Positions 1 to 34,324 of a DNA stretch of 34,324 bases are shown here, one piece after another. Positions within the stretch are counted from its first letter, which is position 1. Every line of letters starts with the position of its first letter. Below the pieces are notes generated by a model. The model did no database searches. It worked only from the letters and a program-made list of their open reading frames with translations, and had not been told where the DNA came from. The stretch is taken from contig JAMCXQ010000028.1 in the NCBI GenBank assembly GCA_023474835.1, positions 1-34,324 of the forward strand, given 5' to 3'. A program made the translations under genes and the position numbers. This DNA comes from Patescibacteria group bacterium (lineage in GTDB: Bacteria; Patescibacteriota; Minisyncoccia; Minisyncoccales; CG1-02-41-26).

Positions 1-2
1 TC

Positions 3-1285
<1,283 letters not shown>

Positions 1286-1288
1286 AGA

Positions 1289-1735
1289 TTGAGTATGCGA
1301 AAGATAATTGATTTTGAAACAAAAAAAGAACATTACACGGCCCAAGCCTGCGTGGTTTGGTGTTTTGACAACCGTTTTACTCCGGCTTTGAACGAGTTTG
1401 TCAAAAACAAAAATTATCAGCATTATGATTTAATCAAGGTGGCCGGGGGAGCGAAACCATTGGCCACGCCGGAAAAAGAGATTGAAGAAGAATATATTTT
1501 GAAGCAGATTGAGATTTCTTTGAAATTGCACCACAGCCAAAGGATTGTTTTAATGGGTCATTCCGACTGCGGCGCTTACGGCGGGCTGGCGGCTTTTAAT
1601 AACGACGAAGATAGGGAAAAGCAGGCTCATATTGAGGAATTAACCAAAGCCAAAAGTTTTTTGCAAAATAATTTGTCTTGTTCTGTTCCGATTGACTTGA
1701 TTTTCGTTGATTGCTCGGGAATTTGGGAAATATGA
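1289..1735 (+). CDS. Small beta-carbonic-anhydrase-like protein
   Basis: CFDNRF matches the beta-CA CxDxR motif and GHSDCGAYGG the HxxC zinc motif; TTG start preceded by ggaggaataaag. Confidence 0.7.
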   Translation: MSMRKIIDFETKKEHYTAQACVVWCFDNRFTPALNEFVKNKNYQHYDLIKVAGGAKPLATPEKEIEEEYILKQIEISLKLHHSQRIVLMGHSDCGAYGGLAAFNNDEDREKQAHIEELTKAKSFLQNNLSCSVPIDLIFVDCSGIWEI

Positions 1736-1744
1736 GCAAAAACA

Positions 1745-1966
1745 ATGAAAATAAAAGTACAAGTTAAAGCAAAATCAAAACAAGAAAAAGTGGCTGGGGC
1801 AGGGGACAGCCGGTTTGATGTTTGGGTTAAAGAGCCGGCCATTGACGGAAAAGCCAACCAGGCGGTTATAAAGGCGTTAGCCTCGCATTTTGCAGTAAGC
1901 CGGTTAAATGTTAAAATAATAAGCGGTTTCAAGTCAAAACAAAAAATTATTGAAGTTAAGATTTAG
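1745..1966 (+). CDS. DUF167 / YggU family protein
   Basis: KVQVKAKSKQEKV...FDVWVKEPAIDGKANQAVIKALASHF...VKIISGFKSKQKIIEV is the DUF167 pattern. Confidence 0.85.
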   Translation: MKIKVQVKAKSKQEKVAGAGDSRFDVWVKEPAIDGKANQAVIKALASHFAVSRLNVKIISGFKSKQKIIEVKI

Positions 1967-1977
1967 TTTTTATTTTT

Positions 1978-2730
1978 ATGGCTTTTGGATTTTATAAATC
2001 ATTATACAGCCCCAACCAAACCGAGCCGTTTCGCCTGAGCAGGTCAAAAATTGACTTGTTTTTAAACTGTCCGAGGTGTTTTTATCTGGACAGAAAATTA
2101 GGCGTTGGCCAGCCACCAAGCTTTCCTTTTACTTTGAACTCGGCCGTGGACAAACTTCTAAAAAGAGAGTTTGACGCCCACAGAGCGGCAAAAACAAGCC
2201 ATCCTTTTATGGCGGCCTACGGGATAAACGACGTTGTGCCTTTCCAGCATGAGCTGATGAACGAGTGGCGGGACGCTCTGCGGGGAGGCATTGCTTTTCT
2301 GCACAAACCCACCAATTTTTTCATAACCGGTGGCATTGACGACGTTTGGCAAAACACCAAAACGCGCGAGCTTATTATCGTTGACTACAAGGCAACCGCC
2401 AAAGAAGGCGAAGTTAGCCTTGATGCCGACTGGCAAATCGCCTACAAGCGGCAAATGGAAGTGTATCAGTGGCTTTTCAGACAAAATAATTTTTCAGTGA
2501 GCCCTGTCGGCTATTTTGTATACTGCAACGGCATCACCGACAAACAGGCGTTTGACGCAAAGCTGGAATTTAACGTTAAAATAATCGCTTATCGGGGAGA
2601 TGATTCCTGGATAGAAAACACGCTTTTTGAAATAAAAAAGTGCCTTTTACAGGACACCTTGCCTCCCGCGAACTTCAATTGCCAGTTTTGCAATTACCGC
2701 AAGGCCGCCAGGCAGTTTGAAACAAGTTGA
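1978..2730 (+). CDS. PD-(D/E)XK superfamily (RecB/Cas4-like) nuclease, predicted four-Cys cluster
   Basis: GGIDDVW...ELIIVDYKAT and QMEVYQWLF (QxxxY) nuclease motifs; CPRC near the N-terminus and CQFC near the C-terminus. Confidence 0.75.
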   Translation: MAFGFYKSLYSPNQTEPFRLSRSKIDLFLNCPRCFYLDRKLGVGQPPSFPFTLNSAVDKLLKREFDAHRAAKTSHPFMAAYGINDVVPFQHELMNEWRDALRGGIAFLHKPTNFFITGGIDDVWQNTKTRELIIVDYKATAKEGEVSLDADWQIAYKRQMEVYQWLFRQNNFSVSPVGYFVYCNGITDKQAFDAKLEFNVKIIAYRGDDSWIENTLFEIKKCLLQDTLPPANFNCQFCNYRKAARQFETS

Positions 2731-2764
2731 AGATGAAGCTGGGTTGGTTTGTGGTGATAATGAC

Positions 2765-2802
2765 ATGTTTCAAGTTGCGTCGATCGACGCAACTTGAAAC
2801 AT
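2765..2802. repeat. Perfect 38-bp palindrome between convergent genes
   Basis: ATGTTTCAAGTTGCGTCGATCGACGCAACTTGAAACAT reads identically on both strands. Confidence 0.95.
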
Positions 2803-2838
2803 ATTTGCTTCCTTATATTTTACCCTTATATTTTGCTT

Positions 2839-3402
2839 CTACTCCACTCTTCTTACGTACTCGTTGGTTTCGGTGTTTATTTCCAGAACATCGCCTTCTT
2901 TGATGAAAGAAGGCGCCTGCAAATTTGCTCCTGTTTCTAAAATTACTTCTTTGGTACCTGCTTCCGCCCTGCCCGCCCGCAAATAGGGCGCGGTTTCTTT
3001 TACTTTAAGCTGCACTTTTATCGGCAATTCCACGCTGACGATTTTTTCATTGAAAACAACCCCGTTGACAACCTGGTTGGCCAGCAAAAATCGCGCCCCC
3101 TGGCCGATTTGTTCCTCGCCCAAAGGAAACCTGTTTGAAGGGTTTTTCTCTTCGCAGAAAAAATATTGGTTTTTGTTGTAGTACAAAAATTTAATTTTGA
3201 TTTTTTCTATTTCCGTTTCCTCAAAACTGTCGCCCGGGTGGAAAACTTTGTTGAGGACATTGCCCGATATCAGATTTTTCATTTTAATTTGCGTTGTTGA
3301 GCCGCCCCGTCCCTGAAAGTTCAGCGAGTAATCCAAAACAACATACGGCTGTCCGTTAAACGTAAATAAAATGCCTTTTTTTAGGTCAGTATGGTTTAAC
3401 AT
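2839..3402 (-). CDS. efp: Elongation factor P
   Basis: MLNHTDLKKGILFTFNGQPYVVLDYSLNFQGRGGSTTQIKMKN...; start taken at the internal ATG (3402), not the longest-ORF start at 3435. Confidence 0.93.
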   Translation of the reverse strand: MLNHTDLKKGILFTFNGQPYVVLDYSLNFQGRGGSTTQIKMKNLISGNVLNKVFHPGDSFEETEIEKIKIKFLYYNKNQYFFCEEKNPSNRFPLGEEQIGQGARFLLANQVVNGVVFNEKIVSVELPIKVQLKVKETAPYLRAGRAEAGTKEVILETGANLQAPSFIKEGDVLEINTETNEYVRRVE

Positions 3403-3416
3403 AGGAGTTTTCGCGG

Positions 3417-4097
3417 TTATTGCGCAATACGCCATTCAATTTTTTCTTCTTTGTCCGCGAATTCCAGCCATTCGCCGCTCGGGCTGATAACATACCACTT
3501 TTTTTTATTTTCCGACCACATCATCGGCATATTATCGTAAAACGGCTTTTTAACGATTTCTTTCGGTTTTAATTGGTCAAGCTCAAGCCATTTTTTGAAA
3601 ATTGTTTCAATTGAATAATCAAGATTGCGCGACAAAGCCCAGCCAGCCACGGTTTTTATGGCTCTTTTGGCTTTTTCCATTGAGCCGGCCAGTTCCAAAA
3701 GCTGCTTGGCCGGTTTGGTGTATCGGGAATAAATTATTTTTTGCGCTCTGGCCGATTGCTTCAATGCCGCCAGTCCCAAGCCCTTTGTTTCAAAAAAACA
3801 GGTTATCAGCTGACGGATTGCCGTTTCGTTTTGCAATTCATCATAATACTTGATTTTGCCTTTTTGTAAATATTCTTCAATTTTTTGGGCCATTCCCTTG
3901 CCAATTTTAGGCAGGGCCTCCAAGCCCTTCAGTTTTTTTTCTTTGTAAATATCCGAAACGTCCTGCCCCAGATTTTCCAAAAAAACAGCGGCTTTTTTGT
4001 ATGCCTGAATGCGAAAGGCCTGTTTTTCGCCTTTTATTTCCAAAAGACGGCTGATGTCTTTGAAAATTTCTGCTAGTTGTCGGTTAATAATCGCCAT
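3417..4097 (-). CDS. Helix-hairpin-helix protein resembling the PolX/Pol beta N-terminal domain, without a recognisable polymerase domain
   Basis: ISRLLEIKGEKQAFRIQAYKKAA...LEALPKIGKGMAQKIEEYLQKGKI; novel C-terminus KKWYVISPSGEWLEFADKEEKIEW. Confidence 0.7.
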   Translation of the reverse strand: MAIINRQLAEIFKDISRLLEIKGEKQAFRIQAYKKAAVFLENLGQDVSDIYKEKKLKGLEALPKIGKGMAQKIEEYLQKGKIKYYDELQNETAIRQLITCFFETKGLGLAALKQSARAQKIIYSRYTKPAKQLLELAGSMEKAKRAIKTVAGWALSRNLDYSIETIFKKWLELDQLKPKEIVKKPFYDNMPMMWSENKKKWYVISPSGEWLEFADKEEKIEWRIAQ

Positions 4098-4102
4098 AAT
4101 TT

Positions 4103-4120
4103 AGTGAATTTAACTTCACT
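4103..4120. promoter_or_regulatory. Palindrome AGTGAA-N6-TTCACT, candidate operator
   Basis: Perfect 6-bp arms overlapping by 1 nt the predicted -35 of the Nudix gene. Confidence 0.55.
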
Positions 4121-4147
4121 TGACGGTTTTTTGACAAAAGATAGAAT
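4120..4147 (+). promoter_or_regulatory. Predicted sigma70-like promoter TTGACG-N16-TAGAAT
   Basis: Located 11 nt upstream of the ATG at 4159. Confidence 0.6.
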
Positions 4148-4158
4148 AAAACAAAAAT

Positions 4159-4866
4159 ATGAAAAAAGAAATTATTATCCATCAAATCCAGTCGGAAATT
4201 TTGCGGGTTTTGCTTTTCCAGCCCCAGGCAAGATTTGTTGACTTAAACAAGCTTAAAATTTCAACCGACCAATTCGCCTTTCATCTTAAAAGTTTAGTTG
4301 AATCCGGGCTGGTTGTAAAGTCCGACAAATGCCGTTACGGTTTAACGCCAATTGGCAAAGAATTCGCCAACCGGCTTGACATGGAGAAACAAACTCCGCA
4401 AATAGAAAAGCAGGCGAAAATCGGGGTTTTGATTTTCGCGATAAAAAAGGAGAGCGGCGTTGAAAAATATCTGCTCCAGCAGCGCCTAAAGCAGCCATAT
4501 TTCGGTTATTTCGGCGGGGTTGGAGGCAAGCTTAAAATAGGAGAAACTTTGTTTGAAGGAGCAAAAAGAGAATTCAAAGAAGAAACCGGCCTGACGGCCA
4601 AGCTGTCGTTTGCCGGCGTTAACCATAAAACAGATTATTCAAAAGAAAAAGTTCTGTTTGAAGACAAGATATTTTTCGTATTCAGGGCCGACAACCCCAA
4701 AGGGGACTTAATCAAAGAATTCCAGGGCGGCAAAAATTTCTGGTTTTCTTTGTCCGAAATCAAAAAACTGCCAAATCTTTTTCCCGATGTTTTGGATAAA
4801 ATCAAAATGATTCAAGAAAAACAAATCAGCTTTTCCGAAAAAAAATACTTCGTGGACGAATTCTAA
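4159..4866 (+). CDS. Winged-helix plus Nudix hydrolase two-domain protein
   Basis: N-terminal wHTH (QIQSEILRVLLFQPQARFVDLNKLKISTDQFAFHLKSLVESGLVVK) and complete Nudix box GKLKIGETLFEGAKREFKEETGL. Confidence 0.85.
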   Translation: MKKEIIIHQIQSEILRVLLFQPQARFVDLNKLKISTDQFAFHLKSLVESGLVVKSDKCRYGLTPIGKEFANRLDMEKQTPQIEKQAKIGVLIFAIKKESGVEKYLLQQRLKQPYFGYFGGVGGKLKIGETLFEGAKREFKEETGLTAKLSFAGVNHKTDYSKEKVLFEDKIFFVFRADNPKGDLIKEFQGGKNFWFSLSEIKKLPNLFPDVLDKIKMIQEKQISFSEKKYFVDEF

Positions 4867-4878
4867 TTGGCGTTTTTT

Positions 4879-5922
4879 TTATTTTCCAGCAAGAAAATGA
4901 ATCATTTTTCTACGGAATTTATCATTTTTTGCCAACTTTATAGCACCCAATTTAAATATTATGCTGGCTAAAGGTCTGCTTATTTTGAAAAATGTTAAGA
5001 ATTTTTCTTCAAGTTTTTTGCTGCGAAGACTCTTTTTTATTTTAGGCAAACTATAATTCGGGTCAATAATTTTCCGGGCCACTTCCTGGCCGGAAACAAT
5101 GGCTGAATAAACACCTTCGCCCGTAGCGCCAGAAGTCAATCCGGCGGCATCTCCAACCAAAAAAATATTATTAAATTTCAGGCCTTGATAATCATAGTTA
5201 ATTGGCGCGGCTTGCAATGGATAATTTTTTGGATTTAATCCATGTTTCATGCACCAAGTATCTAAATAACTTTTTGATTTAGCCGGTAAAATAAATCTCG
5301 GCTCAGCACCGATGCCTATGGAAACATAATTTTTATGTGGGAATACCCAAAGATATTCCGGGCCTAATTTTTTTGAATCAAAAAATATTTCTAAATTGCC
5401 AAAATTTGCCTGTGGCACAAGATATTGCATAGCCACAACAATTTTGCTCGTGGCAAGACCAAGATGTTTTCTAACCATAGAGTTCGCTCCATCGGCACCG
5501 ATAAGATATTTGAAATAAAACTTAAACCCGTTATTGGCTGATATAAAATCCCTGTCTATTTTTAACGCCGCGCAATTAAGAACAACTTCGGCTCCAGCTT
5601 TGGTGGCCTGTTCCGTTTGCCATTGGCCAAGTTTTTCTCTGTCGCATGTCCAAATCCATGGCTCGTTTAACTCCATCTCAATGGAGCGTTTTCCAATGTG
5701 AAGCAATATGCGCTGGAATTCTTTTTCAATAATAAATTCCGGCAACTTGAATTCGTTAAAATCTTTTATTGTTAGCCCGCCAGCGCAAGCTTTTTGCCCG
5801 ATGATTTTATTTTTCTCTAAAACAATAACTTTTTTGTTTGCTTGAGCTAAAATTTTAGCTGCGGCCAAACCAGCCGGTCCTGCGCCAACTATAACTACAT
5901 CATAATCTTTTTTGTTTTCCAT
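4879..5922 (-). CDS. Geranylgeranyl reductase family FAD-dependent oxidoreductase
   Basis: DYDVVIVGAGPAGLAAAKILAQANKKVIVLEK; YLIGADGANSMVRKHLGL; NIFLVGDAAGLTSGATGEGVYSAI. Confidence 0.85.
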   Translation of the reverse strand: MENKKDYDVVIVGAGPAGLAAAKILAQANKKVIVLEKNKIIGQKACAGGLTIKDFNEFKLPEFIIEKEFQRILLHIGKRSIEMELNEPWIWTCDREKLGQWQTEQATKAGAEVVLNCAALKIDRDFISANNGFKFYFKYLIGADGANSMVRKHLGLATSKIVVAMQYLVPQANFGNLEIFFDSKKLGPEYLWVFPHKNYVSIGIGAEPRFILPAKSKSYLDTWCMKHGLNPKNYPLQAAPINYDYQGLKFNNIFLVGDAAGLTSGATGEGVYSAIVSGQEVARKIIDPNYSLPKIKKSLRSKKLEEKFLTFFKISRPLASIIFKLGAIKLAKNDKFRRKMIHFLAGK

Positions 5923-5929
5923 ATAAACA

Positions 5930-6832
5930 CTACACATTGCCAAGATGAACATTTTTTAAGCCGGCTTTTTGGGCAATATCACAAGCTATCTGCATAGTTT
6001 TAAGCGGAGTGGCCGGCAGATTTTTTAGCTTCCAGGAGATTTTCGGGGAAAATCGCGACAAATGCCAGGGGGTTTGGGGGCCGAGGCCGTTTGTTATAAA
6101 TTTTGCGATTTTTTCAAACATAGCAGGGGAGTCGTTTAGAGTCGGAATAACCAGGGTGGTTATTTCCAGCCAAACCCCAGATTTTTTCAGGGCTTTCAAA
6201 TTTTCCAAAACTGGAGTCAGCTGACCGCCGCAATATTTTTGATAAAAATTTTCGTCAAAACTTTTCAAGTCAATATTGGCCGCGTCCAAATAGGGGAGTA
6301 TCAGCTCAAAAGTTTGCGGAGAAAAAAATCCGTTGCTCACCCAGATGTTTTTTAAGCCGGCCTGTTTCGCCAATTTCATTATATCAAAAGCGTATTCCAG
6401 GAACACGGTGGGTTCGGTGTAAGTATAGGAAATGCTCGGGCATTTGTTTTGCAAGGCCATTTCCACAATCTTTTCAGGAGTTCCGGAGGGGTCCTCTCTG
6501 GTGCCTGAATCCATAAAATCCCCAGAGAGGATTCCTCCGGAGATTTGGGAGATTTGCCAGTTCTGGCAAGCCCAGCAAGAAAAATTACAGCCAAAAGTGG
6601 CGATTGATAAGGTTTTTGTGCCCGGTAAAAAATGATAAAGCGGTTTTTTCTCAATCGGGTCAACCTGTATGGCGCAGGGCCGGCCGTAAAAAAGAAAATA
6701 AATCCGGCCGTTTCGGTTTTGCCGCGCTCCGCATTTGCCGAACTGGCCAATATCCAGCAAACAATAATGGCAGCAAGTTTGGCATTGAACTTTGTTGCCG
6801 GACAGCTTTTTGTAAAGCAGGGATTCTTTCAT
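5930..6832 (-). CDS. amrS: AmmeMemoRadiSam-type radical SAM enzyme
   Basis: CQTCCHYCLLDIGQFGKCGARQN and radical SAM motif CNFSCWACQNWQIS; SYTYTEPTVFLEYA. Confidence 0.85.
   Translation of the reverse strand: MKESLLYKKLSGNKVQCQTCCHYCLLDIGQFGKCGARQNRNGRIYFLFYGRPCAIQVDPIEKKPLYHFLPGTKTLSIATFGCNFSCWACQNWQISQISGGILSGDFMDSGTREDPSGTPEKIVEMALQNKCPSISYTYTEPTVFLEYAFDIMKLAKQAGLKNIWVSNGFFSPQTFELILPYLDAANIDLKSFDENFYQKYCGGQLTPVLENLKALKKSGVWLEITTLVIPTLNDSPAMFEKIAKFITNGLGPQTPWHLSRFSPKISWKLKNLPATPLKTMQIACDIAQKAGLKNVHLGNV
6482..6541. repeat. 60-nt inverted-repeat element inside amrS
   Basis: Left arm TCCGGAGGGGTCCTCTCTGG (6482-6501) and right arm CCAGAGAGGATTCCTCCGGA (6522-6541): 18 of 20 positions complementary, 20-nt loop, in frame. 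Confidence 0.9.
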
Positions 6833-6875
6833 TGGTTTTAATTTTAACTTATTTTGTGCTAAAATTCAAAAAAAT

Positions 6876-7460
6876 ATGAAACGGCTATTTATCGCAATCA
6901 GCTTGCCATCAGAAATAAAGAAAGAACTGGCCGGGCTGCAGGCGGAAATCAAAAACAGTTTTCCAATGGAAATTGGCGGGGCCGTGGCCAAGTGGGTGGC
7001 GCCGGAAAATTTACACATCACCTTGTTTTTTATCGGCGAAGCAGAAGACAGCAAGGTGCCGGAAATCAGCGCCATTATTCAAAAAGCGCTTGGCAGCCGG
7101 AAAAAGCTTCCAGTTAAAATCAGCAGAATTTGTTATGGTCCCGGCCAGGCTATCCCGCCCCGTTTTGTCTGGCTGGAATTAGCCAAAAACAATGATTTGG
7201 AGCGCCTGGCCGAAACTCTTGGACAAGAAATCATAAAAGCCGGAGTTTTAAGACAGAGTGAAACGCGGCCTTTTTCCGGCCACATTACTTTGGCAAGAAT
7301 TAAAGAGTGGATTTGGCGAAGAATCGAGCCCGACGAACAGCCGCAAATTGAGAAGGATTTAGATTTGAATTTTGAAGTAAAATCAGTTTATTTAATGGAA
7401 AGCCATCTCAAAAAAACCGGACCGGAATATAATGTTTTGTCGTCGTTTAATTTAATATGA
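6876..7460 (+). CDS. thpR: RNA 2',3'-cyclic phosphodiesterase (2H/LigT family)
   Basis: Two HxT motifs, HITLFFIG and HITLARI. Confidence 0.88.
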   Translation: MKRLFIAISLPSEIKKELAGLQAEIKNSFPMEIGGAVAKWVAPENLHITLFFIGEAEDSKVPEISAIIQKALGSRKKLPVKISRICYGPGQAIPPRFVWLELAKNNDLERLAETLGQEIIKAGVLRQSETRPFSGHITLARIKEWIWRRIEPDEQPQIEKDLDLNFEVKSVYLMESHLKKTGPEYNVLSSFNLI

Positions 7461-8770
7461 AAATTCATTTTATCGGTATCGGTGGGATTGGGATTTCGGG
7501 CATTGCCAGTATTTATAAACAAAAAGGCAATATTGTTTCGGGTTCGGACGCGGAAAAATCGGAAATCACCGATGAATTAAAAAAACAGGGAATTAAAGTT
7601 TCCATTGGTCACAAAGCCGCCAATGTTGCTAAAAGTGTTGATTTGGCGGTGTATTCGGAAGCGGTGCCGAAAAACAACCTGGAACTGAAAGAAGCCAGGC
7701 GGCTGAAAATCCGCTGTTTGTCAGGGGCCATGGCTTTGGCTGAATTGAGCCGCGATTATTTCACCATTGCGGTTTCGGGAATGCACGGCAAGTCAACAAC
7801 CGCCTCAATGATTAGCCAAATTTTAACAAAAGCCGGATTTGACCCCACTTTCATCATCGGTACAAAACCGGGCTGGCGGCTGGGAAGGTCAAAATATCTG
7901 GTCATTGAGGCGGACGATTATCAGGCAAAATTTTTGCATTACCATCCGGATATTCTGGTTTTGACCAACATTGAGGAGGAGCATATGGACTGGTTTCAAA
8001 ACCTCAACCACATATTTAAAATATTTAAACAATATATTAGTCAGGTTAAAAATTGCGTGGTTGCTAACCACGATGATAAAAATGTGGTTGAGGTTTTGAA
8101 ACAGTTCAAAGTTCAAAATTCAAAGCCTAAAGTTATTTATTATTCTTTACAAGATAAAAACGCTCAAAAAATCAAAAAAATTCTGAAAGTGCCGGGAGAG
8201 CACAATGTTTCCAATGCCCTGGCCGCGCTAATCGCGGCACAGCTTCTGGGCGTTTCCGATAAAACCGCCTTAAAGGCATTATCGGAATACAAAGGCGTTT
8301 GGCGCAGGTTTGAAAAATCCAATTTAAAAATTAAAAATTTAAAATTAAAAGTTATATCTGACTACGCTCACCACCCCACGGAAATAAAAGCCACTTTGCA
8401 GGCGTTGAACGAAAAATATCCCAAACAAACGAAATGGGTTGTTTTCCAGCCGCACCAATACCAAAGAACTTTTTATTTATTCAATGATTTTGTAAAAACC
8501 TTTCAGCAAGCCAAAAAAGAGTTCGGCATTGAAAAAATTATTATTACTGATATTTATAGTGTTGAAGGCAGGGAAAACGAAAATATAAAGAAAAAAGTTA
8601 ACAGCCAAAAATTAGTTAAAACCATCAACCGCGATTTTGTGCAGTATATTGGACAAAACGAAATAGGAAACTACGTAAAGAAAAACGCCAGATCCAATAT
8701 AGTTTTAGCCATTCTTGGCGCCGGCGATATCTATAAGCTGGCGCAAAGTTTATCCACATACCCGGTTTGA
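7457..8770 (+). CDS. murC: UDP-N-acetylmuramate--L-alanine ligase
   Basis: HFIGIGGIGISGIASIYKQKG, AVSGMHGKSTTASMISQIL, VWRRFEK, SDYAHHPTEIKATLQA. Confidence 0.95.
   Translation: MKIHFIGIGGIGISGIASIYKQKGNIVSGSDAEKSEITDELKKQGIKVSIGHKAANVAKSVDLAVYSEAVPKNNLELKEARRLKIRCLSGAMALAELSRDYFTIAVSGMHGKSTTASMISQILTKAGFDPTFIIGTKPGWRLGRSKYLVIEADDYQAKFLHYHPDILVLTNIEEEHMDWFQNLNHIFKIFKQYISQVKNCVVANHDDKNVVEVLKQFKVQNSKPKVIYYSLQDKNAQKIKKILKVPGEHNVSNALAALIAAQLLGVSDKTALKALSEYKGVWRRFEKSNLKIKNLKLKVISDYAHHPTEIKATLQALNEKYPKQTKWVVFQPHQYQRTFYLFNDFVKTFQQAKKEFGIEKIIITDIYSVEGRENENIKKKVNSQKLVKTINRDFVQYIGQNEIGNYVKKNARSNIVLAILGAGDIYKLAQSLSTYPV
8102..8136. repeat. Heptanucleotide tandem array within murC (copy 1)
   Basis: cagttca aagttca aaattca aagccta aagttat. 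Confidence 0.75.
8321..8355. repeat. Heptanucleotide tandem array within murC (copy 2)
   Basis: aatttaa aaattaa aaattta aaattaa aagttat. Confidence 0.8.
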
Positions 8771-8795
8771 CGAACAGGGGCTATATGGCTATAAT
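8767..8795 (+). promoter_or_regulatory. Strong predicted sigma70-like promoter TTGACG-N17-TATAAT
   Basis: Consensus -10 and optimal spacer; the -35 overlaps the murC stop codon. Confidence 0.8.
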
Positions 8796-8857
8796 GAAAT
8801 AATTAATTTGCATAGCAAAAAAAGTCGCGAAATAATCAAATTAAAACCCAATAATAT

Positions 8858-9046
8858 ATGAGCGCATGGTTAATTGTTTTAATTGTTGCCATTGTTGTTT
8901 TAATTATTGCTTTGATAGCTAAGGCCGCGGGCGGAAAAAAGGGCGGTGCAATAATGGCAACGGGCCAAAAGCCAATGCCAGAACCGGGCCCGTCTGCTTC
9001 AGCACCATCAGGCGGCGCAGAAGACCAGTCAGGCGACAATGTTTAA
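8858..9046 (+). CDS. 62-aa single-TM microprotein with Gly/Pro/Ser-rich tail
   Basis: MSAWLIVLIVAIVVLIIALIAKAAGGKKGG... TM segment; bracketed by a consensus promoter and a rho-independent terminator. Confidence 0.7.
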   Translation: MSAWLIVLIVAIVVLIIALIAKAAGGKKGGAIMATGQKPMPEPGPSASAPSGGAEDQSGDNV

Positions 9047-9058
9047 TCAGAAGCTTGA

Positions 9059-9096
9059 AAACCAAGCATTCGCCCAAGGCGAATGCTTGGTTTTTT
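9059..9096 (+). terminator. Rho-independent terminator
   Basis: aaccaagcattcgcc caag gcgaatgcttggtttttt: 14-15 bp stem and T-run. Confidence 0.93.
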
Positions 9097-9103
9097 CTGA
9101 CCT

Positions 9104-10135
9104 ATGGAAGAACGAAAAATCAAACAAATCAATGCTTTTTTGTCCGAAATCCAGCAAAAAGTCGACCCGGTTATTGAGAGAATTTTGCTTTCAGGAGTGG
9201 CGAAGCCGTTTCAGCCGCTGGCAAAACACCAGATAGCCACGGGCGGGAAGCGTTTGCGGCCGGCTTTGGCCGTTGCCGCCTGCCGGCTGTTGGGCGGAAA
9301 AGAAAACGATGTTTTACAAGCCTCGGCCGGCTTAGAAATTCTGCATAACTACACTTTGATCATTGACGATATCATTGATAACGGGCTTTTCCGGCGCAAC
9401 AAACCAACTACCTGGGCGAAATATGGCAAATCAATCGCTGAGTGCGCTGCCGTTGATTACGCCGCGGCGATTTTTCAGGCCGCCAACTATGCTCCAAAAA
9501 ACAAAGCAGCCAGCGAACTTTTGGCTTTAACATTGAAAACCCTGGTAGAAGGCGAGATTCTGGACATTTTATTTGACCGCCAAGGCCATTGCGAAGAGCC
9601 GTATATTGTTAAAAACCGTTTCAAAAGCGTAAGCGACGAGAAATACCTGGAAATGGTGGCTAAAAAAACCGCGGCTTTAATCCAGGCCTCCTGTGAACTG
9701 GGCGGGCTTTGCAGCGGCGCTTCGGCCAAAGAAATAACGGCTTTGCGGGGATTCGGCTTGAACCTGGGCATTGCTTTTCAGCTGCAGGACGATATTTTGG
9801 ACATTTTCGCCGAAGAAAAAGAACTTGGCAAGAAAATCGGCAAAGACATAGAAGAAAAAAAGGGCGGCAATGTCGTTTTAATGCTGGCTTTCAGAGAATT
9901 TTCCCAAAAGAACCGAACCGCAGCCAACCATATTATGCGCCAGGAAAAGATTTCATCAGCCGATGTCAAAAAGGTTATAGGCTTAATTGGAAAAACCAAA
10001 GCAAAAGAAGAATCAATCCAACGGGCCCGCAAATACGTTAAAACCGCCAAAGGTTTCCTGCAATCTTTGCCAAAAAATAAATGGAACGAGCTTTTAAGCG
10101 ATGTCGCCGACTTTGTGGTGGAGCGGGTAAAATAA
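9104..10135 (+). CDS. Polyprenyl (trans-isoprenyl) diphosphate synthase
   Basis: GGKRLRPALAVAACRLLGG, LIIDDIIDN (DDxxD), FQLQDDILDIFAEEKELGKKIGKDI. Confidence 0.9.
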   Translation: MEERKIKQINAFLSEIQQKVDPVIERILLSGVAKPFQPLAKHQIATGGKRLRPALAVAACRLLGGKENDVLQASAGLEILHNYTLIIDDIIDNGLFRRNKPTTWAKYGKSIAECAAVDYAAAIFQAANYAPKNKAASELLALTLKTLVEGEILDILFDRQGHCEEPYIVKNRFKSVSDEKYLEMVAKKTAALIQASCELGGLCSGASAKEITALRGFGLNLGIAFQLQDDILDIFAEEKELGKKIGKDIEEKKGGNVVLMLAFREFSQKNRTAANHIMRQEKISSADVKKVIGLIGKTKAKEESIQRARKYVKTAKGFLQSLPKNKWNELLSDVADFVVERVK

Positions 10136-10150
10136 ATCAAAATTGAAATT

Positions 10151-10633
10151 ATGGCTTTAGATAAAACAAAAATATTGCAATCAGCCGAAAGCAAAATGGA
10201 AGAAAAAATAAAAGCCTTAAGGGGCGCAATCGGCCAGGAAGAATTGGATAGAAAAGAGGCTCCCAGCGCTATGGAATCAAAATCAGACACAACCAAAAGC
10301 CAGAAAGAAGTTTTGATTAGGGGGTTGGAAGAGCAGTTGGAATCAATGCGGCTGGGCCTGAAAGCCTTAAAGAGTGTTGAAATTGCGGCCAAAAACCACA
10401 TTGAATTGGGGGCTTTGTTTGAGACCGAAATTGAGGAAACAAACGAGCGCGCTGTTTATTTCGTTTGCCCTTATAATTTAGGAGAAATGAATTTTAACGG
10501 AAAAGATATTTATTTTATTTCCAATACAGCGCCATTTTTCAAAGAATTAAAGGACAAGAGAGCAGGAGATTCAGTTTCAATAGCATCAGCTTCAGGCAGG
10601 ATTTATCGATATAAAGTTTTGAGCGTTTGCTAA
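10151..10633 (+). CDS. GreA/GreB-like transcription factor family protein
   Basis: N-terminal coiled-coil-like region, then LGALFETEIEETNERAVYFVCP...ISNTAPFFKELKDKRAGDSVSIASASGRIYRYKVLSV, a GreA C-domain-like pattern. Confidence 0.65.
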   Translation: MALDKTKILQSAESKMEEKIKALRGAIGQEELDRKEAPSAMESKSDTTKSQKEVLIRGLEEQLESMRLGLKALKSVEIAAKNHIELGALFETEIEETNERAVYFVCPYNLGEMNFNGKDIYFISNTAPFFKELKDKRAGDSVSIASASGRIYRYKVLSVC

Positions 10634-10662
10634 AAAAAACGGTTCTCTGCAAATTAGAGAGG

Positions 10663-10681
10663 GCCCGTTGCGGGCTTTTTT
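10663..10681 (+). terminator. Rho-independent terminator
   Basis: gcccg ttg cgggc followed by a T-run. Confidence 0.8.
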
Positions 10682-10723
10682 CTTGCCTAAAAACCAAAAA
10701 AGCGTAAAATAGAATAAATACTT

Positions 10724-11452
10724 ATGAACCTTGAGCACAGAAATGAGATAGTCACTGACGACATTTTGTCCTACAAAAAGACGGACAAGAGCAAAGGGAA
10801 AGCAGTTAAGATTTTGCGGTCAAAAAAAATAAGTGAAGGGTGTTTTGGAGATATTTTTCGCGTTAAGAGTGAAATTTCCGCTGAAAAATCGCAAAAGGTG
10901 AAAAAGAGAAGTTTTGTGGTTAAATCGTTTGACAGCCTCATGGATGCCAAAAATGCATTAGAAAAACTTATCTTATTGAGGGAGGCAGGGTTGAAAACTT
11001 ATCCGACCTACCGCTTAGATGATGACAAAAAAAGCATTTTAATGACTAATCTTTCCAAAAAAGGCCAGCGGGTCATCTCCACCAACACGGATAGCAAAGA
11101 TTCCCAGCTAATTTACAGACATCAAATTTCCGAAATAGAGAATTTTGACGATTTATTAAAAAAGATGTTAGAACACGCCGAAATGGCTTCAAAAAAGAAA
11201 ATTTTTCTTCCTAATGACAGTTATTTTTTTTCTTTATATAAAACCACTAACCCAAGCGCTAAAAAGATGGATTTTTTTATAGGGGACCCGGATTCGGTCA
11301 TTAGTAAAAAAGAATGGGATAGCGAAGAAGAAATACTGGATTTAAATAAATACTCGTTGTATTCGGCTTTGAGCACTATGATTAACACAGTTATTTTACC
11401 TCCCCATTGTTTAGATTATCTAGAAAAAGTGAGGTTATTTTTTAACCGATAA
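10724..11452 (+). CDS. Divergent protein-kinase-fold-like protein of unknown function
   Basis: KKISEGCFGDIFRVK (glycine-loop-like), FVVKSFDS (VAIK-like Lys), SILMTNL hinge-like, LPNDSYFF and DFFIGDPDSV (catalytic/DFG-like positions). Confidence 0.5.
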   Translation: MNLEHRNEIVTDDILSYKKTDKSKGKAVKILRSKKISEGCFGDIFRVKSEISAEKSQKVKKRSFVVKSFDSLMDAKNALEKLILLREAGLKTYPTYRLDDDKKSILMTNLSKKGQRVISTNTDSKDSQLIYRHQISEIENFDDLLKKMLEHAEMASKKKIFLPNDSYFFSLYKTTNPSAKKMDFFIGDPDSVISKKEWDSEEEILDLNKYSLYSALSTMINTVILPPHCLDYLEKVRLFFNR

Positions 11453-11464
11453 TAGATCAAGGAT

Positions 11465-13807
11465 ATGTCTCAAGAAATGGATAAAATTTATAATCCCAAA
11501 GAATCCGAGGAGAAAATTTACCAAATGTGGGAGGGGAAAGGGTATTTCACGCCTAAAATTGAGAAAGGTAAAAAGCCCTTCGGCAAAGATCAGGGCAAGC
11601 CGTTTACTGTTTTATTGCCTCCGCCCAACGCCAACGACCCCCTGCATATGGGGCACGCTTTGTTTGTGGTTGAGGATATTCTTTGCCGCTGGCACAGAAT
11701 GAAAAGCGAGCCTGTTTTGTTTTTGCCCGGCACCGACCACGCGGGCATTGAAACTCAGTATGTTTTTGAAAAACGGCTCAAAGAACAGGGGAAAAGCCGC
11801 TTTGATTTTGACCGCGACACTCTTTACCGGATGATAAACGATTTCGTGGAACAGAACCGCGGCGTGGCGAAAATCCAGATGAAAAAACTGGGTTTTGGCC
11901 TTGATTGGACGCGAGAGAGATACACCCTGGAACCGGCAATTTTGGAAACCGTTTTTGCAACTTTCCGCAAACTTCACGAAGACGGCTTAATTTACCGGAA
12001 CGACGGCATTGTCAATTACTGCACTTATTGCGGCACCGCTTTTTCCGAACTTGAGGTTGAACACATTGAAAAAGATGATTTTTTATATTTTCTTGATTAC
12101 GGCGCAATCAGTATTGCCACAACCCGGCCCGAAACGATTTTCGCGGACACGGCCGTGGCAGTCAACCCAAAGGACAAACGCTATAAAAATTTAATCGGCA
12201 AAACGGCTTTTATGCCGATTACAAACAAAGAACTGCTGATAATCGCCGATGATTTGGTTGACATGGAATTTGGCGCGGGCGCTTTGAAAATAACGCCCGC
12301 CCACGACTCGGCTGATTTTGAAATCGGCAAAAAACACGAATTGGAGCCCGTAAAAATTATTGATACAAACGGCAAAATGATAAATGTGCCCGAAAAATAT
12401 CTTGGCTTATACGCGAAGCAAGCCAGGCAAGCCGTGTTGGGTGATTTGAAAGCCGCGGGCAAGCTGACAAAAACAGAACCATTGCGCCATTCAGTGGGCA
12501 TTTGTTACAGATGCAAAAACATTATTGAGCCCCTGGCAATGCCCCAGTGGTTCATTAAAATCGCGCCTTTGGCCAAACCGGCGCTTGAGGCGGTTAAAAA
12601 AGAAAAAATAAAAATCATACCGAAAAGGTTTGAAAAGCTTTATTTGCAATGGATGGAAAACATCAGGGACTGGAACATTTCGCGGCAAATCGTTTGGGGG
12701 CCGCGCATACCGGCCTGGTACTGCCTGTCGTGCAATCCGGACATTGTTGTCAGTTTTGTCAGCGAAAAGGGCGAAAAGGTTTTTGGCAAATACCAGGACA
12801 TAAAAAAGCAGTATGATTTTGCGGAAATAAAAAAGGGGCTTCAGTCCTTAACAGCCCCAAAAGACGCTGTTTTTTTTCTTGATGAAACCCCCTGCGAAAA
12901 ATGCAAAAGCACTGACATTTTGCAGGAAACTGACACCTTTGACACCTGGTTTTCTTCGGGCCAGTGGCCATTCACCACGCTCCTTGCGTCGCGTGGCTCA
13001 AATTCAAAATTTAAAATGCAAAGTTCAAAATTAAGGAACAATTTAGATTATACAACAGAGGACTTTGAATATTTTTATCCGACTTCGGTTTTGGACACGA
13101 TGTGGGACATTTTGTTTTTTTGGGTGGCGCGGATGATTATGCTTTGCATTTACGTTACCGGCAAAATTCCGTTTGAAGTAGCACATATGCACTGCCGCGT
13201 TGTTGACAAAAAAGGCCAAAAAATGAGCAAGAGCCGCGGCAACGTTATCAACCCGATAGAAATGGTTGATAAATACGGAGCGGACGCTTTGCGTATGGCT
13301 TTGGTGTTTAGCTCTGCCCCGGGAAGCGATGTCTGTCTGGGGGAAGAAAACTTTTTGGCAATGAGGAAATTCACCAACAAGATATGGAATGCGGCCCGTT
13401 TTGTTCTGTCAGCGGCAGAACAAAACGGCAACCACAAACTACAAACTATAAACTATAAACTTGCGCCTCAAACCGAAGCGGATAAACAAATACTCAAGAC
13501 GTTGGATGAAACCGTAAAAGAGATTACCAAAGACTTGGAGAATTTTTATTTCCACGAAGCAGCGCAGAAGATTTATCATTTTTTCTGGCACACTTTTTGC
13601 GATATTTACATAGAACAAGCTAAAAAACAAATTGCGGAAGGAGATAGCCGGCAAAAAGAAAATACCTGCCAAATTTTGCTTTATGTCCTGCGCGAGTCAA
13701 TGAAATTATTGCACCCGTTTATGCCTTTTATCACCGAGCAAATCTACCAAATGCTGCCGAATAAAGACGCGGAAGCCCTAATAATTGCTCCCTGGCCAAG
13801 GGTTTGA
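11465..13807 (+). CDS. valS: Valyl-tRNA synthetase
   Basis: PPPNANDPLHMGHAL, PGTDHAGIETQ, TTRPETIFADTAVAV, MPQWFIKI, TDTFDTWFSSGQWPF, KMSKSRGNVINPIEMVDKYGADALR. Confidence 0.93.
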   Translation: MSQEMDKIYNPKESEEKIYQMWEGKGYFTPKIEKGKKPFGKDQGKPFTVLLPPPNANDPLHMGHALFVVEDILCRWHRMKSEPVLFLPGTDHAGIETQYVFEKRLKEQGKSRFDFDRDTLYRMINDFVEQNRGVAKIQMKKLGFGLDWTRERYTLEPAILETVFATFRKLHEDGLIYRNDGIVNYCTYCGTAFSELEVEHIEKDDFLYFLDYGAISIATTRPETIFADTAVAVNPKDKRYKNLIGKTAFMPITNKELLIIADDLVDMEFGAGALKITPAHDSADFEIGKKHELEPVKIIDTNGKMINVPEKYLGLYAKQARQAVLGDLKAAGKLTKTEPLRHSVGICYRCKNIIEPLAMPQWFIKIAPLAKPALEAVKKEKIKIIPKRFEKLYLQWMENIRDWNISRQIVWGPRIPAWYCLSCNPDIVVSFVSEKGEKVFGKYQDIKKQYDFAEIKKGLQSLTAPKDAVFFLDETPCEKCKSTDILQETDTFDTWFSSGQWPFTTLLASRGSNSKFKMQSSKLRNNLDYTTEDFEYFYPTSVLDTMWDILFFWVARMIMLCIYVTGKIPFEVAHMHCRVVDKKGQKMSKSRGNVINPIEMVDKYGADALRMALVFSSAPGSDVCLGEENFLAMRKFTNKIWNAARFVLSAAEQNGNHKLQTINYKLAPQTEADKQILKTLDETVKEITKDLENFYFHEAAQKIYHFFWHTFCDIYIEQAKKQIAEGDSRQKENTCQILLYVLRESMKLLHPFMPFITEQIYQMLPNKDAEALIIAPWPRV
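13000..13034. repeat. Heptanucleotide tandem array within valS (copy 1)
   Basis: aaattca aaattta aaatgca aagttca aaattaa. Confidence 0.8.
13434..13461. repeat. Heptanucleotide tandem array within valS (copy 2)
   Basis: acaaact acaaact ataaact ataaact. Confidence 0.88.
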
Positions 13808-13817
13808 TTCATGATTC

Positions 13818-14339
13818 ATGAACCAATTTTTTAAAAAAGTTAAAAACAAAGTATTCATAATCACATTGTTTACAATAATAATGGGAGTGGCTTTTATTGT
13901 AGCAAATGTTTTAATTTTCGTTTTTTTATTTATTGGTAAAGAATACCAAACGGCAATAGAACTGATAAAATTTTTATGTTGGCCCGGTCTAATTTTTGTT
14001 ATTTTCGTGGTGGTTATTAATAGTGCTTATTTGAGAGAACTTTTTTCGTACCTTTTTCTTTCTATGGAGGAATTTAATTTTTTCTCTATCAAGGGAAAAA
14101 TAGAAAATGTCCGCGAGGTTATAGAAAGGAAAATTGAAGAAGGTATCCAAAAATTAGAAAAAAATAAACAAATAGAAACTTTAAAAAGAGGGGTTATCGA
14201 ACTTATAGAACAAAAGGGGGAATCCGCTCAAGAATCGGATAGGTTAAAAAAAATAGTGGATTCACAAGAAAAAGTTATAAACAAGCAAGAAGAATTAATA
14301 AAATTATTAAATGAAATTGTTAAAAATGGGAACAGGTAA
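13818..14339 (+). CDS. Small membrane protein, two predicted TM segments plus coiled coil, upstream of and overlapping the predicted endonuclease
   Basis: Hydrophobic stretches IITLFTIIMGVAFIVANVLIFVFLFI and FLCWPGLIFVIFVVVI, then a charged heptad-like C-terminus; overlaps the next ORF by 29 nt. Confidence 0.6.
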   Translation: MNQFFKKVKNKVFIITLFTIIMGVAFIVANVLIFVFLFIGKEYQTAIELIKFLCWPGLIFVIFVVVINSAYLRELFSYLFLSMEEFNFFSIKGKIENVREVIERKIEEGIQKLEKNKQIETLKRGVIELIEQKGESAQESDRLKKIVDSQEKVINKQEELIKLLNEIVKNGNR

Positions 14340-15042
14340 AAAAATAAATTCAATTATCAAGGCCTACGAGCACTTGACAAAAGGCATAGAAAAAACAGCT
14401 AAAACTGGCACTGACGGCAGGGCTTACGGCGGGATTATCCGGGCCGGCAAGGGCGAAATGGTTGAAAGTATAGCCGCAGAAATTGTGAAAATAGCCTGGG
14501 AAGAATTAAGGCAAAAGCCGGAACGATTGACAATAGACCGAAAGAAAATAAAACTGCCAATCAAAAAGAGCTATGTTGAGAAAATAAAAAGCCCGGGAAT
14601 AAGGCAATATATTTCAGAAAATATTAACAAGTATTATTTCCCGTTGGGTGTGGATTTGCATATTTCTATTGACGGGGAATTTGTGTTGGCAATGGAATGC
14701 AAGGCCTATGCTGAAAACGCAATGCTCAAAAGAATTTTAGTTGATTTTTCATTATTCCACGAAATTTATCCGAAAGCCGGCTTTATTTTGTTTCAGCTTG
14801 AGAGCCAGCTCGGCGGAGATTATTCAGGGTTAAAAAATATTACTTTCGGCAGTCCGTCAACGCACACTCTTTTGTCTTATTTTAATATTGACCTAAATAT
14901 TATCACCCTGTTGAAAGGTGAAAGAAAAGTGGACAAACCAATCCATAAAAAACAATACTATAAACCATTACAAAAAGAAGCTTTATTATTTGCAATAAAG
15001 CATATCAAAAGCATGCTACGCAAGCACGCAAAATCAAAATAA
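14311..15042 (+). CDS. Predicted type II restriction endonuclease (PD-(D/E)XK-like)
   Basis: GVDLHISIDGEFVLAMECKAYAE fits D-Xn-E-X-K; convergent with and overlapping a DNA methyltransferase. Alternative start ATG at 14326. Confidence 0.65.
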   Translation: MKLLKMGTGKKINSIIKAYEHLTKGIEKTAKTGTDGRAYGGIIRAGKGEMVESIAAEIVKIAWEELRQKPERLTIDRKKIKLPIKKSYVEKIKSPGIRQYISENINKYYFPLGVDLHISIDGEFVLAMECKAYAENAMLKRILVDFSLFHEIYPKAGFILFQLESQLGGDYSGLKNITFGSPSTHTLLSYFNIDLNIITLLKGERKVDKPIHKKQYYKPLQKEALLFAIKHIKSMLRKHAKSK

Positions 15043-16161
15043 AGTTTCTGACAGCCTGGTTTCGGCAGTTTTGCAATACTCGGGCGCTATATCAATGCCT
15101 AAATATCTGCGATTCAATTTTTTAGCGACAGAGGTGGTTGTTCCAACTCCGTTGAAAGGGTCAAGTACAAAGTCGTTTTTGTAACTGAAAAGCTTTAACA
15201 GACGGGTTACCAATTCCTCGGGAAACATTGCCGGATGTTCGTATTTTTTCATATTTCTTTCAGGAGCAATGGACCATTTGGCATAAACCCATTTTTTGAA
15301 CTCCTCGCCGGCTATGTCAATATTGACTGATTCGCCGGTTTTTTTATGGGTTTCTTTGCAAAAAACCTCGACAAATTCCCAAGAATATTTTAAGTAGGGC
15401 ATACTCGGGCTTTTCCAGCTGCCCCAAGCCGTATATTTGCAGTTATAATTATTTTTTTCCCAAATAATTTCCCCTTTCCATAAAAGACCTAAATTCAATA
15501 ACTGCTTGGATATTAAATGATGGGTTGGAATATAGTCAGAAAATAACGGCTGGATATTAACGCAAAACCTGCCACCCGGTTTCAAAACTCTTACGCATTC
15601 CCGCCATATTTCGTTTAATTGATAAAAATAATCAGCCCATTTTTTTGTATCGTTTTTATTGTCGTTTTTATAATCCAAACCGAAATTATATGGCGGGGAG
15701 GTAATTATGATATCAATGGAATTATCAGGCGCTTCACTCAAAACTTCTTTGCTGTCTCCACAAACAATCTTGTTCACAAATTTTTCAGGGTCTTGGGTAT
15801 CTGGTTTTATTGTCACAGAATAATTGAAATTTTTCGTGCCTCCGCGAAATCGTTCTTTTATCGTCCTGTTTTTTACCTTCCGTTCTTTTTCAATATTATC
15901 GTTATCATACTGATAAGATAAAGGGGGGTATACGGGAACGAAAGATAACGGCGCGTCTTGGATAATCGAAATGCCGCGCGCTTTATAGTTTTCTTTTGCC
16001 AAATAGCCCTTTTCGGCCAATGTTTTGATTTGCTGGTGCACGGTTGATTTGGCAGATAATCCAAAATGTTTTTTAATTTCTTCAACCGAAGGGGCGTAGC
16101 CGTTCTTTTCTATGAATTTTGTGATATAATTAAAATATAATTTTTGTTTTTTTGTGAGCAT
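15034..16161 (-). CDS. DNA methyltransferase (beta-class, TSPPY) with N-terminal LexA-type winged-helix domain
   Basis: N-term LTKKQKLYFNYITKFIEKNGYAPSVEEIKKHFGLSAKSTVHQQIKTLAEKGYLAKE is LexA-DBD-like; IIITSPPYNFGLDYKN (motif IV) precedes FVLDPFNGVGTTTSVAKKLNRRYLGIDI (motif I). Confidence 0.88.
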   Translation of the reverse strand: MLTKKQKLYFNYITKFIEKNGYAPSVEEIKKHFGLSAKSTVHQQIKTLAEKGYLAKENYKARGISIIQDAPLSFVPVYPPLSYQYDNDNIEKERKVKNRTIKERFRGGTKNFNYSVTIKPDTQDPEKFVNKIVCGDSKEVLSEAPDNSIDIIITSPPYNFGLDYKNDNKNDTKKWADYFYQLNEIWRECVRVLKPGGRFCVNIQPLFSDYIPTHHLISKQLLNLGLLWKGEIIWEKNNYNCKYTAWGSWKSPSMPYLKYSWEFVEVFCKETHKKTGESVNIDIAGEEFKKWVYAKWSIAPERNMKKYEHPAMFPEELVTRLLKLFSYKNDFVLDPFNGVGTTTSVAKKLNRRYLGIDIAPEYCKTAETRLSETLF

Positions 16162-16184
16162 ATCATCTGCTGGGTTATTACTTT

Positions 16185-16213
16185 ATTATACCGAACATTT
16201 TGCGAACATTCAA
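16185..16213 (-). promoter_or_regulatory. Methyltransferase promoter TTGAAT-N17-TATAAT with tandem CGAACATT sites in the spacer
   Basis: On the minus strand TTGAAT gttcgcaaaatgttcgg TATAAT; CGAACATT at 16192-16199 and 16203-16210 on the plus strand. Confidence 0.75.
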
Positions 16214-16238
16214 ACCCTAGATTGTGGATAACTTTTTT

Positions 16239-16703
16239 ATGAACCCCTACCAAAAAATCATTGGTTTTCTTAAAGATAACAAAATACCTTATATTGAAAC
16301 CGAGCACGAGCCGGTTTTTACCAGCGAGCAGGCGGCAAAAGTGCGGGGCGAAAAAATGAGCGACGGCGCCAAATCGCTTTTGCTAAAAGCAAAGGGCAGT
16401 TTTATTATGGCCATATTGCCGGGCGATTGCAAACTGGATTCTAAAAAATTAAAAGCTATATTAGGAGTAGGAAATTTACGCTTTGCTTTGCCCGAAGAAG
16501 TGGAAAAAATAATGGGCTGTAAAATCGGCGCCTGCTATCCGTTCGGTAACATAATCGGCCTGGCGACTTACGCTGATAATTTCTTAATGGATAATGAAAA
16601 AATAGTTTTTAACCCCGGCCTGCACGACCGCTCTATTGAAATAAAATGGCTGGATTTCCTGCGGGAGGTGAAGCCGGTAATGGCTGATATTTCTTATCGG
16701 TAA
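16239..16703 (+). CDS. YbaK/EbsC-family (aminoacyl-tRNA deacylase-like) protein
   Basis: YIETEHEPVFTSEQAAKVRGEKMSDGAKSLLLKAKGSFIMAILPGDCKLDSKKLK; start set at ATG 16239. Confidence 0.8.
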   Translation: MNPYQKIIGFLKDNKIPYIETEHEPVFTSEQAAKVRGEKMSDGAKSLLLKAKGSFIMAILPGDCKLDSKKLKAILGVGNLRFALPEEVEKIMGCKIGACYPFGNIIGLATYADNFLMDNEKIVFNPGLHDRSIEIKWLDFLREVKPVMADISYR

Positions 16704-16707
16704 AATT

Positions 16708-17238
16708 GTGAATATTGTCCCGACAAAAGAACAAACGGAAATTGAAAAAGCCGTTAAATTTTTGGTAAGGCATATTGGCAAAGAATGCCGCAATAAAAAG
16801 CCGCTGATTTTGCATAGTTTGAAGGCTGGTTTCAAAGCCCAAGAATTAAAATTATCGCAAGCAGCGGTTTTGGCCGGTTTTTTGCACGATTTGCCCGAAG
16901 ACACAAACTGCAAATTGAGCGAAATAAAAAAAGAGTTCGGACAGGAAGCAGCCAGGCTGGTTTATGCTTTAACCCAGTATAAAATCAAGGATTATAAATT
17001 AAGGTGGCGCAAGCTGTTGGTAAAAATCAAAAAAGCGGGTAAAGAAGCAATGGTTTTGAAAGTTATTGATGTTATGGATAATTTGACTTTTCTGCCTTTG
17101 GTTAAAAACAAAACAGCTTTGGAGGAAAGTTTTTGGAAAATTGATTTCACGATTCAGCAATTGAAGCCGTTTATCAACAAAACAAAGATTTTTCAAGAAC
17201 TTAAAAGAAACTCTGAAAAGCTTTTGAAAATTAAATAA
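16708..17238 (+). CDS. HD-domain protein (RelA/SpoT-HD-like)
   Basis: LILHSLKAGFKAQELKLSQAAVLAGFLHDLPEDTN; GTG start. Confidence 0.75.
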   Translation: MNIVPTKEQTEIEKAVKFLVRHIGKECRNKKPLILHSLKAGFKAQELKLSQAAVLAGFLHDLPEDTNCKLSEIKKEFGQEAARLVYALTQYKIKDYKLRWRKLLVKIKKAGKEAMVLKVIDVMDNLTFLPLVKNKTALEESFWKIDFTIQQLKPFINKTKIFQELKRNSEKLLKIK

Positions 17239-17247
17239 TAAAAAAAC

Positions 17248-18360
17248 ATGCCTTTTAAGGGAGCTGAAAAATTAAATGCTGGCGAAAAGAAGGAATATCA
17301 CAGGGGCAAAACGTTTGAAGACGCTTTGTCAGAAATGCTTAATGTATTAGAAACAAAGCAACCCGAGATAATCAACCCTACCTGGGTTGAGCACAATGCC
17401 CCAGGCGCCTGTTATCACGTTTTGAGAAAAGGCAAAAATTCAGGCTTGGATAACAAACGCTGCTGGCAAATTCTGGTTGATTCGCTGCCCGATCAGTGGA
17501 AATCAAAATGGCGTCATCAAGAAAGAATGAATTTTGATTTTAACGGGGCCGTGAAAAGATTGGCCGTGCTTTTGAATGAACATCGGCCCCGGACTTTTAA
17601 CGGCAGGTGGATTGGTAATCACGACAAAGCACTATATGGTTATTTTATGCGCCATTGCCGCACCAAAGATAAAAAAGATATCAACTGGGACAATATTATT
17701 AATTCTTTGCCTGCAAAATGGAAAGACAAGTGGCGGGTAAGATTAAGGGATGAAACCAGAGAAAAAATGTCAGAGATAAAAAAGAAATACAGGTTTGAAA
17801 GCGCAATTGAAAGACTTATAGGGATTTTAGAGGAAAGCCAGCCGACTGTTGTTAATAGCGGTTTTATTATGAAGAAAGACCCGAGCCTCTATTCTTTTTT
17901 TGTGCGATTTATTAGGGACAAAAATGGAGGAGTTGATTGGGATAGAATTATTGTCAATATTCCGGAGAAATTTCGGGCCCGTTTTGAAAAACCAAAAACA
18001 TTCAACCGGGAAAAGAAAACGGTCCAAGAGCCGGAAATGTTTTGGCTGAAAGTTGTTTATGCGGTTTTGCTGCATTCCGGGAAACCTTCTTTGGATAAAA
18101 AAGTTTTGGTCAAAAGGCTTCCTTTCATTCTAAACAAAAATGCCATCCCAAATCTTATCCGGGCCAGCTTCAGGCTGCTAAACAGGGCGTTTGAAGCAGA
18201 AAACGAAAACGAGTGTGTTTTTCCAAAAGAGGTTTGGGAACTTTGCCGGGCCTTGAAACAAAAATGGCCCGGCAAAAGCTTGCCGGCAATAGTCAACTCT
18301 ATCCCAAATAACGACATAGGCCGTGATTTTCTGGAATATGGCGAAAAGGAAAAAACATAA
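17248..18360 (+). CDS. Protein of unknown function with at least three ~70-85-aa internal repeats
   Basis: Repeats beginning at aa 23, 98 and 183 share F..A(I/V).RL..LL....P...N..WI....LY.FF.R..R.K...DWD.II.S(L/I)P.KWK.KWR. Confidence 0.7.
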   Translation: MPFKGAEKLNAGEKKEYHRGKTFEDALSEMLNVLETKQPEIINPTWVEHNAPGACYHVLRKGKNSGLDNKRCWQILVDSLPDQWKSKWRHQERMNFDFNGAVKRLAVLLNEHRPRTFNGRWIGNHDKALYGYFMRHCRTKDKKDINWDNIINSLPAKWKDKWRVRLRDETREKMSEIKKKYRFESAIERLIGILEESQPTVVNSGFIMKKDPSLYSFFVRFIRDKNGGVDWDRIIVNIPEKFRARFEKPKTFNREKKTVQEPEMFWLKVVYAVLLHSGKPSLDKKVLVKRLPFILNKNAIPNLIRASFRLLNRAFEAENENECVFPKEVWELCRALKQKWPGKSLPAIVNSIPNNDIGRDFLEYGEKEKT

Positions 18361-18994
18361 AAAGCTTTTTTTGTTAATTATAATCATTATGGCTGCTGTT
18401 TTTTTGTTCGTATGCCTGGCACTGCTGAATTTTAATTTTGAAGAAAAAAACACCAGCGTAATTTTCAGTGAAATTGAAAAACTGCCTCAAGCCCAGGCGG
18501 TTCTGATTTTAGGAGCAAGCGTTTACGAAAACCGGATTCTAAGCGATGTTTTGAAAGAAAGAACGGACGCGGCAATTGAAATTTATCAAGCCCAAAAGGC
18601 AAAGTATATTTTGGTGTCGGGCGACAACAGGAATAAAAACTACAACGAAACAGTTGCCGTTTATAACTATCTGCTGGAAAAACAAATAGCAAAACAGGAT
18701 ATTTTTTTGGACTTTGCCGGCCTGAACACTTACGACAGCTTGTTCAGGGCCAAAAAAGTTTTTCAGGCAAAGAGTCTGATTATCCCCACGCAAAAACTTT
18801 ACCTGCCCCGGGCTCTGTTTTTGGCCAAAGGTCTGGGCATTGAGGCCTATGGCCTGCCAGTGGACAAAACAACCTATCAGCCAAAGCCGGCCGCTTATTT
18901 AAGGGAAAAGGCTGCCGCTTTCAAGGCGTTTTTTGACATTTATTTCAAACCCCAGCCGAAATTCCTGGGGAAACCCCTGCCTCTGCCCGACTAA
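18338..18994 (+). CDS. YdcF/SanA-like (DUF218) membrane protein
   Basis: N-terminal TM helix; AVLILGASVYENRILSDVLKERTDAAIEIYQAQKAKYILVSGDN...YNETVAVYNYLLEKQI. Confidence 0.85.
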   Translation: MAKRKKHKKLFLLIIIIMAAVFLFVCLALLNFNFEEKNTSVIFSEIEKLPQAQAVLILGASVYENRILSDVLKERTDAAIEIYQAQKAKYILVSGDNRNKNYNETVAVYNYLLEKQIAKQDIFLDFAGLNTYDSLFRAKKVFQAKSLIIPTQKLYLPRALFLAKGLGIEAYGLPVDKTTYQPKPAAYLREKAAAFKAFFDIYFKPQPKFLGKPLPLPD

Positions 18995-18998
18995 ATCC

Positions 18999-19026
18999 TT
19001 GACAGCCCCGAAGAAATACATAAAAT
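18999..19026 (+). promoter_or_regulatory. Predicted promoter TTGACA-N16-TAAAAT upstream of khpA
   Basis: Consensus -35, near-consensus -10, immediately after the DUF218 gene. Confidence 0.65.
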
Positions 19027-19113
19027 ATAAACAGGTAGCTGGGAGAGTCCGTTTGACGGCAATACTGAAAAGGTCGGGCTACTTGAAATGCAAGTTATTG
19101 AATATATCGCAAT

Positions 19114-19437
19114 ATGGCTAAAGATTCAGACAAAGAATTCTTAGAGTTCGTCATTAAGTCCCTGGTTGACCACCCCGAAGAGGTAAAGATTGACCGCAAG
19201 GTTGACGAAATGGGCGTTTTGCTGACTTTAACCGTCAACCCCGAAGATATGGGGCAGGTTATCGGCAAAGCCGGTTCAACCGCCCGGGCAATCAGAAATC
19301 TGGTTCGCATTGTCGGCTTGAAAAATCATGCCAGAGTAAACCTGAAAATTGAAGAGCCGGCCGGCGGACGGGCCCCTCGCGAAAGAAGGCCAGCCAGCGA
19401 AGAAAAAAGGGCTGATTTGGAAGATTTGAGCTTATAG
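19114..19437 (+). CDS. khpA: KH-domain RNA-binding protein KhpA
   Basis: LEFVIKSLVDHPEEVKIDRKVDEMGVLLTLTVNPEDMGQVIGKAGSTARAIRNLVRIVG. Confidence 0.93.
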   Translation: MAKDSDKEFLEFVIKSLVDHPEEVKIDRKVDEMGVLLTLTVNPEDMGQVIGKAGSTARAIRNLVRIVGLKNHARVNLKIEEPAGGRAPRERRPASEEKRADLEDLSL

Positions 19438-19502
19438 GGCCAATCTTTGAAATTTCGGAAAACGGTGCTACTATGAAAAAGGTGGCGCTGTTTTTCTTTG
19501 TT

Positions 19503-20204
19503 ATGCGAATAGACATCATTACAATTTTCCCGGAAATTTTCGACTTTTATTTGCAGCAGTCGCTTTTAGGCAAGGCCCAAAAAAGGGGCGCTTTTGAAAT
19601 AAAAATACATAACCTGCGCGATTTTGCCGAAGACAAACACAAAACAGTGGATGACAAACCGTTCGGCGGGGGTAGGGGAATGGTGTTAAGGATTGAACCG
19701 CTCTACCGGGCGATAAAGGAGTTAAACTCCTTGCAAACAAAGACAAAGAGTACAAGGAGTTTAACTCCTTGCAAACAAACAAAAATAATTCTTTTTAGCC
19801 CACGGGGCAAAAAGTTCAATCAAAGAATGGCGACAAAATGGAGCAAATTGAGCCGGCTTATTTTGATTTGCGGTCGGTACGAAGCGGTTGACGAGAGGGT
19901 TGACAAATTAGCTGATGAAAAAGTATCTTTGGGCGACTTTGTGCTAATGGGCGGAGAGCTGCCGGCTTTGGCGGTGATTGAATCGATAGCCCGTCTTTTG
20001 CCCGGGGTGGTGGGCAAATCGGAAAGCCTGATAGGGGACAGGATAACAAAAACCGGCGGCTTTATTGAATATCCGCAGTACACCCGGCCTGAAGTTTTCA
20101 CGACAAAAGACAGCAAAAAACTGAAGGTGCCGAAAGTGCTGTTGTCGGGTCACCACAAGAAAATCGCCCAATGGCGGAAAAAGCATAGTAAAATTATTGA
20201 ATAA
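19503..20204 (+). CDS. trmD: tRNA (guanine-N1)-methyltransferase
   Basis: MRIDIITIFPEIFDFYLQQSLLGKAQKRGAFEIKIHNLRDFAEDKHKTVDDKPFGGGRGMVLRIEPLYRAI; LICGRYEAVDERV; SLGDFVLMGGELPAL. Confidence 0.96.
   Translation: MRIDIITIFPEIFDFYLQQSLLGKAQKRGAFEIKIHNLRDFAEDKHKTVDDKPFGGGRGMVLRIEPLYRAIKELNSLQTKTKSTRSLTPCKQTKIILFSPRGKKFNQRMATKWSKLSRLILICGRYEAVDERVDKLADEKVSLGDFVLMGGELPALAVIESIARLLPGVVGKSESLIGDRITKTGGFIEYPQYTRPEVFTTKDSKKLKVPKVLLSGHHKKIAQWRKKHSKIIE
19716..19779. repeat. Two copies of the palindrome-bearing unit AAGGAGTTWAACTCCTTGCAAACAAA inside trmD
   Basis: Copies at 19716-19741 and 19754-19779 differ only at the palindrome centre. Confidence 0.92.
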
Positions 20205-20236
20205 AACTTTTTTATTTGTTAAGATGGGGCAAATTC

Positions 20237-20319
20237 GGGTAGGTGGCAGAGCGGTCAATTGCATTAGACTGTAAATCTAACGCCTTCGGGCTTCGGGGGT
20301 TCGAATCCCTCCCTACCCA
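20237..20319 (+). tRNA. tRNA-Tyr (GTA)
   Basis: Acceptor gggtagg/cctaccc, anticodon arm ttaga-ctGTAaa-tctaa, long variable arm; CCA not encoded. Confidence 0.95.
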
Positions 20320-20333
20320 CATCAATTTTTAAC

Positions 20334-20405
20334 GCCTGGGTAGTTCAGTGGTAGAACGCCTTCTTGGTAAGAAGGAGGCCGAGAGTTCAATTCTCTCCCC
20401 AGGCT
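20334..20405 (+). tRNA. tRNA-Thr (GGT)
   Basis: Acceptor gcctggg/cccaggc, anticodon arm ccttc-ttGGTaa-gaagg. Confidence 0.95.
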
Positions 20406-20431
20406 CTGTAATTAATAAAATCAACCAAATT

Positions 20432-20596
20432 ATGGCAACAAAAAAGAAAAAAATCATCACAAAAATGCAGTGTTCGGTATGCAAAAGCATCAACTACTTC
20501 ACCAAAAAATCAAAAGCGGTGGAAGGCAAGCTGGAAATGAAAAAATTCTGCAAAAAATGCAGGAAACACACGCCGCACAAGGAAGCGAAAAAGTAA
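20432..20596 (+). CDS. rpmG: 50S ribosomal protein L33
   Basis: MATKKKKIITKMQCSVCKSINYFTKKSKAVEGKLEMKKFCKKCRKHTPHKEAKK, four-Cys L33; true start lies after the tRNA-Thr. Confidence 0.92.
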   Translation: MATKKKKIITKMQCSVCKSINYFTKKSKAVEGKLEMKKFCKKCRKHTPHKEAKK

Positions 20597-20650
20597 TTTA
20601 CAAATTTTCAAACTGTTTGAAAATTCCGTCCATATTAAGCGGACGGGCCA

Positions 20651-20726
20651 GGGTCTGTAGCTCTAACGGCAGAGCGCTTCTCTCCAAAAGAAGATGTTGC
20701 AGGTTCGAATCCTGCCAGACCCGCCA
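20651..20726 (+). tRNA. tRNA-Trp (CCA)
   Basis: Acceptor gggtctg/cagaccc, anticodon arm cttct-ctCCAaa-agaag; 3' CCA is encoded. Confidence 0.93.
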
Positions 20727-20731
20727 CATCT

Positions 20732-21994
20732 ATGGAAAAATTCATTATTGAAGGGCAGCGCAAACTGGAGGGCGAGGCTGAAGTGCGGGGATCAAAAAAC
20801 GCGGCGGGCGCGATTTTGGCTGCCTGTTTGCTCACAAAAGACGAGTGTGTTATTGAAAATTTGCCTTTGGTTTTGGATATTTTGAATTTGCTTGACATTA
20901 TCAAAGAAATGGGCGCCAAAGTTGACTGGACAGGGGAAAGAACAGTTAAAATAAAAGCCGGAGATGATTTGGACTGCCGGAAAATCGACTTTGAAAAATT
21001 TTCCCAGGCGCGCACCTCGGTTTTGCTTATCGGCAGTTTGGCGGCCAGGTTTCCTGAGTTCAAAGTTTCCCGGCCGGGCGGAGACCGAATCGGTTTGCGG
21101 CCCATTACCACTCACCTGGACGGTTTGGCAAAATTAGGAGTTGAAGTCCAAGAACAGGGCGATTTTTATTATTTCAAAATAAAAAAGCTTTCAGGCACGG
21201 AAATCATTTTGCCGGAATTTTCCGTAACCGCCACCGAGATCTTGCTGATGGCCGCCTGCCTGGCGCAAGGCAAAACAACCATTAAAATAGCCGCGGCCGA
21301 GCCGCACATTCAGGATTTGGTTTTGATACTGAACAAAATGGGCGCGAAAATCCAGGGAGCGGGCACGCATACTTTGATTGTTGACGGCGTTGAAAAATTA
21401 AAAGGAACAAAGCACAAAATCATTTCCGACGGCATTGAAGCGGGAACCTTTTTGGCCATCGGCTCCTTAAACCAGGGAAAAATCAAAGTTAAAAACACGC
21501 AGGGCGATTATCTGGATTTGTTTTTGGAAAAACTGGGCGAGATGGGCGTAAACTGCAAACAGGGCGAAAGCTACGTTGAAATTGAAGGCGCAAAAAACCT
21601 GCGGGCAGTTAAAATTCAGGCTCTGCCTTACCCGGGATTCCCCACTGACCTGCTGCCTTTGTTTATTCCGCTTTTAACCCAGGCCAAAGGAAAAAGCCTG
21701 GTGCACGACCCGCTTTACGAGAACCGCTTGAATTATATCCACCAATTGCGTAAAATGGGCGCCGACATTGAAATCGTTGACCCGCACAGAGCATTCGTTT
21801 TCGGGCCCACGCCCCTGAACGGGGTTTCCATTGAATCGTGGGACATAAGGGCGGGAGCTTCGCTTATTGTGGCCGGTTTGGCCGCCAAGGGGCAGACGAT
21901 TATAAGCAACATACAGCAGATTGACAGAGGATATGAGAAGATAGAAGAACGGCTGCAAAAATTGGGGGCGGAAATAAAACGCGTTAGCGCTTGA
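20732..21994 (+). CDS. murA: UDP-N-acetylglucosamine 1-carboxyvinyltransferase
   Basis: LEGEAEVRGSKNAAGAILAACLL; SRPGGDRIGLRPITTHLDGLAKLG; PGFPTDLLPLFIPLL; VFGPTPLNGVSIESWDIRAGASLIVAGLAAKGQT. Confidence 0.96.
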   Translation: MEKFIIEGQRKLEGEAEVRGSKNAAGAILAACLLTKDECVIENLPLVLDILNLLDIIKEMGAKVDWTGERTVKIKAGDDLDCRKIDFEKFSQARTSVLLIGSLAARFPEFKVSRPGGDRIGLRPITTHLDGLAKLGVEVQEQGDFYYFKIKKLSGTEIILPEFSVTATEILLMAACLAQGKTTIKIAAAEPHIQDLVLILNKMGAKIQGAGTHTLIVDGVEKLKGTKHKIISDGIEAGTFLAIGSLNQGKIKVKNTQGDYLDLFLEKLGEMGVNCKQGESYVEIEGAKNLRAVKIQALPYPGFPTDLLPLFIPLLTQAKGKSLVHDPLYENRLNYIHQLRKMGADIEIVDPHRAFVFGPTPLNGVSIESWDIRAGASLIVAGLAAKGQTIISNIQQIDRGYEKIEERLQKLGAEIKRVSA

Positions 21995-22025
21995 CAAATT
22001 GAAAATTCAATTTGAACTTGATATT

Positions 22026-23039
22026 ATGTCTTTATTCACCAACAAAATCGCCATTGATCTGGGCACCTGTAACAGCCTGGTTTTCGTGCCCAAGAAAGGC
22101 ATTGTTTTAAACGAGCCGTCGGTTGTGGCCGTTGCCAAACCGGAAAACAGAATAATGGCTGTGGGGCTGGAAGCTAAGACAATGGTTGGCAGAACGCCCG
22201 ATTTCATCACTGTTTACCGGCCGCTCAAAGACGGAGTTATTGCCGATTACCGCGTGACCCAGGCAATGATGAAATACTTTATCAAAAAAGCAAGCGGCCG
22301 TTTTGCCTTTGCCAAGCCCGATTTGGTTATTTCAGTGCCGGCGGGCAGCACCTCAACCGAGAGAAGAGCGGTTATTGAAGCGGCAAAATCAGCCGGAGCA
22401 AAAGAAGCTTTTGTGGTAAAAGAGCCGATTTTGGCCGCCATCGGAGCGGGCATTCCCATACATTCCTGCGAGGGCAATATGATTATTGACATCGGCGGGG
22501 GCACTTCGGAAGTGGCGGTCATTGCTTTAGGAGGAATCGTAACAGCCCATTCCGTGCGGGCCGCCGGGGACAAAATGGACGAAAAAATAGCCGATTACAT
22601 AAAAAAAGAGTACAATCTGGCTGTCGGCAGCCAGACAGCCGAGGAAATAAAAATAAAAATCGGCCAGGCTTTTGTGCAAAAAAAAGAAAGCTTTATGGAG
22701 GTAAGGGGCAGAGATTTGGTTTCCGGGCTGCCCAAAAACATCAGGGTTTCTTCAAACGAAGTGGCGAAAGCCATTGCCGATGTTTGCCAGGAAATTGTCT
22801 TGGGCATTAAGCAGGTATTTAAAGAAACGCCGCCCGAACTGTCAGCGGACATTATCAACAAAGGCATGGTTTTGTCGGGCGGGGGCGGGTTGTTAAGAAA
22901 TTTAGACCAGTACATAGCCAAAGCCACGGGAGTTCCCTGTTTCCTGGCTGCAGAGCCGTTGTTTTGCGTTGTCAAAGGAACGGGCGTTGTCATTGAAAGC
23001 CTGGATATTTATAAAAGAACCGTAATGTCAACGAAGTAA
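22026..23039 (+). CDS. mreB: Rod shape-determining protein MreB (paralogue 1)
   Basis: KIAIDLGTCNSLVFVPKKGIVLNEPSVVAV; MIIDIGGGTSEVAVIALGGIV; start at MSLFTNK. Confidence 0.92.
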   Translation: MSLFTNKIAIDLGTCNSLVFVPKKGIVLNEPSVVAVAKPENRIMAVGLEAKTMVGRTPDFITVYRPLKDGVIADYRVTQAMMKYFIKKASGRFAFAKPDLVISVPAGSTSTERRAVIEAAKSAGAKEAFVVKEPILAAIGAGIPIHSCEGNMIIDIGGGTSEVAVIALGGIVTAHSVRAAGDKMDEKIADYIKKEYNLAVGSQTAEEIKIKIGQAFVQKKESFMEVRGRDLVSGLPKNIRVSSNEVAKAIADVCQEIVLGIKQVFKETPPELSADIINKGMVLSGGGGLLRNLDQYIAKATGVPCFLAAEPLFCVVKGTGVVIESLDIYKRTVMSTK

Positions 23040-23056
23040 GCGAGCCGATTATAAAA

Positions 23057-23854
23057 ATGCAAAAAGCGCGCATTTCCCAACTGCATTTTCTCAAAGCCGC
23101 CGTTGCGGGCAATTGTCTGCCTCACGCCCTGCTTTTTTCCGGCAACGACGAACAAAAAAAACAATTAACGGCTTTTGAATTAGCCAAAACTTTGCTTTGC
23201 CAGTCGGCAGAAAAACCCTGCACAAAATGCCAAAACTGCCTGCTGGCTGATAAACGACAGCATCCCGATTTGATTTTTGTCAGGCCCGATAATAATGAGA
23301 TAAAAATCGAACAGGTGAGGGATTTGCGGAATTTTCTCTCGTTTAAGCCGGCGCTGGCAGGCTGCCAGGTTATCATTATACCGCAGGCCCGGCTGCTCAA
23401 CGTTCAGGCGCAAAATTGCTTTCTGAAAACGCTGGAGGAGCCGCAGGGAACCGCTTATTTCATTTTGATTGCCGATTTGGCAAGTCAATTTCTGGCCACG
23501 ATACAATCCCGCTGTGCTGAAATCAAATTTTGCTGCAAAAACGAAATAAAACTTTCCGCAAAAGACCGGGAAACAACGGCTGATTTTTTCAAAGCTCCTT
23601 TGATTGAAAAATTTCTCACTGCGGGCAGGTTTTTCGCGAAAGACAGCCAAAGCAACAAGGATGTTTTTGTTTTTTTGAAAAATCTGATTATCTACCTGAG
23701 GGAGGCATTGCTTCGCGCCCTGGAACAGAACGGCGGCGCGGTTTCAGAATTAAAGGAAACGACCGTCCGGGCCGAAAAAACATTGTATTTTATGCAAAAC
23801 ACGAACATTAACCAAAGGCTGGCAATGGAAAATTTAATCCTTAAATTTTCTTAA
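23057..23854 (+). CDS. holB: DNA polymerase III delta' subunit
   Basis: HALLFSGNDEQKKQ...AKTLLCQSAEKPCTKCQNCLLADKRQHPDLIFV; NCFLKTLEEPQGTAYFILIADLASQFLATIQSRCAEI. Confidence 0.85.
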   Translation: MQKARISQLHFLKAAVAGNCLPHALLFSGNDEQKKQLTAFELAKTLLCQSAEKPCTKCQNCLLADKRQHPDLIFVRPDNNEIKIEQVRDLRNFLSFKPALAGCQVIIIPQARLLNVQAQNCFLKTLEEPQGTAYFILIADLASQFLATIQSRCAEIKFCCKNEIKLSAKDRETTADFFKAPLIEKFLTAGRFFAKDSQSNKDVFVFLKNLIIYLREALLRALEQNGGAVSELKETTVRAEKTLYFMQNTNINQRLAMENLILKFS

Positions 23855-23872
23855 GCCGGTCAAATTTTACAT

Positions 23873-24430
23873 ATGCCGCTCCAACAAACATTAGACAACG
23901 CAAAAGCCGAGCTGGAAACGCTCGTTTCCGTTTTCAGGGCCGAACTTCTGAAAATCAGGGCGAGCAATCTGTCGCCGGCTTTGGTTGAAGACATCAAGGC
24001 GGGCTGCTTCGACCAGGAGCTGCCATTAAAGCAGCTGGGCGCCATCGGCACGGTTTCTGCGCGCGAGATTATTATCCAGTTATGGGATAAAAGTTATGTT
24101 GAAGGGGTCATTTCAGCCATTGAAAAAGCGGGTATGGGATTGAGCGTACGGGTTGACGCCAACAATGTTTATTTAACCGCTCCAAGTTTAACCGCCGAGT
24201 CGCGCCAAAGCCTGATTCAGCTGCTGAACAAAAAGAAAGAGGAGTTTTTCCAGGTTTTGCGCCATCACCGCGACAAAGCATGGAAAGAAATCCAGGACGG
24301 CTTTGCCAAAGGCGAAATAAGGGAAGACGACAAATTCAAAGGCAGGGACAAACTTGACGAAACAACCAAGGAATTCCGGGAAAAAATGGAGGGAATGGCG
24401 GAAAATAAAGAAAAAGAAATAAAAGGGTAA
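23873..24430 (+). CDS. frr: Ribosome recycling factor
   Basis: ELLKIRASNLSPALVEDIK...LPLKQLGAIGTVSAREIIIQLWDKSYVEGVISAIEKAGMGLSVRVDANNVYLTAPSLTAESRQSLIQLLNKKKEE. Confidence 0.95.
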   Translation: MPLQQTLDNAKAELETLVSVFRAELLKIRASNLSPALVEDIKAGCFDQELPLKQLGAIGTVSAREIIIQLWDKSYVEGVISAIEKAGMGLSVRVDANNVYLTAPSLTAESRQSLIQLLNKKKEEFFQVLRHHRDKAWKEIQDGFAKGEIREDDKFKGRDKLDETTKEFREKMEGMAENKEKEIKG

Positions 24431-24432
24431 TT

Positions 24433-25506
24433 ATGATAGGCGCAATTATTATCGTTATTGCCAGCTTAATCGGCTTAATGGCCCTGCACGAGGCCGGTCA
24501 TTTTTTGCTGGCAAAAAAATTCAAAGTTAAAGTTGAAGAATTCGGGGTTGGCTATCCGCCCAGAATATGGGGCAAAAAAATAAAAGGCACTATTTACTCC
24601 CTTAACTGGCTGCCTTTCGGCGCTTTCGTCAAAATCCTGGGCGAAGACGACAACTGCGAAAAAAAACAGGGCAGTTTTGCCAGCAAAAAAATCTGGCAAA
24701 GGGCTTTGATTCTGCTGGGCGGAGTTGTTTCTTTTTGGCTGATAGCTTTTGTTTTGCTCTGGCTGACAATCGGTTCGTGGGGGGCGCCAACAGCGGTTCC
24801 TGACGGCTGGCAAGGCAAAGAACAAGCAAGGGTTTTGATTTTGGCCGTGGCAAAGGACTCGCCAGCTGAAAAAGCCGGAATTAAAAGCGGAGACAAAATC
24901 ATAAATCTCCAATCCAAACCAACCGATAAAGTACAGGACGTATTGGATTTCGTTTCAAATTACAAGGGCCGGGAAATGGGAATAAATTTGCAAAGAGGGG
25001 AAAGGGAATTAAACGTTAGTTTAACGCCGCGCCCGAACCCGCCCGAGGGCGAGGGAGCAATGGGCGTGGCTTTGGCCCGAGTGGTTAACTTTAAGTATCC
25101 GTGGTATGAGGCGCCCTGGGAGGCCCTGAAAATCACCGGCCTGAAAACCAAGGAAATACCCCTTACTCTTTATGATTTGCTCAAAAAGAAAGCAAGCGGC
25201 GAAAAAGTGAGCGGGATTGAGTTTATGGGGCCGGTTGGTTTGGGTAAAATGATGGGGCAGGCGATGGAGTCGGGAGTTGCCAACTTTTTGATGCTGGTCA
25301 TTATGGTTTCCATCTGGATGGCGTTGTTTAATTTATTGCCCATACCGGCTCTGGACGGCGGCCGGCTTTTGTTTTTGATTATTGAGGCAGTGCGGCGAAA
25401 ACCGGTTTCCCAGCTTATTGAACAAAGAATCACTTCCTTTTTCTTTTTTCTTTTGGTTGCTTTGATGGCTTTCGTTACCGTTAACGACATCATCAAATTG
25501 TTTTGA
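24433..25506 (+). CDS. rseP: RIP-type site-2 zinc metalloprotease with PDZ domain
   Basis: LMALHEAGHFLLAKKFKVKVEEFGVGYPPRI; PAEKAGIKSGDKIINLQSKP; NLLPIPALDGGRLLFLIIE. Confidence 0.93.
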   Translation: MIGAIIIVIASLIGLMALHEAGHFLLAKKFKVKVEEFGVGYPPRIWGKKIKGTIYSLNWLPFGAFVKILGEDDNCEKKQGSFASKKIWQRALILLGGVVSFWLIAFVLLWLTIGSWGAPTAVPDGWQGKEQARVLILAVAKDSPAEKAGIKSGDKIINLQSKPTDKVQDVLDFVSNYKGREMGINLQRGERELNVSLTPRPNPPEGEGAMGVALARVVNFKYPWYEAPWEALKITGLKTKEIPLTLYDLLKKKASGEKVSGIEFMGPVGLGKMMGQAMESGVANFLMLVIMVSIWMALFNLLPIPALDGGRLLFLIIEAVRRKPVSQLIEQRITSFFFFLLVALMAFVTVNDIIKLF

Positions 25507-25525
25507 ACTACGGAAAGAAATAAAA

Positions 25526-25557
25526 AATTCTGCGGCTATTGCGCGGAATTTTTTTTT
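25526..25557 (+). terminator. Rho-independent terminator
   Basis: aattctgcg gctattg cgcggaatt (one G-U) followed by a T-run. Confidence 0.85.
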
Positions 25558-25593
25558 GAGCTAAACTGAAAAAATCAGTAAAAGTAAAATAAT

Positions 25594-27048
25594 ATGCGAC
25601 AAGAAAACGATCAAGAATTTGGAAAAGAGCAATTAGTAAAAAAGTCAGACGATTTTGCCAAGTGGTACACAGATGTGATTTTAAAAAGCGAAATGGCTGA
25701 TTACGCGCCGGTGAAAGGGTGCCAAGTCATCAGACCCTACGGCTATGCTATTTGGGAAATGGTGCAAAAAGCTCTTGATGACATTATTAAAAAAGCAGGC
25801 GTTAAAAACGCCTATTTCCCGCTTTTTATTCCCGAAAAGTCGCTGCAAAAAGAAAAAGAGCATGTTGAAGGGTTTTCTCCTGAGCTGGCAATCGTAACAA
25901 TTGGAGGGGGAGGAGAGTTAGAAGAAAAATTGGTGGTAAGACCCACTTCCGAAACAATCATTTATGAAATGTATTCTAAATGGATAAAATCGTGGCGGGA
26001 TTTGCCGGTTTTGATAAACCAATGGGCAAACGTGGTTCGCTGGGAAAAAAGGACTCGTTTGTTTTTAAGAACTACCGAATTTTTATGGCAAGAAGGCCAC
26101 ACTGTCCACGAGAAAGACAAAGAGGCAAAAGCAGAAGTGGATAGGGCGTTGGCAGGATACGCCAAAATCTACCAAGAATATTTCGCCATTGATGGCGTTT
26201 GGGGCAGAAAAAGCGAAACTGAGAAATTCCCCGGCGCTGTTTCTACCTTTACCTATGAGATGCTGATGCCTGACGGCAAGGCCTTGCAGGGCTGTACTTC
26301 GCATGATTTGGGCCAAAACTTTGCTAAACCATTTAATATAAGCTTTTTGGGCAAAGATGGAGCTTCCCACTTTCCTTTCCAAACCTGCTGGGGTTTTTCC
26401 ACTAGAAGCATCGGCGCTTTAATTATGGCGCATGGCGATGACAATGGCTTAATTCTACCGCCTCAATTAGCGCCTATCCAAGTTATAATCATTCCTGTTT
26501 TACAAAAAAAAGACAGCGCCAAGGCGGTGGAAGAAAAAACCTGGGACATTAAAAACGATTTAAAGGCATTTAGAGTTGAAATTGACTCAAGAAAAGAGTA
26601 TTCTATTGGCTGGAAGTTTAACGAGTGGGAGCTAAAAGGGGTGCCTTTGCGGATTGAAATTGGACCAAAAGAATTAGAAAATAAAGAAGCCACGTTGGTA
26701 AGAAGAGACAATGGCGAAACAAGCAAAATAAAATTGAGCAAACTGAACAGCGAAGTAAAGAAACTTTTAGACACAATCCAAAAAGATTTATTTGAAAAAA
26801 GCAAAAATTACTTAAAAGAAAATACCAAAGAAGCGTTAAGTTATAACGAATTCAAAAAAATAATGGAAAATGAAAAAGGGTTTGTGAAGATGTTTTGGTG
26901 TGAGAGCGCTGTTTGTGAAACGAAGATAAAAGAAGAAACAAAAGCGACCACGCGCTGTTTGCCCCGTGACGCCAAAAAAGAAAACGGCCGATGTGTTTAT
27001 TGCGGTAAGCCAGCCAATTATAAATGGCTGTTTGCGCAGGCATATTAA
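25594..27048 (+). CDS. proS: Prolyl-tRNA synthetase, archaeal/eukaryotic-type architecture
   Basis: DFAKWYTDVILKSEMADYAPVKGCQVIRPYGYAIWE; VRPTSETIIYEMYSKWIKSWRDLPVLINQWANVVRWEKRTRLFLRTTEFLWQEGHTVH; LQGCTSHDLGQNFAKPF. Confidence 0.93.
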   Translation: MRQENDQEFGKEQLVKKSDDFAKWYTDVILKSEMADYAPVKGCQVIRPYGYAIWEMVQKALDDIIKKAGVKNAYFPLFIPEKSLQKEKEHVEGFSPELAIVTIGGGGELEEKLVVRPTSETIIYEMYSKWIKSWRDLPVLINQWANVVRWEKRTRLFLRTTEFLWQEGHTVHEKDKEAKAEVDRALAGYAKIYQEYFAIDGVWGRKSETEKFPGAVSTFTYEMLMPDGKALQGCTSHDLGQNFAKPFNISFLGKDGASHFPFQTCWGFSTRSIGALIMAHGDDNGLILPPQLAPIQVIIIPVLQKKDSAKAVEEKTWDIKNDLKAFRVEIDSRKEYSIGWKFNEWELKGVPLRIEIGPKELENKEATLVRRDNGETSKIKLSKLNSEVKKLLDTIQKDLFEKSKNYLKENTKEALSYNEFKKIMENEKGFVKMFWCESAVCETKIKEETKATTRCLPRDAKKENGRCVYCGKPANYKWLFAQAY

Positions 27049-27050
27049 AT

Positions 27051-28103
27051 ATGTTTAATTTTATTCTAAAACATTTTAACGAAGATATTGCCATTGATTT
27101 GGGCACGGCCAATTCTTTGGTTTACGTGAAAGGCAAAGGCATCGTTATGAACGAGCCCTCGGTAGTGGCTTTGAACGATAAAACGGGCCAGATTCTGGCG
27201 GTAGGGGAGGAAGCGAAAAAAATGGTGGGCAGAACGCCCTCGCACATCAGGGCCATCAGGCCTTTGGTGCGGGGAGTGGTTTCCGATTTTGAAGTGACCG
27301 AACAAATGCTCAAGTATTTCATTGACAAAGCCCACAAAAATAAAACCATTTCTTTGGCCTGGCCCAGAGTGATTTTGGGCATTCCCTGCAAAGTTACCGA
27401 GGTGGAAAAAAAAGCGGTGGTTGACGCAGCCAAGTCCGCCGGAGCCAGAGAGGTTTTTTTAATTGAACAGCCCATTGCCGCCGCCATCGGAGCCCGTCTG
27501 CCTATTCAGGAGGCGAAAGGCAATTTTGTCATTGACATTGGCGGGGGCACAACCGACATCGCGGTTTTGTCGCTGGGGGGCATTGTGGTGTCGCAGGGCC
27601 TGCCGGTTGCGGGCGACAAACTATCCGAGGACATCATTCAGTACGTGCAGCAAAAATTCAGGCTTTTAATCGGCGAGAGGTCGGCGGAAGAAGTGAAAAT
27701 AAACATCGGGCAGGCAATGCCGAGCAAAGAAATGAAAGAAGCCCCTTTGCGGGGCCGCAATCTTGTTTCCGGCTTGCCCGAAGAAATAACCGTTACTTCC
27801 GAGGACGTCCGCCGGGCAATGGAAAAATCCCTTAACCAGGTGGTTGAAGCGGTTAAGGCGAACATCGAGGCCACGCCGCCGGAAATTCTGGCTGACGTGA
27901 TGCGGGAAGGAATTTTTATGGTAGGAGGAGGCTCTTTGCTGAAAGGTCTCGACACTTTAATCAGCCAGGCCACGAAAATGAAGGTAAATATCATTGAAGA
28001 CCCGCTCACCGCGGTTGTGCGGGGCGGGGGAGTGGTGCTGGAAAAGTTAGACGAACTACGCGAAGTTTTGGTGGAAACCGACTCCGGAGGCGTGCCCAAA
28101 TAA
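27051..28103 (+). CDS. mreB: Rod shape-determining protein MreB (paralogue 2)
   Basis: DIAIDLGTANSLVYVKGKGIVMNEPSVVAL; FVIDIGGGTTDIAVLSLGGIVVSQGLPVAGDKLSEDII. Confidence 0.95.
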   Translation: MFNFILKHFNEDIAIDLGTANSLVYVKGKGIVMNEPSVVALNDKTGQILAVGEEAKKMVGRTPSHIRAIRPLVRGVVSDFEVTEQMLKYFIDKAHKNKTISLAWPRVILGIPCKVTEVEKKAVVDAAKSAGAREVFLIEQPIAAAIGARLPIQEAKGNFVIDIGGGTTDIAVLSLGGIVVSQGLPVAGDKLSEDIIQYVQQKFRLLIGERSAEEVKINIGQAMPSKEMKEAPLRGRNLVSGLPEEITVTSEDVRRAMEKSLNQVVEAVKANIEATPPEILADVMREGIFMVGGGSLLKGLDTLISQATKMKVNIIEDPLTAVVRGGGVVLEKLDELREVLVETDSGGVPK

Positions 28104-28115
28104 CCAATTGCCAAT

Positions 28116-28406
28116 ATGATTTCCAAAGAAGAAGTAAAACACATCGCGGATTTGGCGCGCCTGGAACTGACAGGCGAAGAAACGGACAAAATGCAAAAGG
28201 ATTTGGCGAATATCTTGGGTTACATTGAAAAACTCGGCGAGCTTAACGTTGAAAACGTTGAGCCGACTTTCCGGCCGGTGGCCGCGCAAAACGTCTGGCG
28301 GGAAGACGAACAGCAAAAACAAAACCCCCAAGTCATAGAAACGATGCTCTCTCAAATGCCCGCAAAAGAGGGGAATATGCTTAAAGTAAGGGAGATATTT
28401 GAGTAA
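28116..28406 (+). CDS. gatC: Asp/Glu-tRNA amidotransferase subunit C
   Basis: MISKEEVKHIADLARLELTGEETDKMQKDLANILGYIEKLGELNVENVEPT. Confidence 0.95.
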   Translation: MISKEEVKHIADLARLELTGEETDKMQKDLANILGYIEKLGELNVENVEPTFRPVAAQNVWREDEQQKQNPQVIETMLSQMPAKEGNMLKVREIFE

Positions 28407-28411
28407 TTTTT

Positions 28412-28439
28412 ATAAAAAATAAAAATTAAAAAATTTACG
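28412..28439. repeat. Heptanucleotide tandem array at the gatC/gatA junction
   Basis: ataaaaa ataaaaa ttaaaaa atttacg. Confidence 0.65.
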
Positions 28440-29855
28440 GACTCCAATAATCAAACAATAAAAGAAATCCATAATGGTCTAATAACTAAACAGTTCACGG
28501 CCGTTGAACTTTGCGGTTTTTTCCTGCGCCAAATTGAAGAAAAAGACAAAAACATCAATGCTTTTTTGCAGGCAAGCCCGCAATTAGCTTTAAGGCAGGC
28601 AAAAGAAATCGACAAGGCAATCGCTGGGGGAAAAAAGCTAGCTTTGCTGGCGGGCATACCCGCTGCCATAAAAGACGCGATTTTGGTTAAAGACTTCAAC
28701 AATACCGCCGCTTCTCTTATTCTGGAAAATTTCCATTCCGCGCAAGATGCCACGGCCGTTGCCAAATTAAGGGAAGAGGGCGCGGTATTTCTGGGCAGAA
28801 CCAATCTTGACGAATTCGCAATGGGTTCTTCCACCGAACACTCGGCTTATAAAATTACCAGAAACCCCCTGGATGTTGAACGGGTGCCGGGAGGCACGTC
28901 GGGCGGCTCTGCGGCGGCCATTGCCGCAGGAGAATGCGTTTTCGCTTTGGGCTCGGACACCGGCGGCTCCATACGCCAGCCAGCCGCTTTTTGCGGCGTC
29001 GTGGGCTTGAAGCCGACTTACGGAAGAGTGTCAAGATACGGCCTGATTGCCCATGCCTCATCGCTTGAACAAATCGGGCCGATGGCGAAAAACGTTGATG
29101 ATTGCGAAATCGTTTTTGACGCCATTGCCGGACAGGACCCGAAGGATTCAACGTCAGTGGACCCTGAATTTCCAATTTCCAATTTCCAATTTCCAAATAT
29201 CAAGATAGGCATTCCTAAGGAATATTTCGGCCGCGGGCTGGACAAAGACATCAAAAAAGCTGTCTTGGAAACGGCCGGAAAACTGGAAAAACAAGGAGTG
29301 AAAATTGAAGAAATCTCTTTGCCCAATGCCGAATACGCCCTGCCGTGCTATTATATAATCGTACCATCGGAAGCAAGCGCTAATTTGGCAAGGTTTGACG
29401 GAATACGCTACGGCAAATCCGAAAAAGCGGAAAATCTTTTCGGGGTTTACGCGAAGACGAGGGGCAGGGGATTAGGCGAAGAAGTGAAACGGAGAATAAT
29501 GCTTGGCACTTTCGCTTTGTCTTCGGGTTATTACGACGCTTATTACTTAAAAGCGCAGAAAGCCCGCACTTTGATTAAGCGGGATTTCGAAACGGCCTTT
29601 GAAAAAGTTGATTTCCTTTTAACGCCGGTTTCGCCGTTCCAGCCCTTCAAAATCGGAGAAAAAATCAACGACCCCTTAAAAATGTATTTGTCGGACGTCT
29701 ACACAATTTCAATAAATCTGGCGGGAGTTCCGGCTTTGTCAATGCCAATCCCGAAAGCAAAAGTTGAAAATATGCCGGTTGGACTGCAAATAATCGGCCC
29801 TCATTTTTCGGAAAAAAACATTTTTCATTTGGCGAAAGCCATTGAGCAGCTATGA
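28425..29855 (+). CDS. gatA: Asp/Glu-tRNA amidotransferase subunit A; start codon uncertain
   Basis: Amidase signature GGTSGGSAAAIAAGECVFALGSDTGGSIRQPAAFCGVVGLKPTYGRVSRYG; GatA-like N-terminus TIKEIHNGLITKQFTAVELC lies upstream of the track start at 28566. Confidence 0.9.
   Translation: MKKFTDSNNQTIKEIHNGLITKQFTAVELCGFFLRQIEEKDKNINAFLQASPQLALRQAKEIDKAIAGGKKLALLAGIPAAIKDAILVKDFNNTAASLILENFHSAQDATAVAKLREEGAVFLGRTNLDEFAMGSSTEHSAYKITRNPLDVERVPGGTSGGSAAAIAAGECVFALGSDTGGSIRQPAAFCGVVGLKPTYGRVSRYGLIAHASSLEQIGPMAKNVDDCEIVFDAIAGQDPKDSTSVDPEFPISNFQFPNIKIGIPKEYFGRGLDKDIKKAVLETAGKLEKQGVKIEEISLPNAEYALPCYYIIVPSEASANLARFDGIRYGKSEKAENLFGVYAKTRGRGLGEEVKRRIMLGTFALSSGYYDAYYLKAQKARTLIKRDFETAFEKVDFLLTPVSPFQPFKIGEKINDPLKMYLSDVYTISINLAGVPALSMPIPKAKVENMPVGLQIIGPHFSEKNIFHLAKAIEQL
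29167..29194. repeat. Heptanucleotide tandem array within gatA
   Basis: Four perfect copies of AATTTCC. Confidence 0.95.
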
Positions 29856-30430
29856 GTTTTGCCTTGCCAACGGAAGCCACAAACAGCATAATGCAGGCGC
29901 TGGTGTTTATCAAACAGCAGATTGATTTTATCACTTCGGCGCAGGTCCAGCAGTACTTTTTCATTCCGAAGGTTCTTTTTATTGTTTTTGGCTGTTTGTT
30001 CGTTATCTGCACCGCGTATCTTCTCAAAAGAACCGACTGGTTTGATTTGGTTTATAAAGAGCCGGCCCAGCATTTGCTGGCTTTCAGCACTTTAGGAGCC
30101 AAAGAATGGCAAAAGCGGTGGCAAAAAATAAAAAAGAACCTCACTAAAGGCGCAGCCGCCTATTATAAAATCTGTTTGTTGGAAGCGGAAAAGTTTATTT
30201 ATGAAATTTTGGGCAGAATGGGCTTCCCGGGCAAAACAATGGCCGAAGAAATTACAAAAGCGCAAGACAGCGGAATGGAAGGCATCAGCGATTTGAGCGA
30301 TTTTTACAAATTGTGCGAGGATATGGTGGCCGACCCGGATTACCACCTGACCCTGGAAAAAACCGAATCGGAAATAAAAAAAGTTGAAGATATTTTCAAA
30401 AAATGGGGCGTTCTTAAAATGGACAAATGA
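29852..30430 (+). CDS. Single-TM hypothetical protein with cytoplasmic helical domain
   Basis: ATGA overlap with gatA; TM YFFIPKVLFIVFGCLFVICTAYLL. Confidence 0.7.
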   Translation: MSFALPTEATNSIMQALVFIKQQIDFITSAQVQQYFFIPKVLFIVFGCLFVICTAYLLKRTDWFDLVYKEPAQHLLAFSTLGAKEWQKRWQKIKKNLTKGAAAYYKICLLEAEKFIYEILGRMGFPGKTMAEEITKAQDSGMEGISDLSDFYKLCEDMVADPDYHLTLEKTESEIKKVEDIFKKWGVLKMDK

Positions 30431-30459
30431 GAAAAATAGTGTTAGCATGGCAAGAATAT

Positions 30460-30773
30460 AGCGGGGTAGAGAAGTGGTATCTCGCCGGGCTCAATAATAG
30501 GGCTCGTTAACCAGCAATGGTTAACGGACACCCGCCAAATTCGGTGAAACCCAAAGTCGCCTCAGGCGACCAGGCAATACCGAGCCAAGCCAAGCATACA
30601 AATTTTTGTACGTTTGGAAGGTGTAGAGACTAGACGACGGGGTCGCCTCAGGCGACAAGGTATAGTCCAGACCACAAACTTTCTCTTGTTATTAATAAAT
30701 AAAAGAAAGGCAACGAAAGTTGTAGTTGGTAAGCATAACCCGGAGATCGTTGGTTCAATTCCAACCCCCGCAA
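30460..30773 (+). tRNA. Initiator tRNA-fMet (CAT) interrupted by a group I intron; exons 30460-30491 and 30734-30773
   Basis: Joined exons: AGCGGGGTAGAGAAGTGGTATCTCGCCGGGCT|CATAACCCGGAGATCGTTGGTTCAATTCCAACCCCCGCAA. Unpaired 1:72, A11:U24 and GGG/CCC anticodon-stem pairs are initiator hallmarks. Confidence 0.93.
30492..30733 (+). ncRNA. Group I intron (IC3-like), ~242 nt
   Basis: P1 GGGCU/GGCUC with U491-G501 wobble at the 5' splice site, terminal G (omegaG), and core blocks AAATTCGGTGAAACCC, GGCAATACCGAGCCAAGCC, GGAAGGTGTAGAGACTAGACG, GGTATAGTCCAG resembling tRNA-borne group I introns such as Azoarcus. Confidence 0.93.
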
Positions 30774-30780
30774 CATTTAT

Positions 30781-30815
30781 TAGTTTGTAGCAAGTAGTTT
30801 GTAGTTAGTAACAAA
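30781..30815. repeat. Intergenic heptanucleotide tandem array
   Basis: tagtttg tagcaag tagtttg tagttag taacaaa. Confidence 0.8.
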
Positions 30816-30826
30816 ACAGGAAATCG

Positions 30827-30897
30827 GGCTGTGTAGCTCAATGGTAGAGCAGAGCCCTCATAAAGCTAAAACGAAGGTTCGATTCCTTCCACAGCCA
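30827..30897 (+). tRNA. tRNA with CAT anticodon (elongator Met or Ile2)
   Basis: Acceptor ggctgtg/cacagcc, D-stem gctc/gagc, T-arm gaagg-ttcgatt-ccttc, loop ctCATaa; the anticodon stem is weak. Confidence 0.8.
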
Positions 30898-30927
30898 CAG
30901 AGAGATTTGCCGTTAGTAATTTCATTT

Positions 30928-31446
30928 ATGCCAATCAACCAATGCCCAAACATCCACGAGCTTGTTGTTTGCGCCAATTTTTTTGTCAGAAAAAACAACA
31001 AATACCTGCTTATAAAACGCTCTTCAAAGAAAACTTTCGCGCCCAATGTAATGCATCCCATTGGCGGGAAAATAGACGCGAACGAAAATCCGTTTTTCGG
31101 AGCGCAAAGAGAATTGTTTGAAGAAGCCGGAATAAAAGTCAAAAATATAAAGCTGGAAGCGGTTATTTTGGAAATCGCGCCGCACAAAGAAATAATGGCA
31201 AATAATTGGCTGATTTTTCATTTCTCCGGCGATTATGATTCGGGCGAATTAAAAACAAGCGAAGAAGGAAAGTTTATCTGGCTGACAAGCGAGGAAATAA
31301 AACAGCAGGAGCTTTTTCCGTCGGTCCAACAAACAATTGACTATATTTTAAACCCCAGCGACGGCACGGTTTTCGCCACATTTGAATACGACGAAAACCA
31401 TAAAATAATTGAACGGACGAAAAAAATTGACAAATGCGTTGTTTGA
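30928..31446 (+). CDS. Nudix hydrolase
   Basis: GGKIDANENPFFGAQRELFEEAGI Nudix box; ATG at 30928 lies after the tRNA. Confidence 0.9.
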   Translation: MPINQCPNIHELVVCANFFVRKNNKYLLIKRSSKKTFAPNVMHPIGGKIDANENPFFGAQRELFEEAGIKVKNIKLEAVILEIAPHKEIMANNWLIFHFSGDYDSGELKTSEEGKFIWLTSEEIKQQELFPSVQQTIDYILNPSDGTVFATFEYDENHKIIERTKKIDKCVV

Positions 31447-31456
31447 CAATCTATTT

Positions 31457-31532
31457 GCGGGTGTAGCTTAGTCCGGTTAAAAGCGCCGACCTGTCACGTC
31501 GGAGAACGCCAGTTCAAATCTGGTCACCCGCG
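31457..31532 (+). tRNA. tRNA-Asp (GTC)
   Basis: Acceptor gcgggtg/cacccgc, anticodon arm ccgac-ctGTCac-gtcgg. Confidence 0.95.
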
Positions 31533-31587
31533 CCTTATTGTGGATAACAGCCGATTGCTTTGAAAGGGTATTTATGGTAAAATAAGA

Positions 31588-31610
31588 CCGTATTTGGATA
31601 CGGTTTTTTT
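31588..31610 (+). terminator. Rho-independent terminator just upstream of pheS
   Basis: ccgtat ttgg atacgg ttttttt. Confidence 0.7.
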
Positions 31611-31614
31611 GTTT

Positions 31615-32664
31615 ATGAGCCTTCAAGACATCAAAAATCAGGCGAAAGAGGCAGCTGAAAAAATCGGCGATTTGGCTGACTGGGATGACGCTTACCGCAG
31701 ATTTTTGGGCAAGAAAGGCGAAATCGCCAAGGTTTTTATGTCAATAAAAACAATGGCCGAGGCGGAAAAAAGGGCGCTGGGCAAGGAAGCCAACGAAGTA
31801 AAAAATGAAATTGAACGTTTTTTGGCTGAAAGGAAAGCCGCTTTGCAAAAAGAATTTTTTGACGTAAAGCCGCAAACCGAAACAATTGACATCACCAGGC
31901 CCGGCGAAAAACCGGAATTCGGGCGCTTACATCCTTTAACCTTGGCGCAAAGAGATATAATAAATATCTTTCATTCAATGGGCTTTGGAGTGGCGGACGG
32001 CCCGGAAATGGAAACCGAGTGGTATAATTTTGACGCTTTGAATATGCCCAAAGACCACCCGGCCCGTGACATGCAGGACACATTTTGGCTCCGCCAGAAT
32101 GAATTAAAAGTTAAAAATGAACAAGTTCCGCCAGCGGGCAAGCAAAAATTAAAAATTAAATCAGAAAGATTATTATTGAGAACACAAACATCAGCGGTGC
32201 AGGTGAGGTATATGGAAACCCATAGGCCGCCTTTGCGAATCATTGTGCCAGGCAGAATTTTCAGGAACGAGGCAACAGACGCCACGCACGAAAGCCAATT
32301 TTACCAAACAGAGGGGCTGATGGCGGGCAAAAACATTTCCGCCGCCAACTTCAAAGCGATTTTGCAGAAGTTTTTAAGTTTGTTTTTCAACGGCAAAACG
32401 GAAATAAGGTTAAGGCCGAGCTATTTTCCTTTTACCGAGCCCAGTTTTGAAATAGACGCAAAAGGGGCCGACGGCAAGTGGCTGGAACTGATGGGAGCGG
32501 GAATGGTCAACCAGAAAGTTTTTCAGGCGGCCGGCTACCCCCTTAATAAGTACACCGGTTTTGCTTTCGGGGTTGGAGTCGACCGCTTGGCAATGATTAA
32601 ATACAACATCAAGGAAATACGGCTTTTTTACCAAAACGATTTGCGGTTTTTGAAACAGTTTTAG
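31615..32664 (+). CDS. pheS: Phenylalanyl-tRNA synthetase alpha subunit
   Basis: HPLTLAQRDIINIFHSMGFGVADGPEMETEWYNFDALNMPKDHPARDMQDTFW; LLRTQTSAVQVRYME; FGVGVDRLAMIKYNIKEIRLFYQNDLRFLKQF. Confidence 0.96.
   Translation: MSLQDIKNQAKEAAEKIGDLADWDDAYRRFLGKKGEIAKVFMSIKTMAEAEKRALGKEANEVKNEIERFLAERKAALQKEFFDVKPQTETIDITRPGEKPEFGRLHPLTLAQRDIINIFHSMGFGVADGPEMETEWYNFDALNMPKDHPARDMQDTFWLRQNELKVKNEQVPPAGKQKLKIKSERLLLRTQTSAVQVRYMETHRPPLRIIVPGRIFRNEATDATHESQFYQTEGLMAGKNISAANFKAILQKFLSLFFNGKTEIRLRPSYFPFTEPSFEIDAKGADGKWLELMGAGMVNQKVFQAAGYPLNKYTGFAFGVGVDRLAMIKYNIKEIRLFYQNDLRFLKQF
32101..32178. repeat. Two heptanucleotide blocks flanking gttccgccagcgggcaag within pheS
   Basis: gaattaa aagttaa aaatgaa ... aaaaatt aaaaatt aaatcag aaagatt; encodes NELKVKNEQVPPAGKQKLKIKSERL. 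Confidence 0.75.
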
Positions 32665-32665
32665 C

Positions 32666-34324
32666 ATGAAATTTTCTTACAATTGGCTGAAAGAATACGT
32701 TGGCCCTAAAATGCCAAACCCGCAGAAACTGGCCGAGCTTTTAATGTTCAGGGTTTTTGAAATTGAGGAGTTAAAAAAAACCGAACAGGACTGGATGTTT
32801 GACATAAAGGTTTTACCCAACAGGGCGCACGACTGCCTGAGCCACGTTGGCATAGCCCGGGAAATAACGGCAATTTTGGGATTAAAAATTAAAAATTCAA
32901 TAAAAATTAAAAATTATAAATTTAAAACTAAAAACGATGATTTAATTAGCATAAAAATAGAGGATATTCGGGATTGCCCGCGCTACACAGCCTACACAAT
33001 CAACGGCATCAGAGTAGGGGAGCCGCCCAAGTGGATGCAAGAACGGTTAAAAATTTGCGGCTTGCAGCCCATAAACAACGTTGTGGATATTACCAATTAC
33101 GTGATGCTGGAAACCGGACAGCCGCTGCACGCCTTTGACGCCGACAAAATCGCTGACAAAAAAATAATTGTCAGGCGGGCAAAGAAAGGAGAACTAATCA
33201 GGACATTGGATAAGGAAAAGGCGGTTATTGGTTTGGACGAGAGTATTTTGGTCATTGCCGATAACGAAAAACCGATTGCCATCGCCGGCATTAAGGGCGG
33301 GCTGGACACGGGTATAGACAAAAACACCAAAAACATCGTTATTGAAGCGGCTAATTTCAATCCGGTTTTAATCAGAAAAGCCTCGCAGAAATTAAAAGTG
33401 CGCACTGACGCTTCCGTCCGGTTTGAAAATGAAATAACCCCTGAATTGGCTGATTTTGGCCAAGCCCGCGCTTGCCAGCTAATCAGGCAATACTGCGGCG
33501 GAAAAACGGCAGGCGGAATGATTGACGTTCGCGCAAAAAAAACGCAAGAAAAAACCATTAAACTTAATTTGGGCTATGTTAGCGATATTCTGGGGCTCAG
33601 AGCGGGCGAACAAAAATCAATACGAATTTTATCTTCCCTGGGTTTTGCAGCAAAAAAAACAAGCCCTGGCAATTTAACAGTCAAAGCGCCTTTTCAACGG
33701 CTGGACGCGGCGACCGAGGAAGATTTGATTGAAGAAATCGGCCGCATTATCGGCTACGAAAACATAAAGGCCGAATTCCCGCAAGTTTCATCCGAACCAA
33801 TGCCGCAAAACAAACAGCTTATTGCCGCGGAAAAATGCCGCGATATTTTACAACAAGCCGGCTTTTGCGAAGCGTATAATTATTCGTTTATTGGCGAGCC
33901 GGAAAAAGAGATTTTTTACTGCAGCGATTCGCAATTGGTTGAGCTTGCCAACCCGGCGAGCATTTTGAACAAATACGGCCGGCCCAGCTTAATCCCGCAT
34001 TTGCTCAAAAACGTCAAAAACAATTCGCGGTTTTTTGAGCAAATAAAAATGTTTGAATACGGCAGCGTTTTTAACAAACAAAACCAAAAGCCAATTGAAA
34101 CAAAATGCTTGTCCGGAGTTTGGAGCTCCGGCCGGCCGGCCAGCGAGATTTTTTACGGTTTAAAAGGCGTTTTGGAAAAACTTTTTGATGAATTGAATAT
34201 TGTTTGCCGGTTCGCGCCAATGATTAAAGCCGCAAACGTTTTCCATGCCAACAAAGCGGCCCAAATTCAGGCAGGAAAACAGGCGGTTGGAGTTTTGGGG
34301 CAAATAAATTCCAGGGCTTGTTTT
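32666..34324 (+). CDS. pheT: Phenylalanyl-tRNA synthetase beta subunit, 3' truncated by window edge (absent from ORF track)
   Basis: MKFSYNWLKEYVGPKMPNPQKLAELL...PNRAHDCLSHVGIAREITAILG; GLQPINNVVDITNYVMLETGQPLHAFDADKI; open to window end. Confidence 0.95.
   Translation, partial: MKFSYNWLKEYVGPKMPNPQKLAELLMFRVFEIEELKKTEQDWMFDIKVLPNRAHDCLSHVGIAREITAILGLKIKNSIKIKNYKFKTKNDDLISIKIEDIRDCPRYTAYTINGIRVGEPPKWMQERLKICGLQPINNVVDITNYVMLETGQPLHAFDADKIADKKIIVRRAKKGELIRTLDKEKAVIGLDESILVIADNEKPIAIAGIKGGLDTGIDKNTKNIVIEAANFNPVLIRKASQKLKVRTDASVRFENEITPELADFGQARACQLIRQYCGGKTAGGMIDVRAKKTQEKTIKLNLGYVSDILGLRAGEQKSIRILSSLGFAAKKTSPGNLTVKAPFQRLDAATEEDLIEEIGRIIGYENIKAEFPQVSSEPMPQNKQLIAAEKCRDILQQAGFCEAYNYSFIGEPEKEIFYCSDSQLVELANPASILNKYGRPSLIPHLLKNVKNNSRFFEQIKMFEYGSVFNKQNQKPIETKCLSGVWSSGRPASEIFYGLKGVLEKLFDELNIVCRFAPMIKAANVFHANKAAQIQAGKQAVGVLGQINSRACF
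32879..32934. repeat. Heptanucleotide tandem array within pheT
   Basis: ggattaa aaattaa aaattca ataaaaa ttaaaaa ttataaa tttaaaa ctaaaaa; encodes GLKIKNSIKIKNYKFKTKN. Confidence 0.75.

Follow-up and report, generated by a model that had tools for sequence, protein, structure and literature searches.

A LexA winged helix fused to a type II DNA methyltransferase in Patescibacteria, with a putative operator over its own promoter

Introduction

The DNA methyltransferases M.EcoRII, M.SsoII and M.Ecl18kI are C5-cytosine enzymes and carry HTH domains of kinds other than the LexA winged helix. They represent an established type of enzyme in which an HTH at the N-terminus of the methyltransferase represses the gene that encodes it (PMC3874152). 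In a restriction-modification (R-M) system methylation has to keep its lead over cleavage, a balance that can fail while DNA is being repaired. A different arrangement is found in Esp1396I, which we take to be a convergent type II system with the controller (C) protein encoded ahead of the restriction gene (R). In type I systems, restriction alleviation is triggered by DNA damage (PMC12707154).

Here, the fusion of a LexA winged helix to a beta-class amino-methyltransferase is described. The gene was found in a stretch of 34,324 nucleotides, referred to as the window, from a Patescibacteria genome of 647 kb (a draft of 35 contigs). As in M.EcoRII, M.SsoII and M.Ecl18kI, an HTH is located at the N-terminus of the methyltransferase, the restriction gene is separate, and an operator, in this case predicted from sequence, lies over the methyltransferase's own promoter. 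Unlike in that group, the HTH is a LexA winged helix, the enzyme is a beta-class amino-methyltransferase and the box is a direct repeat of LexA type; moreover, relatives of the window protein carry the self-cleaving protease of LexA and include N6/N4, D12 and C5 enzymes. The window fusion would work like the M.EcoRII/M.SsoII group and is not a homologous member of it. With the LexA SOS repressor (PF01726 and PF00717) the window gene shares the DNA-binding domain and the direct repeat GTTC-N7-GTTC, which is the alpha-proteobacterial LexA box (PMC8565304). The cleavage site, Ser and Lys of the SOS repressor are kept by the relatives of the window protein; unlike that repressor, the window protein itself lacks both protease and cleavage site, forms part of a fusion with an enzyme, and has its box at its own promoter only among the sites inspected. 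What is new is that the head derives from LexA, that the proposed operators are direct repeats of LexA type, that most members possess the full SOS protease and that several methyltransferase classes are involved. No published description of LexA-methyltransferase fusions was found, and LexA is not mentioned in a long 2025 review of restriction-modification biology; an earlier mention is possible, for example in the work of Sanchez-Osuna et al. 2017 on SOS in Patescibacteria.

Domain organization of the fusion protein

The fusion gene and the parts of its product are as follows.

15034-16161, minus strand: LexA wHTH-DNA methyltransferase fusion gene, 375 aa, a single uninterrupted ORF (Pfam, NCBIfam, PDB search, AlphaFold)
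15973-16158, minus strand: LexA_DNA_bind, residues 2-63 (PF01726, AlphaFold helices, operator covariation)
15778-15972, minus strand: linker, residues 64-128, where relatives have the S24 protease (alignment; pLDDT below 50 at residues 59-94)
15049-15777, minus strand: beta-class amino-methyltransferase domain, residues 129-371 (PF01555, PADLOC, PDB, Foldseek)

A preliminary description of the window had given the ORF with its exact coordinates and strand, and had read it as a LexA-type wHTH followed by a complete beta-class methyltransferase, with no LexA protease domain; the searches agree with it on each of these points. Residues 2-63 matched the Pfam model LexA_DNA_bind with 57.2 bits (cut-off 23.7; E 1.5e-15), so that the N-terminal winged helix of LexA repressors is present. 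The NCBIfam lexA model covered residues 2-70 alone, and the PDB sequences matched by this part were the LexA repressors 3k2z, 1lea and 1jhf. In the AlphaFold model, helices were predicted at residues 4-20, 26-33 and 38-50 with pLDDT of about 80-86. The recognition helix of the head would correspond to residues 38-50 or thereabouts, with Q43 aligned to E45 of E. coli LexA; the E. coli sequence and its E45 numbering are taken here as assumed.

The C-terminal part matched N6_N4_Mtase (PF01555) over residues 149-367 with 143 bits (E 1.7e-41) and the PADLOC model MTase_II (E 2e-68), and among PDB sequences it matched N4/N6 methyltransferases (2zie, E 1.3e-27). The motif TSPPY (154-158) precedes DPFNGVGTT (334-342), which is the beta-class order of xxPPY ahead of an FxGxG-type SAM-binding motif. 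The C5 methyltransferase family PF00145 gave no match in the fusion by Pfam. The best PDB folds for the whole model (pLDDT 74) were 2zie/2zig and a cytosine-N4 methyltransferase, with a Foldseek E of 3.8e-21 against 2zie. As TSPPY is frequent among N4-cytosine enzymes, m4C may be offered as a guess for the product. Residues 59-94, which join the head to the enzyme, are disordered in the model with pLDDT below 50, and neither an S24 protease domain nor its cleavage site, Ser and Lys was found in the fusion by Pfam or by alignment with the relatives.

Restriction partner and gene arrangement

Two genes on the opposite strand lie on the 3′ side of the fusion gene.

14311-15042, plus strand: type II restriction endonuclease gene, tail-to-tail with the fusion gene and overlapping it by 9 bp (PADLOC PDLC03499 REase_II, E 4.7e-87)
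13818-14339, plus strand: 173-aa protein with hydrophobic stretches/N-terminus and a coiled coil; its ORF runs into the beginning of the restriction gene (ORF call)

A methyltransferase gene thus adjoins an endonuclease gene, as in type II systems, and because the neighbour matches a restriction enzyme model the window locus is, judged by sequence, a complete type II R-M system. In the preliminary description the fusion and its lack of a protease domain had been recognised correctly; the restriction gene, the existence of complete LexA fusions (see below) and the standing of the window copy as their protease-less counterpart had been missed. The same restriction family adjoins 43 of 80 related loci. 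Within the window subfamily, all fused members with mapped neighbours (the window, L003 and L006) are convergent.

The tail-to-tail arrangement of M and R is like that of Esp1396I, and nine related loci also have a C-like gene before R. Unlike in that layout, M is proposed to be under its own LexA head, and the window has the membrane/coiled-coil ORF and no C gene: no small HTH controller gene was found ahead of the restriction gene at the window locus. The 173-aa ORF occupies the place of the C-protein gene of the relatives; it had no family match in Pfam, NCBIfam or PADLOC, and whether it is part of the R-M system is uncertain. Elsewhere in the window, a 370-aa ORF (17248-18360, plus strand) without a Pfam match has a threefold divergent repeat, with units about 70-85 residues long that end in DQWKSKWR, AKWKDKWR and EKFRARF.

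A direct repeat of period 11 upstream of the fusion genes

Upstream of the window gene, the following elements were identified.

16192-16210, minus strand: proposed operator, direct repeat AATGTTCG caa AATGTTCG, period 11 (repeat search)
16185-16213, minus strand: predicted sigma-70-type promoter TTGAAT-17-TATAAT, overlapped by the operator (10/12 matches, a consensus match only)

The box reads AATGTTCGcaaAATGTTCG and forms a perfect 8-bp repeat, in which GTTC-N7-GTTC (16193-16207) lies within the spacer between -35 and -10. By its sequence, therefore, the window gene has a putative LexA-type operator over its promoter. The fragment 16180-16220, to which the preliminary description had pointed, contains this operator inside the promoter, and a LexA-family domain acting as a built-in controller, as suggested there, now appears likely.

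The 110 nt upstream of each of 18 fusion genes were searched for operators, with dinucleotide shuffles as control. A direct repeat with at least 6/7 matches at period 11 was present in all 18 promoters, compared with 1.9 (sd 1.2) in shuffles, and was perfect (7/7) in ten of them, compared with 0.18; among the periods from 8 to 21, none other than 11 stood out in these promoters. The inverted repeat of the classical palindromic LexA box was rejected as a candidate, being found 7 times against 6.5 in shuffles of the same 18 promoters. All seven fusions found later also had the period-11 repeat; these amount to about 5 independent lineages, because L150 stands near L003/L006 and L153 nearly duplicates L154. 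The other repeats mostly share a TTC core with different flanks (TGTTCGG in L136, TTTCGGT in L141, TTTCTAT in L133, TTCGATA in L135). At the restriction gene promoters, no convincing period-11 box of this kind was seen.

The half-site was found to vary with the recognition helix. Where Q or E occupies the position of E. coli LexA E45, the half-site is TTCGG (G fifth) in 8/9 cases; where F, H or Y does, it is TTC[GT]A in 17/17 (Fisher p 5.8e-6, the half-site classes for L129, L140 and the window being assigned by eye). Independent pairs agree in 3/3 cases, which are too few (p 0.25). The covariation is suggestive of a LexA head that reads the period-11 box.

A DnaA-box-like TGTGGATAAC is located beside the window operator (16223-16232, plus strand); it occurs 8 times in the 647-kb genome, and its reversed control 0 times. 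Of 25 fusion promoters, 15 have the DnaA-box consensus TGTGGATAA, on either strand, a short distance upstream of their LexA-type repeat (the window, L003, L006, L127, L128, L129, L133, L135, L136, L150, L152, L153, L154, L157 and L159), as does the promoter of the host lexA (L142). A link of LexA-type genes to DnaA is possible, as is another promoter element.

Complete LexA-methyltransferase fusions

At least 24 relatives were found that join a complete LexA, with wHTH, cleavage loop and Ser/Lys S24 protease, to a methyltransferase. The genomes searched were confined to Patescibacteria, and nearly all fusions are from this group: L003, L006 and at least 21 more come from its genomes, and L179 from a viral-contig collection. 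In annotated phages and plasmids, no fusion covering 80% of the query was found. The fusions nearest to that of the window are L003 (Zambryskibacteria) and L006 (Jorgensenbacteria), each of 500 aa with the architecture LexA_DNA_bind, Peptidase_S24, N6_N4_Mtase. All three parts were detected by Pfam in 17/17 of the first fusions, whose methyltransferases are of the N6_N4 (14), D12 (2; L137 and L140) and C5 (1; L141) classes. The cleavage site (residue and Gly), Ser (SM) and Lys (LK) are kept in 24/24 full fusions, the cleavage region being G-x-I-x-x-G-x-P-I-E, mostly with A-G. In the AlphaFold model of L003, the S24 part was predicted with low confidence (pLDDT about 35-55).

Restriction genes adjoin most fusions, for example BglII-like in L128 and BsaWI-like in L138. 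At the nine loci with an HTH C-protein-like gene, this gene is directly ahead of R and encodes 68-73 aa (107 aa as called in L003); two of the nine were checked against Pfam.

In the LexA-domain tree the fusions cluster, with 3 label changes compared with 14 in shuffles. The standalone LexA of the window's host groups among the fusions, its nearest neighbour being the LexA part of L159 (100/99 support), and free and fused LexA may for this reason have been interconverted within the Patescibacteria group. Among the matches listed for the Patescibacteria genomes searched, the window copy is the sole protease-less fusion and no other was found. L004, L005, L007, L008, L009 and L082 had no frameshifted remnant of LexA ahead of the methyltransferase. 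The window copy and L003/L006 do not come out as sisters in the methyltransferase tree, so descent from a complete LexA that lost its protease is not established; on the LexA-domain tree its head is too short for firm placement. The window copy either lost the protease or never had it.

Proposed mechanism

We consider it probable, with good confidence, that the window gene encodes the modification enzyme of a type II R-M system and that the LexA head lets the methyltransferase repress the gene from which it is made. The sequences themselves show that the two domains are fused, which gene is the partner, to what class the operator belongs, where in the promoter it lies and that the relatives conserve the protease; operator binding, repression and release on damage are what we infer from them. 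The winged helix would bind two head-to-tail GTTCG half-sites between -35 and -10 of its own promoter, which are 11 bp apart and therefore on the same face of the DNA. Since S24 is the dimerisation domain of LexA, the window head is assumed to dimerise through the methyltransferase part. Once enough methyltransferase has accumulated, its gene would be turned off, and the ratio of methyltransferase to restriction enzyme would be set. The window copy would have this feedback loop alone; as a fusion without the protease, it is not expected to respond to damage.

In the full-length relatives, damage would activate RecA, LexA would cleave itself, the operator would be freed and methyltransferase synthesis would increase, so that the extra enzyme would be timed to the appearance of unmethylated repaired DNA. 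Such derepression is likely in these relatives because the protease is conserved. RecA is encoded in the genome of the window. The presence of a whole self-cleaving LexA in the relatives thus suggests an R-M system wired to a sensor of DNA damage. In a wider proposal, the LexA-methyltransferase family would couple type II R-M to SOS, with heads on at least three methyltransferase classes, many specificities and private operators, and the window protein would be a derivative that had lost its damage input; the derepressed methyltransferase would shield fresh, unmethylated repaired DNA from its own restriction enzyme. We regard the chances of this wider proposal as evenly balanced.

Alternative explanations

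Gene order raises the question whether the head mainly governs the restriction gene, for example by transcriptional interference from the convergent M promoter, such that R would increase when M is repressed. In the gene maps, 15 of the 18 fusion loci first studied are tail-to-tail (the exceptions being L127, L140 and L130), whereas, of the 41 relatives of the window methyltransferase that lack a LexA head and adjoin the same restriction family, 34 have M followed by R in tandem and 7 are convergent. Ecl18kI provides a precedent, although with another gene layout (PMC3874152). However, the R promoters are without the box and many relatives have a separate C-protein gene ahead of R, which makes this rather unlikely as the main function; control of the restriction gene could act on top of autorepression of the methyltransferase. 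It is still less probable that the head is a relic that regulates nothing after the protease was lost from a full LexA-methyltransferase. The window copy is indeed the sole one without S24 among the matches listed, and no close relative shows the deletion, but the head retains its 57-bit match to PF01726 and a fold predicted with good confidence, and its perfect 8-bp repeat lies exactly in the promoter spacer.

Targeting of the methyltransferase to host SOS promoters, which would give the damage response an epigenetic layer, seems very improbable; the preliminary description had suggested that the head could place the methyltransferase on SOS-like operators. The domain is that of LexA, and the host has both a standalone LexA (197 aa, L142:3448-4041, contig C34) and, some 6 kb from it on that contig, RecA. 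Against this, the host lexA promoter has a different half-site in its box TTCTA-N6-TTCTA, of which one other copy occurs in the genome, inside a gene, and the predicted recognition residue is Q in the window fusion and H in the host LexA. GTTC-N7-GTTC is not enriched, with 10 copies in the 647-kb genome against 14 for a reversed-pattern control. Six of these sites were placed on genes (the four on C3, C4, C9 and C28 were left out of the placement): the window's alone is in a promoter and the five others are in coding sequence. Because the box is not enriched, lies outside promoters at the other sites inspected and differs from that of the host lexA, the window fusion appears to regulate itself and not a regulon. 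That a lexA fragment was joined to a methyltransferase gene by faulty assembly or gene calling, a doubt invited by a 35-contig draft and also voiced earlier, is scarcely credible: one continuous frame spans both domains, the gene has its own operator, and 24 independent fusions are found in other genomes and contigs.

The damage-coupled reading, should it hold for the complete fusions, would go further than a variant of autorepression. A built-in SOS repressor with its protease would be a one-protein answer to the repair problem for type II systems. LexA heads that occur in nature together with their co-evolved operators would form a series from which LexA-DNA specificity could be read directly, and the controller would be a modular one that recurs in Patescibacteria, in which few defence systems have been characterised.

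Other genes at the fusion loci

Large serine recombinase genes are present within about 3 kb of the systems L129, L131, L132 and L135, identified in L131 by Pfam Resolvase/Recombinase and in L129, L132 and L135 by sequence likeness, which suggests mobility of LexA-methyltransferase systems. A 305-aa putative restriction enzyme is encoded on two separate contigs with the same LexA-methyltransferase type (L136:683-1600 and L179:2211-3128); it had no Pfam match in either and, for the L136 copy, no PADLOC match. A second methyltransferase gene is present in the loci L130 and L140, and the endonuclease of L140 matches a type II nicking endonuclease model.

Follow-up and report, generated by a model that had tools for sequence, protein, structure and literature searches.

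M.SsoII, M.Ecl18kI and M.EcoRII are dual-function methyltransferase repressors (PMC3874152, PMC12707154, PMC3978073). M.SsoII is a C5 methyltransferase whose helix-turn-helix (HTH) has been modelled on the phage 434 repressor and whose site is taken to be an inverted repeat. Direct-repeat LexA boxes have been described as GTTC-N7-GTTC in Alphaproteobacteria (PMC8565304) and also in Balneolaeota (PMC7739468), and the latter paper cites a 2017 study of Patescibacteria for boxes of this type (Sanchez-Osuna et al., 10.1111/1462-2920.13826). The circuit considered here is therefore known, and so are direct-repeat LexA boxes, probably also in Patescibacteria, judging from that citation. The stretch analysed here (the window; 34,324 nucleotides from a Patescibacteria group bacterium) encodes a LexA-type DNA-binding domain fused to a DNA methyltransferase, and the promoter of this gene contains a tandem GTTCG repeat (Table 1). 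We propose, with a probability of roughly 0.85, that the repeat is the operator of the fusion's own LexA-type domain, through which the methyltransferase would repress its own gene.

Table 1. Features of the methyltransferase locus (window coordinates).
Feature	Position	Strand	Basis and remarks
Type II restriction endonuclease, convergent with the methyltransferase gene, 9-nt overlap	14311..15042	+	PADLOC PDLC03499 REase_II, E 4.7e-87
LexA-DNA-binding-domain/DNA methyltransferase fusion, 375 aa, without S24	15034..16161	-	Family profile searches
Beta-class N4/N6 DNA methyltransferase domain, residues 149-367	15061..15717	-	PF01555, E 1.7e-41
LexA-type winged-HTH domain, residues 2-63	15973..16158	-	PF01726, E 1.5e-15; aligns to E. 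coli LexA 1lea/3jso
Codon of Q43, proposed specificity-determining recognition-helix residue	16033..16035	-	Aligns with E. coli LexA Glu45
-10 hexamer TATAAT	16185..16190	-	Sequence; abuts proximal half-site
Proximal putative operator half-site GTTCGG	16191..16196	-	Sequence; fits E/Q class of the half-site code (TTCGG)
Distal putative operator half-site GTTCGC	16202..16207	-	11 bp from proximal; 1 base off class consensus TTCGG
-35 hexamer TTGAAT	16208..16213	-	Sequence; spacer to -10 is 17 bp

The window protein shares with LexA repressors the winged HTH (PF01726) and with the dual-function enzymes the placement of an HTH N-terminal to the methyltransferase in a single protein (PF01726 at 2-63, PF01555 at 149-367). 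The C-terminal S24 autocleavage/dimerisation domain (PF00717) is absent from it and present in its closest orthologues. Whole-protein matches are closest in Patescibacteria MAGs (Zambryskibacteria, Jorgensenbacteria), from whose names the class name Paceibacteria, used below, is inferred. By methyltransferase, the nearest orthologues (L015, L018 and L175; 66-70% identical) are 500-aa fusions of a LexA domain, Peptidase_S24 and N6_N4_Mtase. On sequence comparison, the window protein is a descendant or a sister of such triple fusions that has lost S24. Since S24 is the damage-sensing part, the loop of the window protein should be insensitive to SOS. In the three orthologues, the -10 TATAAT lies only about 6 nt before the ATG (L015:1259, L018:3001, L175:1587), so that the mRNA would have next to no leader.

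Read directly, the minus strand of the window from 16213 to 16185 is TTGAAT-gttcgcaaaatgttcgg-TATAAT, a promoter with a 17-bp spacer and with 23 nt between its end and the ATG (16161). Inside it lies GTTCG-N6-GTTCG with a period of 11 bp; on the plus strand, CGAACATT occurs at 16192-16199 and 16203-16210, the second copy sharing 3 nt with the -35. The letters, coordinates, spacer, overlap and period given in an earlier sequence-only reading were all exact on re-reading. That reading had, however, assigned the half-site to the Gram-positive LexA box. The geometry is instead that of the direct-repeat box GTTC-N7-GTTC of Alphaproteobacteria (PMC8565304, PMC3091678), which GTTCgcaaaatGTTC at 16207-16193 (minus strand) fits exactly; the window site does not match the palindrome CGAAC-N4-GTTCG, both copies pointing in the same direction. 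The 8-mer CGAACATT alone is unremarkable, with 3 occurrences in the window against 1.6 expected. The window genome, a 647-kb assembly in 35 contigs, was covered by pattern searches. The tandem 19-mer occurs in it only once, even when 2 mismatches are allowed, and TTCGS-N6-TTCGS has 5 further matches, 4 of them within ORFs and none with a downstream gene start. With no second promoter carrying TTCGS-N6-TTCGS in the genome, the searches do not point to control of an SOS gene set by the fusion.

A perfect DnaA-box-like TTATCCACA is also found upstream of the -35, at 16223-16231 (minus strand). It stands in this place in 99 of the 152 LexA-family promoters described below, in tandem and non-tandem types alike, and in 10 of 99 control upstreams, though an intergenic region may be shared in some of these cases. 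The window genome contains 16 copies, several near other promoters, and 3 of the reversed pattern.

To compare the promoters of homologues, as the sequence-only reading had suggested, LexA-domain genes were gathered by protein homology only, with their promoters disregarded. The sample comprises 152 distinct LexA-domain proteins from Paceibacteria, 95 of which are at least 340 aa long. Among the first 58 genes, an exact 6-mer repeat at lag 11 was observed in 46 promoters, while every other lag was observed in 3-10, with about 4.4 expected. In the full sample the tandem is kept: TTC-N8-TTC (lag 11) lies upstream of 97/152 genes and in 7/99 control upstream regions of other genes at the same loci (7%). 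Other TTC spacings occur in 3-11 of the 152 promoters, save lag 7 with 28, an excess that we attribute to a TTC within many of the spacers. LexA-size proteins with the helices NQSxxD or RSVTQYL lack TTC repeats at lag 11 (non-tandem loci include L230, L232, L235, L240, L251, L255 and L244, L259, L260, L263), and these proteins therefore probably use a different operator.

The bases that follow TTC vary with residue x of the recognition helix S-T-[AVI]-H-x-[HY], which corresponds to position 43 of the window protein. Overall, E or Q is paired with TTCGG, F, Y or H with TTCTA or TTCGA, and K with TTCGC. In the proximal copy, GG accompanies E in 20/22 and Q in 21/22 cases, TA accompanies F in 34/34 and GC accompanies K in 4/4; Y is found with 8 TA and 1 GA, and H with 4 TA and 2 GA. 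The distal copy, which is clear of the -10, gives GG for E in 22/22 and for Q in 17/22, 26 TA and 8 GA for F, and GC for K in 3/4. Mutual information with the half-site peaks at position 43 among the 66 positions of the domain, both in all 97 tandem sequences and in 25 representatives whose identity outside the helix is below 60%. The aligned residue of E. coli LexA, Glu45, is among those that contact DNA (PMC3091678). The base before TTC also varies: all 6 proteins with K or R just before S-T (AKST in the window) have G there in both copies, and V in this position mostly goes with T. Two points count against the proposal: in the window protein the helix has VHQQ instead of the usual HxH, and the distal half-site, TTCGC, differs by one base from the class consensus.

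In a tree of about 200 residues, from which the helix columns had been left out, 13 residue-class changes and 13 half-site-class changes fall on the same 13 branches (13/13), with P of about 3e-20, a value that is indicative only, because the classes of residue and half-site were grouped after the data had been seen; the ungrouped tables carry the same message. A single amino acid of a LexA-type helix is thereby linked to the DNA letters read, in a manner legible from sequence and replicated in many natural pairs. Since the tandem recurs upstream of homologues and its letters change together with the recognition helix of the encoded protein, the gene's own LexA-type domain, as the sequence-only reading had it, is the most likely binder of the repeats. 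The site overlaps the methyltransferase promoter, as in dual-function enzymes, and on sequence and co-variation we regard methyltransferase autoregulation as well supported.

The repeats could also be bound by the cell's own LexA, in which case the methyltransferase would be an ordinary SOS gene; LexA boxes do occur in promoters, and the window genome encodes a full-length LexA of 197 aa. Nevertheless, this LexA has the helix INHY (H class) and TTCTA-N6-TTCTA in its own promoter, whereas the methyltransferase, with VHQQ and Q43, has TTCGC/TTCGG, which fits its own Q. The same holds more widely: of 7 genomes with tandem-type paralogues of differing residue class, 6, the window genome among them, match throughout, each promoter suiting the helix of its own protein; in the seventh (G199), the site of one Q-class gene is mixed, TTCGG/TTCGC. 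Such paralogue-specific half-sites favour self-recognition, and we therefore rejected the host LexA as an unlikely binder, given the different half-site classes of the two promoters.

We infer from the arrangement how the fusion would bind, in which direction it would regulate and what purpose this could serve. Two fusion molecules would sit head-to-tail on the same helical face, between the -35 and -10, and the bound fusion would block RNA polymerase, so that the methyltransferase would repress its own gene. In a cell that the system has newly entered, where no repressor is present, the methyltransferase would be made at the full rate and protect the host DNA; as it accumulates, expression would be throttled by negative feedback. 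The sign of regulation is not legible from sequence alone, and a bound fusion might instead activate the gene or mainly bring the methyltransferase to the locus. We consider this improbable, since the sites lie between the -35 and -10, overlapping the former and touching the latter, which is a polymerase-blocking position. LexA-type regulators situated between these elements are known as repressors. On the side of this alternative, repression in EcoRII depends on the methylation state (PMC12707154). Weakest is the idea that the repeats reflect chance or promoter strength and have no dedicated binder, which the ordinary frequency of the 8-mer would allow, but which is very improbable in view of the conserved spacing and of half-sites that change along with the recognition helix.

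The sequence-only reading had connected the head-to-tail order with the lack of the LexA dimerisation domain. This explanation was not borne out. The tandem is found in 82/91 S24-containing fusions, in 11 LexA-size S24-containing proteins and at the full-length LexA of the window genome, and direct repeats are bound by published LexA proteins (PMC8565304, PMC7739468). Since S24-containing relatives share the tandem, the order is not a consequence of S24 loss, which we thus ruled out as its cause. Four fusions are without S24 (the window protein, L165, L207 and L174); the TTC tandem is present in three of them, and L174 has TTAGG repeats, also with an 11-bp lag.

The methyltransferase gene lies beside a restriction endonuclease gene, as is typical of type II restriction-modification systems. 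The sequence-only reading had overlooked this partner, and likewise the orthologues with S24 and the one-residue code. PADLOC alone identified the family of the 14311-15042 product, which gave no match in Pfam or NCBIfam and none in the PDB. Homologues of this enzyme adjoin related methyltransferases in many phyla, and are convergent with them in L015 and L018. Since the convergent, overlapping gene encodes a type II restriction enzyme, the window locus is, as far as its sequence can tell, a type II restriction-modification system with a putative dual-function methyltransferase/repressor. Overlapping the start of the restriction enzyme gene is a 173-aa ORF (13818-14339, plus strand) with no family match, judged by eye to contain two probable transmembrane segments and to end in a coiled-coil-like tail. 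In L015, a 107-aa XRE-type HTH ORF (L015:3371-3694, minus strand) lies directly upstream of the restriction enzyme gene and is possibly a C-protein-like controller.

In records from other phyla, most matches leave out the LexA domain and start near residue 60-126 of the window protein (L016 was inspected), so that this domain seems to have been added in the Patescibacteria copies of the methyltransferase. The LexA-S24 module is also joined to C5 (L142), N6/Eco57I (L127) and D12 (L166) methyltransferases; typing of the 95 fusions by motifs alone left 51 unsorted. Among phage and plasmid records, none covers 80% of a LexA-S24-methyltransferase fusion. The cyanophages S-CAM3, S-RIM32 and S-H9-2 have a related methyltransferase without the LexA module (about 55% identity), and the match coincides with features whose annotations read DNA methylase and type II restriction enzyme.

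These observations suggest a broader model, to which we give even odds. Paceibacteria would have repeatedly joined the complete LexA module (DNA-binding domain and S24 autoprotease) to DNA methyltransferases from at least four families (N6_N4, C5, N6/Eco57I and D12), each fusion repressing only itself through its own tandem and the one-residue code. DNA damage would cut the fusion and free the gene, and the resulting methylation burst would amount to a transcriptional restriction alleviation; the window protein would be a derivative without the damage sensor that has kept plain autorepression. SOS-triggered self-cleavage and a methylation burst could be a natural extension of the autorepression model to the S24-containing majority. 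In this widespread group, DNA damage and DNA methylation could be coupled. Although these bacteria are hard to culture, the code and the fusions are testable with short oligonucleotides and purified domains.

In the literature searched, the scope of which did not extend to the Patescibacteria 2017 study, we found no description of LexA-type methyltransferase fusions or of the helix/half-site code. Compared with the nearest orthologues, the window locus has the same LexA-type domain, methyltransferase, convergent restriction enzyme and tandem at the same place; L015, L018 and L175 keep S24, belong to the F class and have TTCGA/TTCTA-type sites, whereas the window protein is without S24 and of the Q class. 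With the published direct-repeat LexA boxes it shares the domain family and the 11-bp head-to-tail geometry. There, however, full LexA binds and SOS genes are controlled, whereas the putative binder in the window is an S24-less methyltransferase fusion and the only site found is in its own promoter. As in SsoII, Ecl18kI and EcoRII, an N-terminal HTH is attached to a type II methyltransferase, the site overlaps the enzyme's own promoter, and negative feedback is expected. Unlike M.SsoII, the window protein is not a C5 methyltransferase with a 434-like HTH; it combines a LexA-type winged HTH with an N4/N6 beta-class enzyme and a direct-repeat site, and would represent the same kind of circuit in another protein family.
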